Shown in pieces: positions 1 through 64,000 of a stretch of 64,000 nt of DNA. The DNA lies in NCBI RefSeq assembly GCF_005145045.1, contig NZ_CP039691.1, forward strand, positions 124,001 to 188,000, written 5' to 3'. A program made the position numbers and the translations under genes. The notes under the pieces are model-generated. The model worked only from the letters and a program-made list of their open reading frames with translations. It made no database searches and was not told the DNA's origin. The first letter of the stretch is position 1. Every line of letters starts with the position of its first letter. This DNA is from Agrobacterium larrymoorei. Its GTDB lineage: Bacteria; Pseudomonadota; Alphaproteobacteria; Rhizobiales; Rhizobiaceae.

Positions 1-28
1 GCATCAATCTGGATTTCAAGAGCTGCGA

Positions 29-1933
29 TTAAGCAGACTTCTTGTCGTCCTTGATTTCCTCATAGTCGGCATCGACGACACCGTCGTCCTTGCCGCCTTC
101 TGCGCCTTCGCCACCTTCAGCCTGCTGGGCCTCATAGATGGCCTGACCGAGCTTCATGGACACTTCCATGAGGGTCTGGGTCTTGGCCTGAATGTCATCG
201 GCATCCGGCTCGGCTGCTTCAACAGACGTCTTGAGGGCAGCAATGGCGTCTTCAATCGCCTTGCGGTCGGTTTCGGAAACCTTGTCGCCATATTCCTTCA
301 CCGACTTCTCGGTGGAGTGGATCAGGCTTTCGGCCTGATTCTTGGCTTCAACGCCAGCACGACGCTTCTTGTCGGCTTCGGCGTTTGCTTCGGCGTCCTT
401 GACCATCTTTTCGATGTCGGCGTCGGACAGACCACCAGATGCCTGAATGCGGATCTGCTGTTCCTTGCCGGTGCCCTTGTCCTTGGCGGAAACCTGCACG
501 ATACCGTTGGCGTCGATATCGAAGGTGACTTCGATCTGCGGAACGCCGCGTGGTGCCGGTGGCAGGCCGACGAGGTCGAACTGACCGAGCGACTTGTTGT
601 CGGCAGCCATTTCGCGCTCACCCTGCGAAACGCGGATGGTCACGGCAGACTGGTTGTCTTCAGCGGTCGAGAAGGTCTGGCTCTTCTTGGTCGGGATCGT
701 CGTGTTACGGTCGATCAGACGGGTGAAGACGCCGCCCAGCGTTTCGATGCCGAGGGACAGAGGCGTCACGTCGAGAAGCAGAACATCCTTAACGTCGCCC
801 TGCAGAACGCCTGCCTGAATGGCAGCGCCCATGGCAACGACTTCGTCAGGGTTCACGCCCTTATGCGGCTCCTTGCCGAACAGCTGCTTGACGACTTCCT
901 GCACCTTCGGCATGCGGCTCATGCCACCGACGAGAACGACTTCATCGATCTCGGAAGCGGAAACACCGGCATCCTTAAGGGCTGCCTTGCAGGGAGCGAC
1001 CGTGCGCTGCACGAGGTCATCGACCAGGCTTTCGAACTTGGCGCGGGTCAGCTTCAGCGTCAGGTGCTTCGGACCGGTCGCATCTGCGGTGATGAACGGC
1101 AGGTTGATTTCGGTCTGCTGCGAAGAAGACAGTTCGATCTTTGCCTTTTCGGCAGCTTCCTTCAGGCGCTGCAGAGCAAGCTTGTCGCCCTTCAGGTCGA
1201 TGCCCTGATCCTTCTTGAACTCGCCAGCAAGGTACTCGACCAGACGCATGTCGAAGTCTTCACCGCCGAGGAAGGTATCGCCGTTGGTGGACTTTACTTC
1301 GAAAACGCCGTCGCCGATTTCCAGAACGGAAATATCGAAGGTACCGCCGCCAAGGTCGTAAACGGCGATGGTCTTGCCGTCCTTCTTGTCGAGACCGTAA
1401 GCAAGAGCTGCAGCCGTCGGCTCGTTGATGATGCGCAGAACTTCGAGACCAGCGATGCGGCCTGCATCCTTGGTGGCCTGACGCTGGGCGTCGTTGAAGT
1501 ATGCGGGAACGGTGATGACGGCCTTCTCGACCTTTTCGCCGAGGTAGGATTCAGCGGTTTCCTTCATCTTCTGAAGGATCATCGCGGAAATCTGCGACGG
1601 GGAGTAACCCTTGCCCTGAGCCTGAACCCACGCATCGCCGTTATCGCCCTTGACGATTTCGAACGGAACGAGGCCCTTGTCCTTTTCAACGGTCGGGTCT
1701 TCATAGCGGCGGCCGATCAGGCGCTTGACTGCGAAGAGCGTGTTGGTCGGGTTGGTGACGGCCTGGCGCTTTGCCGGCTGACCGACCAGACGCTCACCAT
1801 CGTCGCTGAATGCGACCATGGAAGGGGTCGTGCGCGCGCCTTCCGCATTTTCAATAACTTTAGTGTCCTTGCCGTCCATCACTGCGACGCAGGAGTTGGT
1901 CGTGCCAAGGTCGATACCGATTACTTTTGCCAT
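29..1933 (-). CDS. dnaK: Molecular chaperone DnaK (Hsp70)
   Basis: Cytosolic ATP-dependent Hsp70 chaperone that binds unfolded polypeptides together with DnaJ and GrpE. The 634-residue product begins [15 protein letters not shown], the canonical Hsp70 phosphate-1 motif. It has the ATPase domain (about 1-385, including [13 protein letters not shown] and [13 protein letters not shown]), the [10 protein letters not shown] linker and substrate-binding region, the helical lid, and an acidic tail ending [10 protein letters not shown]. The reading frame is open 31 codons further upstream. The start at 1933 is chosen because AAGGAGAG lies just before it and because Hsp70 proteins start there. dnaJ, the usual partner, would lie past the left edge; this cannot be seen. 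Confidence 0.98.
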
Positions 1934-2044
1934 TTTTCTTCTCTCCTTGAAGCGAGACGTCGGAACCCCGGGAGGCATTCCATTGACGTATCCTTGACTT
2001 GGATGGTCTTGCCGAATTGTCAGCATTTCTGCTGTTCTGCGGCG

Positions 2045-2074
2045 TATATAAGGAGCGATTTTTGCCGCTGCAAG
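2045..2074 (-). promoter_or_regulatory. RpoH (sigma-32)-type promoter of dnaK
   Basis: Reading the minus strand, CTTG at 2074-2071 is followed after 17 bases by CCTTATATA at 2053-2045. This fits the alphaproteobacterial heat-shock promoter pattern (CTTG, about 17 bases, CnTATnT). Transcription would start near 2037, giving a leader of roughly 100 nt before dnaK. The match is seen in the sequence; the sigma factor assignment is inference. Confidence 0.75.
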
Positions 2075-2208
2075 GCGGATGACGGGTGAGAGAGCAGCAA
2101 AAAGAAAGAAATGAAGCAGCGAAGAAGAGGATTATGCGGCAGCGCAACGCCTTTGCTGCAAGGGCGCGAGGTGAACCGGGTTGTATGAGCCATGATGATT
2201 CGCCTGAA

Positions 2209-2226
2209 CCGTCATGTATCTGTCAT
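2209..2226 (+). promoter_or_regulatory. PHO box upstream of alkaline phosphatase
   Basis: CCGTCATGTATCTGTCAT consists of two 7-base PhoB half-sites with 11-base periodicity: CCGTCAT (6 of 7) and CTGTCAT (7 of 7). It lies 57 bp before the phosphatase start at 2283. It indicates PhoB activation under phosphate limitation. Confidence 0.88.
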
Positions 2227-2282
2227 GCAGCCTGCCTATAGCGAAGGCGTTTTCAAGAAAATGCCACTCCTTAGAGGTTCTC

Positions 2283-4040
2283 ATGCGCAAACTTATCGCA
2301 GCACTCGTCACGACGACATTTCTCGCCGGTGCCGCACAGGCCGCAACCGTCTATCCGCTGGATCGCGCCACTATTCTCAGCGGATCCCCATTCGATTTCA
2401 AAATTGAATTTAAGAACGTCATCAAGGCTGAAGACGTGAAGATCACCGTCAACGGCCAGGATTACAAGACCGTCTTCGGCTCCGACGTACAGTTCGTAGC
2501 GGAAGAAAAGGGTAAGGAAGACAAGGTCCTCGGCTCTGCCGTCATTCTCCGCGGCCTGAAGATCGCCAAGGCTGGCGAGTATAAGGTCGAAGTGTCTGCC
2601 GGATCGGAAAAGAAGGACGTGACATGGACGGTTTACGCCACTGCGGAAACTCCAAAGGCGAAAAACATCATCTTCCTTCTTGGTGACGGACTTTCTGTCG
2701 CTCATCGCACCGCCGCCCGCATCATGTCGAAAGGCATGACCGAGGGTAAGGCGAACGGCCGCCTCAACATGGACGAGATGGACCGCATGGCGTTCATCGG
2801 CACGTCTTCCACCGAAGCAATCGCCACCGACAGCGCCAACACCATGTCCGCCTACATGACGGGCCACAAGGCACCGGTAAACGCACTCGGCGTTTACGGC
2901 GATCGCACGCCTTCCAGCTTCGATGACCCGAAGGTAGAGACGATTGGTGAAGCCCTGCGCCGCCAGACGAAGAAGTCCATCGGCATCGTCACGACATCCG
3001 AATTGCAGGACGCAACCCCTGCGGCCATCGTTTCCCACACACGCAAGCGCGGCGACAAGGCTGAAATCACCACCATGATGTTCGACGTGAAGCCGGACGT
3101 GGTGCTGGGCGGCGGTTCCGCCTACTTCCTCGGCAAGGACGTTCCCGGCTCCAAGCGCAAGGACGATAAGGAATATATCAAGCTGTTCCAGGATGCCGGT
3201 TACACGCTGGCGACCGACAAGAGCGAGCTTGAGAAGGCTGAAGGTTCCAACACCGGAAAGCTGCTCGGTCTGTTCCACACCGGCAACATGGACACGCTTC
3301 TCGACCGCAAGTTCCTCAAGAAAGGCACCGTCGACAGGTTCCCGAATCAGCCTGGTCTGGTCGACATGACCCAAGCCGCGCTAGGCGAGCTTTCCAAGAA
3401 CCCGGAAGGCTTCTTCCTGATGGTCGAAGCGGCGAACATCGACAAGATGTCTCACCCGCTGGATTGGGACCGCGCCGTTGTCGAAACCATCGAATTCGAC
3501 AAGGCTATCGGCGTTGCCCGCGAGTTTGCGGCAAAGAACCCCGACACGCTGATCGTCGTCACGGGTGACCATGCGCACGGCGTTTCCATCATCGGCACGG
3601 TTGACGATGAAAAGCCAGGCGATGAAATGCGTGCCAAGGTCGGCACCTATGCCGAGGCTGGCTTCCCGAACTACGAGGACAAGGATGGCGACGGTTATCC
3701 TGACCGTATCGACGTTTCGCGCCGCCTCTTCCTGAATGCCAATAATGGTCCTGACCATTATGAAACCTTCCGCCCGAAGATGGACGGTCCTTTCGTTCCG
3801 GCTATCCAGAACGAGAAGAAGGAATATGTCGCCAACGAAGCCTACAAGAATGTCCCCGGCGCAGTATTCGTACAGGGTAACATTCCGAAGGACGGCGATA
3901 GCGGCGTTCACGCCGTGGACGATATCGTTCTGCAGTCCACCGGTCCCGGCTCGGAAGGGTTCAAGGGTTACATGGAACAGAGCGACGTCTACCGCGTACT
4001 GGCCGACACATTTGCCCTTGGTGCCAAGCAGACGCAGTAA
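2283..4040 (+). CDS. Secreted alkaline phosphatase (PhoA family)
   Basis: Periplasmic or secreted phosphomonoesterase that frees phosphate from organic esters. The 585-residue product starts with a signal peptide (MRKLIAALVTTTFLAGAAQA) followed by a roughly 90-residue beta-rich N-terminal segment. The alkaline phosphatase domain then begins at IIFLLGDGLS (metal-binding Asp). The nucleophile region is ATDSANTMSAYMTGHK, and later metal ligands fall in VTGDHAHG and GVHAVDD. The frame extends 23 codons upstream, but the signal peptide and AGAGG place the start here. The PHO box at 2209-2226 puts it in the Pho regulon. It is a monocistronic gene closed by the hairpin at 4061-4087. Confidence 0.93.
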   Translation: MRKLIAALVTTTFLAGAAQAATVYPLDRATILSGSPFDFKIEFKNVIKAEDVKITVNGQDYKTVFGSDVQFVAEEKGKEDKVLGSAVILRGLKIAKAGEYKVEVSAGSEKKDVTWTVYATAETPKAKNIIFLLGDGLSVAHRTAARIMSKGMTEGKANGRLNMDEMDRMAFIGTSSTEAIATDSANTMSAYMTGHKAPVNALGVYGDRTPSSFDDPKVETIGEALRRQTKKSIGIVTTSELQDATPAAIVSHTRKRGDKAEITTMMFDVKPDVVLGGGSAYFLGKDVPGSKRKDDKEYIKLFQDAGYTLATDKSELEKAEGSNTGKLLGLFHTGNMDTLLDRKFLKKGTVDRFPNQPGLVDMTQAALGELSKNPEGFFLMVEAANIDKMSHPLDWDRAVVETIEFDKAIGVAREFAAKNPDTLIVVTGDHAHGVSIIGTVDDEKPGDEMRAKVGTYAEAGFPNYEDKDGDGYPDRIDVSRRLFLNANNGPDHYETFRPKMDGPFVPAIQNEKKEYVANEAYKNVPGAVFVQGNIPKDGDSGVHAVDDIVLQSTGPGSEGFKGYMEQSDVYRVLADTFALGAKQTQ

Positions 4041-4060
4041 CAGCATCTGACACATTCGAT

Positions 4061-4087
4061 GATCCGGCTCGCTCAGCGGGCCGGATC
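4061..4087 (+). terminator. Hairpin after alkaline phosphatase
   Basis: GATCCGGC at 4061-4068 pairs with GCCGGATC at 4080-4087 around an 11-base loop. The T-run that follows is short (GTTACCGTTT), so termination efficiency is uncertain. Confidence 0.55.
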
Positions 4088-4198
4088 GTTACCGTTTAAA
4101 GCACCTTACACGCCTTACTTTTTGTATCATCCAATGTTTGTGTCCAGATTACTTTATCCATTTTCACGACATGCCACCCAGCCGAACAGGAGATCGTC

Positions 4199-4663
4199 AT
4201 GACGAAACCTTTTTCTCTGTTGACGCGCAGGCAATCGCTACAAGCCCTAGGGCTGGGAGCGCTGATGCTGAGCAGCGGGCGGGCCATGGCCTCGGCTTCG
4301 TCGCTGACCTTCGATGAGATGTATGGCAAGATCGGTGTTCTGGGCCTTGAATTTTCCGACAAGCTCAAGCAGCTGACCGGCAAGGAAATCAGCATGAAAG
4401 GCTTCATGGCGCCGCCATTGAAAGCGGAAGCCTCCTTCTTCGTGCTGACCGAAATTCCGATGGCGCTTTGCCCTTTCTGCTCCTCGGATGCGGACTGGCC
4501 GGACAATATCGTCGTGGTGTATCTCTCCGAGAAACAGACCTTCGTGCAGCCAAGCACCACCATCGAGGTAACCGGCAAGCTGGAGCGCGGCTCCTGGACG
4601 GACCCGGAAACGGGTTTCGTCAGTCTCGTTCGCATTCGCGACGCCGAATATCGAGTATCCTGA
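4199..4663 (+). CDS. Tat-type exported protein with CPFC motif, ABC-linked
   Basis: Protein of 154 residues with an N-terminal twin-arginine-like leader (TRRQSLQALGLGALML, then AMASA). It is probably exported to the periplasm. The mature part contains a Cys pair in LCPFCSSDADWPDN and a beta-rich OB-like tail (TTIEVTGKLERGSW). I do not recognise a named family with certainty. Similar small proteins sit beside FtsX-type ABC systems thought to handle metals. It ends 2 bp before the ABC ATPase gene, so the two are probably cotranscribed. The Cys pair and the His-rich permease downstream suggest a metal-related role, which is inference. AGGAG precedes the start. Confidence 0.75.
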   Translation: MTKPFSLLTRRQSLQALGLGALMLSSGRAMASASSLTFDEMYGKIGVLGLEFSDKLKQLTGKEISMKGFMAPPLKAEASFFVLTEIPMALCPFCSSDADWPDNIVVVYLSEKQTFVQPSTTIEVTGKLERGSWTDPETGFVSLVRIRDAEYRVS

Positions 4664-4665
4664 CG

Positions 4666-5352
4666 ATGCTATCCCTCACCATTTCCGGGCTCTCGGTTCG
4701 TTATTCCGGGCTCGGCACGCCCGTTCTTGCTGTAGACTCTCTGCAGCTTTCCGCCGGGGAAAAGATTGCCGTGACCGGCGCCTCCGGTTCCGGCAAGAGC
4801 ACGCTGGTCAATATCGTCACCGGCCTCGAGCGTATTCGGGAAGGCAGCGTTTCCTGGGGCGGAAAGGCCATAGAGACGCTGACTGAAACGCAGCGCGACC
4901 GCTGGCGCGGGGAAAATGTCGGCCTCATCATGCAGGAGTTTCATCTGCTGCCAGGGCTCTCCGCCATGGAAAATGTACTGCTGCCGGTGCAGCTCTCGCG
5001 CTCCATGACGCAAGCGCATGCCGAGCGCGCCCAGTTCCTTCTCGACAAGGTCGGTATCAGCCGCACAGCCCAGAAAATCGACACCATGTCTCGCGGAGAG
5101 ATGCAGCGCGTGGCCATTGCCCGTGCGCTTTTGCGCAAGCCGGGCGTCATCGTTGCGGATGAACCGACGGCCAGCCTCGATCCTGAAAATGGCGCCTCCG
5201 TTGGGCGTCTGCTTGTCGATCTGGCGCGGGTCGAAGGCTCGACGCTGGTCGTCATTACCCATGACATGTCGCTTGCGCGGCGCCTCGACCGCCGTATCGA
5301 GCTCGCCAATGGTCGCATCGTCTCAGACGCTTCTGAAAGTACCTCACAATGA
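4666..5352 (+). CDS. ABC transporter ATP-binding protein (LolD/MacB type)
   Basis: ATPase of 228 residues for an FtsX/MacB-type ABC system. Walker A is GASGSGKST, the signature is [15 protein letters not shown] (an unusual MSRGE in place of LSGGQ), Walker B is [12 protein letters not shown], and the H-loop is VVITHD. The frame is open far upstream inside the previous gene; the start at 4666 is chosen by homology (MLSLTISGLSV) and by its position 2 bp after the upstream stop. Its stop overlaps the permease start (ATGA). The substrate is unknown; the His-rich partner suggests a metal or metal-bound ligand. Confidence 0.9.
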   Translation: MLSLTISGLSVRYSGLGTPVLAVDSLQLSAGEKIAVTGASGSGKSTLVNIVTGLERIREGSVSWGGKAIETLTETQRDRWRGENVGLIMQEFHLLPGLSAMENVLLPVQLSRSMTQAHAERAQFLLDKVGISRTAQKIDTMSRGEMQRVAIARALLRKPGVIVADEPTASLDPENGASVGRLLVDLARVEGSTLVVITHDMSLARRLDRRIELANGRIVSDASESTSQ

Positions 5353-6605
5353 TGCGCTTCATCCTGTCCGATCTGAGACGCCTCTGGGCGGGCTCGATTA
5401 TCGTCGTCCTGCTCGTTGCCATGGCGACGGCGCTTGGGGTGACAGTAACACTGCAGGAAAGAGCCCTGCGGCTTGGTTCTGCGCGCGCAGCAGACAAGTT
5501 CGATCTGGTGGTCGGTGCTGCTGGCAGCGAAACACAGCTTGTGCTTTCTTCCGTCTTCCTGCAAGCCGCACCCCTGCCGCTTGTGGGCGGCGATGTTCTG
5601 GCAGCTCTTTCGAAAGATCCTCGCGTTTCCTGGGCCGGACCCGTGGGCTTCGGCGATTCCTTTGCCGGCTATCCAATCGTGGGAACGACCCGCGCCTTGA
5701 TCGAGAACACGTCCGGCGGCCTTGCGGAAGGCGAAGGCCTTTCGGACGGTTCCGACGCCGTTATTGGCTCTGCCGTCGATCTTTCCATCGGCGCAAAGAT
5801 CAAGCCCATGCATGGAAGCGCGCAGGAAGGCGGGCATACCCACACGGAAATCGTCTACCATGTGCAGGGCCGCCTCAAGCCCACCGGCACGCCGTGGGAC
5901 AGGGCCATTCTCGTTCCCATAAGCTCTGTTTGGCACATTCACGGCATGGAAACCGGCGAACATTCTCACGACCATGCGGAAGAGGCAAAGGACGAGGGAC
6001 ACGACGCGCATGAACATGAGCACGAAGAAGGACACGAGGAAGAGCTGGTCGAGAACTTCTCCGAGGCATCGCCCGGCGTTCCCGCCATTCTTGTGAAGCC
6101 AAAGTCCATCGCGGATGCCTACAAGCTGCGCCAGCAATATCGGCAAGGCAACACGCTGGCCGTTTTCCCCGGGGAAGTGCTGACCAAGCTTTACGCGACG
6201 CTGGGCGATGCACGCGAGGTGCTGTCTTTCGTCGCCATCGGTGCGCAGATTCTCGTTGCGGCGGCGCTCATACTGGTTACGCTTACCCACGTCGTGCAGC
6301 GGCGCAAGCAGATCGGCGCATTGCGGGCGCTCGGCGCTCCGAGATCATCCATATGGCTGATCGTCTGGACCGAACTCTTTTCGCTGTTTGCCACAGGTAT
6401 CGCGCTCGGCTTTGCCGTCGGCTTCGTCGCCGCAAAGGCGATTACCATGACGCTCGTTGCCAAAAGCGGCGTCGTCATGCCGGTGGAATTTGCCAGAGCC
6501 GATGGCGTACAGGCCAGCATTCTGCTTGGCGCAGCCGCAGCACTAGCTCTTCTGCCTGCCTGGCTTGCCTATCGTCAGTCTCCCGTGGACGCACTTCGAA
6601 GCTGA
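5349..6605 (+). CDS. FtsX/MacB-type ABC permease with His-rich loop
   Basis: Inner-membrane permease of 418 residues. One membrane helix lies near the N terminus (residues about 15-35), followed by a long periplasmic domain and three C-terminal helices in the FtsX fold (ILVAAALILVTLTHVVQRRKQIGALRALGAP). Residues about 197-231 form an acidic, His-rich stretch with ten His in about 34 residues (for example HSHDH, HDAHEHEHEEGH), preceded by GGHTHTE. This insert is typical of metal-binding segments and is unusual for lipoprotein or macrolide FtsX permeases. The start overlaps the ATPase stop, so the two are coupled. Export or periplasmic handling of zinc or a similar metal is inference. Confidence 0.88.
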   Translation: MMRFILSDLRRLWAGSIIVVLLVAMATALGVTVTLQERALRLGSARAADKFDLVVGAAGSETQLVLSSVFLQAAPLPLVGGDVLAALSKDPRVSWAGPVGFGDSFAGYPIVGTTRALIENTSGGLAEGEGLSDGSDAVIGSAVDLSIGAKIKPMHGSAQEGGHTHTEIVYHVQGRLKPTGTPWDRAILVPISSVWHIHGMETGEHSHDHAEEAKDEGHDAHEHEHEEGHEEELVENFSEASPGVPAILVKPKSIADAYKLRQQYRQGNTLAVFPGEVLTKLYATLGDAREVLSFVAIGAQILVAAALILVTLTHVVQRRKQIGALRALGAPRSSIWLIVWTELFSLFATGIALGFAVGFVAAKAITMTLVAKSGVVMPVEFARADGVQASILLGAAAALALLPAWLAYRQSPVDALRS

Positions 6606-6616
6606 GAGAGACGCAT

Positions 6617-6644
6617 CACGGCGCTGTCGGAGGATAGCGCCGTG
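6617..6644. terminator. Convergent hairpin between permease and hybrid kinase
   Basis: CACGGCGCT at 6617-6625 pairs with AGCGCCGTG at 6636-6644 around a 10-base loop, between two converging genes. No strong T-run on either side. Confidence 0.55.
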
Positions 6645-6664
6645 TAGCTTAGTTCACGCGTGAA

Positions 6665-8683
6665 CTACGAGTTCGAACGCACCAGCGTTTTGACCCTTTG
6701 GGCAAAGACATCCAACTGGAACGGCTTTGTCATGACATGCATGCCATGGTCCAGATGCCCGTGGTTCAGCACTGCATTTTCGGCATAGCCGGTGATGAAG
6801 AGAACCTCCAGCTCAGGCCGGTTGACGCGGGCGGCGTCGGCCAGCTGGCGTCCATTCATTCCGCCCGGCAGACCGACATCGGTGATCAGCAGGCTTATAG
6901 GGCGGTTGGAGTTGAGGATTTTCAGCGCAGAGGGGCCGTCTTCCGCTTCGATTACGGAATAGCCGAGATCCTGAAGCTCTTCCACCGCCAGCATGCGAAC
7001 CAGGGGCTCGTCATCCACCACCAGAATCGTCTCGTCGCCATCGGCGCGCGGAGCATCGATATGGCTCGCCTCGGCCTCCATATCTGCGTTTTCAATCGAG
7101 CCCGCATAGCGTGGCAGATACAGGCAGATCATCGTGCCCTTGCCGAGTTCGGAATAGATGCGCGCGGCACCACCGGACTGTCCGGCAAAGCCGTAAACCA
7201 TCGAAAGGCCAAGCCCGGTGCCCTGCCCTATCGGCTTTGTCGTATAGAACGGATCGAATGCGCGCTCGATGACATCCTGCGACATGCCTGTTCCGGTATC
7301 GGAAACGCAGAGCGATACATATTGCCCAGGCTCCAGCCCGCGCATGCGGGCAGAGCGCTCGTCCATCCAGCGGTTGCCCGTTTCGATGGTCAGCCTGCCA
7401 CCGTTCGGCATGGCGTCACGGGCATTGATGCAGAGATTGAGCAGCGCGTTTTCAAGCTGACTTGCATCGACGAATGTCGGCCACAGACCAGCAGCGCCGA
7501 CGGTCTCGACCTTGATTTCAGGCCCAACGCTGCGAATGACAAGCTCCAGCATGCTGTCGACGAGCGTGTTGATATTGAGCGGTTTGGGGTCGAGCGTCTG
7601 GCGGCGAGAGAAGGCGAGAAGCCTCTGTGTCAGCGCCGATGCGCGTTTGGTCGCGCCCATGGCGCCATTGATGTAACGGTTCAGATCACCCACCCGCCCC
7701 TGCGCCAGTCGCGTATTCATCATTTCCAGACTGCCGCTGATGCCCGCGAGGATGTTGTTGAAGTCATGCGCGAGCCCGCCGGTCAGCTGGCCGACGGCCT
7801 CCATTTTCTGCGCCTGCCGCAACGCCTCTTCCGCTGCCATAAGCTCGCTCGTGCGCTCCTCCACCTGCTGTTCCAGCGTGGCGTTCAACGTCTCAAGCGC
7901 CAGTTCCGCCTTGCGCCGGGCGGTAATGTCCTGAAACAGAACGGCGACCTGACGCCGCTCTATCGGTTCGATGCGGACCGCGGCAAGCTCCAGATATCGC
8001 CCGGTTGCGACGAGTTCCTGCTGGAAGCGGATCGGCTCTCCGGTTTGCAGCACGGCACCATAACGGGCAATCCAGGCATCGGCCTCTTCCGGCACCATGG
8101 TACGAAGCCGCTGGCCCACCACATTCGGAATACCCGCATGACGGGCATAGGCATCATTGGCCTGAATATGGACATAATCACTATCTGGACCATGCGGCCC
8201 ATCCAGAAACTCGATGATGCAGAAACCCTCATCGATGGCGTCGAACAGTCCCTTATAGAGATCTTCGCTTTCCCGCCGCGCCCGTTCCGAGAGTGTGCGC
8301 TCAGTCACATCCGAACCTTCCACGAAGATTGCGCTCACCGAGCCGTCGGCTCCGCGGATCGGCTGATAGACGAAATCGAGATAACGCTCCTTGATCGGGC
8401 CGTCCTGTTCGGACTGCACGGCAAAAAGCGCGCCTGAGGCGGTGTAAGGAGTGCCCGTCGAATAGACTTCATCCAGTATTTTCACGAAACCCTGCGCCGC
8501 TGCATCCGGCAGGGCCTCGGCAACCGTGCGCCCGACAATATCGCGCCGACCGACGAGGTTCATATAGCTGGGATTGGCAAGTTCAAAACGATGTTCCGGG
8601 CCGCGCAACAGAGCAATGAAGGTGGGTGCCTGCTCGAATAGCTGCGTCAGGATAGGGCCAATATTGCCGGTACTGCTGGTCAA
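6665..8683 (-). CDS. PAS-PAS hybrid sensor histidine kinase with receiver domain
   Basis: Predicted soluble hybrid kinase of 672 residues. There are two PAS-like domains (about 15-128 and 145-255), a coiled linker, and a HisKA domain with phospho-acceptor H306 in GGLAHDFNNILAG. The ATPase boxes are NALLNLCINARDAM, DTGTGMS and GQGTGLGLSMVYG. The C-terminal receiver (ETILVVDDEPLVRML, with Asp in LLITDVGLPG) runs from about 550 to 672. No membrane segment and no LOV cysteine are visible, so the PAS ligand is unknown. The start codon is TTG; an upstream in-frame ATG is followed by a stop. A terminator at 8708-8739 separates it from the LOV kinase operon. Confidence 0.92.
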   Translation of the reverse strand: MTSSTGNIGPILTQLFEQAPTFIALLRGPEHRFELANPSYMNLVGRRDIVGRTVAEALPDAAAQGFVKILDEVYSTGTPYTASGALFAVQSEQDGPIKERYLDFVYQPIRGADGSVSAIFVEGSDVTERTLSERARRESEDLYKGLFDAIDEGFCIIEFLDGPHGPDSDYVHIQANDAYARHAGIPNVVGQRLRTMVPEEADAWIARYGAVLQTGEPIRFQQELVATGRYLELAAVRIEPIERRQVAVLFQDITARRKAELALETLNATLEQQVEERTSELMAAEEALRQAQKMEAVGQLTGGLAHDFNNILAGISGSLEMMNTRLAQGRVGDLNRYINGAMGATKRASALTQRLLAFSRRQTLDPKPLNINTLVDSMLELVIRSVGPEIKVETVGAAGLWPTFVDASQLENALLNLCINARDAMPNGGRLTIETGNRWMDERSARMRGLEPGQYVSLCVSDTGTGMSQDVIERAFDPFYTTKPIGQGTGLGLSMVYGFAGQSGGAARIYSELGKGTMICLYLPRYAGSIENADMEAEASHIDAPRADGDETILVVDDEPLVRMLAVEELQDLGYSVIEAEDGPSALKILNSNRPISLLITDVGLPGGMNGRQLADAARVNRPELEVLFITGYAENAVLNHGHLDHGMHVMTKPFQLDVFAQRVKTLVRSNS

Positions 8684-8707
8684 TTTTCACAACCCCATAA
8701 TAATCAC

Positions 8708-8738
8708 AAAAACGCCATCTCGATAAACTGGCGTTTTT
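8708..8738. terminator. Bidirectional intrinsic terminator
   Basis: AAAAACGCCA at 8708-8717 pairs with TGGCGTTTTT at 8729-8738, with A- and T-runs on both flanks. It would end the response-regulator transcript on the minus strand before the hybrid kinase gene. Confidence 0.85.
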
Positions 8739-8766
8739 TACGCTATTACCTCGACGGATGACAGAT

Positions 8767-9186
8767 TTATTGCGTCGGCATGATCAGATTTGGCGGAACG
8801 GAGAGCGTGTCGTTCCCGTTGATCTTGGCATCGAGATATTCAATCGCATTTTGAAGACCATTGACCGTGTAAGGTTTTTCGATGGCGCCCACGGCACCGG
8901 CAAAATCATCCGGGATGCGCTTCACATTGCCGCTGACGAAGACATATGGAATGTCTTCCTCCGCCAAAAACCTTCCCACATCGACCCCGGTCGGACCATC
9001 CACGAGATGAATGTCGACAAAGGCGAAGTCCGGACGGTCCTTTTCGACGAGAGCGCGGGCCGCCATGCTGGCGGCTGCGATACCGGTAACGGAGTGGCCT
9101 GCGGCTTCGATTTCGCTCTCCAGTTCGAGGGCAAGCAGTGCTTCGTCCTCAACAATCATAATGCGCAAACCATTATTCCTTTTCAT
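8767..9186 (-). CDS. Single-domain response regulator (LovR-like)
   Basis: Stand-alone receiver of 139 residues. Acidic residues are in MIVEDEALL, the phosphorylated Asp in FAFVDIHLVDG, the switch Ser in VFVSGN, and the conserved Lys in AIEKPY. There is no output domain. It overlaps the end of the upstream LOV kinase gene by 14 bp, as in the LovK/LovR and HWE-kinase/receiver pairs of other alphaproteobacteria. There it acts as a phosphate sink or feedback regulator; that role here is inference. The ATG at 9186 is preferred over an in-frame TTG two codons earlier. Confidence 0.9.
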   Translation of the reverse strand: MKRNNGLRIMIVEDEALLALELESEIEAAGHSVTGIAAASMAARALVEKDRPDFAFVDIHLVDGPTGVDVGRFLAEEDIPYVFVSGNVKRIPDDFAGAVGAIEKPYTVNGLQNAIEYLDAKINGNDTLSVPPNLIMPTQ

Positions 9187-10288
9187 TCTCAACCATCAGC
9201 GTGACGCTTACCATGGTGCGCCTGCCATCTCGTTCTCGTTTGATATCGGCATTCACCTGCCGCGCGCAGGTTTCCAGAAGCATCTGGCTGAACTTCTGCT
9301 CTTCCTCATTGACCTCTACGGGATCGATCGTGTCGGTGACCTCGATCAGGAAATGGCCGTTCAGCCGTTTCACTGTAACCTTGATGTCGCCGCCGCCGTC
9401 CCCCAGCCCGCGCCGCACGGCATCGCCTACCAGTTCATTGACGATGAGCGATAGCGGCGAGGCTTTTGCAGCGGGAACATAGACAGGTGAGAGGTCCAGT
9501 TCGACATTGATATCGTTACGCTTCAATTGGCCGGTGAGATTGACGACCAGATCCTCCGCAAAATCTGCGACATCGAAACGGGCAATATTTTCTAGTGTGA
9601 ACAGCTTGCGATGAACGGTGCTCAGCGCTTCGATCCGGTTCAGCACGGATTTCAGCGTTGCGCTCACCGTTTCGTTCCCGGTCATGCGATCCTGAAGCTT
9701 CACGATGGAGGCAATCGTCATGAGGTTGTTCTTGACGCGATGGTCCACTTCGTGAACGAGAAGCGTCTTGGCTTCCAGCGCATCCCGAAGGTCCTTCGTG
9801 CGCCGGGTCACCTCTTCTTCGGCTAGAATGCGCGCTTCGGCCAGCTCGGCTTCCTTGGTTTTGATGCGGGTGAAATCCAGTTGGGATGCGAAATAGTATA
9901 TCACTTGGCCCTTGTTATCGCGCACAGGACTGACGAAAAGAGCGTTCCAGAACTCTGAACCGTCCTTGCGATAATTGAGGATATCGACCGATACAGGGCG
10001 ACCCGCGTCAATCGCGTCGCGAATGTTCGCGACAGCGCCGGGGTCAGTCTTTTCGCCCTGCAACAGCCGGCAATTCTTGCCGATCAATTCCTCGTTGGAA
10101 TAGCCAGTCAGGTCATTAAAGGCCTTGTTACAGAAAATAATAGGATTATCGTCCTGCTTCGGATCGGTGATGATCATCGGCATTCGCGTTGCCTTGAAAG
10201 CCGCTGCGAAGGGGTCTTCCGAAAGATGATCTGCAAGCAGGCGCTCACCAGCTTTGCGCGCTTCTGAGGGCAGTAAATAATCGACCAT
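9173..10288 (-). CDS. LOV-domain blue-light histidine kinase
   Basis: Soluble kinase of 371 residues. A LOV/PAS domain at about 27-140 carries the flavin-adduct motif GKNCRLLQG with photoactive Cys73, and NYRKDGSEFWN is the FMN-contacting strand. A coiled linker leads to a HisKA_2-type dimerisation domain with H183 in EVDHRVKNNLMTIAS and a divergent HATPase domain. Proteins with this layout (Caulobacter LovK, Brucella and Erythrobacter LOV-HK) are blue-light activated and feed the general stress response. The overlapping receiver gene downstream supports this. It is divergent from the bacteriophytochrome across 219 bp. Confidence 0.94.
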   Translation of the reverse strand: MVDYLLPSEARKAGERLLADHLSEDPFAAAFKATRMPMIITDPKQDDNPIIFCNKAFNDLTGYSNEELIGKNCRLLQGEKTDPGAVANIRDAIDAGRPVSVDILNYRKDGSEFWNALFVSPVRDNKGQVIYYFASQLDFTRIKTKEAELAEARILAEEEVTRRTKDLRDALEAKTLLVHEVDHRVKNNLMTIASIVKLQDRMTGNETVSATLKSVLNRIEALSTVHRKLFTLENIARFDVADFAEDLVVNLTGQLKRNDINVELDLSPVYVPAAKASPLSLIVNELVGDAVRRGLGDGGGDIKVTVKRLNGHFLIEVTDTIDPVEVNEEEQKFSQMLLETCARQVNADIKRERDGRRTMVSVTLMVENEKE

Positions 10289-10507
10289 AAATTTTCCCGC
10301 ATTCCCATTAGACGCATAATATTTGGGAGCGGGAAAGGTTCCTGGTGCTGCCGAATTTTAAAAAGCGAATTTATCCTTTCGCTAGCGGGACTTAAATTTA
10401 CCTTTGTTCGAAAATACTGATAAAGATGTATCAATCGCAAAAGACGCATCTCGCTCAATAGCTGCTCGAAGCTATTCGCGGTGCCAACAAGAAGACGGGA
10501 GAACCGC

Positions 10508-12628
10508 ATGCTGCGAGACGAGAACACCCAGATCATTTCCTGCGATCTCGAACCGATCCATCGGCCCGGCTCCATTCAGCCGCATGGCCTGATGCTCGTT
10601 GCGCGCGCGGAAACACTGGAAATCGTCGGCGCAGGCGGTGATGTTGCCTTGCGCTTCGGCAGGGACTGGCATGGCCAGACCCTAGATGTATTTCTCGGGC
10701 TCGATCTCACTCAGATTTCCGCAACGGCACGCACCGGGCATCCTGCCGTGATCGGCAGGGTGTCTGTTGCCAAGGGCGACATGAACGCTGTTGCCTTCGT
10801 CTCGGGCGATTACATCGTCGTCGAGCTGGATGAGGCGGAAGAGGATGCTATTCTGAGCGTGCCCTTTCTCTACGGTCTTGAAGCCGCGACAGCGATGTTC
10901 GAACGCGCCGGAACGCTTGCGGATTTAAGCCAGGAGGCCGCCAAGACATTCCGCCAACTGACCGGCTACGGGCGGGTCATGATCTACCAGTTTCTGGATG
11001 ACGACGCGGGCGTGGTGACGGGCGAGAGCCTTGACGAGACATCCGGCAGCTTCATCAACCACCATTTCCCGGCAAGCGACATTCCGCGTCAGGCACGCGC
11101 GCTTTATGTGCGCAACAAGGTGCGCGTTATACCCGATGTGCATTATGTGCCGCAGCCCGTGATGGGCACGGAGGATTTTTCGGGTATCGATCTCAGCGAT
11201 TCCATGCTGCGCAGCGTTTCCCCGGTGCATCTGCAATATCTCCGGAATATGGGCGTGGCCGCATCCGCCTCCATCTCCATCGTGAAGGATGGGACGCTGT
11301 GGGGGCTGATCGCCTGCCATCATCACGAGCCAAAGACGATACCGCTCAGCATCCGGCTTGCATGTCAGGCGCTTGCCAGTGGGCTATCGCGGCAGGTGAA
11401 GGCGAAGGAAGAGGCGGAGTTTTATCGCGAGCGCATCCGGCTTCGTGCGCAGGAAGATGCCGTGCTGTCCCAGCTGGGTGGCGACAAATCGCTTGGCGAC
11501 TTCTTTGAGAATTCCGGTCGTGAGCTTGCCAAGCTGCTGAATGCCGATGGTTTTGCCGCGACTCAGGGCAAGGACCTGTTCACCTTCGGGCGCTGCCCGG
11601 ACAATATCGATATTCGCGATATTGCCGAATTCGTCAGACGCCCCGCAGCCGTGCAGGCGCTTTCGACCGCCAGCCTGCCGCGCCTCTTGCCGGAAGCAAA
11701 AGCCTATGCCGATCGGGCCAGCGGGCTTCTTGCAGTGACCATGTCGACGGAAGTGCCGACCATATTGCTATGGTTCCGGGCCGAACATCTGGAAGTGGTG
11801 AAGTGGGCGGGTAATCCGCACAAGGATATTCCCGTCAAACCGGACGAGACCCTCAATCCCAGAACATCCTTCGAGGAGTGGACGGAGAGCGTGCGCGAAA
11901 AGGCACGGCCTTGGAGCCATGCCGAAATCGATGCTGCGAGCCGTATCGTCCGGCTGATGCTCGAACACCGCAACAATCGCCGCACACGACAACTCAATAT
12001 GGAGCTGACGACGACGCTGAAGGAAAATGAAAGCCTGATCAAGCAGAAGGACTATCTGCTGAAAGAGGTGAACCACCGCGTTCAAAACAGCCTGCAGCTT
12101 GTCTCGGCATTTCTGAGAATGCAGGGCAGAGCCGCAGGCGATGAGGCCGTCTCGACCCATCTGGAAGAAGCGCAGAAGCGATTGAATGCAGTGGCGCTGG
12201 TTCACCGCAGGCTTTATCAGGATGATAGCGTCGAAATTATCGATCTGTCGCGCTATCTCGAAGACCTCGTGCGGGACATGCAGGCGTCGATGGATCAGCG
12301 CTGGGTCAACCACATGATCATGGATCTGGCACCCATCCTGATTTCGACGGACCGCGCTGTGAATGTCGGGCTTTTGCTGACTGAACTCATCATCAATGCG
12401 CAGAAATACGCCTATGACGGCGATCCGGGGTCATTGCTGATAAAGCTCGAACAGCACCGAACTTCGTTCCGCCTGATCGTGGCCGATAAGGGCCGGGGCA
12501 AGACCAGCCAGAACACCAGCGGCTTCGGCTCCCGCATGCTGACCGCCATTGGCGACCGGCTGAAAGGCCATCTCGATGAAGAGGACAACAGTCCGGGCCT
12601 TCGCGTCGTGGTGACCGCCGCGATATAG
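10508..12628 (+). CDS. bphP: Bacteriophytochrome histidine kinase
   Basis: Red/far-red photoreceptor kinase of 706 residues. The biliverdin-attachment Cys is C12 in ISCDLEPIHRPGSIQPHG. The GAF chromophore pocket has PASDIPRQAR (about 187-196), SMLRSVSPVHLQYLRNMGV and CHHHEP. The PHY tongue has the PRTSF motif at 451-455. The output is a HisKA_2-type kinase with H523 in EVNHRVQNSLQLVSAF and a divergent ATPase domain (ELIINAQKYAY, DKGRG). There is no receiver domain. The start at 10508 is chosen because GGGAG precedes it and the Cys is then at the usual distance; the frame opens nine codons earlier. No haem oxygenase gene for biliverdin is visible next to it. Confidence 0.96.
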   Translation: MLRDENTQIISCDLEPIHRPGSIQPHGLMLVARAETLEIVGAGGDVALRFGRDWHGQTLDVFLGLDLTQISATARTGHPAVIGRVSVAKGDMNAVAFVSGDYIVVELDEAEEDAILSVPFLYGLEAATAMFERAGTLADLSQEAAKTFRQLTGYGRVMIYQFLDDDAGVVTGESLDETSGSFINHHFPASDIPRQARALYVRNKVRVIPDVHYVPQPVMGTEDFSGIDLSDSMLRSVSPVHLQYLRNMGVAASASISIVKDGTLWGLIACHHHEPKTIPLSIRLACQALASGLSRQVKAKEEAEFYRERIRLRAQEDAVLSQLGGDKSLGDFFENSGRELAKLLNADGFAATQGKDLFTFGRCPDNIDIRDIAEFVRRPAAVQALSTASLPRLLPEAKAYADRASGLLAVTMSTEVPTILLWFRAEHLEVVKWAGNPHKDIPVKPDETLNPRTSFEEWTESVREKARPWSHAEIDAASRIVRLMLEHRNNRRTRQLNMELTTTLKENESLIKQKDYLLKEVNHRVQNSLQLVSAFLRMQGRAAGDEAVSTHLEEAQKRLNAVALVHRRLYQDDSVEIIDLSRYLEDLVRDMQASMDQRWVNHMIMDLAPILISTDRAVNVGLLLTELIINAQKYAYDGDPGSLLIKLEQHRTSFRLIVADKGRGKTSQNTSGFGSRMLTAIGDRLKGHLDEEDNSPGLRVVVTAAI

Positions 12629-12726
12629 GGCATTTCCGCTTTTCTCCGAAACGTGTAAATGCCCTAAGTCTCTGCTATATCGCGTTTTCCGGACGCAAAA
12701 CCGCTTCGCACTTTTGCTGAAAACGC
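12626..12726. repeat. RIME-like pair of intergenic palindromes
   Basis: Two inverted repeats lie directly after bphP. The first has 10-base perfect arms at 12626-12635 (TAGGGCATTT, including the bphP stop) and 12657-12666. The second has GCGTTTT at 12682-12688 paired with AAAACGC at 12720-12726, and an inner pair GCAAAA/TTTTGC. The two-palindrome architecture and wording resemble the Rhizobium intergenic mosaic elements (RIME) that are dispersed in Rhizobiaceae genomes. Only one copy is in this window, so the repeat nature is inferred from recall. Confidence 0.6.
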
Positions 12727-12747
12727 TTCTGCGGTCTTGCCATCAAT

Positions 12748-13197
12748 TCAGAAGACTTTCCTGAGCTTGGCATCGACCGACTGGCTATTGCCGCCTCGGA
12801 CCGCGAAGAAGAGGAAGATGGCGGCCCACAGGATCGACTTCTCCGATCCGCCCAGGCCTTCAGCCTTTACGATCCAGTGGAAATAGACGGTCACCATCAG
12901 GACGATGAAGGATGCGAAAGCGGCAGGGCGCGTCAGCAGACCGATGGCGACGAGGATGCCGCCAAAAAATTCCGTCGCGGCAAGCAGCGGTGACCAGAAC
13001 ACGCCGGGATAAAAGCCGAGTCCTTCCACCATGCCGACAGCGCCGAACGGGTTGGTGATCTTGCCGAAGCCGTGCGTAACCAGCAGCACGCCAGCCACGA
13101 CGCGCAGAATGGTTTCCGCCAGTTCATATGTGCTGTTATAAAGGGGAGCGACCGCCGGGACGATCAGGCGCTCACGCGAAAGCTCAGTATTAGCCAT
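12748..13197 (-). CDS. DoxX family membrane protein
   Basis: Integral membrane protein of 149 residues with four predicted helices. The DoxX-type pattern is ILRVVAGVLLVTHGFGKITNPFGA ... LAATEFFGGILVAIGLLTRPAAFASFIVLMVTVYFHW. Family members are linked to redox or thiol stress and quinone contact, but the role here is not known. The start at 13197 (MANTELS) has GGAG seven bases upstream; the frame runs seven codons further. It is divergent from the SelT/W/H-like gene. Confidence 0.88.
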   Translation of the reverse strand: MANTELSRERLIVPAVAPLYNSTYELAETILRVVAGVLLVTHGFGKITNPFGAVGMVEGLGFYPGVFWSPLLAATEFFGGILVAIGLLTRPAAFASFIVLMVTVYFHWIVKAEGLGGSEKSILWAAIFLFFAVRGGNSQSVDAKLRKVF

Positions 13198-13318
13198 TGA
13201 ATACTCCGCAGGTTGCAATGCACAATCTTCTGCGAAAAACAGGGTCCGTTAACAAGCAGCAATTGCGGAAAACCTGAGTGAGTAAGTAATATTTCTGTGA
13301 CCCACATTGGAGAGGCTC

Positions 13319-13630
13319 ATGACAGAAACGACAACCAAGCCCCGTGTCGCAATCACCTACTGCACGCAATGCAACTGGCTCCTCCGGTCCGCATGGATGG
13401 CACAGGAGCTGTTGGCCACGTTTTCCGACAGCCTCGCGGAAGTCGCTCTCATTCCGGCAACAGGCGGACGCTTCGACATCACCGTGGATGGTGAACTTCT
13501 TTGGGAGCGCAAGCGCGATGGTGGCTTCCCTGGCCCTAAGGAATTGAAGCAGAGGCTGCGTGACATGATAGACCCCGATCGCGACCTCGGTCATCTGGAC
13601 CGGCAGAAAAACGAAGGGCTCGACAGTTAA
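13319..13630 (+). CDS. SelT/SelW/SelH-like (Rdx family) thioredoxin-fold protein
   Basis: Small protein of 103 residues with the Rdx-family CxxC near the N terminus (ITYCTQCNWLLRSAWMAQELL) and the downstream pattern VALIPATGGRFDITVDGELLWERKRDGGFPGPKELKQRLRD. These proteins have a thioredoxin-like fold and Cys in place of the selenocysteine of animal SelW. A redox role is likely; the substrate is unknown. GGAGAGG precedes the start. It is divergent from DoxX. Confidence 0.88.
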   Translation: MTETTTKPRVAITYCTQCNWLLRSAWMAQELLATFSDSLAEVALIPATGGRFDITVDGELLWERKRDGGFPGPKELKQRLRDMIDPDRDLGHLDRQKNEGLDS

Positions 13631-13804
13631 GCCACTCGTTGTTCGATAATAAGTCCGCTTCGCGATTCGGATCGTTGAAGGCCATTGCTCTTTTTCTACC
13701 CCCCTTTTGGGTGAAAAGCGCATGTTCGAAAGCGGGTGCCATCCACAACAATCCATGTTTTTCGATGAAAAAACAAAGATCGTCATAAAACTTCAAAATC
13801 TCTG

Positions 13805-13833
13805 TTGACACCAAGCGCTCACCCCCGTACATG
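13805..13833 (+). promoter_or_regulatory. Sigma-70-type promoter of tRNA-Leu
   Basis: TTGACA at 13805-13810 and TACATG at 13828-13833 are separated by 17 bases. The -10 element ends 10 bases before the first tRNA nucleotide. Confidence 0.65.
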
Positions 13834-13843
13834 GCTCCTCGTC

Positions 13844-13930
13844 GCCCAGATGGCGGAATTGGTAGACGCGCCAGCTTCAGGTGCTGGTACTCGAAAGGGT
13901 GTGGAGGTTCGAGTCCTCTTCTGGGCACCA
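13844..13930 (+). tRNA. tRNA-Leu (anticodon CAG)
   Basis: An 87-nt tRNA. The acceptor stem GCCCAGA pairs with TCTGGGC, followed by an encoded ACCA end. The anticodon arm is CCAGC-TTCAGGT-GCTGG, giving anticodon CAG. It has a variable arm of class II length and a T arm containing GGTTCGAGTCC. It decodes CUG, the most frequent Leu codon in such genomes. Confidence 0.97.
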
Positions 13931-14085
13931 TTCCTTATTTGATCCTAGCCAGATCAATGACTTACCGAAAAATCGATGAGTTGACCTGCCCTTCGGGGCA
14001 GCGGAAATTCCGTGGCCATCGCGCACGGATCGGCGGCGCTGAGAGCGCTGGTCCCTCGCTTCTTCCAAAGATATATTGTGTCTGA

Positions 14086-14505
14086 TTATTGGCCTGCGCC
14101 GGTCGCGCCAGCGCTGCTTTCGTTCTGGGAATGCTCTTCGCAGTTCGGCGTGCAGGAAAGAACGGTTCGCGCCGTCTGGCGGAACACGCGCACCGTGTTG
14201 CCCTCATCGATCGATACGAGTATCCGCTCATCGACAATAGCGTTGCCCTGCCCATCAAGCAGCACCAGATTGGTGGTGCCGAAGCTGCGGCCGGTCAGGA
14301 CGATTGTCGTGGAATCGGCGACCGTCGCATCCGCGACCTTGGAATTGCCAATGATGACCTTGCTTACGGGCCTGTCCAGTTTCAGCACGCGCGCATGGTT
14401 CATCGACACCCGCAACATCTCATCTTCTTGCGCGCGAGCCGCAGCAGGAACAGCGGCCAGCACCGCCATGGCAACTGCGAATCTCGTAAAGGTAGAGGAT
14501 GACAT
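14086..14505 (-). CDS. Exported pilus/secretin N-domain protein
   Basis: Protein of 139 residues with a signal peptide (FAVAMAVLAAVPAAARA). The domain is like the N-terminal region of CpaC/RcpA secretins: LRVSMNHARVLKLDRPVSKVIIGNSKVADATV ... LTGRSFGTTNLVLLDGQGN. The tail has two Cys (LSCTPNCEEH). It lacks BON and secretin pore domains. CpaC encoded at 16678 has the same pattern (LGLNKALVIDLPQDAHDILVADPSMADAV), so this is a stand-alone version of that domain. Its place at the edge of the Tad locus suggests a pilus accessory role, which is inference. Confidence 0.82.
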   Translation of the reverse strand: MSSSTFTRFAVAMAVLAAVPAAARAQEDEMLRVSMNHARVLKLDRPVSKVIIGNSKVADATVADSTTIVLTGRSFGTTNLVLLDGQGNAIVDERILVSIDEGNTVRVFRQTARTVLSCTPNCEEHSQNESSAGATGAGQ

Positions 14506-14933
14506 GGTTCAGGCGGACCTTCATTAGCACGAGCAGGCATTATCTATGCCCGGCCACAATGACCCGGAATGGTGAATGAAGATTTAAAGACCGGATTTTG
14601 CGCTCGAAAGAGTAAACGCGCAAATCCCGCAATGATTGCAGCACGCAGGAAGCGAACCATTATTGCACAGGGTGTGTCTCACAATATGAAACAGATACGC
14701 CTTCTCCAAGACCCTGAACGCGCTTATTATCAGGACTTTTGTGACTTCAGTAAAAATCGATATTTTACTTGGTATAATCATTTACCAATCGCTCGGCATT
14801 ACCGCTTTAACACTATATTAATCGCTTTTATTAAGCCGCTGGAAATCGAGCTTTTGTAGGTTGAAGGCAACCGAACAACGGAAAACAGTTGTCGGAGTGC
14901 TGACCAACAAACAAGAGCTTAGGAGAAACCCGC
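14506..14933. other. 428-bp intergenic region upstream of flp
   Basis: AT-richer stretch between the divergent secretin-N-like gene and flp. It holds the CtrA-type site at 14807-14821 and an additional TTAA at 14831-14834. I see no convincing gene. A 96-codon open frame at 14569-14859 has no good ribosome site and no recognisable content. Confidence 0.6.
14807..14821 (+). promoter_or_regulatory. CtrA-type binding site upstream of flp
   Basis: TTAACACTATATTAA is a perfect TTAA-N7-TTAA, the CtrA consensus in alphaproteobacteria. It is 112 bp before the pilin start. pilA of Caulobacter is CtrA-activated; control here is inferred from the site. Confidence 0.7.
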
Positions 14934-15116
14934 ATGACCAAGATTTTCGCACGTTTCATGAAAGATGAGTCCGGCGCAACCGCCATCGAATATGGCCTGA
15001 TCGCAGCCCTCATTTCTGTTGCTATCATCACTGGCGCAAAGAGCTTGGGAACGTCTCTTAGCACACAGTTTACGAATATCGGATCTTACTTGAACCTCGC
15101 AGCAAAAACTAACTGA
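14934..15116 (+). CDS. flp: Flp/Fap type IVb pilin
   Basis: Major pilin subunit of 60 residues of the tight-adherence pilus. The short charged leader ends at Gly14. It is followed by the Flp motif ATAIEYGLIAALISVAII with Glu at mature position +5 and Tyr at +6, then the hydrophobic helix. The prepilin peptidase (CpaA, next gene) would cleave between G14 and A15. AGGAG precedes the start. The inverted repeat downstream probably limits read-through, so pilin mRNA should exceed that of the assembly genes. Confidence 0.96.
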   Translation: MTKIFARFMKDESGATAIEYGLIAALISVAIITGAKSLGTSLSTQFTNIGSYLNLAAKTN

Positions 15117-15146
15117 TCCTAATCGGCAGTATAGTATGCTTTAATG

Positions 15147-15179
15147 ATCAGCTGTCCTGGAATTTCCAAGGCAGCTGAT
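15147..15179 (+). terminator. Inverted repeat between flp and cpaA (attenuator candidate)
   Basis: ATCAGCTG at 15147-15154 pairs with CAGCTGAT at 15172-15179, and the inner segments (CCTGGAA/TTTCCAAGG) also pair, giving a long imperfect hairpin. A full T-run is absent, so partial termination or 3'-end protection of the pilin mRNA is more likely than a hard stop. Confidence 0.55.
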
Positions 15180-15216
15180 TCTATGAGAATGACATACTGC
15201 TCTTTGGCGGGTGAAT

Positions 15217-15729
15217 ATGATAATTGCATGTATTTTCGTTATCGTTCCGCTTTGTCTCGCTTTTGCAGCCTTCAATGATCTGTTCACGATGACGATACCC
15301 AACAGGATTTCAATTATCCTGTTCAGTTCCTTCTTCTTCATTGCGCCCTTTACCGAAATGACGTGGCAAACTTTCGGTATGAGCTTGGTCGGGGCTGCAC
15401 TCGTCTTCATATGTGGCTTCACATTGTTCGCCTTGAACACCATGGGCGGCGGAGATGCTAAGCTTCTTACAGCCTCTGCATTATGGTTCGGCTTTAGCAG
15501 TCAGCTCGCAATGTATATGGTTGCCGTGGCAGTCGTTGGAGGGATACTAACTATGCTGATCCTTTTCATCCGAGCCTATCATCAAGAGATCACAGCATCT
15601 GGTCTTCCCGTCCCCGACTCACTTCTAATCGCAAAGAAAATTCCTTACGGCATCGCCATCGCGATTGCAGGTCTGATGACTTACCCGGAAGCTCCTATCG
15701 TTCAGGCGGCGATGCGTTCGATTCTTTGA
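15217..15729 (+). CDS. cpaA: Prepilin peptidase CpaA/TadV
   Basis: Type IVb prepilin peptidase of 170 residues, an A24 aspartic protease in the inner membrane that processes Flp. It has several hydrophobic helices. The catalytic Asp residues are in FAAFNDLFTMTIPNRIS and in the GGGDAKLL motif (NTMGGGDAKLLTASALWFG). It lacks the methylase domain of larger PilD enzymes, as usual for TadV. ATG at 15217 is preferred; a GTG two codons earlier sits too close to the GGCGG ribosome site. Confidence 0.92.
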   Translation: MIIACIFVIVPLCLAFAAFNDLFTMTIPNRISIILFSSFFFIAPFTEMTWQTFGMSLVGAALVFICGFTLFALNTMGGGDAKLLTASALWFGFSSQLAMYMVAVAVVGGILTMLILFIRAYHQEITASGLPVPDSLLIAKKIPYGIAIAIAGLMTYPEAPIVQAAMRSIL

Positions 15730-15874
15730 TCTCGAGTAGAGCGCTGCGTCTCCACTTGAGCTTCGACGCTGTTTATTTCTGATTAACCAGACGCGATCAG
15801 ATTTTATTAACCATAATTACACGAATGGCGGGCCATCCTGAGGGCAGAGATTCTACCTTCTTCAAAGGCCCAGC

Positions 15875-16681
15875 ATGAAGCCCTCGCGTGTCGTCATTCT
15901 TTCCGTTGCTGTCGTGGCCGCTGGCCTCGCGGGCCTGCTTGCCATGCAACTTTCCAGCCCGCAGCAGGTGGTGCAGAAGGCTGAGGCGATTATTCAGAAA
16001 GAGCCGACCGTCAACGTGCTCGTCTCCTCGATCAATCTGCCGGTCGGAAGCAGGCTCGACGCAAATTCCGTACATTGGGCCGCCTGGCCGCAGGGCAGCG
16101 TTACGGACAGCTATATCACCGACGCGAAACAGCCCGACGCCGTCAATGAATTGAGCGGCGCAGTCGTGCGCCTGCCGCTGTTCGAGGGCGAGCCGCTTCG
16201 CCCGGAAAAGGTGGTCGATTCCAGCACGCGCATCATGTCCTCGCTGCTTCCAGCCGGAAAACGTGCCGTTGCGACCGAAATCTCCGTTGCGACCGGCGCA
16301 GGCGGCTTCGTGCTGCCCAACGATCGCGTCGATGTCATTATGGTGCGCAAGAATGAGGGCGGCGGCTTTCTGACGGAAAACGTTCTCAACAATGTCCGCG
16401 TTCTTGCCATCGACCAGCAGATCAAGGAAGGCCAGGACGGCACATCGGCGGTCGTCGGCGCCACGGCGACGCTGGAACTGACGCCTGATCAGGCGAAGAT
16501 CATTACCGTTGCACACCAGATGGCTGACCGCCTGACACTTTCGCTGAGATCCGTCGCGGACGCGCAGGATAGCGACACTCAATCCGCGGATTACCTTCTC
16601 AGCGGCGGCTCGGGCAAGCCTGCAATTCAAGTCATCAAGTCAGGCTCTATCGTGCGGGACAATCAGGGGGCAACGCAATGA
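15875..16681 (+). CDS. cpaB: Flp pilus assembly protein CpaB
   Basis: Protein of 268 residues with one N-terminal membrane or signal helix (VVILSVAVVAAGLAGLLAMQL) and an SAF-type domain (VLVSSINLPVGSRLDANSVHWAAWP ... LPAGKRAVATEISVATGAGGFVLPNDRVDVI). It works with the CpaC secretin in the periplasm. It begins the assembly operon; its stop overlaps the cpaC start by 4 bp. Confidence 0.94.
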   Translation: MKPSRVVILSVAVVAAGLAGLLAMQLSSPQQVVQKAEAIIQKEPTVNVLVSSINLPVGSRLDANSVHWAAWPQGSVTDSYITDAKQPDAVNELSGAVVRLPLFEGEPLRPEKVVDSSTRIMSSLLPAGKRAVATEISVATGAGGFVLPNDRVDVIMVRKNEGGGFLTENVLNNVRVLAIDQQIKEGQDGTSAVVGATATLELTPDQAKIITVAHQMADRLTLSLRSVADAQDSDTQSADYLLSGGSGKPAIQVIKSGSIVRDNQGATQ

Positions 16682-18255
16682 GCGAGATCAGACCAATCCA
16701 ATCGCTGAAAAAAGCCCTTCAAACGTCCATCGTCGGCGGCCTCGCTTTCACCATTGCTTTCGCTGGCGTGCCCGGCGTTTCACCCCATGGCTTCGGCCCG
16801 ATGGAGGCGTTGGCGCAGAGCGCGAGCATCGTGCGGATCAATGAAAGCGGCACCGGCGTTCGCAAGCGCGTGAAGCTCGGTCTCAACAAGGCGCTGGTGA
16901 TCGATCTTCCTCAGGATGCCCACGATATTCTGGTTGCCGATCCCAGCATGGCTGACGCGGTGACCCGCACGTCGCGTCGCATCTATCTTTTCGGCAAGTC
17001 CGTCGGGCAGACGAATATCTTCATCTTCGGCGCTCAGGGCGAAGAGATCGTCAGTCTCGATCTCGAAGTGGAACGGGATATTGCCGGGCTCGAAACCAAT
17101 CTGCGCCGCTTCATCCCCGATTCCGACATTCGCGTGGAGATCGTATCGGACAATATCGTCCTTTCGGGAAGCGTGCGTACACCGCAGGATTCCGCTCGCG
17201 CCGTCCAGCTTGCCAGCGCATTCCTTCAAGGTGGTGAAGCAACAACCCGCAACATTACCGCCACCAGCCAGAGCAATGGCGATGGGGCTGTGGCGATCTT
17301 TGCCGAAGACCGGCAGAAATCCTCCATCGTCAACATGCTGACCATTGAAGGCGAAGATCAGGTGACGTTGAAGGTAACGGTTGCCGAAGTCAGCCGTCAG
17401 GTTTTGAAGCAGCTCGGATTCAACGGTACGATTAGTGGCCCGAATACAGGCGTGTCCTTTGCCAACCCCGCCAATCTGGGCAATGCGATAGGCGTCGCCG
17501 GAACCGGCACAGTTGCCGGAACCATCGGCAAGGTTGCTTTCTCCAGCTACTTCAACGCAATGGAGCAGGCTGGCGTGATGCGCACGCTTGCCGAACCCAG
17601 CCTCACGGCTATTTCCGGCGAGCAGGCAAAGTTCTATGTGGGCGGCGAATTCCGTCTTGCAGGGATACAGAACGTAACCTTCGATGAACAAGGTGCACCG
17701 ACTGTCACACGACAGACGGATACGGTCGACTACGGGATTGAGCTAAATTTCCGCCCGGTCGTGCTTTCTCCCGGCCGCATCAGCCTGAAGATCGAGACCA
17801 ACGTTTCCGAGCCGACTTATGAGGGAAGCGTTGTCTCCGGTAACGGCAACACGGCCCGCGTGCCCGGCAGCACCTATCTCTCCATTCGCAAGCGCGAAGC
17901 TTCGACCAGTGTCGAACTTCCGTCGGGCGGTTCAATCGTCATTGCCGGTCTGGTGCAGGACAATGTTCGTCAGGCCATGTCCGGCCTGCCTGGGGCGTCC
18001 AAGATACCGGTGCTCGGCACTTTGTTCCGCAGCAAGGACTTCGTTCGCAACGAAACGGAACTGGTCATCATCGCCACGCCCTATCTCGTTCGTCCCGTGG
18101 CTCGCAATCAGATCGCCCGCCCGGATGACAACTTCAATCCAGAGAACGATGCCGCGATGTATTTCATGAACCGGGTGAACAAGGTTTACGGCAACAACAG
18201 GCAGCAGGTTCAGGCCCAGCCTTATCAGGGCTCCGTAGGATTTATCTACAAATGA
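16678..18255 (+). CDS. cpaC: Outer-membrane secretin CpaC/RcpA
   Basis: Secretin of 525 residues forming the outer-membrane channel of the Tad pilus. It has a signal peptide, a pilus N-domain (VKLGLNKALVIDLPQDAHDILVADPSMADAV), a BON-like region (IVSDNIVLSGSVRTPQDSARAVQLA) and the secretin core ending in VELPSGGSIVIAGLVQDN ... IPVLGTLFRSKDFVRNETELVIIATPYLVRPV. It overlaps cpaB upstream and cpaD downstream by 4 bp each, implying coupled translation. Confidence 0.96.
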   Translation: MSEIRPIQSLKKALQTSIVGGLAFTIAFAGVPGVSPHGFGPMEALAQSASIVRINESGTGVRKRVKLGLNKALVIDLPQDAHDILVADPSMADAVTRTSRRIYLFGKSVGQTNIFIFGAQGEEIVSLDLEVERDIAGLETNLRRFIPDSDIRVEIVSDNIVLSGSVRTPQDSARAVQLASAFLQGGEATTRNITATSQSNGDGAVAIFAEDRQKSSIVNMLTIEGEDQVTLKVTVAEVSRQVLKQLGFNGTISGPNTGVSFANPANLGNAIGVAGTGTVAGTIGKVAFSSYFNAMEQAGVMRTLAEPSLTAISGEQAKFYVGGEFRLAGIQNVTFDEQGAPTVTRQTDTVDYGIELNFRPVVLSPGRISLKIETNVSEPTYEGSVVSGNGNTARVPGSTYLSIRKREASTSVELPSGGSIVIAGLVQDNVRQAMSGLPGASKIPVLGTLFRSKDFVRNETELVIIATPYLVRPVARNQIARPDDNFNPENDAAMYFMNRVNKVYGNNRQQVQAQPYQGSVGFIYK

Positions 18256-18947
18256 CGAAGACGCACCCGATGAAGACCACCGGTTTTTCCGCCAGCAGAT
18301 CGGGCCTGATCTGCACCATGTCGCTGGTCGCACTATTGGCGCAGGGATGCGCCCGCGACCCGCAGACGACCGGTGCGATCCCCGACGATTACCGCACACG
18401 CCATCCGATCACGCTGTCGGAGGCTCAGCACTCGCTTGATATTCCGGTTTCACCTGCGGATCACAAGCTGACCACCGCAATGGCGGACAACGTCAAGGGC
18501 TTTGCCCAGAGTTACACGGCAACCTCTACCGGCGTCTTTCAAATTCAGGTGCCAACCGGTTCGCCAAATTCGGCAACGGCCTCCCTGCTCAAGCGGCAGA
18601 TCCGCTCGGCGCTGGTGTCTTCCGGCGTGCCCGGCAACAAGATCGTGGAAGTTCCCTATGGAGCATCTCCTTACGGCGATGCCGCCCCTATTCGCCTGTC
18701 TTACATCGCTGTTACCGCCATGACGGGCCAGTGCGGCCAGTGGCCGGAAGACCTTAGCAACAACACCTATTCCAATAAGAACTGGTACAATTTCGGTTGC
18801 GCATCGCAAAACAATCTCGCCGCGCAGGTGGCAAATCCGATGGATCTCGTCGGTCCACGCGGCATGAGCCCAATCGATGCCGAGCGCCGGTCCACAGTCA
18901 TCGACAATTACCGCGCCGGTAAGACGACCGTGACGAGCGAAAATTGA
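18252..18947 (+). CDS. cpaD: Pilus assembly lipoprotein CpaD
   Basis: Lipoprotein of 231 residues with a lipobox ending at Cys33 (LVALLAQGC). The CpaD family pattern follows: YRTRHPITLSEAQHSLDIPV ... GQCGQWPEDLSNNTYSNKNWYNFGCASQNNLAAQVANPMDLVGPR. It is thought to help CpaC reach or stabilise in the outer membrane. The first ATG overlaps the cpaC stop; a second ATG six codons later is also possible. Confidence 0.93.
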   Translation: MTKTHPMKTTGFSASRSGLICTMSLVALLAQGCARDPQTTGAIPDDYRTRHPITLSEAQHSLDIPVSPADHKLTTAMADNVKGFAQSYTATSTGVFQIQVPTGSPNSATASLLKRQIRSALVSSGVPGNKIVEVPYGASPYGDAAPIRLSYIAVTAMTGQCGQWPEDLSNNTYSNKNWYNFGCASQNNLAAQVANPMDLVGPRGMSPIDAERRSTVIDNYRAGKTTVTSEN

Positions 18948-18981
18948 TGATGGCGACGAAGCATAAGCAACAGGATCTGAC

Positions 18982-20271
18982 ATGAGCTCGGTGGATTACG
19001 ACATTCAGCGCAGGGATGAGGGACTGCCGCTTGCCGAGGAGGCAATGCGTCCGGGCGATCTCGATAGCCTTCGGCCCCTGCCGCGCATCTCCATCCATGC
19101 CTTCTGCGAAAGCGAAGGCATGCAGCGGATCATGGAACGACTGGCAAGCGACCGCCGTATGAACAAGGTCAGCCTGCGCGTCACCAATGGTGAGATCGAG
19201 GCAGCGGCAAGCATGTTCTCCTCCACCGCCACGCCGAACCTCATCGTGCTCGAGACCAACCGCGATCCTTCGACCCTGCTCGACGATCTGGCGCCGTTGG
19301 CAGAAGTCTGCGATCCCACGACACGCGTGATCATCATCGGCCGTCACAACGATATCTCGCTTTACCGCGAATTGATCCGCAACGGCATTTCGGAATATCT
19401 GGTGGCGCCGGTCAAGATGCCGGATTTGCTGGCATCCATCGCCGCCATCTTCGTGGACCCCGAAGCCGAACCGCTTGGGCGCAATATCGCCTTTATCGGC
19501 GCAAAGGGCGGGGTCGGATCTTCCACCATTGCGCATAATTGCGCCTTCGGCATCTCGACGCTTTTCTCCACCGAAACCATTCTTGCCGATCTGGATCTTC
19601 CCTTCGGCACCGCCAATATCGATTTCGATCAGGACCCCGCACAGGGCATCGCCGAAGCCGTCTTTTCACCGGACAGGCTGGACGAGGTCTTTCTCGATCG
19701 TCTGCTGACCAAATGTTCGGAGCATCTGTCCCTGTTAGCAGCGCCCTCGCTGCTGGACCGTGGGTACGACTTTGACCGGGGTGCTTTTCAGCCTCTGCTC
19801 GAAATTCTGCAGCGGAGTGCGCCGGTCGCGGTTCTCGATATTCCGCATGTCTGGTCGGACTGGACGCAGACCGTGCTGGCCGAAGCGGATGAAGTCGTCA
19901 TCACTGCGGTTCCCGATCTGGCAAATTTGAGAAATACCAAGAACCTTCTGGATGCGCTGCGCAAGCTGCGCCCGAATGACAAGGTTCCGCATCTCGTGCT
20001 CAATCAGGTTGGCATGGCAAAGCGACCGGAAATCGTGCCTGCCGATTTCTTCGAACCTCTCGAAATCGAACCCGTCGCCATCATTCCATTCGACGTACAG
20101 CTCTTCGGCAATGCTGCAAATAGTGGCCGTATGATCAGCGAGATCGATGCCAAGTCGCCTGTCGCCGAGACGTTCTCGCAGCTTTCCCACATCCTTACGG
20201 GCCGTTCGTCTGCGCGTAAGGCGAAGCGCGCGGGCATCGGCAAATTCATGGAAATCCTGAAGCGCAAGTAA
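18982..20271 (+). CDS. cpaE: Pilus assembly/localisation ATPase CpaE/TadZ
   Basis: Protein of 429 residues with an N-terminal receiver-like atypical domain (about 30-150) and a MinD/ParA-like ATPase with deviant Walker A FIGAKGGVGSSTIAHN and ILADLDLPFGTANIDFDQDP. TadZ/CpaE proteins place the pilus machine at the cell pole. It has RNA-stable spacing of 34 bp after cpaD and 41 bp before cpaF. Confidence 0.94.
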   Translation: MSSVDYDIQRRDEGLPLAEEAMRPGDLDSLRPLPRISIHAFCESEGMQRIMERLASDRRMNKVSLRVTNGEIEAAASMFSSTATPNLIVLETNRDPSTLLDDLAPLAEVCDPTTRVIIIGRHNDISLYRELIRNGISEYLVAPVKMPDLLASIAAIFVDPEAEPLGRNIAFIGAKGGVGSSTIAHNCAFGISTLFSTETILADLDLPFGTANIDFDQDPAQGIAEAVFSPDRLDEVFLDRLLTKCSEHLSLLAAPSLLDRGYDFDRGAFQPLLEILQRSAPVAVLDIPHVWSDWTQTVLAEADEVVITAVPDLANLRNTKNLLDALRKLRPNDKVPHLVLNQVGMAKRPEIVPADFFEPLEIEPVAIIPFDVQLFGNAANSGRMISEIDAKSPVAETFSQLSHILTGRSSARKAKRAGIGKFMEILKRK

Positions 20272-20312
20272 GGCGTGGTGTTTCCACGCGGCAATGAACC
20301 GGAAGACAAGAG

Positions 20313-21803
20313 ATGTTTGGAAAACGCGGCAATGACGGCTTCGGACGAAGCGGAAATACCGGACAGGCGGCACCCCCGCCCGTCCCGTCACCTGCCGTCA
20401 GCGCCATGCCACGGGTGGAGCAGCCCGCCCCTTCGGAGACGAAGGTGCTTCAGCCACCGGCGCCAAAGCCAGCGCCGACCCCACAGGCCCCTTCCAGCGC
20501 CACGCGCAAACGCGTGCGCACGGATGACTATTATCAGACCAAGGCTCAGGTTTTTTCGGCCCTGATCGACACGATCGATCTTTCGCAGCTGGCAAAGCTG
20601 GATGCCGAAAGCGCGCGCGAAGAAATCCGCGATATCGTCAACGATATCATCACCATCAAGAATTTCGCGATGTCCATTTCCGAGCAGGAAGAGCTGCTCG
20701 AAGACATCTGCAACGACGTGCTCGGCTATGGCCCGCTGGAGCCTCTTCTGGCGCGCGACGACATTGCCGATATCATGGTGAATGGCGCAGGCCAGACCTT
20801 CATCGAAGTCGGCGGCAAGACAATCGAATCCGACATCCGCTTTCGTGACAACGCCCAGCTTCTTTCCATCTGCCAGCGTATCGTCAGCCAGGTCGGACGC
20901 CGTGTGGATGAATCGAGCCCGATCTGCGACGCGCGCCTGCCCGATGGCTCACGCGTCAACGTCATCGCACCGCCGCTCTCCATCGATGGCCCGGCGCTGA
21001 CGATCCGTAAGTTCAAGAAGGACAAACTGACCCTTGATCAGCTGGTGCGCTTTGGCGCGATTACGCCGGAAGGGGCAACGCTTCTCCAGATCGTTGGCCG
21101 TGTGCGTTGCAACGTCGTCATTTCCGGTGGCACCGGCTCTGGCAAGACCACGCTGTTGAATTGCCTGACGAGCTATATCGACAAAACCGAACGTGTCATC
21201 ACCTGCGAAGATACGGCGGAACTTCAGCTTCAGCAGCCGCATGTCGTGAGACTGGAAACCCGCCCGCCGAATATCGAAGGCGAAGGCGAAATCACCATGC
21301 GCGATCTCGTCAAGAACTGCCTGCGTATGCGCCCTGAACGCATCATCGTCGGCGAAGTCCGCGGACCGGAGGTGTTCGATCTTCTGCAGGCCATGAATAC
21401 CGGCCATGACGGCTCCATGGGAACGATCCACGCCAACACGCCGCGTGAGTGTCTCAGCCGTATGGAATCGATGATTGCGATGGGCGGCTTCAGCCTGCCT
21501 GCCAAGACCGTGCGCGAAATCATCTCCTCCTCCGTCGATGTCATCATTCAGGCTGCCCGTTTGCGCGATGGCTCGCGCCGGATAACGCAGGTCACCGAAG
21601 TCTTGGGCATGGAAGGCGACGTGATCATCACGCAGGACCTTATGCGCTATGAAATCGATGGCGAGGATGCCGCGGGCCGCCTGATCGGGCGCCACGTTTC
21701 GACGGGCATCAGCAAGCCGCACTTCTGGGATCGCGCGCGCTATTTCAACGAAGAGCGGCGCCTGGCGGCGGCACTCGACGAGATGGAGCGCTCATCGCAA
21801 TGA
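20313..21803 (+). CDS. cpaF: Pilus secretion ATPase CpaF/TadA
   Basis: Secretion ATPase of the VirB11/GspE superfamily, 496 residues, which powers Flp extension and retraction. It has a Pro-rich N-terminal tail (about 10-65), Walker A GGTGSGKTTLLN, the Asp box, and the Walker B/His box region ERIIVGEVRGPEVFDLLQAMNTGHDGSMGTIHANT. The stop overlaps the tadB start by 4 bp. Confidence 0.96.
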   Translation: MFGKRGNDGFGRSGNTGQAAPPPVPSPAVSAMPRVEQPAPSETKVLQPPAPKPAPTPQAPSSATRKRVRTDDYYQTKAQVFSALIDTIDLSQLAKLDAESAREEIRDIVNDIITIKNFAMSISEQEELLEDICNDVLGYGPLEPLLARDDIADIMVNGAGQTFIEVGGKTIESDIRFRDNAQLLSICQRIVSQVGRRVDESSPICDARLPDGSRVNVIAPPLSIDGPALTIRKFKKDKLTLDQLVRFGAITPEGATLLQIVGRVRCNVVISGGTGSGKTTLLNCLTSYIDKTERVITCEDTAELQLQQPHVVRLETRPPNIEGEGEITMRDLVKNCLRMRPERIIVGEVRGPEVFDLLQAMNTGHDGSMGTIHANTPRECLSRMESMIAMGGFSLPAKTVREIISSSVDVIIQAARLRDGSRRITQVTEVLGMEGDVIITQDLMRYEIDGEDAAGRLIGRHVSTGISKPHFWDRARYFNEERRLAAALDEMERSSQ

Positions 21804-22804
21804 ACATGACCATGCTGCTCCTCGTCGTCCTTGTCGCCATCTCGGCAGGAGCGCTGGCCTATGTTTTCCTTTTTCAGCAGATCGAGACTGAAAAGAAGAC
21901 TGCAAGCCGCGTCAACCGTGTGAAGGCGGCGGAGACCGACCACACGAAGATCAAGGCTGCGCGCGACCGCGTGCAGGAAATGAGCAAGCGCCGCAAATCC
22001 ATGCAGGATTCGCTCAAAGAGCTCGAAAAGAAGCAGAGTGAAAAGGCCAAGGACCGGAAAGATACGAGCCTGAAAGGCCGTCTCACCCAATCCGGTCTGT
22101 CGCTTTCCGTTCGCCGCTTTTATGTTTTCAGCATCTGCTTCGGTGTTTCCGCAGCGCTCGTCGCGCTGCTTTACGGTGCTCCGCCGCTGATTGCGCTTGG
22201 CATCGGTTTCGTTGGCGTTCTCGGCCTGCCGCGCTGGGCCATCGCCTTCCTGATCAAGCGCCGCCAGAACAAGTTTCTCGAAGAATTTCCCAACGCTCTC
22301 GACGTCATGTGCCGCTCCATCAAATCCGGCCTGCCGCTGAACGATGCAGTGAGGTTGATCGCGTCCGATGGTCAGGAACCCGTGAAAGCGGAGTTCCAGC
22401 GCGTGGTGGAGGCGCAGCAGGTGGGCATGACCGTGCCGGAAGCCATCGACCGCATGATGCTGACCATGCCACTGCCGGAGGTGAACTTCTTCGGCACCGT
22501 CATCACCATTCAGGCACAGGCAGGTGGCAACCTCTCCGAGGCGCTTTCCAACCTCTCCAAGGTGTTGCGCGAGCGGCGCAAGATGAAGGCCAAGGTCAGC
22601 GCCCTTTCGATGGAAGCGAAGGCATCCGCCGTGATCATCGGTTCGCTTCCCTTCGTCGTGGCAACGCTCGTCTACTTCACCTCACCGGACTACATCATGG
22701 TGCTCTTCACCGATCCGCGCGGACACCTCATTCTCGGTGCATCCGGCCTGTGGATGTCGATCGGCATCATCATCATGCGCAACATGATCAATTTCGATAT
22801 TTGA
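21800..22804 (+). CDS. tadB: Tad inner-membrane platform protein TadB
   Basis: T2SF-fold platform protein of 334 residues with an N-terminal helix, a charged cytoplasmic coiled region (about 30-100, rich in Lys/Glu), and helices near 110-155, 275-295 and 305-330. The core T2SF motif is FLEEFPNALDVMCRSIKSGLPLNDAVRLIA ... ISIQAQAGGNLSEALSNLSKVLRERRKMKAKVSAL in outline. It works with TadC and CpaF. Its start overlaps the cpaF stop. Confidence 0.93.
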   Translation: MNMTMLLLVVLVAISAGALAYVFLFQQIETEKKTASRVNRVKAAETDHTKIKAARDRVQEMSKRRKSMQDSLKELEKKQSEKAKDRKDTSLKGRLTQSGLSLSVRRFYVFSICFGVSAALVALLYGAPPLIALGIGFVGVLGLPRWAIAFLIKRRQNKFLEEFPNALDVMCRSIKSGLPLNDAVRLIASDGQEPVKAEFQRVVEAQQVGMTVPEAIDRMMLTMPLPEVNFFGTVITIQAQAGGNLSEALSNLSKVLRERRKMKAKVSALSMEAKASAVIIGSLPFVVATLVYFTSPDYIMVLFTDPRGHLILGASGLWMSIGIIIMRNMINFDI

Positions 22805-22813
22805 GGCCTAGCC

Positions 22814-23803
22814 ATGACCGAGCAATTCGCATCGAGCCTCATCAATCCGCAGCTGATCATCGCGCTTCTGGTTGCCGTTGCGGCGTTCGCCACCTTCTAC
22901 ACGCTGGCTATTCCTTATTTCGACCGTGGCGATCTCAACAAGCGCATGCGCGCCGTGTCTACCGAGCGTGACCAGATTCGCAGCCGCGAACGTGAGCGGC
23001 TGAATGCGGTGAGCAAAAGCGGTGGCAAGGCAACGCTGCGCGCGAACAACAACAAGTCTGCAACGAAGATCGTGGAGCGCTTCAATCTGCGTGAAGCGCT
23101 GGTCGATGCCAACACGATGAACAAGCTCAAGGCGGCTGGCTTCCGTTCGCAGAATGCGCTCAACACCTTTCTGGCCGCCCGCTTCATCCTGCCCTTCATC
23201 TTCCTGATCGTTGCTGCGCTCTGGGTGTTCGGGCTTGGTAACATTCCCGACTATAGTTTCATGGTACGCGTCATGGCCGTTCTGCTCTTTGGCTATCTCG
23301 GCTTTTACGCACCCAATATCTATGTCTCCAACCGCATCACCAAACGACAGAAATCCATCAAACGCGCATGGCCGGATGCTCTGGATTTGATGCTGATCTG
23401 CGTTGAATCCGGCACCTCCATGGAAGCTGCCATGCGCCGCGTGGCAGATGAAATGACGGAACAATCGCCGGAGCTTGCAGAAGAAATGGTGCTGACCACC
23501 GCCGAGCTTTCTTTCCTTCAGGATCGACGCACGGCGCTGGAAAATCTTGGGCTCCGCACCCAGCTCGAGGGTGTCAAAAGCGTCGTTCAGGCCCTTATTC
23601 AGGCTGAGCGTTATGGTACGCCGCTGGCTCAGGCACTCCGCGTCCTGGCGCAGGAAGGTCGCGATGAGCGGATGAACGAGGCCGAAAAGAAGGCGGCTGC
23701 ATTGCCGCCAAAGCTCACGGTACCGATGATCTTGTTTTTCCTGCCCGTTCTGGTCGCCGTCATTCTGGGACCGGCAGGCATACGGGTGTCGGATACGTTC
23801 TGA
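22814..23803 (+). CDS. tadC: Tad inner-membrane platform protein TadC
   Basis: Second T2SF platform protein, 329 residues, starting 10 bp after tadB. It has helices near 13-33, 115-150 and at the C terminus, and the T2SF core KSIKRAWPDALDLMLICVESGTSMEAAMRRVADEM ... LIQAERYGTPLAQALRVLAQEGRDERMNEAEKKAAALPPKLTVPMILFFLPVL. TadB and TadC together form the inner-membrane platform. Confidence 0.94.
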   Translation: MTEQFASSLINPQLIIALLVAVAAFATFYTLAIPYFDRGDLNKRMRAVSTERDQIRSRERERLNAVSKSGGKATLRANNNKSATKIVERFNLREALVDANTMNKLKAAGFRSQNALNTFLAARFILPFIFLIVAALWVFGLGNIPDYSFMVRVMAVLLFGYLGFYAPNIYVSNRITKRQKSIKRAWPDALDLMLICVESGTSMEAAMRRVADEMTEQSPELAEEMVLTTAELSFLQDRRTALENLGLRTQLEGVKSVVQALIQAERYGTPLAQALRVLAQEGRDERMNEAEKKAAALPPKLTVPMILFFLPVLVAVILGPAGIRVSDTF

Positions 23804-23874
23804 CCACCGGTTATCTTAACCGCAGAACATACGGCAATCGGCGCAATTTCTCTCGCTGTATTTACGAGGATCGA

Positions 23875-24699
23875 TCAGTTGGCAGCGGTTTTCTTGTTCT
23901 TGTCCGCCAGTTGCGACCAGGCGTTCTGCTGCGCAAGCATGCCGCGAAGATAGGTCAGATTGGCCTGCGCCTGCTGTGCGGAAAGCTCCTGCATGGCAAT
24001 GCGCTCCGCCTCTTCGAAACGACCCTGAAGGCCGACGACGAGGGCGAGGTTCTGGCGGATACGGCTATCGGCGCCGGGCTGGGACGCGGCAGACCGCATA
24101 TAGGTTTCTGCCGTGCGAGGATCGCTCTGCAGCACGTAAGACATGCCGAGATTGGAAAGTATGCTCGGATCGTTCGGCTTCAGGTCAAGGGCCTGACGGT
24201 ATTTCGCCCGCGCTTCGGTGGAGCGTCCAAGCTGGTCGAGAACGGCGCCTTCGGCGGAATAGAGCCGCCAGTCGGGGCGATCCGGTGTCTGTGCGCGGTT
24301 GATCGTGCCCAGCGCCTGTTCCAGCTGACCGGCAGCTGCCTGCGACTTTCCATAGGCTGCCAAGACTTCCCGGTCCGCCGGATAGGCAATCGCCACTTGC
24401 TGCATGACGGCCAGCGCCTGCGCATTCTTGCCGGTCATCATCAATATGTTGGCATAGTTCAAACCGGCATTTCGGTCCTTGGGATTGCGCGAATAGGCCG
24501 CGCCAACGGACGTCTCGGCCTGTCGCAGCTGCTCCATATTCATCTGATCATAGGAATGCGAAACCGCAGGGATGGAACCGGTCGACATGCGGTCCGGCTT
24601 GTTGGTAGAACAGCTTGCGAGCGTCAGAGCGAGGGCAGCCGCGCAGACGCCGTGAAGAGCGGCACGCTTGCGGGCATGGAATAAGGAAACGGCAATCAT
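23875..24699 (-). CDS. tadD: TPR lipoprotein TadD
   Basis: Lipoprotein of 274 residues with a lipobox at Cys30 (LALTLASCS) followed by about four to five tetratricopeptide repeats (for example AGLNYANILMMTGKNAQALAVMQQ, YRQALDLKPNDPSILSNLGMSYVLQSDPRTAETYM). TadD-type proteins assist secretin assembly in the periplasm. It is convergent with tadC and so is transcribed separately, an arrangement that differs from the single long operon of the classical tad locus. Confidence 0.92.
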   Translation of the reverse strand: MIAVSLFHARKRAALHGVCAAALALTLASCSTNKPDRMSTGSIPAVSHSYDQMNMEQLRQAETSVGAAYSRNPKDRNAGLNYANILMMTGKNAQALAVMQQVAIAYPADREVLAAYGKSQAAAGQLEQALGTINRAQTPDRPDWRLYSAEGAVLDQLGRSTEARAKYRQALDLKPNDPSILSNLGMSYVLQSDPRTAETYMRSAASQPGADSRIRQNLALVVGLQGRFEEAERIAMQELSAQQAQANLTYLRGMLAQQNAWSQLADKNKKTAAN

Positions 24700-24831
24700 G
24701 ATATCGCCCCGGCTCCGTGTTCGGATCTTGCAGTTACGCCGCGTTTGCGACGCAACTTTCGCTCCAGCAATAATCTGTTAACCCTAACAGAGTGTTAATT
24801 TGGCAATTTCAGCCGTTTACGAAAGCAGACA

Positions 24832-26229
24832 ATGGCCCCCTTTCAATTTATCGAGCGCGCTACCCCTTTCAGCTCCAAGGCAGGAAAAACACTGCCTGTT
24901 TTTGCCGTTACGCCAGCCCATATCGAACAGGGCGCCATCGATCCCATCGCGCTGGACTGGGCGCGCAAGGCGGGCTTCAAGGCCGATGCCGGTTCGATGC
25001 TTCTTATTCCGTCCGCTGAAGGCGCGCTCGGTGGCGCGCTGCTCGGTCTTGGCACCAATCCATCCGAATTGCCCTTCATCACCGGCAAGCTCGCCCGTGA
25101 ACTTCCAGAAGGCGACTGGCACATCGAAACCGCGCCGCTGACGGTCAACCGTCTCGCGCTGGGTTTCGGTCTGGGTGCCTACCGCTTCGATAAATACAAG
25201 ACGCTCAAAAGCAGCGGTGCGAAGCTGCTAATACCGCGCGATGCAGAAGATGCGGAGATCAAGCGCGTGCTGGCAGGTGTCTATCTTGCCCGCGATCTGA
25301 TCAACGTGCCCGCCAACGATATGGGGCCGGACCAGCTGGAAATCGCTTTCCGCAGCCTTGCCGCACACTACAAGGCGCAGGTTTCGGTCATTACCGGCGA
25401 CGATCTTCTGAAGGAGAATTTCCCGCTGGTGCATGCGGTGGGACGCGCAAGCGAAAGCGCCCCTCGCCTGCTGGAAATGAGCTGGGGCAAGAAGGGCAAT
25501 CCGCGCGTGACGCTTGTCGGCAAGGGCGTGTGCTTCGATACTGGCGGCCTCGATATCAAGCCCTCCTCCTCCATGGCGCTGATGAAGAAGGATATGGGCG
25601 GTGCTGCCAACGTGCTTGGCCTTGCCCTGATGATCATGGATGCGCGCCTGCCCATCGACCTGCGCGTCATCGTTCCGGCCGTGGAAAACTCGATCTCGTC
25701 CAACGCCTTCCGCCCCGGCGATATCTACCAGAGCCGCAAGGGGCTTACGGTTCAGATCGACAATACCGATGCCGAAGGCCGTCTGATTCTGGCGGATGCA
25801 CTGGCATATGCGGATGAAGATGCCCCGGACCTCATGATCGACATGGCGACCCTGACGGGTGCTGCGCGCGTTGCGCTCGGCCCGGATGTTCCGCCCTTCT
25901 TCACCGACGATGAAGACCTAGCCCACAGCATTTCCGATGCCAGCATGGACACGGATGATCCCGTCTGGCGCCTGCCGCTTTACATGGGTTACGACAAGGA
26001 TATTCGCTCGCGCGCTGCAGATATAACCAATGCCCCATCCGGCGGCATGGCAGGATCGATTACCGCAGCGCTCTTCCTCAAGCGCTTTGTAACACAGACG
26101 AAGAAGTGGGCCCATTTCGATATTTACGGCTGGTGCTTAAGCGAACGTCCCCACTCATCCGTGGGTGGTGAAGCGCAGGCGATCCGGGCGCTGTTCCATT
26201 ATATATCCCGTGAGTTCGTGCGGAAATAA
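24832..26229 (+). CDS. Leucyl aminopeptidase, M17 family
   Basis: Cytosolic metallo-aminopeptidase of 465 residues that releases N-terminal residues from peptides. The M17 signature NTDAEGRLILADAL and the metal/catalytic segment GKGVCFDTGGLDIKPSSSMALMKKDMGG are intact. The N-terminal domain is short, as in the PepB-like subgroup. The gene stands alone; a hairpin follows between it and the converging pncB gene. Confidence 0.93.
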   Translation: MAPFQFIERATPFSSKAGKTLPVFAVTPAHIEQGAIDPIALDWARKAGFKADAGSMLLIPSAEGALGGALLGLGTNPSELPFITGKLARELPEGDWHIETAPLTVNRLALGFGLGAYRFDKYKTLKSSGAKLLIPRDAEDAEIKRVLAGVYLARDLINVPANDMGPDQLEIAFRSLAAHYKAQVSVITGDDLLKENFPLVHAVGRASESAPRLLEMSWGKKGNPRVTLVGKGVCFDTGGLDIKPSSSMALMKKDMGGAANVLGLALMIMDARLPIDLRVIVPAVENSISSNAFRPGDIYQSRKGLTVQIDNTDAEGRLILADALAYADEDAPDLMIDMATLTGAARVALGPDVPPFFTDDEDLAHSISDASMDTDDPVWRLPLYMGYDKDIRSRAADITNAPSGGMAGSITAALFLKRFVTQTKKWAHFDIYGWCLSERPHSSVGGEAQAIRALFHYISREFVRK

Positions 26230-26238
26230 TGGATCAGA

Positions 26239-26263
26239 GGCGGGGCCGCTGTTGCGCCCCGCC
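26239..26263. terminator. GC-rich hairpin between pepB-like gene and pncB
   Basis: GGCGGGGC at 26239-26246 pairs with GCCCCGCC at 26256-26263 between two converging genes. No T-run follows, so it may act as an mRNA end stabiliser as much as a terminator. Confidence 0.55.
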
Positions 26264-26272
26264 CGTCTGGTG

Positions 26273-27577
26273 TCAGACCAGAACCTTCTGATCCTTCCGG
26301 TCTTCCTGTCCGAAGAACTTCAGATAGCGCTGCACCTCTTCCGCATCGCCGGTCGCCTTTTGCGGATTGTCTGAGAGTTTGACCGCAGGTCGGCCATTCG
26401 CATCGCTCACCTTGCAGACGATGGAGATCGGCTTCAATCCCTCGATGGTCTTCGGCGCGCAACCGGCAAAGTCGTTGGTGAGGTTAGTGCCCCAGCCGAA
26501 GCTCATGCGCGCACGGCCTTCGAAGTGCTTATAGGTGTCGATTATGGCATCTACGTCGAGGCCGTCGGAGAAGATCAGCAGCTTCTTCTTCGGGTCGCGG
26601 CCCATCTTCTTCCACCAGTCGATGATTTTCTCGCCGCCCTCGATTGGTGGGGCGCTATCGGGCCTGAAGCCTGTCCAGTCCGCCACCCATTCGGGGGCAT
26701 TGCGCAGGAAGGCAGCGGTGCCGAAAGCATCCGGCAGGACGATCAGGAGATTGCCACCATAGAGCCGGTTCCAGTCCTTCATGACCTGATAGGGTGCTGC
26801 CGCCAGTTCCTCATCGTTCTGCGCCAGAGCCGCGACCACCATGGGAAGTTCATGCGCGTTCGTGCCCACCGCTTCGAGGTCCGAATCCATCGCCAGCAAT
26901 ACATTGCTCGTGCCGGTGAAAGCCGGGCCGATGCCTTCCTTCAAGGCTTCGACGCACCAGCGCTGCCACAGGAAGCTGTGGCGACGGCGTGTGCCGAAGT
27001 CCGAGATCCGAAGGCCCGGCAGTTCGCGCAGGCGCTCCACCTTTTCCCACATCTTGGCCTTGGCGCGGGCATAAAGCACATCCAGCGTAAAGTACCCCAT
27101 GGAGCGCATTGCGCTGCGCGACCGCAGCTCATTAATGATGGCAAGGGCTGGAATTTCCCATAGCGTGGTATCCATCCAGCGACCGTGGAAGTTCAACTCA
27201 TATTGCCCATCGCGCTTGAAAAGCTCGTATTCCGGCAATTGATAGCTGGACAGCCAGGACAGAAATTCCGGCTCGAAAATCTGCGACCGGCCATAGAAGG
27301 TATTACCGGCAAGCCAGATGCTTTCCTTCTTTGAGAGCCTGAGGCTGCGGGCATGATCCAGCTGCTCGCGAAGCTCCATCTCATCGATCTCATCCGCGAG
27401 CTTTACCGTTTTGGTGCGGTTGATGAGCGAGAAGGTGGCGTCCACCTCTGGATAAAGCTTCCAGATCATCTGCAACATCAACAGCTTGTAGAAGTCCGTA
27501 TCGATGAGGCTGCGGATAATGGGGTCCAGCTTCCAGGTGTGATTGTGAACACGGGTCGCTATATCTGTCTTCGTCAT
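26273..27577 (-). CDS. pncB: Nicotinate phosphoribosyltransferase
   Basis: NAD salvage enzyme that joins nicotinate and PRPP, 434 residues. Family motifs include [17 protein letters not shown] near the N terminus, [32 protein letters not shown] (active-site region), [21 protein letters not shown] and [10 protein letters not shown]. The start at 27577 ([13 protein letters not shown]) follows the usual family N terminus; ATG and GTG codons up to seven codons earlier are also in frame and cannot be excluded. Confidence 0.95.
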
Positions 27578-27734
27578 TGCTGCTGCCATCCCCCACACCG
27601 GGCTTTCCCTATGAAGAGAAGCCGGTATCGCCGCGCATTTCGAAAGGCGTGAGCCTTATTCAACAAAGACTTATCTGAAAACGTCGCCTCAAGTCCAGAC
27701 CGGTTTGTGTGAAGCCGGTTCGGTTACTGACGTC

Positions 27735-28100
27735 TCAAAAGTCCGTTGCGGGTGGATTGATGCCGGGATACCAGTCTTTCGACGTTGGGACCCGTGTTCC
27801 GAAAGCGGAAACGCCAGCCGAACCGGTGCAGCGATATCCCTGCACGGGAAGTCCGTTATTGCCGAAAAGATCGCGGTAGGCGCCGTTCGGATATCCCGAG
27901 GGGACCGTTGTCGAGTAGCAGTGGTATCGCTCCTTTGGCTGGAGCGTCTTCGGGTCCTTGACGCCGGGAAGATTGGCGTAGGCGTCCGGTGCCGGCAGAT
28001 AGCCTTTTTCGAATACCGTTTGCGCCTCGGCCATACTCGCCATCGAGAGGGCGACTGCGATAATCGCTATTCCGGCACTCCAGCGTTTCATTCTCTTCAT
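27735..28100 (-). CDS. Exported hypothetical protein
   Basis: Protein of about 121 residues with a signal peptide (MKRW-SAGIAIIAVALSMASMAEA) and a mature part with two Cys (YHCYSTT and GYRCTGSAG) that could form one disulfide, plus Pro/Gly/Tyr-rich segments. I do not recognise the family. The start is uncertain among three closely spaced ATG codons (28109, 28100, 28091). The two Cys and the export signal suggest a periplasmic or envelope protein. Confidence 0.7.
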   Translation of the reverse strand: MKRMKRWSAGIAIIAVALSMASMAEAQTVFEKGYLPAPDAYANLPGVKDPKTLQPKERYHCYSTTVPSGYPNGAYRDLFGNNGLPVQGYRCTGSAGVSAFGTRVPTSKDWYPGINPPATDF

Positions 28101-28188
28101 CGTCTGCATCCAGATGCTATCCGAGCCAATATAGGCGAAGAAAATGCTCAAATGCAGATGCTTCGATCAAAACGTTTTCGTGAGCGGT

Positions 28189-29046
28189 TCAAGGTCTGCG
28201 ATAAGCCGTCGGCAACTCATAGAGCCAGCCAATCCGCTTGATCGCCTCTTCCAGATTCTCCCGCGACACATTCATGGTGTGGCCATTGGCGTGGAGCAGC
28301 GTGGTCTCGTCCTCCATGATGCCGACATGACCCTTCCAGAAAACGAGATCACCACGGCGCAATTCATCGCGCGTGATTTCAGTGCCCAGGGATTTCACCT
28401 GCATGTCCGTATCGCGCAACGCGGATTTTCCCGTCATTGCCATGGAGAGTTGCACGAGGCCCGAGCAATCGATGCCGAAACCGGAACGTCCGCCCCAGAG
28501 ATAGGGGGTTTCCAGAAACCGGAGAGCCACCGCAACATAATCCTCTGAAACGCGCTGTTCGACCGGAATGCAGTGAGCGGCAATCACGCCCTCGCCCTTT
28601 GCGGTCATCAGATAGCGCGTGCCACGCGTCTCCTCCTCGCCGACGAAAGTCAGACGGCTGCCCATGGACAAGGCAGCGACAGGTGGCTTTCGAAGTTCAG
28701 CTATCGGGTAAAGAAAGGTGCGGGGCGCAGTGACGATGTGCGTTGCGGCTTCAACCTCACCGATTGCCGCTTCGGGGACGTAACCGGCGTAACCATCCGA
28801 TTCGGCCTGTACCCATGCCCAGCCATCAGCGCGGTCGAACACGCGCACGGTTTCGCCGAGCAGAAGCTCCGTATCGATACCGGATTTTTCGTCTGGCTTT
28901 GGTCGAAGTCCGACGACGGGAAGGGCGATACGAGCCTCAGCGCCACTGACGAAACGTTCCGCCTCCACCTTGCCCTTGAGGTTTTCATCCGCGAGATCGT
29001 TACGGAAAATGTTCAGGCGGCGGTCCAGGGTTTCGGCGGATGTCAT
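28189..29046 (-). CDS. NlpC/P60 (C40) peptidoglycan hydrolase with SH3 domains
   Basis: Protein of 285 residues. Two SH3b-like segments (about 45-100 and 105-165) lead into an NlpC/P60 domain with catalytic Cys in FGIDCSGLVQLSM, His in WKGHVGIM and a third residue in LLHANGHTMNVS. These enzymes cut the stem peptide (D-Glu/meso-DAP bond). No signal peptide is visible, which is common for this alphaproteobacterial subgroup and leaves its location open; such proteins can recycle muropeptides in the cytosol. Confidence 0.9.
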   Translation of the reverse strand: MTSAETLDRRLNIFRNDLADENLKGKVEAERFVSGAEARIALPVVGLRPKPDEKSGIDTELLLGETVRVFDRADGWAWVQAESDGYAGYVPEAAIGEVEAATHIVTAPRTFLYPIAELRKPPVAALSMGSRLTFVGEEETRGTRYLMTAKGEGVIAAHCIPVEQRVSEDYVAVALRFLETPYLWGGRSGFGIDCSGLVQLSMAMTGKSALRDTDMQVKSLGTEITRDELRRGDLVFWKGHVGIMEDETTLLHANGHTMNVSRENLEEAIKRIGWLYELPTAYRRP

Positions 29047-29113
29047 GCTCTTCGATCCTGATTGGTTTAAGCTCTAGCGCTGAATGAAGGTCCAAAGCGG
29101 CGAATCTTCGGCC

Positions 29114-29497
29114 TCACGCCTCGCGCGCTTCATCGATAATCATATCGCCGAATTTTTCCAGATAAAGCGCCCCCGCGACCGTTCGCTTGATCACCACATT
29201 GCGGCGATCCTTTTCGTCGCGCTCGCGCTCCACCAGACCCATCGCACCCATGCTGTCCAGCGCGCGCGTGATCACCGGCTTCGTTACACCGAGGACGCTG
29301 GCCAATCCCCGGACCGTGTGAGGCGGTGGAACGAGATAGATGTGAAGCAGGATCGCCGTCTGCCGTAGTGTCAGATCAGGCGCATTGTCTTCCACCTGCG
29401 CCAATGCAACGCGGTGCCACAAGCCCAGCGCCTGACTTGGCGACAATTCCACTGGCACGGAGAAACTCCCTGTTCGTTCGGACGATCTGCCGCCCAT
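29114..29497 (-). CDS. MarR family transcriptional regulator
   Basis: DNA-binding protein of 127 residues. The winged helix is LTLRQTAILLHIYLVPPPHTVRGLASVLGVTKPVITRALDSMGAMGLVERERDEKDRRNVVIKRT, with the MarR Asp/Arg wing pattern. The frame is open up to 47 codons further upstream, but that part is Arg/Lys-rich and covers the hairpin at 29530-29565, so the ATG at 29497 is preferred with moderate confidence. The target is unknown. Confidence 0.85.
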   Translation of the reverse strand: MGGRSSERTGSFSVPVELSPSQALGLWHRVALAQVEDNAPDLTLRQTAILLHIYLVPPPHTVRGLASVLGVTKPVITRALDSMGAMGLVERERDEKDRRNVVIKRTVAGALYLEKFGDMIIDEAREA

Positions 29498-29529
29498 AGT
29501 CGCGCAAAGCGGTGAATAAAAACAAAACC

Positions 29530-29565
29530 GCCGCCGTCTCGAAACAGCTGTTTCAGAACGGCGGC
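29530..29565 (-). terminator. Large hairpin with embedded 14-bp palindrome upstream of marR
   Basis: GCCGCCGT at 29530-29537 pairs with ACGGCGGC at 29558-29565, and between them GAAACAGCTGTTTC (29541-29554) is a perfect palindrome. On the minus strand it is followed by GGTTTTGTTTTTATT, so it reads as an intrinsic terminator. It is 33 bp upstream of the MarR start. The inner palindrome could instead be an operator for that MarR protein. Confidence 0.65.
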
Positions 29566-29689
29566 AGCTTTCTTTGCTCGTTTTGAGCTTTTTACGTCCC
29601 CTCTGGACTTGCGCTTCGATATGCAGGAAGCGTGCCAAGTCGATTTCAAGCCATTTCGCTTACGATGGCTTGGTCAGAAGGAGATGCGA

Positions 29690-29756
29690 GGCGCTTTTTT
29701 AAGCGCCGCGCAAAATTAAGTCGCACCGGCCTTTAAGCTGAAAAACCAAAGGCCGG
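29690..29756 (-). terminator. Two hairpins after the DUF475 gene
   Basis: CCGGCCTTT at 29726-29734 pairs with AAAGGCCGG at 29748-29756 just after the stop of the DUF475 gene. A second hairpin, GGCGCTT at 29690-29696 with AAGCGCC at 29701-29707, lies 20 bp further. Together they probably end the minus-strand transcript. Confidence 0.6.
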
Positions 29757-29763
29757 GCAGATT

Positions 29764-30870
29764 TTAGATTTCCGCACCCTGCGCAGCTTCCACCTCACGG
29801 CCTTTTTCCTGCCGATTGTAGCGGATGGAAGACCAGAGCGAGATGCCGATGAGTGCCGCACCGCCAAGACCGGTAATCACTTCCGGAATATGGATAAGGC
29901 TCTGCATGTACATGATGACCGACAGGATGAGGATGGCGTAGAACGCGCCGTGCTCAAGGTAGCGGTATTCTGCAAGCGTACCCTTTTCCACCAGCATGAT
30001 GGTCATGGAGCGGACATACATCGCGCCGATGCCGAGACCGATTGCGATGATGAACAGGTTCGACGTCAGCGCGAAGGCGCCGATCACGCCATCGAAAGAG
30101 AAGCTGGCATCGAGCACTTCGAGGTACAGAAACGCGCCGAAGCCGCCCTTTGCAGCACCTTCCAGCATCTGCTGGCTGCGATCGAGAACGCCGCCCAGCA
30201 CCTCGACCAGAAGGAAGGTCAAGAGACCCCAGATCGCGGAGGTGAAGAAAACGTTTGCTGCCTCCGGGCCGAGATCCGGATTGGTGCTGTTGCTGATGAT
30301 GCGCGTGAAGATCAGCATAATGATGAGAACGAAAGCGATTTCGATGCCCTTGATGGACGAATAGGTCGCGATCTTTTCTTCGAACCAGCGAACCCAGTGC
30401 ACATCCTTCTCATGATCGAAAAAGAAGCTGAGGCCCACCATCATCAGGAAGGTGCCGCCGAAGGCAGCAATCGGCAGATGCGCGTCATGCATGATCTGTG
30501 CGTAACGATCCGGCTCGGTTGCGGCCATGACCATGGCTGTCCACGGGCCGACATTGGCTGCAACGACTACAATGAGCAGCGGGAAGACGATACGCATGCC
30601 GAAGACGGCGATCAGAATACCCCAGGTCAGGAAGCGGTGCTGCCATTCCGGGGTCATGTCTTTGAGCTTGTTGGCGTTGACGATGGCGTTATCGAAGGAA
30701 AGCGAGATTTCCAGAACCGCCAGAACCGCGCAAATGAAGAAGATCGTGGCCGTACCGCTGACGGTGCCCGTCATTTCCCAGCCGAGCCATCCGCCCAAAA
30801 TAAGGCCGACGACCGTGACGATGAAGGCCCATTTGAAATAGGCGAGGGTCGAGTGTGTGGTAGAGGTCAT
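29764..30870 (-). CDS. DUF475/TerC-like integral membrane protein
   Basis: Polytopic membrane protein of 368 residues with about eight to nine helices and the TerC/DUF475 acidic motif in an early helix (EISLSFDNAIVNANKLKDM), repeated later as EVLDASFSFDGVIGAFALTSN. TerC/Alx-type proteins export manganese or relieve metal stress; the same function here is inference. The start codon overlaps the stop of an upstream 27-codon reading frame (TGATG) and its GGGGGG ribosome site lies inside that frame. The gene therefore sits behind a structured leader that also encodes a small peptide. Confidence 0.9.
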   Translation of the reverse strand: MTSTTHSTLAYFKWAFIVTVVGLILGGWLGWEMTGTVSGTATIFFICAVLAVLEISLSFDNAIVNANKLKDMTPEWQHRFLTWGILIAVFGMRIVFPLLIVVVAANVGPWTAMVMAATEPDRYAQIMHDAHLPIAAFGGTFLMMVGLSFFFDHEKDVHWVRWFEEKIATYSSIKGIEIAFVLIIMLIFTRIISNSTNPDLGPEAANVFFTSAIWGLLTFLLVEVLGGVLDRSQQMLEGAAKGGFGAFLYLEVLDASFSFDGVIGAFALTSNLFIIAIGLGIGAMYVRSMTIMLVEKGTLAEYRYLEHGAFYAILILSVIMYMQSLIHIPEVITGLGGAALIGISLWSSIRYNRQEKGREVEAAQGAEI

Positions 30871-30953
30871 CAGAACGCCCCCCGGATAAAGGAAGAGCGA
30901 GACATATGCATGGCGTCAGACGCCAGCATGTGATGCTTGGTCAGATTGTTCAT
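30870..30953 (-). CDS. Putative 27-residue leader peptide upstream of DUF475 gene
   Basis: Small reading frame starting at ATG 30953 with GGCGGAT nine bases before it. The peptide begins MNNLTKHHMLASDAMHM and ends SRSSFIRGAF. It has four Met and three His, clustered as HHM and MHM. Its TGA stop shares the A with the ATG of the DUF475 gene, so translation of the two would be coupled. No homology is claimed. Support is its position, ribosome site and exact stop-start overlap. Confidence 0.55.
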   Translation of the reverse strand: MNNLTKHHMLASDAMHMSRSSFIRGAF

Positions 30954-30988
30954 GGGTGTTAATCCGCCGGCGTAACAAGCAGGCGGTA

Positions 30989-31063
30989 CCGACATCGCGA
31001 GAGCGCCGTAAAACTCTCGCCAGAGGGGCCCGGCACCAAAGTTCTGTCCCTACCCGATGTCAG
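30989..31063 (-). ncRNA. Structured 5' leader (candidate cis-regulatory RNA) of DUF475 gene
   Basis: On the minus strand a closing helix pairs GACATCG (31061-31055) with CGATGTC (30997-30991). Inside are a hairpin GCGAGAG (31020-31014)/CTCTCGC (31003-30997) with a 10-base loop and a second G/C-rich element around GGTGCCGGGCCCC. A promoter at 31079-31107 would start transcription just before it. The multi-helix unit directly upstream of a TerC-like gene suggests a metal-sensing or similar leader. It does not show the GGGGAGUA of the yybP-ykoY class. It may correspond to the reported terC RNA motif, which I cannot verify here. Confidence 0.5.
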
Positions 31064-31078
31064 GGGCGGGAATGTCCT

Positions 31079-31107
31079 TTAGTCTCTCAACTTCGTGATT
31101 TCGTCAA
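31079..31107 (-). promoter_or_regulatory. Sigma-70-like promoter for the DUF475 transcript
   Basis: On the minus strand, TTGACG at 31107-31102 and GACTAA at 31084-31079 are separated by 17 bases. Transcription would start near 31072, immediately before the structured leader. Confidence 0.5.
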
Positions 31108-31215
31108 GGCGAAAGTTGTTTTTTACTGCATTGACGGCCAAAAACCGTCAAACTTAATGCTGTTTCGATTATCTCAGGTTGTGATTGGCTTAATCGTTTC
31201 CTGATCGATCAGGTG

Positions 31216-32145
31216 TTACACCACATCGCCAAGTGGTTGATCCGCCACCTTCGCCTGTTTCCGCTTCAGCGCATTTTCACGGAAGAAGATGTAAAGGCCG
31301 GAAACGACGATCAGCGCGGCTCCGATAACGATGCTGGACTGCGGAATATCGCCGAACATCAGCCAGCCGAAGACGACGGCCCAGAGCAGCAACGTATATT
31401 GCAGCGGTGCGACTGTCGCTGCATCGGCGAGCTTGAGAGCGCGATTGACCAGCACATGCGCGGTCATCGCGACGATGCCCAGAAGGGCAAGCAGCGAGAG
31501 ATCGAAGCCCGATTGCAACGGCACCCAACCCGAAGGCGCCAGCATGATGGCGACCACGCCGGCGAGGCCAGCGCCGATCACCTGCCAGAAGGCCAGAACC
31601 GTATCCGGCGTATTACGCAGTTGCCGACCGGACAGCATCATAAAGGCAAAGGCGGCGCTGCCGAGAATGGAGAAGAATGCAGCGCTCGTTAGTGAAGCGG
31701 AGCTTGGTTTCAGCGCAATCAGAACGCCGATGAAGCCGATGCCGATTGCGGTCCATCGTCTCCAGCCCACTTTTTCGCCTAAGAGAAAGGGCGAAAGTGC
31801 TGCCACATAGATGGGGGCGGCCAGCCAGTAGGTCATGACGTCTGCCAGAGGCAGTGCTGCCACCGCGAAGTAGAAACAGAAAAGCTCGGCGGTGGAAAAG
31901 AAAACGCGCGCGACCTGCAAGCCGGGGCGTTCCACATTCACCAGCTTTGAGAGGCCGGATTTCCATAGGATTGGCACGAGAATGACGATGGCCGCAACGC
32001 TGCGGATAGCAACCACCTGCCCGAGGCTGTAGGTCGAAACCAGCCATTTGCCCATGGCATCGTTGAGGGCAAAGAGCAGCATGCCGAGAAGCATGACGGC
32101 CACGCCAAGACCCGTCGGCGAAAGCTGGCGAATAAATTGCGGCAT
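31216..32145 (-). CDS. EamA/DMT family transporter
   Basis: Inner-membrane exporter-type protein of 309 residues with about ten helices in two EamA repeats (first from VAVMLLGMLLFALNDAMGKWLV, second from AAFFSILGSAAFAFMMLSGRQL). The substrate is unknown. The start at 32145 (MPQFIRQLSPTG) is chosen because GGGGAG lies upstream; the frame is open another 33 codons without family similarity. Confidence 0.88.
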   Translation of the reverse strand: MPQFIRQLSPTGLGVAVMLLGMLLFALNDAMGKWLVSTYSLGQVVAIRSVAAIVILVPILWKSGLSKLVNVERPGLQVARVFFSTAELFCFYFAVAALPLADVMTYWLAAPIYVAALSPFLLGEKVGWRRWTAIGIGFIGVLIALKPSSASLTSAAFFSILGSAAFAFMMLSGRQLRNTPDTVLAFWQVIGAGLAGVVAIMLAPSGWVPLQSGFDLSLLALLGIVAMTAHVLVNRALKLADAATVAPLQYTLLLWAVVFGWLMFGDIPQSSIVIGAALIVVSGLYIFFRENALKRKQAKVADQPLGDVV

Positions 32146-32286
32146 TTTGTTTTGAACTCCCCGGAGCGCTAAACGACCGTTAAAAGCAGCAGACGCCCCG
32201 CCTCCCTGCATTGACAGCAATGACTTGACGAGCAGACGACGCAAGTCAAGGCGTCCTGAGGGCTATATTAGCGATCCATGGAGATT

Positions 32287-33630
32287 TCAGACGCTCAAAA
32301 GCTGACTCATCGTATGCCGGAAGCGACGCGCGATTTCTTCGCGGTTGACGTGGCGACCGCCTCTCACCACTAATCTGCCGTTGATCCAGACCCGATCCGG
32401 CTTCACCAGATTTCCGAAAATCCAGCCATCGAGAATATGGTCGCCTTCCAGATAGGGCGCGGCTGACATATCGAGCGACACGAGATCCGCAGCTCGCCCG
32501 GTGTCGATGCCCGCCTTGGCACCAAGCGCCTTCGCACCACCAGCCATGGCCGCATCGAAAAGGCTACGTCCCGTAGACCCGTTGGCGGGAGCGATGACAT
32601 TGCGCGCACGGTGGGCCAGACGCTGGGAATATTCGAGCTGGCGTAATTCCTCTCCCACTCCGATCAGCACATTGCTGTCGGAACCCACGCCGAAGGAACC
32701 GCCATGAGCGAGAAACTCGACCGCCGGAAAGGTGCCATCACCGAGATTGGCTTCCGTGATTGGGCATAAGCCCGCGACGGCGCCGCTCTTTGCCACATCT
32801 TCCGTTTCCTGCTGCGTCATATGCGTTGCATGGATGAGGCACCAGCGATCCGTCACCTCTGCATTATCCAAAAGCCATTGCACAGGACGTTTACCGGACC
32901 ATGCGATGCAATCCTCGACTTCCTTCACCTGCTCGGCAATGTGGATGTGGATTGGTGCGTCCGGCGCAAGGTTCGCTGCGAATTGTAGCTGTTCCGGCGT
33001 CACCGCCCGCAGGCTGTGTGGCGCGACACCAACCACGCTTTCCCGCACGCCGGATACCGCTTTCCGGCAGCCTTCCAGGAGGCGCGCAAAGCTATCCGGT
33101 GAATTGATGAACCGCCGCTGGCCTTCCACCGGCATTTGCCCGCCAAAACCGGAATGGGCATAGAGGACGGGCAGCAGCGTCAGCGAAATGCCTGTCCCGT
33201 ATGCGGCAGCGGCGATCCTTTCAGCGAGTTCGGCAATATTGGCGTATTGGCCGCCGTCCTTGTCGTGGTGGAGATAGTGGAATTCTCCCACGCGCCCGAA
33301 ACCTGCTTCCAGCATCTCAACGTAAAGCTGGGCCGCGACAGCCTCCATCTGCTCCGGCGTCATGGTCAATGCGAAGCGGTACATCAGCATGCGCCAGCTC
33401 CAGAAACTGTCTTCGGTGGCCCCACGCGTTTCAACCATGCCAGCCATGGCACGCTGAAAGGCGTGGCTATGAAGGTTCGGCATGGCGGGCACGAGAACCT
33501 CAAGCAACTCATCGCCCGGCAGAGCGGCAGTATTTTCGTTTACCGAAGCGATTTTGCCGTCGCTGATCTCAATGCGAACGTTCTTTGCCCAACCCGTTGG
33601 CAACAAAGCAGATTTGGCATGAACAGACAT
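32287..33630 (-). CDS. hutF: Formimidoylglutamate deiminase
   Basis: Amidohydrolase of 447 residues that converts N-formimino-glutamate to N-formyl-glutamate and ammonia, the five-step route of histidine breakdown. The metal-binding motif is [15 protein letters not shown]. Further ligands fall in IHIHIAEQ and LIHATHM, and VGSDSNVLI carries the catalytic Asp region. It is divergent from hutIHGU across a HutC-type operator. Its presence with hutG shows the N-formylglutamate branch rather than direct formiminoglutamase. Confidence 0.95.
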
Positions 33631-33676
33631 CTCAGCTCCTCAAATTCATCGGCAAGGCACTTGCCTACCCGTCTAT

Positions 33677-33690
33677 TATGTATATACATA
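33677..33690. promoter_or_regulatory. HutC-type operator between hutF and hutI
   Basis: TATGTATATACATA is a perfect 14-base palindrome with the TGTATATACA core typical of HutC operators. It lies between the divergent hutF and hutI starts, 26 bp from hutI. Confidence 0.8.
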
Positions 33691-33715
33691 TTCAGCAGAT
33701 GGGAAGGAAAAACTG

Positions 33716-34960
33716 ATGGCGGACAGGAACTCCAAGTCGGAAAAAAAGCGCGCAACAGTGTGGCGGAATGCCCGCATTGCAACGCTTGCCCCCTCTAAGG
33801 ATGGTCTCGGCATCATCGAGAATGGCGCCATTGCGGCAGACGACGGGCGCATTGTTTTCGTTGGCCCGGAAGCCGAGCTTCCCCATGATTTGGCTGCTCA
33901 ATCCAAAACGACCGATTGTGAACGTCGCTGGATCACCCCGTCGCTGATCGACTGCCACACACATCTCGTCTTTGGCGGCAATCGCGCCATGGAATTTGAA
34001 ATGCGCCTGAATGGCGCAAGCTATGAAGAGATTGCCAAGGCCGGTGGCGGCATCGTTTCCTCCGTGCGCGATACGCGGGCTTGCAGCGAAGAGGAACTCA
34101 TGGCTCAGGCGCTTCCTCGGCTCGATACGCTTCTTGCAGAGGGTGTTTCCACCGTCGAAATCAAGTCGGGATACGGTCTCGATATCGAGACCGAGTGCAA
34201 GATGCTGCGCGCCGCGCGTAAACTTGAAACGCTGCGTCCCGTTCGCATCGTCACGAGCTATCTCGCGGCGCACGCCACTCCCGCAGACTACAGGGGTCGA
34301 AATGCGGATTACATAGCAGACGTTGTATTGCCGGGCATGAACGCTGCCCACGCGGAAGGCCTTGTCGATGCCGTCGACGGTTTCTGCGAAGGCATCGCCT
34401 TCTCCGTCGAAGAGATGGGGCAGGTTTTCGATCATGCAAAGGCGCTGGGCCTGCCGGTCAAGCTCCATGCTGAACAGCTTTCGAACCTTCACGGTGCTGA
34501 ACTTGCCGCTTCCTACGGCGCGCTTTCCGCCGATCATCTTGAATATCTGGATGAGACAGGCGCTGAAGCCATGGCAAAGGCGGGAACGGTTGCCGTTCTC
34601 CTGCCGGGAGCCTTTTACGCGCTGCGCGAAACCAAGCTTCCGCCGGTTCAGGCGCTGCGCGATGCGGGGGCCGATATCGCGCTGGCGACGGACTGCAACC
34701 CCGGCACCTCGCCGCTTACCTCCCTGTTGTTGACCATGAATATGGGCGCGACGCTGTTCCGGCTGACTGTCGAGGAATGCCTCATCGCGACAACACGAAA
34801 TGCTGCCAGGGCGCTTGGCATCATAAGCGAAACCGGAACGCTGGAGGTAGGCAAGTCCGCAGATCTCGCCATCTGGGACATCGAGCGCCCGGCAGAGCTT
34901 GTCTACCGCATCGGCTTCAACCCGCTTCACACACGCATCTTCAAGGGACGGACGATCTGA
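33716..34960 (+). CDS. hutI: Imidazolonepropionase
   Basis: Zinc-dependent amidohydrolase of 414 residues that opens 4-imidazolone-5-propionate to N-formimino-glutamate, the third step of histidine degradation. Motifs include the metal-binding [40 protein letters not shown] and [13 protein letters not shown]. The first gene of hutI-hutH-hutG-hutU-hutD; hutH follows after 2 bp. Confidence 0.97.
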
Positions 34961-34962
34961 CC

Positions 34963-36498
34963 ATGACCATCACGCTTCACCCGGGCTCCGTGCCGCTTTC
35001 CGATCTCGCAACCATCTACTGGACCAATGCCACCGCGAAACTCGATCCGTCCTTCGATGCGGGTATCGAGAAGGCGGCGAACCGGATCGCGGAAATCGCC
35101 GCTGGTAATGCACCTGTCTACGGCATCAATACCGGTTTCGGCAAACTCGCCTCGATCAAGATCGATGCCGCCGATGTCGCGACCCTCCAGCGAAATCTCA
35201 TCCTGTCGCATTGCTGCGGCGTCGGCGCTCCACTGCCGGAGAATGTAGTGCGCCTGATCATGGCGCTAAAGCTGGTTTCGCTCGGTCGCGGCGCCTCCGG
35301 CGTGCGGCTGGAACTGGTGCGGCTGATCGAAGGCATGTTGGAAAAGGGCGTCATTCCGCTCATTCCAGAAAAAGGCTCGGTCGGAGCTTCGGGCGATCTT
35401 GCGCCACTCGCGCATATGGCCGCAGTTATGATGGGCGAAGGTGAAGCGTTCTTCGAGGGGCAGCAACTTTCGGCAGCGGACTCACTGGCCAAGGCCGGGT
35501 TGACGCCGGTGGTGCTGGCCGCGAAAGAAGGCTTGGCGCTGATCAACGGCACCCAGACCTCCACCGCGCTGGCACTTGCAGGTCTGTTCCGCGCTCACCG
35601 TGCCGCACAGGCCGCACTGATTACCGGTGCGCTTTCGACCGATGCCGCAATGGGATCATCCGCACCTTTCCATCCTGATATTCACACGCTTCGCGGCCAC
35701 AAGGGCCAGATCGATGCGGGTGCTGCCCTGCGTCAGCTGCTGGAAGGCTCCGAAATCCGTGTTAGCCACATCGAAGGCGATGAGCGCGTGCAGGACCCCT
35801 ATTGCATTCGCTGCCAGCCGCAGGTGGATGGCGCGTGTCTCGATCTGCTGCGACAGGTCGCGCGGACACTGGAAATCGAAGCCAATGCGGTGACGGACAA
35901 TCCGCTGGTTCTCTCCGATAATTCCGTCGTCTCCGGCGGCAACTTCCATGCGGAACCGGTTGCCTTCGCAGCAGACCAGACGGCGCTTGCAGTCTGTGAA
36001 ATCGGGGCCATTGCCCAGCGCCGCATCGCGCTGCTGGTGGATCCGGCGCTGTCCTACGGCCTACCCGCCTTTCTTTCAAAGAAGCCGGGCCTGAATTCCG
36101 GCCTGATGATTGCCGAGGTCACGTCCGCTGCACTCATGAGTGAAAACAAGCAAATGTCACACCCGGCATCGGTGGATTCGACGCCGACCTCCGCCAATCA
36201 GGAAGACCATGTTTCCATGGCCTGCCACGGCGCACGCCGCCTGCTGCCCATGACCGAAAATCTTTTCGCGATCCTTGGTATCGAAGCGCTTTCCGCCGTT
36301 CAGGGCGTGGAGCTGCGCGGTCCGTTGAAAACCAGCCCGGAATTGCAAAAGGCAATCGGCGTCCTTCGAAATGAAATCCCAGCGCTGGAAGAGGACCGTT
36401 ACATGGCACCCGATCTGAGGACCGCGTCCGATCTCATCGCCTCTGGCGCGCTGGTTGACGCGATTTCGGGTGGAATTCTGCCGAAGCTGGAGGCTTGA
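34963..36498 (+). CDS. hutH: Histidine ammonia-lyase
   Basis: Enzyme of 511 residues that deaminates L-histidine to urocanate. The MIO prosthetic group forms from A142-S143-G144 in [15 protein letters not shown]. Other motifs are [11 protein letters not shown] near the N terminus and [12 protein letters not shown]. The start at 34963, 2 bp after hutI, gives the standard length. Confidence 0.98.
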
Positions 36499-36500
36499 GG

Positions 36501-37301
36501 ATGGCGGCTTTGGAACTTGACCAAGGTACATCACCCGTCATTCTCGGGCTGCCCCACACGGGAACCGATGTTCCTAAGGACATCTGGGAGCGGCTGAACG
36601 ATAATGGCAGGCTGCTGGCGGATACAGACTGGCATATTCATGAGCTTTATGCAGGGCTGCTTGCCGACGCCACGACGGTTCGTGCCACCTTCCATCGCTA
36701 CGTCATCGATGCCAACCGCGATCCCTCCGGCACCAGCCTTTATCCCGGTCAAAACACGACGGGTCTTATTCCAACGACGGATTTCGATGGCAATCCCATC
36801 TGGACGGAAGGTCAGGAGCCGACCGAGGCCGATATCGCCCACCGGCTTCAGCATTTCCATGCACCCTATCACGCAGCGCTTTCGGCGGAGATCGAGCGCG
36901 TCAAATCCATCCACGGCGTTGCCATACTCTATGATTGCCACTCGATCCGCTCGCACATCCCCTTTCTCTTCGAGGGCAAGCTGCCGGATTTCAACATCGG
37001 CACGGATATGGGCAAGACCTGCGATCCGGCGATTGAAAATATCGCCTTCGATGTCACGACCAAGGCCGAGGGTTACACCTCCATCCTCAATGGCCGCTTC
37101 AAAGGCGGCTGGACCACGCGCGATTATGGCCAGCCGCAAGATGGCGTCCACGCTATCCAGATGGAATTGGCGCAATCCACCCATCTCGCAACGGAAGCGC
37201 CGCCTTTTGCCTATGATGAAAATAAGGCCGAGCGGCTGCGCACACACCTCAAAACCATTCTGACGCGCCTGGAAGACATCGCGCCGAAGCTCAAGAAATA
37301 A
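36501..37301 (+). CDS. hutG: N-formylglutamate deformylase
   Basis: Enzyme of 266 residues that hydrolyses N-formyl-L-glutamate to formate and glutamate, the last step in this pathway. FGase family pattern: [55 protein letters not shown] and [16 protein letters not shown]. The start at 36501 has GGAGG in the end of hutH; an in-frame TTG two codons earlier is less likely. Confidence 0.95.
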
Positions 37302-37312
37302 GGGGAATGATG

Positions 37313-38998
37313 ATGACCAATCCGCGCCATAATGAACGCGAAGTCCGCAGCTTGACCGGCACCGAGCTCAACGCCAAGAGCTGGATGACCGAAGCGCCGC
37401 TGCGCATGCTGATGAACAATCTCGACCCTGACGTGGCCGAGCGCCCGCATGAGCTGGTGGTCTATGGCGGCATTGGCCGCGCCGCCCGCACATGGGAAGA
37501 TTTCGACCGCATCGTCGCGACACTGAAGGACCTAAACGAAGACGAGACCCTGATGGTGCAGTCCGGCAAGCCGGTCGGCGTTTTCCGCACCCACAAGGAT
37601 GCACCGCGCGTGCTGATCGCCAACTCCAACCTCGTTCCGCATTGGGCAACGTGGGAGCATTTCAACGAGCTGGATAAGAAGGGGCTGGCCATGTACGGCC
37701 AGATGACAGCCGGTTCGTGGATTTACATCGGCACACAGGGCATCGTGCAGGGCACCTATGAAACCTTCGTGGAAGCCGGTCGCCAGCATTATGATGGAAA
37801 CCTTACGGGCAAGTGGATTCTGACCGGTGGCCTCGGCGGCATGGGCGGTGCGCAGCCTCTGGCAGCCGTCATGGCAGGTGCCTGCTGCCTTGCTGTGGAA
37901 TGCGATGAAACCCGCGTCGATTTCCGCCTTCGCACCCGTTACCTCGATGCCAAGGCGCATACGCTGGATGAGGCGCTGGCCCTCATCGACCAATGGACCA
38001 AGGCGGGCGAAGCGAAGTCCGTCGGCCTGATCGGCAATGCCGCAGAAATCTTCCCCGAGCTCGTCAAGCGGATGAAAGCGGGTGGCGTGCGCCCCGACAT
38101 CGTCACCGACCAGACTTCGGCGCATGACCCGATCCACGGTTATCTGCCTGTTGGCTGGACCGTTGCCGAGTGGCGCGCAAAGCAGGAGAGCGACCCGAAG
38201 GCCGTTGAAGCCGCCGCCCGCGCCTCGATGAAGGTGCAGGTTCAGGCCATGGTCGATTTCTGGAATGCGGGTGTCCCGACGCTCGACTACGGCAACAATA
38301 TCCGCCAGGTTGCGAAGGAAGAGGGTTTCGAAAACGCTTTTGCATTCCCCGGCTTCGTTCCTGCCTATATCCGCCCGCTGTTTTGCCGCGGCATCGGCCC
38401 GTTCCGCTGGGCAGCACTCTCCGGCGATCCGGAGGATATCTACAAGACCGATGCCAAGGTGAAGGAACTGTTGCCCGACAACAAGCACCTGCACAACTGG
38501 CTGGATATGGCGCGCGAACGCATTGCCTTTCAGGGCCTGCCCGCCCGCATCTGCTGGGTTGGCCTTGGCGATCGTCATCGTCTTGCGCTGGCCTTCAACG
38601 AGATGGTCAAGAACGGTGAGCTGAAAGCGCCTGTCGTCATCGGTCGCGACCACCTCGATAGCGGCTCCGTCGCCTCGCCAAACCGCGAGACGGAAGCGAT
38701 GAAGGACGGTTCGGATGCCGTATCCGACTGGCCGTTGCTTAACGCGCTGCTCAATACTGCGTCGGGCGCGACATGGGTTTCGCTGCACCACGGCGGCGGT
38801 GTCGGCATGGGCTTTTCCCAGCATTCCGGTGTTGTCATCTGCGCCGATGGCACAGATGATGCTGCACGCCGTCTGGAGCGCGTGCTCTGGAACGACCCGG
38901 CAACGGGCGTTATGCGCCATGCTGATGCCGGTTACGACATCGCGCTGGATTGCGCCAAGGACAAGGGCCTGCGTCTGCCCGGCATTCTGGGCAACTGA
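37313..38998 (+). CDS. hutU: Urocanate hydratase
   Basis: NAD-dependent enzyme of about 561 residues that converts urocanate to imidazolone propionate, the second pathway step. Family motifs include [23 protein letters not shown] (NAD-binding glycines), [17 protein letters not shown] and [18 protein letters not shown]. Three ATG codons stand in a row (37307, 37310, 37313); the third has the best spacing from AGGGG. Confidence 0.97.
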
Positions 38999-39001
38999 TC
39001 C

Positions 39002-39565
39002 ATGCACGTGCTACGCGCCAGCGATCACAAGCGTATGCCGTGGAAGAACGGCGGCGGGGAGACGGTGGAAATCGCCGTCTTTCCTCCCCATGCAACGGTC
39101 GATGATTTCGACTGGCGGATCAGCATGGCGACCGTTGCCAGCGACGGGCCGTTCTCGATATTTCCGCAGATAGATCGAACGCTATCGATTCTGGATGGAA
39201 AGGGCATGTCGCTTGCCATTGATGGCGCTGGCCCGGTCCTGCTGACGACGAGCAGCAAACCTCTCAGTTTCGCTGCTGATGTTCCTGTCGATGCCACCTT
39301 GGCCGATGGGACGATCATCGATCTCAATGTCATGACCCGTCGTGGCAGGTTCAGCCATCGGGTTGAGAGGATGATCGGCAGTTTTAGCATCTCGCCGCCC
39401 AAGCAGAATGAAACCGTTGTCGTCCTTACGACTGGCCCGATTTCAATTTCTTCGGAGGCGCAAAACGTTGAGCCGGAGCGTTTGGATGCGGTTTTTCTGG
39501 ATGGCCCGGCAGACGTTGAAGCCGAAAACATCGTCAGCTATGTGATTCGGCTCTACGCTGCCTGA
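39002..39565 (+). CDS. hutD: HutD family protein
   Basis: Cupin-fold protein of 187 residues of the HutD/Ves family (MPWKNGGGETVEIAVFPP, FDWRISMATVASDGPFSIFPQIDRTL). It is the last gene of the hut operon, 3 bp after hutU. Family members are proposed to bind formylglutamate and limit hut activity; no enzymatic role is established. Confidence 0.93.
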   Translation: MHVLRASDHKRMPWKNGGGETVEIAVFPPHATVDDFDWRISMATVASDGPFSIFPQIDRTLSILDGKGMSLAIDGAGPVLLTTSSKPLSFAADVPVDATLADGTIIDLNVMTRRGRFSHRVERMIGSFSISPPKQNETVVVLTTGPISISSEAQNVEPERLDAVFLDGPADVEAENIVSYVIRLYAA

Positions 39566-39572
39566 ATCCAAT

Positions 39573-40454
39573 TCAGGAGAACATCCGTCGTTCCCTTGCG
39601 ACAGTCTCTTGCAGGAACTCGACCACCGTCTTAACGCGCGCCAGTTGTCGCGCATTCTCATGAAACGCCGTCCAATAGGATCGGCGGATCGAAACCTCAG
39701 GCAGAAGCCGCACGAGATCGGCGTCGCCACGGGCGATATAATCGTGGAGAATGCCGATGCCAGCACCGGAACGCACGGCTTCGGTCTGCCCGATCGCACT
39801 GGAAATGGCGAAACTCGCATCCCAATCGCGCATCACTTCCCCCGTAAAGTTCAGGGATGGCGAGAAAATCAGGTCTTCCACATAACCGATCCGCCGATGC
39901 GTTTTCAAAGCCTCGACCGTCTCAGGCTTGCCGTGCTCCTCCACATAGCTTTTCGACGCATAGAGACCGAGGGAATAATCGGTGAGCTTGGAAAACACCA
40001 ACCGCCCCTGCTCCGGCCTTTCGATGGTGATGGCGATATCGGCCTCCCGCTGCGAAAGCGAGAAGGAGCGCGGCACCGGCACGAGCTCGATCTTCAATTC
40101 CGGGTGAAGCGCCGTCAACCTTCCGAGCCTTGGCGCAAGGAAAGAGACGCCGAAACCATCCGGCGCGCCGATCCGCACCGTGCCGCTGATAGCGGCGTCA
40201 ACACGTCCCAGACTTGCCTGAACATCCAGCATTTCGGCTTCCATGCGCTCCGCCGAGACGAGAAACCGCCCACCCTCTTCCGTCAGTTCACAACCATTTG
40301 GTCGTCGAACGAAAAGTCGCGTCTTCAGCGCCTCTTCCAAAGAGGTCAGCCGCCTGGACAGTGTGGCATGGTTCAGCCCAAGCCTTTTGGAAGCGGCAAG
40401 AATTTGCCCCGTTCGCGCGACCGCCAGAAAAATCCGTACATCGTCCCAGTTCAT
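39573..40454 (-). CDS. LysR family transcriptional regulator
   Basis: Regulator of 293 residues with an N-terminal winged helix (WDDVRIFLAVARTGQILAASKRLGLNHATLSRRLTSLEEALKTRLFVRR) and an effector domain. It resembles the CrgA/DsdC-unrelated subgroup often called LysR with RxxNAT-type helix. The ATG at 40454 overlaps the restored stop of the frameshifted monooxygenase gene upstream (TGATG), so the two were probably cotranscribed. It converges with hutD. The target is not known; mmsA downstream of the divergent promoter region is a candidate. Confidence 0.9.
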   Translation of the reverse strand: MNWDDVRIFLAVARTGQILAASKRLGLNHATLSRRLTSLEEALKTRLFVRRPNGCELTEEGGRFLVSAERMEAEMLDVQASLGRVDAAISGTVRIGAPDGFGVSFLAPRLGRLTALHPELKIELVPVPRSFSLSQREADIAITIERPEQGRLVFSKLTDYSLGLYASKSYVEEHGKPETVEALKTHRRIGYVEDLIFSPSLNFTGEVMRDWDASFAISSAIGQTEAVRSGAGIGILHDYIARGDADLVRLLPEVSIRRSYWTAFHENARQLARVKTVVEFLQETVARERRMFS

Positions 40455-40764
40455 CACTTGCTGCACATCATGATCGGGTCGACATCGAGAAGGGTGAGCG
40501 ACGTCACCATGCCTGCGGTTCCAGTCTTGTACTTCCAGAATGAGGCGTCTCTAGATGTGCCTGATAGGCCGCGACGTTTCGATAGACTTCGAGGATACGA
40601 AGCCTGTGCGGATGATCCTTCAACGCCACCGCGCTCAATGCAAGCACGCCGTCTTCCAATCTGACTGAGGCTTCGATTTCTTCCGACAGCAGGCGCCGAT
40701 AGGCATCCAGTTGATCAGGGTCGATCTCGATTTCCGCCATGCGCACGACACGCTCATCGTCCAT
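40454..40764 (-). pseudogene. ABM-family quinol monooxygenase, frameshifted
   Basis: The intact frame gives 86 residues (MDDERVVRMAEIEIDPDQLD ... YQAHLETPH then an unrelated SGSTRLEPQAW). In the +1-shifted frame the family ending continues at once as WKYKTGTAGMVTSLTLLDVD and runs to a TGA overlapping the lysR start. One missing T near 40539 (CATTC in place of CATTTC) explains it. The restored protein would be about 103 residues, the usual ABM length. It may be a true pseudogene or a sequencing error. GGAG precedes the start. Confidence 0.8.
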
Positions 40765-40918
40765 TCCACATCTCCTTCGCTCTGCGCAAAATCATCTAAG
40801 TGGATGAAGTTTGGCTTGAGGAACTTCAATATACGCACAACGGATGATTATTCGAGGTGATTGATTTGTGCAATTCAAAGGGCGAAGGTGGCACCAGCAA
40901 AAATCTCGGAGGAAACCC

Positions 40919-42415
40919 ATGAGAGAGATCGGCCATTTCATCAACGGCAAGCGCGTTGCGGGCACCAGCGGTCGCACGTCCGACGTCTTCAATCCCGCAA
41001 CGGGTGAAGTGCAGGCAAAGGTGGCACTTGCCAGCGACGCCGAAATTCTGGCCGCTGTCGAGAGCGCCAAGGCCGCCCAGCCGAAATGGGCTGCGACGAA
41101 TCCGCAGCGCCGCGCCCGCGTTTTTTTCAAGTTCGTGGAACTGCTGAACCAGAACATGGACGAGCTTGCCACCCTGCTTTCCAGCGAACATGGCAAGACG
41201 GTCGAGGATTCCAAGGGCGACGTGATCCGTGGTCTGGAAGTCTGCGAATTCGTCTGTGGCATCCCGCATCTCGCCAAGGGTGAGTTCACCGAAGGTGCCG
41301 GTCCGGCCATCGACATGTATTCCATCCGCCAGCCTGTCGGCATCGGCGCGGGTATCACGCCGTTCAACTTTCCGGCAATGATCCCGATGTGGATGTTTGC
41401 TCCGGCAATCGCCTGCGGCAACGCCTTCATTCTCAAACCTTCCGAACGCGATCCGTCCGTTCCGATCCGTCTTGCTGAACTGCTCATCGAAGCTGGTCTT
41501 CCAGCTGGCATCCTCAACGTCATCAATGGCGACAAGAGCGCGGTGGATGGCATCCTGACCAACCCGGATATCGGCGCCGTTTCCTTCGTGGGCTCGACGC
41601 CCATCGCGCGCTATGTTTATGGCACGGCAGCGATGAACGGCAAGCGCGCCCAGTGCTTCGGTGGGGCGAAAAACCACATGATTATCATGCCGGATGCCGA
41701 TCTGGACCAGGCCGTCAGCGCGCTGATGGGCGCAGGCTATGGCTCTGCCGGTGAGCGCTGCATGGCCGTTTCCGTCGCCGTTCCCGTCGGTGAAGAAACG
41801 GCCAACCGTCTGGTAGAAAAGCTGATCCCGCAGATCGAGGCTCTCAAGATCGGTCCCTACACCGATGACAAGGCCGATATGGGCCCGCTGGTGACCAAGG
41901 AAGCACAGACGCGCGTGAAAGGCTTGATCGATAGCGGCGTGGAACAGGGTGCGAAGCTTCTGGTCGACGGTCGCGATTTCAAGCTTCAGGGCTATGAAGA
42001 CGGCTATTTCGTCGGCGGCTGCCTGTTCGACCACGTCACGCCGGATATGGATATCTATAAGCAGGAAATCTTCGGGCCGGTTCTCTCCGTCGTTCGCGCC
42101 AAGAATTACGAGGATGCACTCGATCTGCCGATGAAGCATGAATACGGCAACGGCGTCGCCATCTTCACCCGCGACGGCGATGCAGCCCGCGATTTCGCAA
42201 GCCGCATCAACATCGGCATGATCGGTGTCAACGTGCCAATCCCTGTTCCGCTCGCCTACCACTCCTTCGGCGGCTGGAAGGCATCGAGCTTCGGCGACCT
42301 CAACCAGCATGGCACGGATTCGATAAAGTTCTGGACGAAGACCAAGACGATTACGGCACGCTGGCCATCCGGCATCAAATCAGGCGCTGAATTCGTCATG
42401 CCGACGATGAAGTAA
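40919..42415 (+). CDS. mmsA: Methylmalonate-semialdehyde dehydrogenase (CoA-acylating)
   Basis: Aldehyde dehydrogenase of 498 residues. Catalytic Cys281 is in GSAGERCMAVSVAVP, and the CoA-dependent MMSDH subgroup is indicated by ITPFNFPAMIPMWMFAPAIACGNAFILKPSE and YKQEIFGPVLSVVRAKNYEDAL. It converts methylmalonate or malonate semialdehyde to propionyl- or acetyl-CoA in valine, myo-inositol or beta-alanine breakdown. GGAGG lies just before the start; the frame opens 17 codons earlier. A terminator follows. Confidence 0.96.
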   Translation: MREIGHFINGKRVAGTSGRTSDVFNPATGEVQAKVALASDAEILAAVESAKAAQPKWAATNPQRRARVFFKFVELLNQNMDELATLLSSEHGKTVEDSKGDVIRGLEVCEFVCGIPHLAKGEFTEGAGPAIDMYSIRQPVGIGAGITPFNFPAMIPMWMFAPAIACGNAFILKPSERDPSVPIRLAELLIEAGLPAGILNVINGDKSAVDGILTNPDIGAVSFVGSTPIARYVYGTAAMNGKRAQCFGGAKNHMIIMPDADLDQAVSALMGAGYGSAGERCMAVSVAVPVGEETANRLVEKLIPQIEALKIGPYTDDKADMGPLVTKEAQTRVKGLIDSGVEQGAKLLVDGRDFKLQGYEDGYFVGGCLFDHVTPDMDIYKQEIFGPVLSVVRAKNYEDALDLPMKHEYGNGVAIFTRDGDAARDFASRINIGMIGVNVPIPVPLAYHSFGGWKASSFGDLNQHGTDSIKFWTKTKTITARWPSGIKSGAEFVMPTMK

Positions 42416-42423
42416 TAAAAGAG

Positions 42424-42450
42424 GGGCGGCTCGGTGCCGCCCTTTTTATT
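42424..42450 (+). terminator. Intrinsic terminator of mmsA
   Basis: GGGCGGC at 42424-42430 pairs with GCCGCCC at 42436-42442 around TCGGT, followed by TTTTTATT. Confidence 0.92.
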
Positions 42451-42454
42451 GGCC

Positions 42455-43504
42455 TCAGTTCGACGGCCCATCGTTAAAGCCGACCTCGTCCACCAGTTCG
42501 GAGGCTTCCTTTCGGTGGGCGGCGATTTCTGTCAGGGAAAGTGTGTCGGGTTTGATAGGGCCGAAGCCTTTGACGACATCCGAGGGTTGGGCGCCGGGCA
42601 GGACGGGGTATTCGAAGACCTGCTTGGCGTAGATTTCCTGCGCTTCACCGGAAGCGAGGAATTCCATGAGCTTCAGGGCGTTTTCCTTGTTCGGCGCATA
42701 TTTGGTCAGGGCAACGCCGGATATGTTGACATGGGTGCCGCGGTCTTGCGCATTCGGGAAAATGACCTTTACCGAATTGGCCCAGACCTTCTCCTCCGGC
42801 TCCTGCTCATTGGTCAGCATCAGGCCGACATAATAGGTGTTGCCGAGCGCGATGTCGCATTCGCCGGAATAGATGGACTTTGCCTGGCTCCGGTCGGTGC
42901 CATCCGGTTTGCGCGCGAGGTTGTTCTTCAGGCCAGTGAGCCATGTTCTCGTATAATCGAGCCCGTGATGGGCAATCATCGAAGCGAAGAGAGCGATGTT
43001 GTAGGAGTGTTGGCCATCGCGAATGCAGATCTTGCCCTTCCATTTGGGATCGGCCAGTTCTTCATAGGTAATATTCTGCTGCGGCACGCGCTCCTTGGAA
43101 GCATAGACCACACGTCCGCGCGTCGTCAGTCCGAACCACTCGCCTTCGGGATCACGCAGATTGGCGGGAATGTCCTTCTCGATCACCGGATCGCCGAGAA
43201 CCCGCTGCGTGACCTTGCCTTCCTTGGCTTCCACCAGTCGCGCAATATCGACGGTCAGCAGAATGTCGGCGGGTGAATTGACGCCTTCGGCTTGAATACG
43301 CTCGACAAGACCCTTGTCGAGGAAAAGCACATTTGTCTCGATGCCGGTTTCCTTGGTGAAGGCGTCGAGCAGCGGCTGGATGAGTTCGGGCTGGCGGTAG
43401 GAGTAGACGTTGACCTCGCCACCCGCAAAAGCTGTGGACATTCCGCCACAGACAACCCCTATCCCCGTCCCGAACATGAGAAACGCAGTTTTCAAGCTTG
43501 CCAT
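42455..43504 (-). CDS. Iron(III) ABC transporter substrate-binding protein (FbpA/AfuA type)
   Basis: Periplasmic binding protein of 349 residues with a signal peptide (SLKTAFLMFGTGIGVVCGGMSTAFA). FbpA-type sequence follows: VNVYSYRQPELIQPLLDAFTKETGIETNVLF, ADILLTVDIARLVEA, and the Tyr-rich ligand region ALGNTYYVGLML. It binds ferric iron for uptake. No permease or ATPase gene is adjacent. A TGA-N9-TCA site 29 bp before the start, and divergent rirA, point to iron-dependent repression. The start at 43504 follows GGAGG; the frame opens 21 codons earlier. Confidence 0.92.
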   Translation of the reverse strand: MASLKTAFLMFGTGIGVVCGGMSTAFAGGEVNVYSYRQPELIQPLLDAFTKETGIETNVLFLDKGLVERIQAEGVNSPADILLTVDIARLVEAKEGKVTQRVLGDPVIEKDIPANLRDPEGEWFGLTTRGRVVYASKERVPQQNITYEELADPKWKGKICIRDGQHSYNIALFASMIAHHGLDYTRTWLTGLKNNLARKPDGTDRSQAKSIYSGECDIALGNTYYVGLMLTNEQEPEEKVWANSVKVIFPNAQDRGTHVNISGVALTKYAPNKENALKLMEFLASGEAQEIYAKQVFEYPVLPGAQPSDVVKGFGPIKPDTLSLTEIAAHRKEASELVDEVGFNDGPSN

Positions 43505-43532
43505 GGCCAAGGCCTCCGATAGATTGGATAGT

Positions 43533-43547
43533 TGAGTTGTTTGTTCA
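43533..43547. promoter_or_regulatory. Candidate RirA IRO box
   Basis: TGAGTTGTTTGTTCA fits TGA-N9-TCA, the IRO-box pattern recognised by RirA. It lies 29 bp upstream of the iron-binding-protein start. The pattern has low information content, so the call rests mainly on context. Confidence 0.5.
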
Positions 43548-43612
43548 TGAATCGCTTGAGCGGTCAACGGGGCAATTCCATGATGATGGACCCGGTTAAA
43601 GATTTTTTCATT

Positions 43613-43629
43613 TCTGGAATTGTTCTAAA
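43613..43629. promoter_or_regulatory. Candidate Irr ICE box upstream of rirA
   Basis: TCTGGAATTGTTCTAAA resembles the iron control element TTTAGAA-N3-TTCTAAA: the TTCTAAA arm is perfect, and the other matches 5 of 7. It is 48 bp before rirA. Irr is known to repress rirA in Agrobacterium; the site here is inference. Confidence 0.55.
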
Positions 43630-43676
43630 CTGAAAAACCGACTATATAACTCCACATTAGATGTCAGGAGATCAGC

Positions 43677-44147
43677 ATGCGTTTGACCAAACAGACCAAT
43701 TATGCCGTTCGCATGTTGATGTATTGCGCCGCAAATCACGGCAAGCTCAGCCGCATTCCGGAAATTGCCAAGGCTTATGGCGTTTCCGAGCTTTTCCTTT
43801 TCAAGATCCTGCAGCCATTGACGAAGGCCGGTCTGGTCGAGACCGTTCGCGGTCGTAACGGCGGTGTGAAGCTTGGCAAGCCTGCTGAAAAAATCAGCCT
43901 GTTCGATGTGGTGAAGGTGACCGAAGACAGCTTTGCCATGGCGGAGTGCTTCGAAGACGGCGCCGTCGAATGCCCTCTGGTCGATAGCTGTGGCCTCAAC
44001 TCGGCACTTCGCAAGGCGCTTAACGCGTTCTTCGATGTGCTGACGGAATATTCCATTGACGATCTGGTCAAGGCGCGTCCGCAGATCAACTTCCTGCTTG
44101 GTCTGGATGAGGTCGCTCCGAGAGCTCAGCCGGTCGCCGCGGCCTGA
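43677..44147 (+). CDS. rirA: Iron-responsive regulator RirA (Rrf2 family)
   Basis: Fe-S-cluster transcriptional repressor of iron-uptake genes, 156 residues. The winged helix is MRLTKQTNYAVRMLMYC ... EIAKAYGVSELFLFKILQPLTKAGLVETVRGRNGG. The three cluster ligands C91, C99 and C105 sit in AECFEDGAVECPLVDSCGL as in rhizobial RirA. It is divergent from an iron-binding-protein gene, and the shared upstream region contains ICE- and IRO-like sites. AGGAG precedes the start. Confidence 0.97.
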   Translation: MRLTKQTNYAVRMLMYCAANHGKLSRIPEIAKAYGVSELFLFKILQPLTKAGLVETVRGRNGGVKLGKPAEKISLFDVVKVTEDSFAMAECFEDGAVECPLVDSCGLNSALRKALNAFFDVLTEYSIDDLVKARPQINFLLGLDEVAPRAQPVAAA

Positions 44148-44175
44148 ACCTTATCGTTAAAGCTGTGAATGCAAG

Positions 44176-44206
44176 CCCGCGCGCTCCCCGCCCGCGGGTT
44201 TTCTTT
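44176..44206 (+). terminator. Terminator after rirA
   Basis: CCCGCG at 44176-44181 pairs with CGCGGG at 44193-44198, followed by TTTTCTTTTATT. Confidence 0.8.
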
Positions 44207-44286
44207 TATTCGCCAAGGTTGCTTTTGGCGGCGGAACAGGCGCAAATGCCGTCTCGCCTGCCTTTTCATGATTCTTTTGTAACGCA

Positions 44287-45327
44287 ATGATCATCAAGCC
44301 GGAATTTCATAGCTTCGTCCTGACCGCAATCATCGGCAGTCTTGGCGCCCTCATTGCGACGATCATTGGCCTTCCCGCTCCATTCCTCTGCGGTCCGGCC
44401 CTTGCGGTAACCATGGCCGGTTTTCTGGGCCTCAAGCTCTCCGTACCCACCATCCTGCGAAACGCCAGTTTCGTGGTCGTCGGTATTTCGATGGGCACGA
44501 ACATCACGCCGGAAGTATTCGATGCCGCCAGAGCCTGGCCACTGAGCTTCGTGGCGGTGCTGCTGACGGTCGTCATATTGCTCTATGTCGCCTACTGGAT
44601 TCTCCGCTTCGGCTTCGGTTACGACCACACCACTGCCATGCTCAGCGCTTCGCCAGGTCATCTCAGCTACATTATCAGTTTGACGGCGGAGACCAAGAGC
44701 GATCTTGCGACGGTCAGCGTCATCCAGAGCGTGCGCGTACTGGCATTGACACTCGCCGTCCCCTTAATCGTGGAATATCTGGAACTGATCAGCACCGAGC
44801 CTTCCGCTCTTGCGCCGCCGATGCACCCCTTTGTTCTAGGCTTCACCATTGTCGCATCGCTGGGGCTGGGCTGGCTTTTTCTGCGCCTCCGGTTCCCTGC
44901 GGCGCTCCTTCTCGGTGGCGTTGCCATCTCCATTGGAACGCATGTTACTGGAATGACCACCGGCGGCGTTCCCGGCTGGATGAGCATTCCGACCTATGTG
45001 GTATTGGGCAGCCTTATCGGCACTCGTTTTTCCCGCGCTTCCCTGCGGGATATGCGAAAAGCTTTTCTGGCAGGCGGCGTCGTCACTTTGGCCGTCATGC
45101 TGCTCGCTTCCATCGTTGCCCTCTTGGTCTCAAACCTCACCGGCGTACCGCTGAACGCGGTCATGATCGCGTTTTCTCCGGGAGGGCTGGAAACGATGGC
45201 AGCCATGGCCGTCATGATGCATGCCGATTCTGCCTATGTCGGGTCGCACCACGTCCTGCGCATGCTGTTCCTTTCCGTTCTGATGCCCTTCGTTCTTGGA
45301 AAGGACGCCCGACAGCGGTCGGATTAA
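44287..45327 (+). CDS. AbrB family membrane protein
   Basis: Integral membrane protein of 346 residues with about ten helices in a duplicated AbrB-type fold (IGLPAPFLCGPALAVTMAGFLGL in the first half, FPAALLLGGVAISIGTHVTGM in the second; GGLETMAAMAVMMHADSAYVGSHHVLRMLF near the end). The family includes the putative ammonia monooxygenase/AimA-type proteins, without a firmly known substrate. It converges with the oxidoreductase gene, with a 4-bp overlap of the two coding ends. Confidence 0.9.
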   Translation: MIIKPEFHSFVLTAIIGSLGALIATIIGLPAPFLCGPALAVTMAGFLGLKLSVPTILRNASFVVVGISMGTNITPEVFDAARAWPLSFVAVLLTVVILLYVAYWILRFGFGYDHTTAMLSASPGHLSYIISLTAETKSDLATVSVIQSVRVLALTLAVPLIVEYLELISTEPSALAPPMHPFVLGFTIVASLGLGWLFLRLRFPAALLLGGVAISIGTHVTGMTTGGVPGWMSIPTYVVLGSLIGTRFSRASLRDMRKAFLAGGVVTLAVMLLASIVALLVSNLTGVPLNAVMIAFSPGGLETMAAMAVMMHADSAYVGSHHVLRMLFLSVLMPFVLGKDARQRSD

Positions 45328-46691
45328 TGTGCGGGCTTCATATCGTCGAACACCGTCGGAATAAGCTCTGATACCGTCGGGTGGATATGCATGGCGCGCG
45401 TGATCATTGTGTAGGGTTTGCGGGCATACATCACATCCAGAATGCTTTGCACCGCTTCATCCCCGCCGGTTCCAAGAATGGATGCGCCGAGAATTTCGTC
45501 GGTTCCGGCGTCAGCAATCACCTTCATGAAGCCGAGTGTCTCCCCCTTTTCGACGGCACGACCGACCCGGCTCATGGGGCGTGTACCGAGAAGGAGTTTA
45601 CGGCCCGTGGCACGCGCCTCGCGTTCCGTCATGCCCACCCTCCCAAGCGGCGGGTCTATATAGAGCGCAAAGGTCTTGATCCGGTCGCTTACCTTGCGAT
45701 CATCCCCATCGAGAAGGTTGGCTGCGACGATCTCGAAATCATTGTAGGATGTGTGCGTGAAGGCACCTTGTCCGTTGCAGTCTCCCAGCGCGTAGATGTG
45801 ATCGATATTGGTTTTCAGCCGGTCATCCACCCCGATGAAGCCCTTCGCATCAAGCTCCACGCCAGCCTTTTCCAGCCCCAGATCATCCGTGTTCGGTCTT
45901 CGACCGGTTGCGATCAGCACATGGGAAGCCTCTACCGCGTCATCGCCAATGGCGATTTTGACACCGGCCCCGTGCTTGGAAAAGCTCAGCGTTTTGGCGT
46001 TCAAGCGAATATCGATGCCCTCATCTGCCAGAATGTCCTTCACCGCAGCCGATACATCCTCATCCTCATGTCCGATCAAACGCGGGCCGCGCTCGATGAC
46101 CGTGACGTTCGAGCCGAAGCGGCGAAACATCTGGGCGAATTCCAGTGCGATATAGCTGCCGCCGATGATTGCGAGATGCGCAGGCAACCTATCGAGATCG
46201 AGCAGCGAGACGTTGGTGAGGTATGGTATGCCCGGCAGGCCGGGATAATCCGGTATTGCAGCGCGACCGCCGGTGTTGATGAAAAACATGTCCGCTGTCA
46301 GCCGCGCGCCATCGACGCTTATGCTATGAGCGTCTTCGAAGCGCGCATGGCCTCTGATCAGAGTGCAGTTCTCCATTCCCTCCAGCCATGTTTCGTTGTT
46401 CTTCCGCGCGTTGAACCGCACTATGTCCTTGCGCGCCATAACCTTGGAAAAATCGATTTCCGGCTTCCCTTGAATGCGCACACCGTAATCTTCCGCCCGT
46501 GCTGCCATGTGAGCCGCATAAGCGCTTGCCACCATCGCCTTGGTCGGCATGCAGCCCGTGTTGACGCAGGTGCCGCCCACATGCTTGCGCTCGATGAGTG
46601 CGACCTTGCGACCAGCCTGCGTCAAACGCCCGGCAAGTGAAGGTCCTGCCTGCCCAGCCCCGATGATGATTGCGTCGAAATGCTTCGTCAT
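45324..46691 (-). CDS. FAD-dependent pyridine nucleotide-disulfide oxidoreductase (MerA-like)
   Basis: Flavoprotein of 455 residues. The FAD fold is DAIIIGAGQAGPSLAGRL, the redox Cys pair C42/C47 is in GGTCVNTGCMPTKAM, and the NAD(P)H fold is LAIIGGSYIALEFAQMFRRFG. YALGDCNGQGAFTHTSYND and the dimerisation domain with MHIHPTVSELIP follow. It lacks the N-terminal HMA domain and C-terminal Cys pair of true mercuric reductase, so the substrate is uncertain. The ATG overlaps the stop of the DUF4126 gene by 4 bp. Confidence 0.92.
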   Translation of the reverse strand: MTKHFDAIIIGAGQAGPSLAGRLTQAGRKVALIERKHVGGTCVNTGCMPTKAMVASAYAAHMAARAEDYGVRIQGKPEIDFSKVMARKDIVRFNARKNNETWLEGMENCTLIRGHARFEDAHSISVDGARLTADMFFINTGGRAAIPDYPGLPGIPYLTNVSLLDLDRLPAHLAIIGGSYIALEFAQMFRRFGSNVTVIERGPRLIGHEDEDVSAAVKDILADEGIDIRLNAKTLSFSKHGAGVKIAIGDDAVEASHVLIATGRRPNTDDLGLEKAGVELDAKGFIGVDDRLKTNIDHIYALGDCNGQGAFTHTSYNDFEIVAANLLDGDDRKVSDRIKTFALYIDPPLGRVGMTEREARATGRKLLLGTRPMSRVGRAVEKGETLGFMKVIADAGTDEILGASILGTGGDEAVQSILDVMYARKPYTMITRAMHIHPTVSELIPTVFDDMKPAH

Positions 46692-47155
46692 GAGAAAAAG
46701 GTCACCACCCATAAAGCCAGAAGAACGGCGATCGCATCTTCGAGAATGGCAATCGGCAAATCCTTGCCGCCGATGGCAGCGACGAGACGTTTTCTCCCCT
46801 CATAGCCACCGAGCGTGCCAAGGACCGAACCCATGACACCCGCAATCAACCCGAGAACAAGCGAACCGCCGATCGTTCCGATGACTGCTCCGCAAAACGC
46901 GCCGCTGAGGATACGCGCGCCAAACTGTTGAGGGACCGTGCGGCTTGGCGTTCCGGGGAGTTGGTCGGTCACGAACTCGACCAGGGCCAGCACGACAAAA
47001 ATCGCAACCGCAAGCCAGTGCCCCAAGAAGGCCGCCCAACTATCGGCAAGTTTGAGCCAACCGAGATAGGCGGCAATACTGATGGCTGCCGGGGCTGTCA
47101 TGGTTCTAAGCCCGGAAACGAAACCGATCAGAACCGTCATCATGAAGAGCACCAT
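46688..47155 (-). CDS. DUF4126 family membrane protein
   Basis: Protein of 155 residues with four to five helices (VLFMMTVLIGFVSGLRTMTAPAAISIAAYLG, WLAVAIFVVLALVEFVTDQLP, Gly-rich IGGSLVLGLIAGVMGSVLGTLGGYEGRKRL). The function is unknown. Its stop overlaps the start of the oxidoreductase gene, so the two form a coupled pair. The start at 47155 has GGAG upstream; the frame is open another 48 codons with no membrane-protein character. Confidence 0.88.
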   Translation of the reverse strand: MVLFMMTVLIGFVSGLRTMTAPAAISIAAYLGWLKLADSWAAFLGHWLAVAIFVVLALVEFVTDQLPGTPSRTVPQQFGARILSGAFCGAVIGTIGGSLVLGLIAGVMGSVLGTLGGYEGRKRLVAAIGGKDLPIAILEDAIAVLLALWVVTFFS

Positions 47156-47371
47156 GCGCAATCTCCAATGTTCTAACTGTCGAAGCGATCGTCGGGAAGC
47201 AGTATGGTCTGGCGTATAATTAGAGACTGTGCATAAATCGAAATTCGAATGCAACCTTTTTGCTCTCGACTTCGTTACAGCTGACTGAACCGGGGACACA
47301 TCTCACATCGTTAGCCAGACAGAAACGAGGGATTGCCCTGCCCGCCGAACCGTTCCGAGTGGAGAATGCCC

Positions 47372-48283
47372 ATGAACCGTTTGATGAAGCTGGCTGGCGC
47401 TGGATTTGCGCTTGCTCTCTATGCCTCGATTGCACATGCACAGGTCGTCGTCTCGTCCAAGATCGATACCGAAGGCAGTGTGCTGGGCAACATCATCCAG
47501 TCAGTTCTCAACGTCAATAATATCGCCACGACCGACCGCATTCAGCTGGGCGCAACCCCCGTCGTCCGCAAGGCGATTACGGCAGGTGAAATCGACATTT
47601 ACCCGGAATATACCGGCAACGCCGCCTTCTTCTTCGAAAAGGCAGATGATCCGCTCTGGAAAGATTCGGCGAAAGCCTATGAAGAAGCCAAGACGCTGGA
47701 TTACGACGCCAACAAGATCGTCTGGCTCACCCCTTCGCCGGCTAACAACACCTGGGGCATTGCAGTTCGCAAGGACGTGGCTGAGAAGAACAATCTGAAG
47801 ACGCTGAGCGACCTCGGTAAATATGTGTCTGGCGGTGGCCAGATCGTGCTTGCCGCATCGTCGGAATTCGTGAACTCGGCAGCGGCACTTCCTGCATTCC
47901 AGAAGACCTATGACTTTACGCTTAAGCCAGAGCAGCTGATTACGCTTTCGGGTGGCGATACGGCGGCGACCATTGCGGCTGCAGCCAACCAGACGAACAA
48001 TGCCAATGCCGCCATGGTCTATGGCACAGATGGCGGCATCGCGCCGTCCGGTCTTGTCGTTCTGGAAGACGACAAGCATGTCCAGCCGGTCTATCAGCCT
48101 GCGCCGATCATCCGTGAAACGGTATTGAAAGAGCACCCGGATATCGAGAAAATCCTCAAGCCTGTCTTCGAAAAGCTCGATCTCGCGACACTTCAGGAGC
48201 TCAATGGTCGCGTTCAGGTCGGTGGCGAGCAGGCTAAAGCCGTGGCGTTGGACTTCCTGACCAAAAACGGCTTCGTGAAATAA
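47372..48283 (+). CDS. Osmoprotectant/quaternary amine ABC transporter binding protein (OsmF/YehZ type)
   Basis: Periplasmic binding protein of 303 residues with a signal peptide ending AHAQ. The OpuBC/YehZ-type domain is VVVSSKIDTEGSVLGNIIQSVL ... GATPVVRKAITAGEIDIYPEYTGNA ... TPSPANNTWGIAVRKD. It is the first of four genes encoding a binding protein, permease, ATPase and permease, the YehZYXW order. The ligand is probably glycine betaine or a related amine; E. coli YehZ binds it weakly. The start at 47372 has GGAG eight bases before it. Confidence 0.9.
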   Translation: MNRLMKLAGAGFALALYASIAHAQVVVSSKIDTEGSVLGNIIQSVLNVNNIATTDRIQLGATPVVRKAITAGEIDIYPEYTGNAAFFFEKADDPLWKDSAKAYEEAKTLDYDANKIVWLTPSPANNTWGIAVRKDVAEKNNLKTLSDLGKYVSGGGQIVLAASSEFVNSAAALPAFQKTYDFTLKPEQLITLSGGDTAATIAAAANQTNNANAAMVYGTDGGIAPSGLVVLEDDKHVQPVYQPAPIIRETVLKEHPDIEKILKPVFEKLDLATLQELNGRVQVGGEQAKAVALDFLTKNGFVK

Positions 48284-48292
48284 GAGGCGACA

Positions 48293-49483
48293 TTGCAGCA
48301 CGCCTTGCGCAAGCCGCAGATCATTTCGTTCAATCCCGATAAGGTCGGCGTTTTGATCTGCGCGCTGCTGCTTTACGCGGTCTTCATCCCGCCCTTCGTC
48401 AGTTTTCGTGCAAACCGTATCGTGCAGGGTGAGGCCCGTTTCCTACTCGACAGCTTGCCCGGCGCGGCAGGCGATTGTTTCATAGGCATCGTTCTTATCG
48501 CCGCCCTTACAGCGGTCTTTGTTGCCGACACCAAGCTGCGCTTACTTTTGGCATTTATCGGTCTGGCCGCGCTTTCTGTGTCTATCGGTGTTTCCGCCTC
48601 CTTTCTGATCCCGCCGGATAACACCTATGCCCGCGTTTCTGCTGCAAGCGGCTTCTGGTTGCTGCTTGCAGGACTGGTGGTGATGGCGACCGATGCCATA
48701 GCCCGTCTCGACCCTAAACCGATCATCCGGGTCGTTCTTCTGCTTCTCGCGCTTGCCCTGTTGGCCGCCATTCTCCTTTCGGGTCTGTGGAATGACCTGT
48801 CGGTGATGAAGGAATATCAGAGCCGGGCGGACATATTCTGGACGGAAGCGTTGCGGCATGTCCAGCTTGCAATCGGCTCGCTTTTTGCCGCTACCGTCGT
48901 GGGCATCCCGGTGGGCGTGCTTTGCTTCAAGGTGAAGCGACTGCGCGCCGCGGTGCTGAACTGTCTCAACATTGTCCAGACCATCCCCTCCATTGCGCTC
49001 TTCGGTATTCTCATCGCGCCGCTCGGCTGGATCGCCGCCAACGTGCCCGGCGCATCGGACATCGGCATTCGAGGCATCGGTATGGCGCCTGCCTTCGTTG
49101 CGCTCTTTCTCTATTCGCTGCTGCCCGTCGTTTCCAACACGGTCGTTGGCCTCGATGGCGTCTCACCTTCCGTCCGGGAGGCGGCACGCGGGCTTGGCAT
49201 GACCGGTTTTCAGCGGCTGTTGAGGGTCGAGTTTCCGCTTGCGCTTCCCATCATTCTCACCGGTATCCGCATCGTGCTCGTGCAGAATATCGGCCTTGCG
49301 ACGATTGCAGCGCTGATCGGCGGTGGTGGCTTTGGCGTCTTCGTCTTTCAGGGCATAGGCCAGACTGCGATGGATCTCGTGCTTCTCGGAACGATCCCCA
49401 CGGTCGTTCTGGGATTTGCAGCGGCCATCCTTCTCGATGCCCTGATCGACAGCAACCTCTTGTCGCGAGGAAAAGCACGATGA
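48293..49483 (+). CDS. ABC transporter permease (YehY type)
   Basis: Permease of 396 residues. The N-terminal half has about five extra helices, then a binding-protein-dependent transport domain (HVQLAIGSLFAATVVGIPVGVLCFKVKRL ... TIPSIALFGILIAPL) with the EAA loop VREAARGLGMTGFQRLLRVEFPLALPIILTGIR. The start is TTG with AGAGG upstream. The end overlaps the ATPase start by 4 bp. Confidence 0.9.
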   Translation: MQHALRKPQIISFNPDKVGVLICALLLYAVFIPPFVSFRANRIVQGEARFLLDSLPGAAGDCFIGIVLIAALTAVFVADTKLRLLLAFIGLAALSVSIGVSASFLIPPDNTYARVSAASGFWLLLAGLVVMATDAIARLDPKPIIRVVLLLLALALLAAILLSGLWNDLSVMKEYQSRADIFWTEALRHVQLAIGSLFAATVVGIPVGVLCFKVKRLRAAVLNCLNIVQTIPSIALFGILIAPLGWIAANVPGASDIGIRGIGMAPAFVALFLYSLLPVVSNTVVGLDGVSPSVREAARGLGMTGFQRLLRVEFPLALPIILTGIRIVLVQNIGLATIAALIGGGGFGVFVFQGIGQTAMDLVLLGTIPTVVLGFAAAILLDALIDSNLLSRGKAR

Positions 49484-50418
49484 TCGAAATCGACAACCTC
49501 ACCAAAAGGTATGACGACACGACGGTTGTCGATGCCGTATCGCTGACGATGCAGCCTCGCAGCGTCACCGTCATCGTCGGCACCTCCGGCTCCGGCAAGA
49601 CAACGCTTCTGCGTATGATCAATCGCCTCGTGGAGCCCACTTCCGGGGCCATTCGCATCGACGGGCACGACATTCTGGATATGCCAGGCTTCCAGCTTCG
49701 CCGTAGTATCGGTTATGCGATCCAGGGACATGGGCTTTTCCCGCACCGGACCGTGGCGCAAAACATCGCGACCGTGCCGGAGCTTCTGGGTTGGGACCGC
49801 CAACGGATCGATGCCAAGGTGGAAGAACTGCTCGCGCTGTTTCAGCTTGAACCCGCATCCTACGCGCATCGCTTTCCCAATGAATTGTCAGGTGGACAGC
49901 AGCAGCGCGTCGGTGTGGCGCGGGCGCTGGCGGCAGAGCCGAATATTCTTCTGATGGACGAGCCCTTTGGGGCACTCGACCCGATCATCCGCGCAAAGGC
50001 GCAGGAAGATCTGCTTGCCATCCAGAAGAAGCTTGGCGTCACCATCATCCTCGTCACGCATGACATGGATGAGGCTTTCCATCTCGCGGATCGCATTGCC
50101 GTCATGGACAAGGGAAAGATTGTCCAGTACGGGCCACCCGCCGATCTGGTCCTCAACCCCGCAACCGATTTCGTCCGCACCATGATCGGCGAGCGCGAGC
50201 GGCCATTGAGGCTGCTTTCGGTAGCGACGGTTTCCGATATTATCGAGCCGGGTGAGGCGGAAGGCGAACCCTTGCAGGAGGATTTGAGCCAGCGCGACGC
50301 GCTGTCCGCCATGCTATGGGCAGGTCGCGATTATCTTCCGGTCGTCAGTGCGTCGGGCGAAAAACGCGGACGTATCCGACGCGAAACCCTGTTGCAGCAG
50401 GCAGCGGGACACGCATGA
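49480..50418 (+). CDS. ABC transporter ATP-binding protein (YehX/OpuCA type)
   Basis: ATPase of 312 residues. Walker A is GTSGSGKTT, the signature [15 protein letters not shown], Walker B ILLMDEPFGALDP and the H-loop VTHDMDEA. The C-terminal tail (about 240-312) resembles the CBS-like region of OpuCA-type ATPases, which sense ionic strength in some members. Coupled to the upstream permease by an ATGA overlap. Confidence 0.92.
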   Translation: MIEIDNLTKRYDDTTVVDAVSLTMQPRSVTVIVGTSGSGKTTLLRMINRLVEPTSGAIRIDGHDILDMPGFQLRRSIGYAIQGHGLFPHRTVAQNIATVPELLGWDRQRIDAKVEELLALFQLEPASYAHRFPNELSGGQQQRVGVARALAAEPNILLMDEPFGALDPIIRAKAQEDLLAIQKKLGVTIILVTHDMDEAFHLADRIAVMDKGKIVQYGPPADLVLNPATDFVRTMIGERERPLRLLSVATVSDIIEPGEAEGEPLQEDLSQRDALSAMLWAGRDYLPVVSASGEKRGRIRRETLLQQAAGHA

Positions 50419-50446
50419 CGGCTGGTTACGAAACGGGGACGCATGC

Positions 50447-51187
50447 ATGAAAAGGCTGCTTGCGCCGATCCTTCTGGTTGCCCTTGCCATCCTGCTCCTG
50501 GCGTTCCTCCTAAAGCCGGAAGCCTTCAGCGTCATCTTCGCGCCGCTGGTGCAGACCAACGCGCCCGCCATCTACACGCAGGCAAATCTCCTGTCGCTGA
50601 CGCTGTCGCATCTCGCCATTGTCGGGATCGCCACGGGCTGTGCAATCCTAATCGCCACGACGCTTGCCATCCTCGTCAGCCGACCATTCGGGCGCGAATT
50701 CCTGCCGCTGTCTCGCAGCATCGTCAATATCGGTCAGACCTTTCCGCCAGTTGCAGTTCTGGCGCTGGCGGTGCCGATCATGGGTTTCGGGCAGAAGCCG
50801 ACACTCGTTGCGCTGTTTCTCTACGCACTCCTGCCAATCTTCGAGAACACTCTGACCGGGCTGACGACCCTCCCCCCATCCATCATAGAAGCCGCCCGTG
50901 GCGCAGGTATGACCGGATGGCAGCGGCTTTGGCGGGTGGAGATACCGCTGGCACTTCCAGCCATACTCGCCGGTATCCGCCTTTCCGCCGTCATCAGCCT
51001 GTCCACCGCCACCATCGGTTCGACAGTTGCCGCGAGAACGCTGGGCGAAGTCATCATTGCCGGGCTCCAGTCCAACAACCTCGCCTTTATTCTCCAAGGC
51101 GGACTTATCGTGGCCGCGCTTGCGGTTTTGATCCACAGCGGGCTGTCTATGCTGGAGGCCAGAGCCGCCCGGCATATAGCAACGTGA
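50447..51187 (+). CDS. ABC transporter permease (YehW type)
   Basis: Permease of 246 residues with about six helices and the EAA loop IIEAARGAGMTGWQRLWRVEIPLALPAILAGIRLS. It completes the four-component transporter. GGGGAC precedes the start at 50447; the frame is open another 33 codons within the end of the ATPase gene. Confidence 0.9.
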   Translation: MKRLLAPILLVALAILLLAFLLKPEAFSVIFAPLVQTNAPAIYTQANLLSLTLSHLAIVGIATGCAILIATTLAILVSRPFGREFLPLSRSIVNIGQTFPPVAVLALAVPIMGFGQKPTLVALFLYALLPIFENTLTGLTTLPPSIIEAARGAGMTGWQRLWRVEIPLALPAILAGIRLSAVISLSTATIGSTVAARTLGEVIIAGLQSNNLAFILQGGLIVAALAVLIHSGLSMLEARAARHIAT

Positions 51188-51269
51188 GCCATGGCTCATT
51201 GCGACCGTCGCCCATGGCTAAGTGTTGGAGAGGGTGATATCAGGCGGTCCGTGAAACGGGGCAAACCGA

Positions 51270-52004
51270 ATGGCTGAAGCTGGGGTAACGCAGGATAAAT
51301 CTTTGCACGAGCGCATTATGAGCGACGTGGAAGGCCGTATCCTGTCCGGCGAATGGCCGCCTGGATACCGTATTCCCTTCGAGCACGAATTGACCCTGGA
51401 ATATGGCTGTTCGCGCATGACGGTGAACAAGGCGCTGACAGAACTGGTCAAGAAAGGCCTCATCGAGCGCCGCCGCCGTTCAGGTAGTTTCGTCACGCAG
51501 CCACATGCGCAATCCGCCGTGCTGGAAATTCACGATATTCAGCGTGAAGTTCAGGATATGGGCCTGGCATACGCCTATAAACTCGATCATCGCGAAATGA
51601 GAAAAGCGAGCGCTGAGGACCGTGCGCAGCTCGAGGTCAAGGCAGGCGCCGTCGTTCTTAGCATCACCTGCAGGCATTTTACCGGCGACGTTCCCTTCTG
51701 TCTGGAGGAGCGCACGATCAATGTTTCTTCCGTGCCGGAAGCGAAAGAGGCGGATTTCACGCATATCGGCCCCGGCACATGGCTGTTGCAGATGGTGCCG
51801 TGGAGCGCTGCCGAACACCGGATTCGCGCGGTTTCGGCGGATCGTAGGGTGGCGGAAGCGCTGGCCATCCCCACCGGCACCGCATGCCTCGTCATCGAAC
51901 GGCGCACTTGGAATGGCCAGACCTATATCACCCACGTCACGGTGACCTACCCCGGAGACCGCCACGAACTGGTGGCGCAATTCCTCCCCACGCAGCAGAG
52001 TTGA
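51270..52004 (+). CDS. hutC: Histidine utilization repressor HutC (GntR family)
   Basis: GntR/HutC regulator of 244 residues with an N-terminal winged helix (IMSDVEGRILSGEWPPGYRIPFEHELTLEYGCSRMTVNKALTELVKKGLIERRRRSGSFV) and a UTRA effector domain (VLSITCRHFTGDVPFCLEERTIN, WSAAEHRIRAVSADRRVAEAL). It matches rhizobial HutC, which binds urocanate and represses hut genes at TGTATATACA-type sites; such a site lies between hutF and hutI. It stands directly after the YehZYXW-type transporter genes, with no similar operator visible near those, so control of that transporter is only possible. Confidence 0.87.
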   Translation: MAEAGVTQDKSLHERIMSDVEGRILSGEWPPGYRIPFEHELTLEYGCSRMTVNKALTELVKKGLIERRRRSGSFVTQPHAQSAVLEIHDIQREVQDMGLAYAYKLDHREMRKASAEDRAQLEVKAGAVVLSITCRHFTGDVPFCLEERTINVSSVPEAKEADFTHIGPGTWLLQMVPWSAAEHRIRAVSADRRVAEALAIPTGTACLVIERRTWNGQTYITHVTVTYPGDRHELVAQFLPTQQS

Positions 52005-52028
52005 CCTCACAAATAATTCAACTCTTAC

Positions 52029-52057
52029 TTGAGCGGGCGCTCAAACGCTCTTTTTTT
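52029..52057 (+). terminator. Terminator after hutC
   Basis: TTGAGCG at 52029-52035 pairs with CGCTCAA at 52038-52044, followed after six bases by seven T. Confidence 0.8.
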
Positions 52058-52217
52058 GTAAAAGAAGAGTTTACAGCTCCGGTTTCCACACTGTATTAGT
52101 TGCCAATCTTACTCCACTTTATCGAGAGACGGGCAAGGCATGCCTGCGACGTGATGGCAGTGGGACCTACCGACGAACTTCATCGTCGGACAGCGTGTGA
52201 AACTCGGGAATATTTTG

Positions 52218-53357
52218 ATGGCAGCCGGAAACTCGATCCTCTCGTCGCACCTTATCAAGACGCCACGTCTTGGAGCCCGCAATATGGTTCTGGCGTTGGC
52301 GGTGATGTCGGCCATGTCTTCGACGGCGGCTTTTGCGCAGGCACCAGCACCGGCTCCGGTTGAGAACACGCAGCCCGCTACCCAATCATCCGAGCCTCAG
52401 CAACAGGTGGCGCCTGCCACGACCGCCGAGCCTTCTGCGCCTGCTCAGCAACCCACGTCGCAAGCTGGGCAGCCACCGGCTGCAACCACGCCAGCCGAGC
52501 CCGCACCAGCCGCACCGGCTGGCGAAACTCCCGTTCAAGCACCCTCTGCGCAGCCTTCTGCTGCCGATCCAGCGCTTCAAGCCGCTCCGGCTGCCCCGGC
52601 ACCGGTTGATGTCGATAGTGGCGCGCGCGCCGATATTCCCCATAATCTTTCCCCTTGGGGCATGTTCATGGCCGCCGACTGGGTGGTCAAGAGCGTGATG
52701 ATCGGACTTGCCATCGCCTCCCTCATCACCTGGACGGTCTGGCTTGCAAAGACGGTAGAGCTCGCGGGTGCCCGCGTTCGGGCCGGTTCGACGCTGAAGA
52801 TCATTCACAAGGCAAAGACGCTTTCCGAAGCGACGGACGCCGTGGAAAAGAAGGGCGGCCCGGCGGCCCTGATGCTGCGCATGGCGACGCATGAAATGAA
52901 GCTGTCCGACGCCGTGGTGGAACACACGGATGGCGGTGGCATCAAGGAGCGCGTCACCTCCATTCTTTCGCGCATTGAAACCCATGCCGGTCGCCGCATG
53001 TCGCGTGGTACTGGCGTTCTGGCGTCCATCGGCTCGGTTTCGCCTTTCGTCGGTCTGTTCGGTACCGTCTGGGGCATCATGAATTCCTTCATCAGCATCT
53101 CGGAATCGCAGACCACCAACCTGGCCGTCGTCGCCCCGGGCATTGCCGAAGCTCTGCTTGCAACGGCCATCGGGCTTGTCGCGGCCATTCCGGCAGTGGT
53201 GATCTACAACGTCTTTGCCCGTTCTATCACTGGCTATCGCCATCTGCTGGCCGATGTCGCCGCTGGGGTAGAGCGTCTCGTCAGCCGTGATCTGGATTTC
53301 CGTCGCATTCCGCCCGGCGGCGCAGTAAAGCCCGCCGTTTCTCTGGTAGGGCGCTAA
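52218..53357 (+). CDS. exbB: TonB-system proton channel subunit ExbB with long Pro/Ala extension
   Basis: MotA/TolQ/ExbB family protein of about 379 residues. It has a signal-like helix ([18 protein letters not shown]), then about 90 residues rich in Pro, Ala and Gln (roughly 43-135), then three membrane helices ([23 protein letters not shown], the [25 protein letters not shown] region and [21 protein letters not shown]). The long periplasmic extension is common in alphaproteobacterial ExbB. A GTG seven codons upstream is an alternative start. Operon: exbB-exbD-tonB. Confidence 0.92.
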
Positions 53358-53361
53358 GAAC

Positions 53362-53847
53362 ATGGCTGGCGGTATTCGGGAAAGTCACGGGGAAGAACTC
53401 TCCGAGAACCACGAAATCAACGTGACGCCGTTCATCGACGTCATGCTCGTGCTTCTGATCATCTTCATGGTGGCGGCACCGCTTGCCACGGTCGACGTGA
53501 ATGTCGATCTGCCCGCCTCCACGGCAAAGCCCGCCGAAAGGCCGGACGAGCCGCTTTACCTGACGGTGAAGGACGATCTGTCACTCAATCTCGGCAATGA
53601 TGCGGTTGCCCGCGAAGCACTAGCTGCAAGCCTCGATGCCCGCACCGGCGGCAATAAGGATACGCGCATCTTCCTGCGGGCGGACAAGGCCGTGGATTAC
53701 GGGCACTTCATGGAAATCATGAACATGCTGCGTGACAGCGGCTATCTCAAGATTGCCCTTGTCGGACTGGAAGGCACGGCAGCTGCGAGCCAGCCAAGTA
53801 CGCCTGCGCAGCCTCCGGCACCGTCCGCGAATGGAGCTGCGCAATGA
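53362..53847 (+). CDS. exbD: TonB-system subunit ExbD
   Basis: Protein of 161 residues with a short cytoplasmic tail and one membrane helix carrying the proton-channel Asp (EINVTPFIDVMLVLLIIFMVAAPL), then a periplasmic domain (DTRIFLRADKAVDYGHFMEIMNMLRDSGYLKIALVGLE). Starts 4 bp after exbB; its stop overlaps the tonB start. Confidence 0.95.
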   Translation: MAGGIRESHGEELSENHEINVTPFIDVMLVLLIIFMVAAPLATVDVNVDLPASTAKPAERPDEPLYLTVKDDLSLNLGNDAVAREALAASLDARTGGNKDTRIFLRADKAVDYGHFMEIMNMLRDSGYLKIALVGLEGTAAASQPSTPAQPPAPSANGAAQ

Positions 53848-54779
53848 CGAAGACCGCCTACCTTCAGTCCAGACGGTCCCGGCTGGGAGAAGTCGCGCTG
53901 TGGGCGACGGCGGCAATGCTGACACTGACCGTCCATGCGGGCGCTGCCTATTATCTTCTGCAGGAACCGGAAGAGCCCGCTGGCGACAGTGCTCCGCCTG
54001 CGGCTATCATGATCGAGCTTGCCGCCTTGCCTGAAGCGGTTCAGACCGAAGACACCGTCGAGGCCAACGATCAGGTGGAGCAGCAGGAGGTCATGAGCAA
54101 TGTGACCGAACCTGTGGAAGAGCCCGTACCGGAAGAACCGCAGCCGGAACCGGAACCCGTTCCGGAGCCGGTGGTCGAAGAGCCGCCGCCAACGCCAGCC
54201 CCCCCGCCGGAGCCTCCGCAGGAAACTGCCGAGCCAGTGCCTGAGGAGCTTCCGCCAGAACCCGTTCAAGAGGTCGATCCTGTCGAGCAGCAGCAGATGG
54301 CAGCGCTCGAAAATGTCGAAGTTCCACTTCCCGTCATCCGCCCGCCTCCGCCCCCGGTAGAAAAGAAGGTGGAGAAGGAAAAGAAGAAAACGCAGGCGGA
54401 GAAGCCGAAGCAGGCGCCGCAGCGCGCGGAGCAGCGCGATATTGCCAAGGCGGAGACGACGCAGTCCAATCGAACCGCAGCGCCGAGAAACAGCGGCGGG
54501 CTGTTTTCTTCTTCCATGACCCCTGCCAAATGGGAATCTCGGATCCGCTCGCAGATATCACGTAGAAAGCCGGGTAACCTGAAGGCCAAGGGCATGCTGG
54601 TGACCGTCAGCTTCCGGGTCAGCGAAAGCGGCGCTTTGAGCTCCATTCGCCTGCGTGGTTCGACAGGCGATGCCTCCGTCGATCAGCAGGTCGTCTCCTG
54701 GATCGAAAGGGCGTCTCCAGTAACCGCGCCTCCGCCGAATGCGGCCCGGGATGTCACACTGCCGATCAAGATCGACTGA
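53844..54779 (+). CDS. tonB: TonB energy transducer
   Basis: Protein of 311 residues with an N-terminal membrane helix (EVALWATAAMLTLTVHAGAAYYLL), a long periplasmic Pro/Glu-rich spacer (about 60-190) followed by a Lys-rich segment, and the C-terminal TonB domain (KWESRIRSQISRRKPGNLKAKGMLVTVSFRVSESGALSSIRLRGSTGDASVDQQVVSWIERASP). It couples the ExbBD proton motive force to outer-membrane receptors for iron chelates. Confidence 0.95.
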   Translation: MTKTAYLQSRRSRLGEVALWATAAMLTLTVHAGAAYYLLQEPEEPAGDSAPPAAIMIELAALPEAVQTEDTVEANDQVEQQEVMSNVTEPVEEPVPEEPQPEPEPVPEPVVEEPPPTPAPPPEPPQETAEPVPEELPPEPVQEVDPVEQQQMAALENVEVPLPVIRPPPPPVEKKVEKEKKKTQAEKPKQAPQRAEQRDIAKAETTQSNRTAAPRNSGGLFSSSMTPAKWESRIRSQISRRKPGNLKAKGMLVTVSFRVSESGALSSIRLRGSTGDASVDQQVVSWIERASPVTAPPPNAARDVTLPIKID

Positions 54780-54813
54780 TCGAATTGGAACGAGCCTGCA
54801 AGCCGGATTCGGA

Positions 54814-55557
54814 TTACAGATCGTTTTCGATTGTGAACTGAACGACGTCAGCCGGAAAACGGCTGATGCCATATTGAATGGGCACGCCGTCCATATCGAG
54901 GTTGAGCGCATCGGAAACGAGCAGAATGGCACCCGGAGAAAGCTCGAGATCGGCTAGATCGTCAGCTTCGGCGTGTTTTGCAGACACGACGGTCGATGCG
55001 CGCACGTAATCGGACACGCCAGCCCTCTTCAATGCTTCGGTAATCGATCCGGTCTTTTCGTAATTCTCCGCAACACCATCGAAGCGCCCTGCCGGAAACC
55101 ATGAGGTCGATCTCGAAACCGGCTTCTGATCGACCTTGCGAAGCACTTCCAGACGAATGAGTGGTGCACCGGGATCGACCCGCAGCTTCTCCGCAAGTGA
55201 CGTCGTCGCGCCTTCCACCGAGTGAGAAAGAAGCAGGCCCGCCATGTCTCTCGCCTGATCTCCGAGCCCTTGCGTGAAGCGAGTTCGCTTCGAGATCGGG
55301 AAATTGAGCCGTTCTTTCCTCGTGATTATCGTACCGCGCCCTTGCAGCGCCTGCACGATCCCTTCGCCAGCCAGCGCCGCGATGGCGCTTCGGACCGTGT
55401 GCCTGTTCACGCCGAAGCGTTCCGCAAGCACCATTTCCGGCGGCAGCATGCCTGTGGCGTCATATTCACCGGCGGAAATTGCGGCTCTGATGCGGTCGGC
55501 AATCTGGCGCCAAAGCGCGACGCCGTTCTTCTTTCTCATATTGCTCGTCAGGTTCAT
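54814..55557 (-). CDS. phnF: Phosphonate metabolism regulator PhnF (GntR family)
   Basis: GntR/HutC-type regulator of up to 247 residues. Winged helix: ALWRQIADRIRAAISAGEYDATGMLPPEMVLAERFGVNRHTVRSAIAALAGEGIVQALQGRGT. UTRA domain: LIRLEVLRKVDQKPVSRSTSWFPAGRF ... IPIQYGISRFPADVVQFTI in outline. It is divergent from phnG, the classical PhnF position. The first ATG (55557) overlaps a PHO box; a second ATG at 55539 with GAG upstream is a real alternative. Confidence 0.93.
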   Translation of the reverse strand: MNLTSNMRKKNGVALWRQIADRIRAAISAGEYDATGMLPPEMVLAERFGVNRHTVRSAIAALAGEGIVQALQGRGTIITRKERLNFPISKRTRFTQGLGDQARDMAGLLLSHSVEGATTSLAEKLRVDPGAPLIRLEVLRKVDQKPVSRSTSWFPAGRFDGVAENYEKTGSITEALKRAGVSDYVRASTVVSAKHAEADDLADLELSPGAILLVSDALNLDMDGVPIQYGISRFPADVVQFTIENDL

Positions 55558-55573
55558 GTCACACGCTTGTCAT
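55556..55573 (+). promoter_or_regulatory. PHO box of the phnG operon, overlapping the phnF start
   Basis: ATGTCACACGCTTGTCAT gives half-sites ATGTCAC and TTGTCAT with 11-base periodicity; each matches 6 of 7 to CTGTCAC/T. It lies 65 bp before phnG and covers the first possible start codon of phnF on the other strand. Confidence 0.75.
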
Positions 55574-55607
55574 TCTTCAGGCTTACATCTATCCTATCTT
55601 GTATGGT

Positions 55608-55625
55608 TGTCTATATCAATAGACA
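55608..55625. promoter_or_regulatory. Palindromic operator candidate for PhnF
   Basis: TGTCTATATCAATAGACA has 7-base perfect arms (TGTCTAT/ATAGACA) around ATCA. It lies between the PHO box and the phnG start, where a repressor would block transcription. GntR/HutC-type proteins bind sites of this size. Confidence 0.65.
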
Positions 55626-55638
55626 TTTAAGGACAAAC

Positions 55639-56097
55639 ATGATGGATCCGACCGAAATACATGAGGCACGAAGACGGGCTGCCGGGCTTCTGGCACGCGC
55701 AACGGTGGATGAGCTTCTGGCATTCTGGAACGCGCTCAAAACCAAGCCGCAGGTTGAAAAAGTCAGAGGTCCGGAAACGGGTTTGGTGATGGTGCGTGGA
55801 AAGATCGGCGGAGGTGGTTCGCCCTTCAATCTTGGTGAGGCCACGGTGACGCGCGCCACCGTCAAGCTCGGGTCCGGCACAATCGGCCACGCACATGCGC
55901 TGGGAACCAGTCGCAAGCAGGCCTGGTACGCAGCGATTGCCGATGCGCTGTGGCAGGAAGAGGCGACACGTCCGCTTATCGAAAGCCGGGTTCTTTCGGT
56001 TGTCGCGCAGCGCCTCGCTGAAAAGAAGTCGCAGCGCATCAGGGAAACGGCAGCGACCCGCGTCGATTTCTTCACCATGGTCAGAGGAGACGACTGA
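55639..56097 (+). CDS. phnG: C-P lyase complex subunit PhnG
   Basis: Subunit of 152 residues of the PhnGHIJ core that attaches methylphosphonate-type compounds to ribose triphosphate. Family pattern: RRAAGLLARATVDELLAFWNAL, GPETGLVMVRGKIGGGGSPFNLGEATVTRATV, GYARALGRDR-like GHAHALGTSRKQAWYAAIADAL. AAGGA lies five bases before the start. Its stop overlaps the phnH start. Confidence 0.96.
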   Translation: MMDPTEIHEARRRAAGLLARATVDELLAFWNALKTKPQVEKVRGPETGLVMVRGKIGGGGSPFNLGEATVTRATVKLGSGTIGHAHALGTSRKQAWYAAIADALWQEEATRPLIESRVLSVVAQRLAEKKSQRIRETAATRVDFFTMVRGDD

Positions 56098-56705
56098 TGA
56101 CCGCACGAGCAAATATCGTGACTGGCGGCTTCTCCGACCCCGTCTTCGATTCGCAGCACGTTTTTCGGGCTCTCATGGACGGAATGGCGCGCCCGGGAAG
56201 TAAACAATCGTTCGAACTGCCCATCCGCCCGCCCTCTCCGCTCAATATTGCGGCTGGTGGAATTCTTCTCACGCTTTGCGATCACGATACGCCGGTGTGG
56301 TTGAGCTCGCTGGCTGCCAAATCTTTGGTTCCGAGCTGGTTGAGCTTTCATACGGGGGCGGTTCTAGCGCAGGAAAAATCTGAGGCGCGTTTCGCCGTCA
56401 TCGAAATTGGTAGCGCGCTTTCCTCTTTCGATCTCTTTGCTCAAGGCACGCAGGAATATCCCGACCGATCGGCAACGCTTCTCATCGAAGTTCCGGATAT
56501 GGAGAATGGTCCTGCGATGCGCCTTACCGGCCCGGGCATCCAGACCTCCATGACCATTTCCCCCGGCGGCCTGCCCGATCTTTTCGAGCGCCTGTGGAAT
56601 GAGAACCGCGCAGCCTTTCCGCGCGGCGTGGATGTCATCCTGACCTGCGGCAATCACTTCCTCTGCCTGCCGCGCTCCACCCGCATTACCCTGATGGAGG
56701 CCTGA
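56097..56705 (+). CDS. phnH: C-P lyase complex subunit PhnH
   Basis: Subunit of 202 residues with a fold related to PLP transferases but lacking the cofactor. Family motifs: FSDPVFDSQHVFRALMDGMARPG near the N terminus, LCDHDTPVWL, GTQEYPDRSATLLIEVPDM, LTGPGIQ, FPRGVDVILTCG. The start shares a base with the phnG stop. Confidence 0.96.
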   Translation: MTARANIVTGGFSDPVFDSQHVFRALMDGMARPGSKQSFELPIRPPSPLNIAAGGILLTLCDHDTPVWLSSLAAKSLVPSWLSFHTGAVLAQEKSEARFAVIEIGSALSSFDLFAQGTQEYPDRSATLLIEVPDMENGPAMRLTGPGIQTSMTISPGGLPDLFERLWNENRAAFPRGVDVILTCGNHFLCLPRSTRITLMEA

Positions 56706-56707
56706 GG

Positions 56708-57817
56708 ATGTATGTTGCCGTAAAAGGCGGAGAAACCGCCATCGCCAATGCCCACCGCCTTTTGGCGGATCGCCGCCGCGGAGACCGCAGCTTACCCGCG
56801 ATGACGATCACCCAGATTGTCGAGCAACTGGGGCTGGCAGTCGACCGTGTAATGGCGGAAGCTTCCCTCTATGATAGATCGCTAGCCGCACTTGCAGTCA
56901 AGCAGTCGCGTGGCGACATGATCGAGGCGATCTTCCTGCTGCGTGCCTATCGCACTACCCTTCCCCGTTTCGGCTATTCCAACCCTGTCGATACCGGCGC
57001 GATGCTGGTGGAGCGGCGCATTTCCGCGACCTACAAGGATTTGCCGGGCGGTCAGTTGCTTGGGCCCACTTTCGATTACACGCATCGCCTGCTCGATCCA
57101 TCCCTTCTCGAAGATGAGGCGGTGGATGCACCAGCCTTCCGCGATGCGGAGGCCGAAAATATCATGCGCGTTTCGGACATTCTTAGCGAAGAAGGCCTGA
57201 TCGAAAGCGATGGAGACATGGCGACGGATCATATTCCCGGAGACCTAACGCGGGAGCCTATGGAGTTTCCCATGCCGCGGGATCTGCGTCTGCAATCGCT
57301 GGCGCGGGGTGACGAAGGTTTCCTGCTGGCGCTGGCCTATTCCACCCAGCGCGGCTATGGGCGGAACCATCCTTTCGTCGGAGAAATCCGCATCGGTGAC
57401 ATCGAGGTGGAGCTGGATGTGCCGGAACTCGGATTTTCCGTTTCGATCGGCGATATTCAGGTGACGGAATGCCAAATGGTGAACCAGTTCAAAGGCTCGG
57501 CAAAGGCACCACCACAATTTACGCGGGGCTACGGTCTGGTTTTTGGACAAAGTGAGCGGAAGGCCATGGCCATGTCGCTGGTGGAAAGGGCGCTTCGGGC
57601 AGATGAATTCGGAGAAGACCGGACGGCACCGGCGCAGGACGAAGAATTCGTTATCTCACATGCGGATAATGTCCAGGCGACAGGGTTCGTAGAACATCTG
57701 AAGCTTCCGCATTACGTGGATTTTCAGGCCGAACTTGGCCTGGTCCGCAAGATGCGCGCTGATTTCGAAGCAGCGCAAAAATCATCTGAAGAATGGTTGA
57801 GCGATGCGGCAGAGTAA
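56708..57817 (+). CDS. phnI: C-P lyase complex subunit PhnI
   Basis: Nucleosidase subunit of 369 residues that, with PhnGHL, exchanges adenine of ATP for the phosphonate. Family pattern: MYVAVKGGETAIANAHRLLADRRRGD, LFLLRAYRTTLPRFGYSNPVDT in outline, DFTHRLLD-like FDYTHRLLDPSL, FPMPRDLRLQSLARGDEGFLLALAYSTQRGYG. Starts 2 bp after phnH. A 149-bp gap with an antisense small frame separates it from phnJ. Confidence 0.97.
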   Translation: MYVAVKGGETAIANAHRLLADRRRGDRSLPAMTITQIVEQLGLAVDRVMAEASLYDRSLAALAVKQSRGDMIEAIFLLRAYRTTLPRFGYSNPVDTGAMLVERRISATYKDLPGGQLLGPTFDYTHRLLDPSLLEDEAVDAPAFRDAEAENIMRVSDILSEEGLIESDGDMATDHIPGDLTREPMEFPMPRDLRLQSLARGDEGFLLALAYSTQRGYGRNHPFVGEIRIGDIEVELDVPELGFSVSIGDIQVTECQMVNQFKGSAKAPPQFTRGYGLVFGQSERKAMAMSLVERALRADEFGEDRTAPAQDEEFVISHADNVQATGFVEHLKLPHYVDFQAELGLVRKMRADFEAAQKSSEEWLSDAAE

Positions 57818-57827
57818 AGACTTAGCC

Positions 57828-57917
57828 TCAGCCGTGTTCGTTGAACCAATAGGCGCAAAATACGCTCGATGCTGCAAATACAGTGAAGAACAGCGTGATG
57901 AGAATTCCGATCTCCAT
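57828..57917 (-). CDS. Putative 29-residue membrane peptide antisense between phnI and phnJ
   Basis: Small reading frame on the minus strand starting at ATG 57917 with AGGAG about nine bases upstream. The peptide begins MEIGILITLFFTVFAASS, continues as a single hydrophobic helix and ends CAYWFNEHG. It occupies the only sizeable gap in the C-P lyase operon and is antisense to the operon transcript. No homology is claimed; chance cannot be ruled out, but the strong ribosome site, hydrophobic helix and polar end are typical of real small membrane proteins. Confidence 0.45.
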   Translation of the reverse strand: MEIGILITLFFTVFAASSVFCAYWFNEHG

Positions 57918-57966
57918 GACCTTTTACTCCTGACATCCGTTGTGACTTACGGAAGGACAACGCACG

Positions 57967-58884
57967 ATGCTTGAAGAAGTTTCATTTGAAGACGAACTGA
58001 CGGATGAAGGCCTGGCGAGTTATAACTTCGCTTATCTGGACGAGCAGACGAAGCGGATGATCCGCCGCGCGATCCTGAAGGCCATTGCCATTCCCGGCTA
58101 TCAGGTGCCTTTTGCCTCTCGCGAAATGCCCATGCCCTATGGATGGGGAACCGGCGGCGTGCAGGTGACAGCCGCGATCCTCGGCCCCGATGACGTGCTC
58201 AAAGTCATCGATCAGGGTGCTGACGACACCACGAATGCCGTTTCCATCCGCGCCTTCTTCCAGAAGGTCGCGCAGGTTGCGGTGACGACGCACACCAAGG
58301 ACGCTACCATCATCCAGACTCGCCACCGGATTCCCGAGGAAACGCTGACGGAAGGTCAGGTTCTGGTCTATCAGGTGCCGATCCCTGAACCTCTGCGCTT
58401 TCTGGAGCCGCGCGAAACCGAAACCCGCGTGATGCACGCGCTGGAAGAATACGGCCTCATGCATGTTCGGCTTTATGAGGATATCGCCCATAACGGACGC
58501 ATCTCGCGCACCTATGCATATCCGGTGAAAGTCGCGGATCGCTATGTGATGGATCCTTCGCCAACACCCAAATTCGACAATCCGAAAATGCACATGTCGG
58601 AGGCCTTGCAGCTCTTCGGTGCCGGTCGCGAAAAGCGCATCTATGCCGTTCCGCCCTTCACCGAAGTCGTCAGCCTCGACTTTGACGACCATCCCTTCGA
58701 AATCCAGACCTTCGACAAGCCCTGCGCGCTGTGCGGAGCCGATAATGTCTATCTGGACGAGGTGGTGCTGGACGACAAGGGCGGGCGAATGTTCGTCTGC
58801 TCCGATACCGATCATTGCGAAGATCGTCAGGCCCATGGTCATCGTGGCCATCTTCTGGCCGATGCGAAGGAGGCCGCAGAATGA
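57967..58884 (+). CDS. phnJ: C-P lyase catalytic subunit PhnJ
   Basis: Radical SAM enzyme of 305 residues that breaks the C-P bond of 5-phosphoribosyl 1-phosphonate. The unusual cluster motif CX2CX21C is present at C253, C256 and C278, with C284 (the thiyl-radical Cys in E. coli numbering 272) five residues further. YNFAYLDEQTKRMIRRAILKA and FASREMPMPYGWGTGGVQVTA are family hallmarks. Its stop overlaps the phnK start. Confidence 0.98.
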   Translation: MLEEVSFEDELTDEGLASYNFAYLDEQTKRMIRRAILKAIAIPGYQVPFASREMPMPYGWGTGGVQVTAAILGPDDVLKVIDQGADDTTNAVSIRAFFQKVAQVAVTTHTKDATIIQTRHRIPEETLTEGQVLVYQVPIPEPLRFLEPRETETRVMHALEEYGLMHVRLYEDIAHNGRISRTYAYPVKVADRYVMDPSPTPKFDNPKMHMSEALQLFGAGREKRIYAVPPFTEVVSLDFDDHPFEIQTFDKPCALCGADNVYLDEVVLDDKGGRMFVCSDTDHCEDRQAHGHRGHLLADAKEAAE

Positions 58885-59657
58885 GTGACGCACCGCTTCT
58901 GAAAGTTCGTGACGTTTCGAAATATTACGGCGACCGCGCCGGTTGCCGCAATGTTTCCTTCGAACTCTGGCCGGGCGAAGTTCTCGCCATCGTCGGAGAA
59001 TCCGGTTCCGGCAAAACCACGCTGCTGAACTGCATCTCAACGCGCTTGATGCCGACGACCGGCAGTGTCGAGTATCGCATGCGCGATGGTTCGACACGCG
59101 ATCTGTACCATATGAGCGAGGCCGAGCGCCGCCTTTTGATGCGCACGGACTGGGGCTTCGTCCACCAGAACCCGGCAGATGGCCTGCGCATGACCGTTTC
59201 GGCAGGCGCCAATGTTGGCGAAAGGCTGATGGCAATCGGCAACCGTCATTACGGCAATATTCGCGGTTGCGCCAGCGAATGGCTGGAGCGCGTTGAAATC
59301 GGGACGGACCGGATCGACGATCAGCCGCGTGCTTTTTCCGGCGGCATGCGTCAGCGTCTTCAGATTGCCCGCAATCTGGTCACCTCACCCCGGCTCGTCT
59401 TCATGGATGAGCCGACCGGTGGTCTCGATGTTTCGGTTCAGGCCCGTCTGCTCGATCTCGTTCGCGGTCTCGTCAACGATCTCGGTCTCTCCGTCATTGT
59501 GGTCACCCATGATCTTGCCGTGGCACGGCTGCTTTCCCACCGCATGATGGTGATGAAGGGCGGCAATGTCATCGAGCATGGTTTGACCGACCGCGTGCTG
59601 GATGATCCGCGCGAGCCTTACACCCAGCTTCTCGTCTCCTCGATCTTGCAGGTTTAG
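58881..59657 (+). CDS. phnK: C-P lyase ABC-type ATPase PhnK
   Basis: ATPase of 258 residues that docks on the PhnGHIJ core. Walker A GESGSGKTTLLN, the signature FSGGMRQRLQIARNL, Walker B LVFMDEPTGGLDVS, and H-loop VTHDLAVA. It is not a transporter component despite the ABC fold. The start at 58881 overlaps the phnJ stop (ATGA). Confidence 0.96.
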   Translation: MSDAPLLKVRDVSKYYGDRAGCRNVSFELWPGEVLAIVGESGSGKTTLLNCISTRLMPTTGSVEYRMRDGSTRDLYHMSEAERRLLMRTDWGFVHQNPADGLRMTVSAGANVGERLMAIGNRHYGNIRGCASEWLERVEIGTDRIDDQPRAFSGGMRQRLQIARNLVTSPRLVFMDEPTGGLDVSVQARLLDLVRGLVNDLGLSVIVVTHDLAVARLLSHRMMVMKGGNVIEHGLTDRVLDDPREPYTQLLVSSILQV

Positions 59658-59682
59658 CTGCGCGTATAAGAAAGAGATATTG

Positions 59683-60390
59683 ATGCCCACTCCTCTCATC
59701 GTTTCCGAAGTGTTCAAAAGCTTCACCATGCATCTGCGCGATGGCATCGAACTGCCTGTGGTGCGGAACGTGAATTTTTCCGTTGCAGCCGGTGAATGCG
59801 TCGTGCTTGGCGGCCCGTCGGGTATCGGCAAAAGCTCGATCCTCAAAATGCTTTACGGCAACTACGCCATCGATAGCGGCCAGATTCTGATCAGGCATGA
59901 CGGGCAGATGGTCGATATCGGCAGCGCTGCCCCGCGCACCGTTCTCGAGGTCCGCCATCGCACCATCGGTTATGTCAGCCAGTTTCTGCGCACCGTGCCG
60001 CGCGTTGCGGCGGTGGATGTGGTGGCAGAGCCGCTTCTAGCGCGTAAAGTGCCGCTGGAAGAGGCGCGGGATCGGGCTGGATATCTTCTGGCAAAACTCA
60101 ATCTGCCGCGCGAATTATGGTCGCTTCCGCCCGCCACCTTCTCAGGCGGTGAACAGCAGCGCGTCAATATTGCGCGAGGCTTCATCACCGATCACGCCAT
60201 CCTGCTTCTGGACGAGCCGACGGCCTCGCTGGATGCTGCCAACCGCAAGGTGGTGGTGGAAATGATCCGGCAAAAGAAGCAGGAAGGAACGGCCCTTCTT
60301 GGCATTTTCCATGATGAGGAAGTTCGTGAAGCCGTTGCAGATCGCATTCTCGACGTCTCGCAATTTTCACCGCGAAAGGCAGCAGCATGA
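59683..60390 (+). CDS. phnL: C-P lyase ABC-type ATPase PhnL
   Basis: Second ABC-fold ATPase, 235 residues. Walker [14 protein letters not shown], signature [15 protein letters not shown], Walker [13 protein letters not shown]. PhnL takes part with PhnGHI in the first coupling reaction and forms a dimer with PhnK on the core. GAAAGAG precedes the start; the stop overlaps the next gene by 4 bp. Confidence 0.96.
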
Positions 60391-61004
60391 GCGTTAAAGT
60401 GGGTCTTGAGCCAGTCATTCATGAGACTGCCCGCGTGGTCCGATCCAGCATCGGTCGCTACACCGAAATTTCCGAGCGCTGCCGCATCGAAGAAACCGAG
60501 ATGGGCGATTATTCCTACATCATGCAGGATGGTTCCATCTGGTGCGCAACCATCGGCAAGTTCGTCAACATCGCCGCCTCTGTGCGCATCAACGCCACGA
60601 ACCACCCGACTTGGCGCGCGACGCTTCACCATTTCACCTACCGCGCCAATAACTATTGGGACGATGCGGAAGACGAAACCGAGTTCTTCGAAGCCCGCCG
60701 CGCAAAGCGGGTCGTCATCGGACATGACGTCTGGATCGGTCACGGAGCAACCATCCTTCCCGGCGTAACGGTTGGAAACGGCGCCGTGATTGGGGCGGGA
60801 GCGGTCGTTTCCAAGGATGTCGCGCCTTACACTATTGTCGGCGGCGTGCCGGCAAAGCTCATCAAGCGCCGCTTTCCCCAAGAAGTGGGCGAGCGGATGG
60901 ACCGACTGGCCTGGTGGGATTGGGACCACGCAACATTGCGTTTAGCGCTCGATGATTTCCGCGCCATTGAGGCAGAAGCGTTTCTGGAGAAGTATGGCGG
61001 ATAA
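60387..61004 (+). CDS. Phosphonate-operon hexapeptide acyltransferase
   Basis: Left-handed beta-helix transferase of 205 residues. Hexapeptide repeats run from [35 protein letters not shown] and, later, [55 protein letters not shown]. It matches the transferase-hexapeptide family that recurs in C-P lyase operons. It probably acetylates an aminoalkylphosphonate or a related amine, by analogy with PhnO, which is a different fold. It is coupled to phnL. Confidence 0.9.
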
Positions 61005-61030
61005 AGCGTCGTGTGAGCGGTGTAATATTT

Positions 61031-61059
61031 TATTCATCAAACTGACATTAGCACTTCAC
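61031..61059 (+). promoter_or_regulatory. Degenerate tandem PHO box upstream of phnC
   Basis: Three half-sites with 11-base periodicity: TATTCAT (61031), CTGACAT (61042, 6 of 7) and ACTTCAC (61053). It lies about 47-75 bp before phnC. Weaker than the other two PHO boxes, but the periodicity and context support it. Confidence 0.55.
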
Positions 61060-61105
61060 GTATTGCTGATACGCCGAACCCATAAGAATACACTGGGTTT
61101 TGGCT

Positions 61106-61981
61106 ATGAGTTTCCACCTGAAACAGGTTACGCGCCGCTTCGGCAATCACACCGCCGTCGATAGCGTAACCCTCGACATTCCGCAGGGCCAGATGGTCGG
61201 CGTCATTGGGCGGTCAGGTGCTGGTAAATCCACACTGCTTCGCATGATCAACCGGCTGGTCGATCCAACGTCGGGCTCAATCCACTTCAATGACACGGAA
61301 GTATCGTCGCTCAAGGGTTCGGCTCTGCGCCACTGGCAGCGCGACTGCGCGATGATTTTCCAGCAGTTCAATCTCGTACCGCGCCTCGATGTTCTGACGA
61401 ATGTCATGCTGGGCCGCCTCAATCACCGCTCCACTGTCCTTAGCCTGCTAAGCATCTTCACCACCGAAGAGCGCCTGATGGCCATCTCTGCGCTTGAGCG
61501 CCTCGGTATAGAGCACGTTGCGATGCAGGCTGCAGGTACGCTTTCCGGCGGGCAACAGCAGCGCGTTGCGATTGCGCGTGCGCTGATGCAGGCACCGCGC
61601 ATGCTTCTGGCGGACGAACCGATTGCCTCGCTCGATCCGCTGAATGCCAAGATCGTGATGGATGCGCTGCGCGACATCAATGAGCGCGAAGGCATCACGG
61701 TCATGACCAATCTTCACACGCTCGATACGGCGCGCAATTACTGCGAACGCATCATCGGCATGGCTGCCGGTCGCGTCGTGTTCGATGGCACGCCTTCCGA
61801 GCTTAATGCCCGCGCCGTGAAGGAAATCTACGGTACCGATTCTCAAGGTGGTGGCATCGATGAAAGCATGACGTCGACCAGCATCACCATCGAAGGCGCA
61901 CGCCTGCCGGAGCGCGCACAAAACCAATCTGCCGGTCCAGAAGCCTCGGCTCCCCAGCCGCTCACAATGGCTGGGCTTTAA
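61106..61981 (+). CDS. phnC: Phosphonate ABC transporter ATPase PhnC
   Basis: ATPase of 291 residues for phosphonate uptake. Walker [19 protein letters not shown]-loop [21 protein letters not shown], signature [15 protein letters not shown], Walker [15 protein letters not shown]-loop [11 protein letters not shown]-terminal extension of about 35 residues is disordered-looking. It appears to start its own PhoB-controlled unit, phnC-phnD-phnE. ATG at 61106 is preferred over a TTG two codons earlier. Confidence 0.96.
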
Positions 61982-62067
61982 AGACCGCACAGCATCGACC
62001 CGCCCGCGTCAGGGGCTCATTTCAGCCATTCTAAACTCCGGCATGCCGGAAAACAGGAGAGAAATCC

Positions 62068-62973
62068 ATGTTGAAGAAAGTTCTTCTTTCAGCGGTTGCG
62101 CTTGGCGTGCTGGCTGGTTCCGCTCTTGCACAGGACGTCAAGGTTCTGCGCATCGGTCTCGACGGTTCGGAAAACGCATCCGACCAGCTGCGCAACGCGC
62201 AGTGCGTTGCCGATGGCCTGAAGGCAGCAACGGGCGTTTCCGAAGTCCAGATTTTCCCATCGCCGGACTATAATGGCGTTATTCAGGGTCTGCTCGGCGG
62301 CACCATCGATATCGCGAGAATGGGCGCCTCTTCCTATGCAAAGATCGCTTTGCAAGATCCTAAGGCCGTCGATCCAATCCTGACTGAAGTCGGCGCTGAT
62401 GGCTCCAGCGGTTATTACACACTAATGGTTGCCCGCAAGGATTCTGGAATCAAGACGCTTGCAGACGCGAAGGGCAAGAAGCTCGGCTTCGCAGATCCAG
62501 ACTCCACGTCGGGTTACCTCGTGCCAAACGTTGCATTGCCCAAGGAAACCGGCGCACCGGTGAAAGAATACTTCTCTGAAACTGGTTTCGGCGGCGGCCA
62601 TGAGAACCTGGTTCTCGCAGTTCTCGACAAGAAGTTCGACGTTGGCACGACCTTTGGTTCTGGCGTCGGAAAGTGGGAGGAAGGTTACACCAGTGGTGCA
62701 CTTCACCAGATGGTCGCCAAGGGCAATCTCGACATGGACGATATCGTTCAAGTTTGGAAATCCCCGCTTATTCCAAATGGCCCGACCATGGTTGCCAACA
62801 AAGTTGGGGACGCCATGAAGCAGAAGATCGAAGACTTCTTCCTCGCGCTACCGAAGAAAGACCTCGCCTGCTTCCAAGGCTTTACGCAGGGCCAGAATAA
62901 AGAGTTCATCAAGGTTGATCCTTCCTTCTACCAGACGATCGTAGACGCCCGTAAATCCATCATCGGCGGCTGA
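62068..62973 (+). CDS. phnD: Phosphonate ABC transporter binding protein PhnD
   Basis: Periplasmic binding protein of 301 residues with a signal peptide (VLLSAVALGVLAGSALA) and PhnD family sequence (LRIGLDGSENASDQLRNAQCVADGLKAATGV, VQIFPSPDYNGVIQGLLGGTIDIARMGASSYAKI, KLGFADPDSTSGYLVP). AGGAG precedes the start. A strong hairpin follows before phnE. Confidence 0.97.
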   Translation: MLKKVLLSAVALGVLAGSALAQDVKVLRIGLDGSENASDQLRNAQCVADGLKAATGVSEVQIFPSPDYNGVIQGLLGGTIDIARMGASSYAKIALQDPKAVDPILTEVGADGSSGYYTLMVARKDSGIKTLADAKGKKLGFADPDSTSGYLVPNVALPKETGAPVKEYFSETGFGGGHENLVLAVLDKKFDVGTTFGSGVGKWEEGYTSGALHQMVAKGNLDMDDIVQVWKSPLIPNGPTMVANKVGDAMKQKIEDFFLALPKKDLACFQGFTQGQNKEFIKVDPSFYQTIVDARKSIIGG

Positions 62974-62992
62974 TCATCGGCATAGACGAGAA

Positions 62993-63023
62993 ACGGCGGC
63001 GTCATGAAGACGCCGCCGTTTTT
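62993..63023 (+). terminator. Strong intrinsic hairpin between phnD and phnE
   Basis: ACGGCGGCGTC at 62993-63003 pairs perfectly with GACGCCGCCGT at 63009-63019 around ATGAA, followed directly by TTTT. It is a terminator shape placed inside an operon, so it probably attenuates phnE relative to phnD. Confidence 0.88.
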
Positions 63024-63045
63024 GCAAGGAAGAAGGAAGCAGGAC

Positions 63046-64000
63046 ATGGCCCTATCGGCATCTCAGCACGGCAGTTTGAGCGAAGCGTCTCAAAAGGTCA
63101 TGCAGCATTACCAGCAGCAACTGGTTACACGCCGTATCTATACGGGCATCGCCATAGTCGTTTTCCTTGCGGTCCTGTTCGCGTCCCTGGACTTTGCCAA
63201 TAGCGCCAATTCCGGTAAATTCTTCGAGCGGCTTCCCTACTTCTTCGACTTCATGAAGACCTTCGTGCCAGACAGCCCGCTGGAAATCTTCCGCGCCATG
63301 TTCGACCTGCCATCGCCTTTTGCCGATGGTTCGCTGAAATACAACTACACGGCAGACCGGGTCTATCTGACGGATAATTTCTACATTCCGAACTTCTTCT
63401 ACCAACTCGTCATCACGCTGAATATCGCGCTTGTCTCAACGCTCATCGGCACGGCCTTCGCCTTCGTTCTATGCTTCTTTGCATCCACCAATCTTGTCGG
63501 CGCCGGTATCGTCCGTTTCGTCGTGCGACGCGTGATGGAGTTGATGCGGGCATTTCCCGAGATCGTCGTCGCGGGTCTTCTAACCGCCATTCTTTCGCTG
63601 GGGCCCATCGCAGCCATTGTCGCGATCACCATCCACACCGTCGGGGCTTTGGGAAAACTGTTCTTCGAAGTGGTGGAGAATGCCGACATGAAACCCGACG
63701 AGGGCTTGCGCGCATCGGGAGCGAACTGGATCGAGCGTGTGCGCTTCGCAATCGTGCCGCAAGTTCTGCCGAATTTCGTGTCCTACGCACTGCTTCGTGC
63801 CGAAATCAATGTGCGGGCATCCACAATCATCGGGGCAGTCGGTGGCGGCGGTATCGGTGAGGTCTTCCGCCTCTCCATCGGTCGCGATCACGCTGCCAAG
63901 ACCTATGCCATCATCATCCTGCTGTTGGTCACCATTATCGCCGTCGACCAGTTTTCCGCCTGGGCGCGCCGGAAGCTGATTGGGCAGCAATCCTTCGAAT
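63046..64000 (+). CDS. phnE: Phosphonate ABC transporter permease PhnE (cut by window end)
   Basis: The frame is open from ATG 63046 to the window edge: 318 codons, so nearly complete. It has an N-terminal helix (TGIAIVVFLAVLFASL), periplasmic segment, and the transport domain with about five helices and the EAA loop ADMKPDEGLRASGANWIERVRFAIVPQVLPNFVSYALLRAEINVRASTIIGAVGGGGIGE in outline. GGAAG lies eight bases before the start. A second phnE and phnM would be expected to the right. Confidence 0.93.
   Translation, partial: MALSASQHGSLSEASQKVMQHYQQQLVTRRIYTGIAIVVFLAVLFASLDFANSANSGKFFERLPYFFDFMKTFVPDSPLEIFRAMFDLPSPFADGSLKYNYTADRVYLTDNFYIPNFFYQLVITLNIALVSTLIGTAFAFVLCFFASTNLVGAGIVRFVVRRVMELMRAFPEIVVAGLLTAILSLGPIAAIVAITIHTVGALGKLFFEVVENADMKPDEGLRASGANWIERVRFAIVPQVLPNFVSYALLRAEINVRASTIIGAVGGGGIGEVFRLSIGRDHAAKTYAIIILLLVTIIAVDQFSAWARRKLIGQQSFE

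Follow-up and report, generated by a model that had tools for sequence, protein, structure and literature searches.

What kind of leader precedes the DUF475 gene of Agrobacterium larrymoorei, and how might it control that gene? The gene (29764..30870, on the minus strand, as are all features below unless stated otherwise) lies in a 64,000-nucleotide stretch of DNA, here called the window, and encodes a TerC-family membrane protein of 368 amino acids, recognized by Pfam and NCBIfam profiles (PF04332, 352.5 bits; PF03741, 74.4 bits; NF010616, 684 bits). A sequence search of the PDB found no match for it. An earlier note had described, upstream of the gene, a promoter-like pair of boxes, several RNA helices and a small frame whose stop overlaps the DUF475 start in TGATG, and every one of these elements is present in the sequence. 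The paired boxes (31079..31108) read CTTGAC (31108-31103) and AGACTA(A) (about 31085-31079). Antisense to the gene runs an open frame of 347 codons (window 29890-30933, plus strand), probably an effect of codon usage.

The leader RNA and its core structure

A covariance-model search places a match to the terC RNA family of Rfam (RF03067) at 30980..31041 (31041-30980 in reading direction), and the DUF475 gene starts 110 nt downstream of it. The match covers the complete model (positions 1-59) and scores 64.7 bits against a gathering threshold of 39.9, with an E-value of 5.5e-9 for the entire window and 3.1e-11 for the leader alone; it is the sole Rfam match in the leader at E-values up to 5. 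The leader RNA is almost certainly a terC RNA, a motif whose original description is reportedly that of Weinberg and others in 2017. The earlier note had raised the terC motif as a possibility, which the covariance search it suggested bears out, and it was right in calling the yybP-ykoY signature absent: the model of that riboswitch (RF00080) has no match in the leader at E-values up to 5 or, in a covariance-model search, anywhere in the A. larrymoorei genome, and a yybP-ykoY identity was rejected on these grounds.

P1 (30985..31037) pairs GGTGCCGG (31037-31030) with TCGGTACC (30992-30985), and the P2 hairpin (30997..31020) pairs GCGAGAG (31020-31014) with CTCTCGC (31003-30997); both are given by the Rfam alignment and by covariation. 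Across 299 copies of the RNA, the compensatory substitutions in relatives that the earlier note had asked for are present in both helices, in many pair types: pair 5 of P2 is paired in 268 copies (119 expected from column composition) and pair 3 of P1 in 279 (160 expected), and pair 2 of P1 is often a G-A or A-A mismatch. The window copy has the invariant core, CGGGCCCCUCUG and GAUGUCG; the 299 copies were collected with a pattern on this core, and its invariance among them is partly built in.

The inner hairpin GCGAGAG/CTCTCGC of the earlier note is P2 of the family, whereas its closing helix GACATCG/CGATGTC is not P1. The latter would join GACATCG (31061-31055) to CGATGTC (30997-30991); it crosses P1 and uses the family-constant core strand (GATGTC, 30991..30996), and GACATC, on its 5' side, belongs to a hairpin upstream of P1, named P0. 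As a closing stem of the family it is not supported. Because this helix and P2 both need C30997, at most six of its seven pairs can coexist with P2. The GACATC/GATGTC pairing is at most an alternative, or a pseudoknot with the loop of the upstream hairpin.

The single-sequence fold of the leader is ordinary (z -1.35, a stability equalled or surpassed by 19 of 200 shuffles). Folding energy was set aside as evidence, and the case for the RNA thus rests on comparison. By eye, the P2 loop ACGGCG (31013-31004) could pair with CGCCG in the downstream helix P3 (30971-30964), and Rhodobacteraceae DUF475 loci have GGCGG loops with CCGCC downstream.

Features added to the RNA at DUF475 loci

P0 (31047..31071), which is not part of the Rfam model, has the stem TCCC.GCCC / GGGT.GGGA and the loop CTGACATC (31063-31056), in which GACATC (31061-31056) is complementary to the invariant core GATGTC. 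In the window copy eight pairs enclose the loop (p 0.013 against shuffled flanks). Within a 54-nt upstream window, GACATC is found at 18 of 36 DUF475 loci, compared with 1 of 263 other copies; at the other 18 DUF475 loci it was not found in that 54-nt window. The tests of P0 were devised after the pattern had been seen; in them the stem beats shuffled flanks at an uncorrected p<0.05 in 15 of the 18 loci (exceptions L013, L019 and L021). These loci span at least five genus labels (g1, g4, g12, g339 and g343) together with named Rhizobium and Ensifer records (L155 and L157), and their stems vary between genera: CTGCCC/GGGCAG (L005), GTCCGCAGCC/GGCTGCGGAC (L267) and GTTGCGGC/GCCGCAGC (L271). In one alignment (A1) the invariance of GACATC carries no weight, the 17 sequences having been selected for it. 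Ensemble folds of the 18 loci put the GACATC–core pairing above 0.5 in five, P1 above 0.5 in seven and neither in six; for the segment of the window leader the values are 0.29 and 0.60, respectively. The P0 loop may contact the core, and since GATGTC never varies, covariation is silent on whether it would do so by docking or as a switch strand.

An upstream complement of the core was also considered as a family-wide feature and rejected: GACATC is enriched overall (20 of 247 against 6.0 expected), because of the DUF475 group. One DUF475 group without GACATC (L024-L032 and L063) has CAGAGG, complementary to the core CCTCTG, directly before P1; upstream of P1 this motif has no family-wide enrichment (9 of 247 against 7.6 expected).

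P3 (30964..30986) pairs CCGCC.GC (30986-30979) with GC.GGCGG (30971-30964). It shares two outer bases of P1 and takes in the ribosome-site-like GGCGGA of the small frame (30963..30968), which was read in the sequence and is kept in relatives. Withholding the P1 strand from folding, as if it were already paired, raises the mean accessibility of the ribosome site from 0.15 to 0.36 in 26 DUF475 leaders and from 0.33 to 0.39 in shuffled ones. The shuffled leaders also pair at the ribosome site, in 19 of 26 on average, so that G+C content explains part of the masking. DUF4112 loci behave like DUF475 loci (0.16 to 0.36, with masking in 6 of 9), and P3-type masking is found at 22 of 91 Alx-type loci and 1 of 8 loci of the 103-residue orphan discussed below; as a general mechanism of the family it was rejected, being clear only in DUF475 and DUF4112 loci. 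Relative to its own shuffles, the region after P1 is more strongly folded (mean z -0.85; 22 of 100 below -2) than a control region upstream (mean z -0.22; 8 of 100). A universal anti-P1 strand downstream, a candidate prompted by Rhodobacterales leaders, was rejected as well for lack of enrichment (39 of 298, with 29.3 expected); such a partner stood out in the TerB1 group only (7 of 9 against 2.0 expected).

The leader frame of 27 codons (30870..30953; translation MNNLTKHHMLASDAMHMSRSSFIRGAF, then a stop) has base 30870 in common with the DUF475 ATG. At 28 of 36 distinct DUF475 loci, GGCGG is followed by an ATG 4-12 nt on, and at 27 of these 28 the end of the frame overlaps the first codon of DUF475: 26 loci share 1 or 4 nt (by script) and L211 has an ATGA seen by eye; at L020 the stop lies 2 nt ahead of that start. 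Frame and overlap, whose loss in close relatives the earlier note had named as a count against its reading, are thus kept. Eight DUF475 loci have no frame of this type (L136, L171, L178, L217, L220, L016, L284 and L286); in L136, L171, L217 and L220, all from Rhodobacteraceae, DUF475 comes directly after the terC RNA, and L016 has, by eye, a similar frame at another spacing.

Moderate evidence from sequence comparison suggests that the leader frame is coding: in two groups of 11 and 10 sequences dN/dS is 0.33 and 0.46, respectively, and variable sites are only slightly more frequent at third positions (16 against 11 and 10; 11 against 6 and 9). The initial codons are similar across genera (M-K/N-x-L-T/N-M/V) and the remainder is variable, as in the relatives' peptides MKNLTMHSMRALCAMPAPRF, MKNLNVLRARAFCVRPD and MKKLTMPCQHARCGMPRF. 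The frame is somewhat more likely than not to be translationally coupled to DUF475. By eye, a small hairpin, TGGCGT/ACGCCA, lies within the frame (window 30925-30911), with other hairpins at that spot in relatives (GCATGCC/GGCATGC in L163 and L211); hairpins within the frame may explain the similar HA..GM residues. A record titled Bacillus subtilis SK6B4 (L213) has a Rhizobiaceae-type terC RNA, leader frame and DUF475, and is probably a mislabelled or mixed assembly.

Promoter boxes, distribution and downstream genes

Of 299 copies, 110 have CTTGAA (85 copies) or CTTGAC (25 copies) at a distance of 37-54 nt upstream of the core, compared with 7 of 1,484 shifted windows, a control that covers this exact class. 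The remaining copies comprise 91 with a near match, for which there is no such control, 27 with a distal box only and 71 with none. Behind CTTGAA/CTTGAC, at +22 to +28, stands a CC(A/C)(A/T)(A/T)TT-like box. The family box fits RpoH1 promoters, given as CTTGAA-N15-16-CCTATAT in an excerpt of PMC4843759, in which case the mRNA would start at P1; a heat-shock promoter form of R. etli appears as cTTGaa-N16-CgATaT in an excerpt of PMC4167512. With the box at a fixed distance, the mRNA would in these 110 copies begin with the RNA itself. In the window copy an RpoH-type box is absent at the family position, 37-54 nt before the core; CTTGAC stands 76 nt before the core, with AGACTAA, and at 75-89 nt in other Rhizobiaceae DUF475 loci. 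Altogether 26 of the 36 DUF475 loci have the distal box only. The CTTGAC/AGACTA(A) pair is a putative promoter. The other two copies in A. larrymoorei, L002 and L003, have CTTGAA 47 nt before the core.

RF03067 matches occur in 57 of 101 relatives, in 52 of 385 genomes of a class sample and in 53 of 349 genomes of a phylum sample, the last two samples overlapping. Outside the class, phylum-sample matches fall in one family only (f226, six genomes). At least 119 stretches in named records match; among the matches listed these are mostly from Alphaproteobacteria, and also from Pseudomonas and Arenimonas. A match to the core pattern in an Oscillospiraceae metagenome-assembled genome (L145), with no TerC-type gene and seemingly inside coding sequence, is likely a chance match. 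The A. larrymoorei genome has three terC RNA copies and five TerC-family matches, two of which adjoin terC RNAs. Besides the window copy, L003 precedes an Alx-type TerC gene (TIGR03718) and L002 precedes an orphan of 103 amino acids (at 1158-1469), which has no Pfam or NCBIfam match; in related species the orphan frame is followed by ExoD (L058 and L065).

Copies were collected by Rfam matches together with the core pattern (13 of 326 loci were dropped for want of the pattern), and they are not independent, since many come from species of a single genus and the class and phylum samples share members. A downstream family was assigned to 288 of 302 distinct copies and none to 14, the family being that of the best-scoring phmmer frame starting within 700 nt, which is not always the first frame; representatives of the partner families were verified by Pfam or NCBIfam. 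A TerC-type gene lies close downstream of 191 of the 302 copies (127 Alx-like, 36 DUF475 and 28 YjbE-like). The non-TerC partners are TerB (13), lipid kinase (10), DUF465-like (10, of whose low-scoring assignments Pfam confirms L138 only), orphan-103 (10), DUF4112 (9), Tim44 (9), zinc ribbon (7), Bax1-I (5), beta carbonic anhydrase (4), iota-like carbonic anhydrase relatives (4, with the matches of L140 and L231 significant but under the curated cut-off of 350 bits), Na/Ca exchanger (3), ExoD (3), NhaA (2), DUF2076 (2) and, once each, MnhE, M48, YdjM, DUF533, amphi-Trp and amidoligase. The small frames of L262 and L120, related to the DUF465-like ones, have no Pfam match. Many of the non-TerC first genes have a TerC-type gene further on, among them lipid kinase, TerB, carbonic anhydrase (L244) and NhaA (L132). 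At L062, L084, L093 and L227 two terC RNAs on opposite strands stand head to head, with about 100-160 nt between them; the genes beyond the pair at L084 and at L093 are DUF4112 on one flank and an Alx-type TerC gene on the other.

Five unrelated families of carbonic anhydrases or cation antiporters account for the partners of 14 of the 97 assigned non-TerC copies, in a test of gene theme devised after the pattern had been seen. Counted by broad lineage the cases are fewer, with three for the exchangers, two for beta carbonic anhydrase and one each for NhaA, the iota-like relatives and MnhE. Pro_CA, NhaA and Na_Ca_ex are each represented by a single gene in A. larrymoorei, and none of the three adjoins a terC RNA, so that such neighbours are not a common background.

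Proposed mechanism and signal

We propose that the terC RNA regulates in cis, from a position at or close to the 5' end of the mRNA, and that it very probably controls DUF475. Its sensing domain would consist of P1, P2 and the invariant internal loop (GCCCCUCUG and GAUG). P3, having bases in common with outer P1, would mask the ribosome site of the 27-codon frame; full formation of P1 would, in the direction of switching that we envisage, free this site and allow the leader frame to be translated, and ribosomes terminating at TGATG may then re-start on DUF475, making the control translational. P0 would present GACAUC to the core GAUGUC, either to make a loop–receptor contact or to compete with P1 as a switch strand. 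Across the family, the RNA would belong to an envelope- and heat-shock-sigma-linked regulon that is centred on TerC and includes genes of pH and cation balance. Taken as a whole, this reading (a 5'-terminal cis-regulatory RNA whose output is translational, relayed by a coupled leader peptide, and which belongs to a regulon of envelope and alkaline/ion stress) is the one towards which we lean slightly.

Given a regulon that includes genes of pH and cation balance, with its mix of TerC, ExoD, antiporters and carbonic anhydrases, the most likely signal would be alkaline pH or an accompanying ion change, an assignment that we make tentatively. Excerpts of two papers bear on it: exoD mutants are described as alkali-sensitive (PMC1403797), and the alx riboswitch as responding to alkaline pH and manganese (PMC9603457). 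Against a pH signal, most of the non-TerC partner families (TerB, DUF4112, DUF465, Tim44, the lipid kinase and the zinc ribbon) have no known link to pH.

The same gene list bears on a rather unlikely alternative, in which the terC RNA is a riboswitch for manganese or another divalent metal, an alphaproteobacterial counterpart of yybP-ykoY outside that family. The 191 of 302 copies with a TerC-type gene downstream, one of them matching TIGR03718 (R_switched_Alx), speak for it, as do the control of TerC-type genes elsewhere by manganese riboswitches (excerpts of PMC10898510 and PMC9603457), the lack of an RF00080 match in the A. larrymoorei genome and the three copies that precede Na_Ca_ex exchangers. 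However, carbonic anhydrases, NhaA, ExoD, Bax1-I, M48, the lipid kinase and DUF4112 are not obvious manganese genes, and the terC RNA is unlike RF00080 in model and size. It is less likely still that the RNA senses no ligand and is a protein-binding or stabilizing 5' element of heat-shock-sigma mRNAs. This would suit the fixed distance of the RpoH-like box in 110 of 299 copies, which would make the RNA the extreme 5' end there, partners such as M48, Bax1-I, DUF533 and TerB, and output structures that differ between families; yet the Rhizobiaceae DUF475 loci retain the RNA unchanged behind another box, placed further upstream (the only one at 26 of 36 loci), and the internal loop is strictly conserved, as is typical of ligand sites.

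The earlier note had also considered the Met/His-rich peptide as a possible metal binder or sensor, and a version of this in which the 27-residue peptide is the metal-binding sensor and the RNA its partner appears highly improbable. The window copy does have HHM and MHM, but these clusters are confined to its close kin; most relatives are without them although frame and overlap remain, and most terC copies, including Rhodobacteraceae L136, L171, L217 and L220, were seen without the frame. As HHM and MHM are not conserved in relatives, a metal-binding leader peptide is unsupported and was rejected.

Our preferred reading, a coupled cis-regulatory RNA, can be set against three known systems. With the terC RNA of RF03067 the window copy shares the whole-model match, P1, P2, the invariant internal loop and a TerC-family gene downstream; it adds P0 with a core-complementary loop, P3 over the ribosome site and the coupled leader frame, all three of which the 59-position model lacks. 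The yybP-ykoY manganese riboswitch (RF00080; alx and mntP) similarly lies upstream of TerC-family genes but, as noted above, matches neither the leader nor the genome in sequence or structure. The locus resembles systems of leader peptides and translational coupling in its short frame with a ribosome site and in the stop that overlaps the next start; it differs from leader-peptide systems in that the peptides vary widely in sequence with no run of regulatory codons seen, and coupling here is a prediction. The RNA family is thus already known, and P0 with the coupled leader frame is a new variant of it; for P0, the leader frame and the other variant features no publication was found in a search whose scope did not extend to the original motif description.

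The terC RNA is a curated family for which the literature searched gives neither function nor ligand, and the genes downstream supply a testable theme: two unrelated carbonic anhydrase families, three unrelated antiporter families, and ExoD beside TerC. The heat-shock-sigma-like box at a fixed distance points to the start of the RNA and to the response in which it takes part. More speculatively, and in our view distinctly unlikely in its full form, the terC RNA could sense alkaline pH directly, by proton release in its C-rich internal loop, or a following ion such as bicarbonate, and so add a check after transcription to an envelope regulon, linked to the heat-shock sigma factor, of Alphaproteobacteria and some Pseudomonas that takes in TerC proteins and the carbonic anhydrase and antiporter families just named, the Rhizobiaceae having gained a core-docking P0 loop and a relaying leader peptide. 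If true, this direct sensing of alkaline pH or bicarbonate by an RNA would make it a sensor of a rare kind. The DUF475 variant of Rhizobiaceae, with its P0 loop, P1/P3 and coupled peptide, offers a compact system whose proposed steps can be tested by point mutation.
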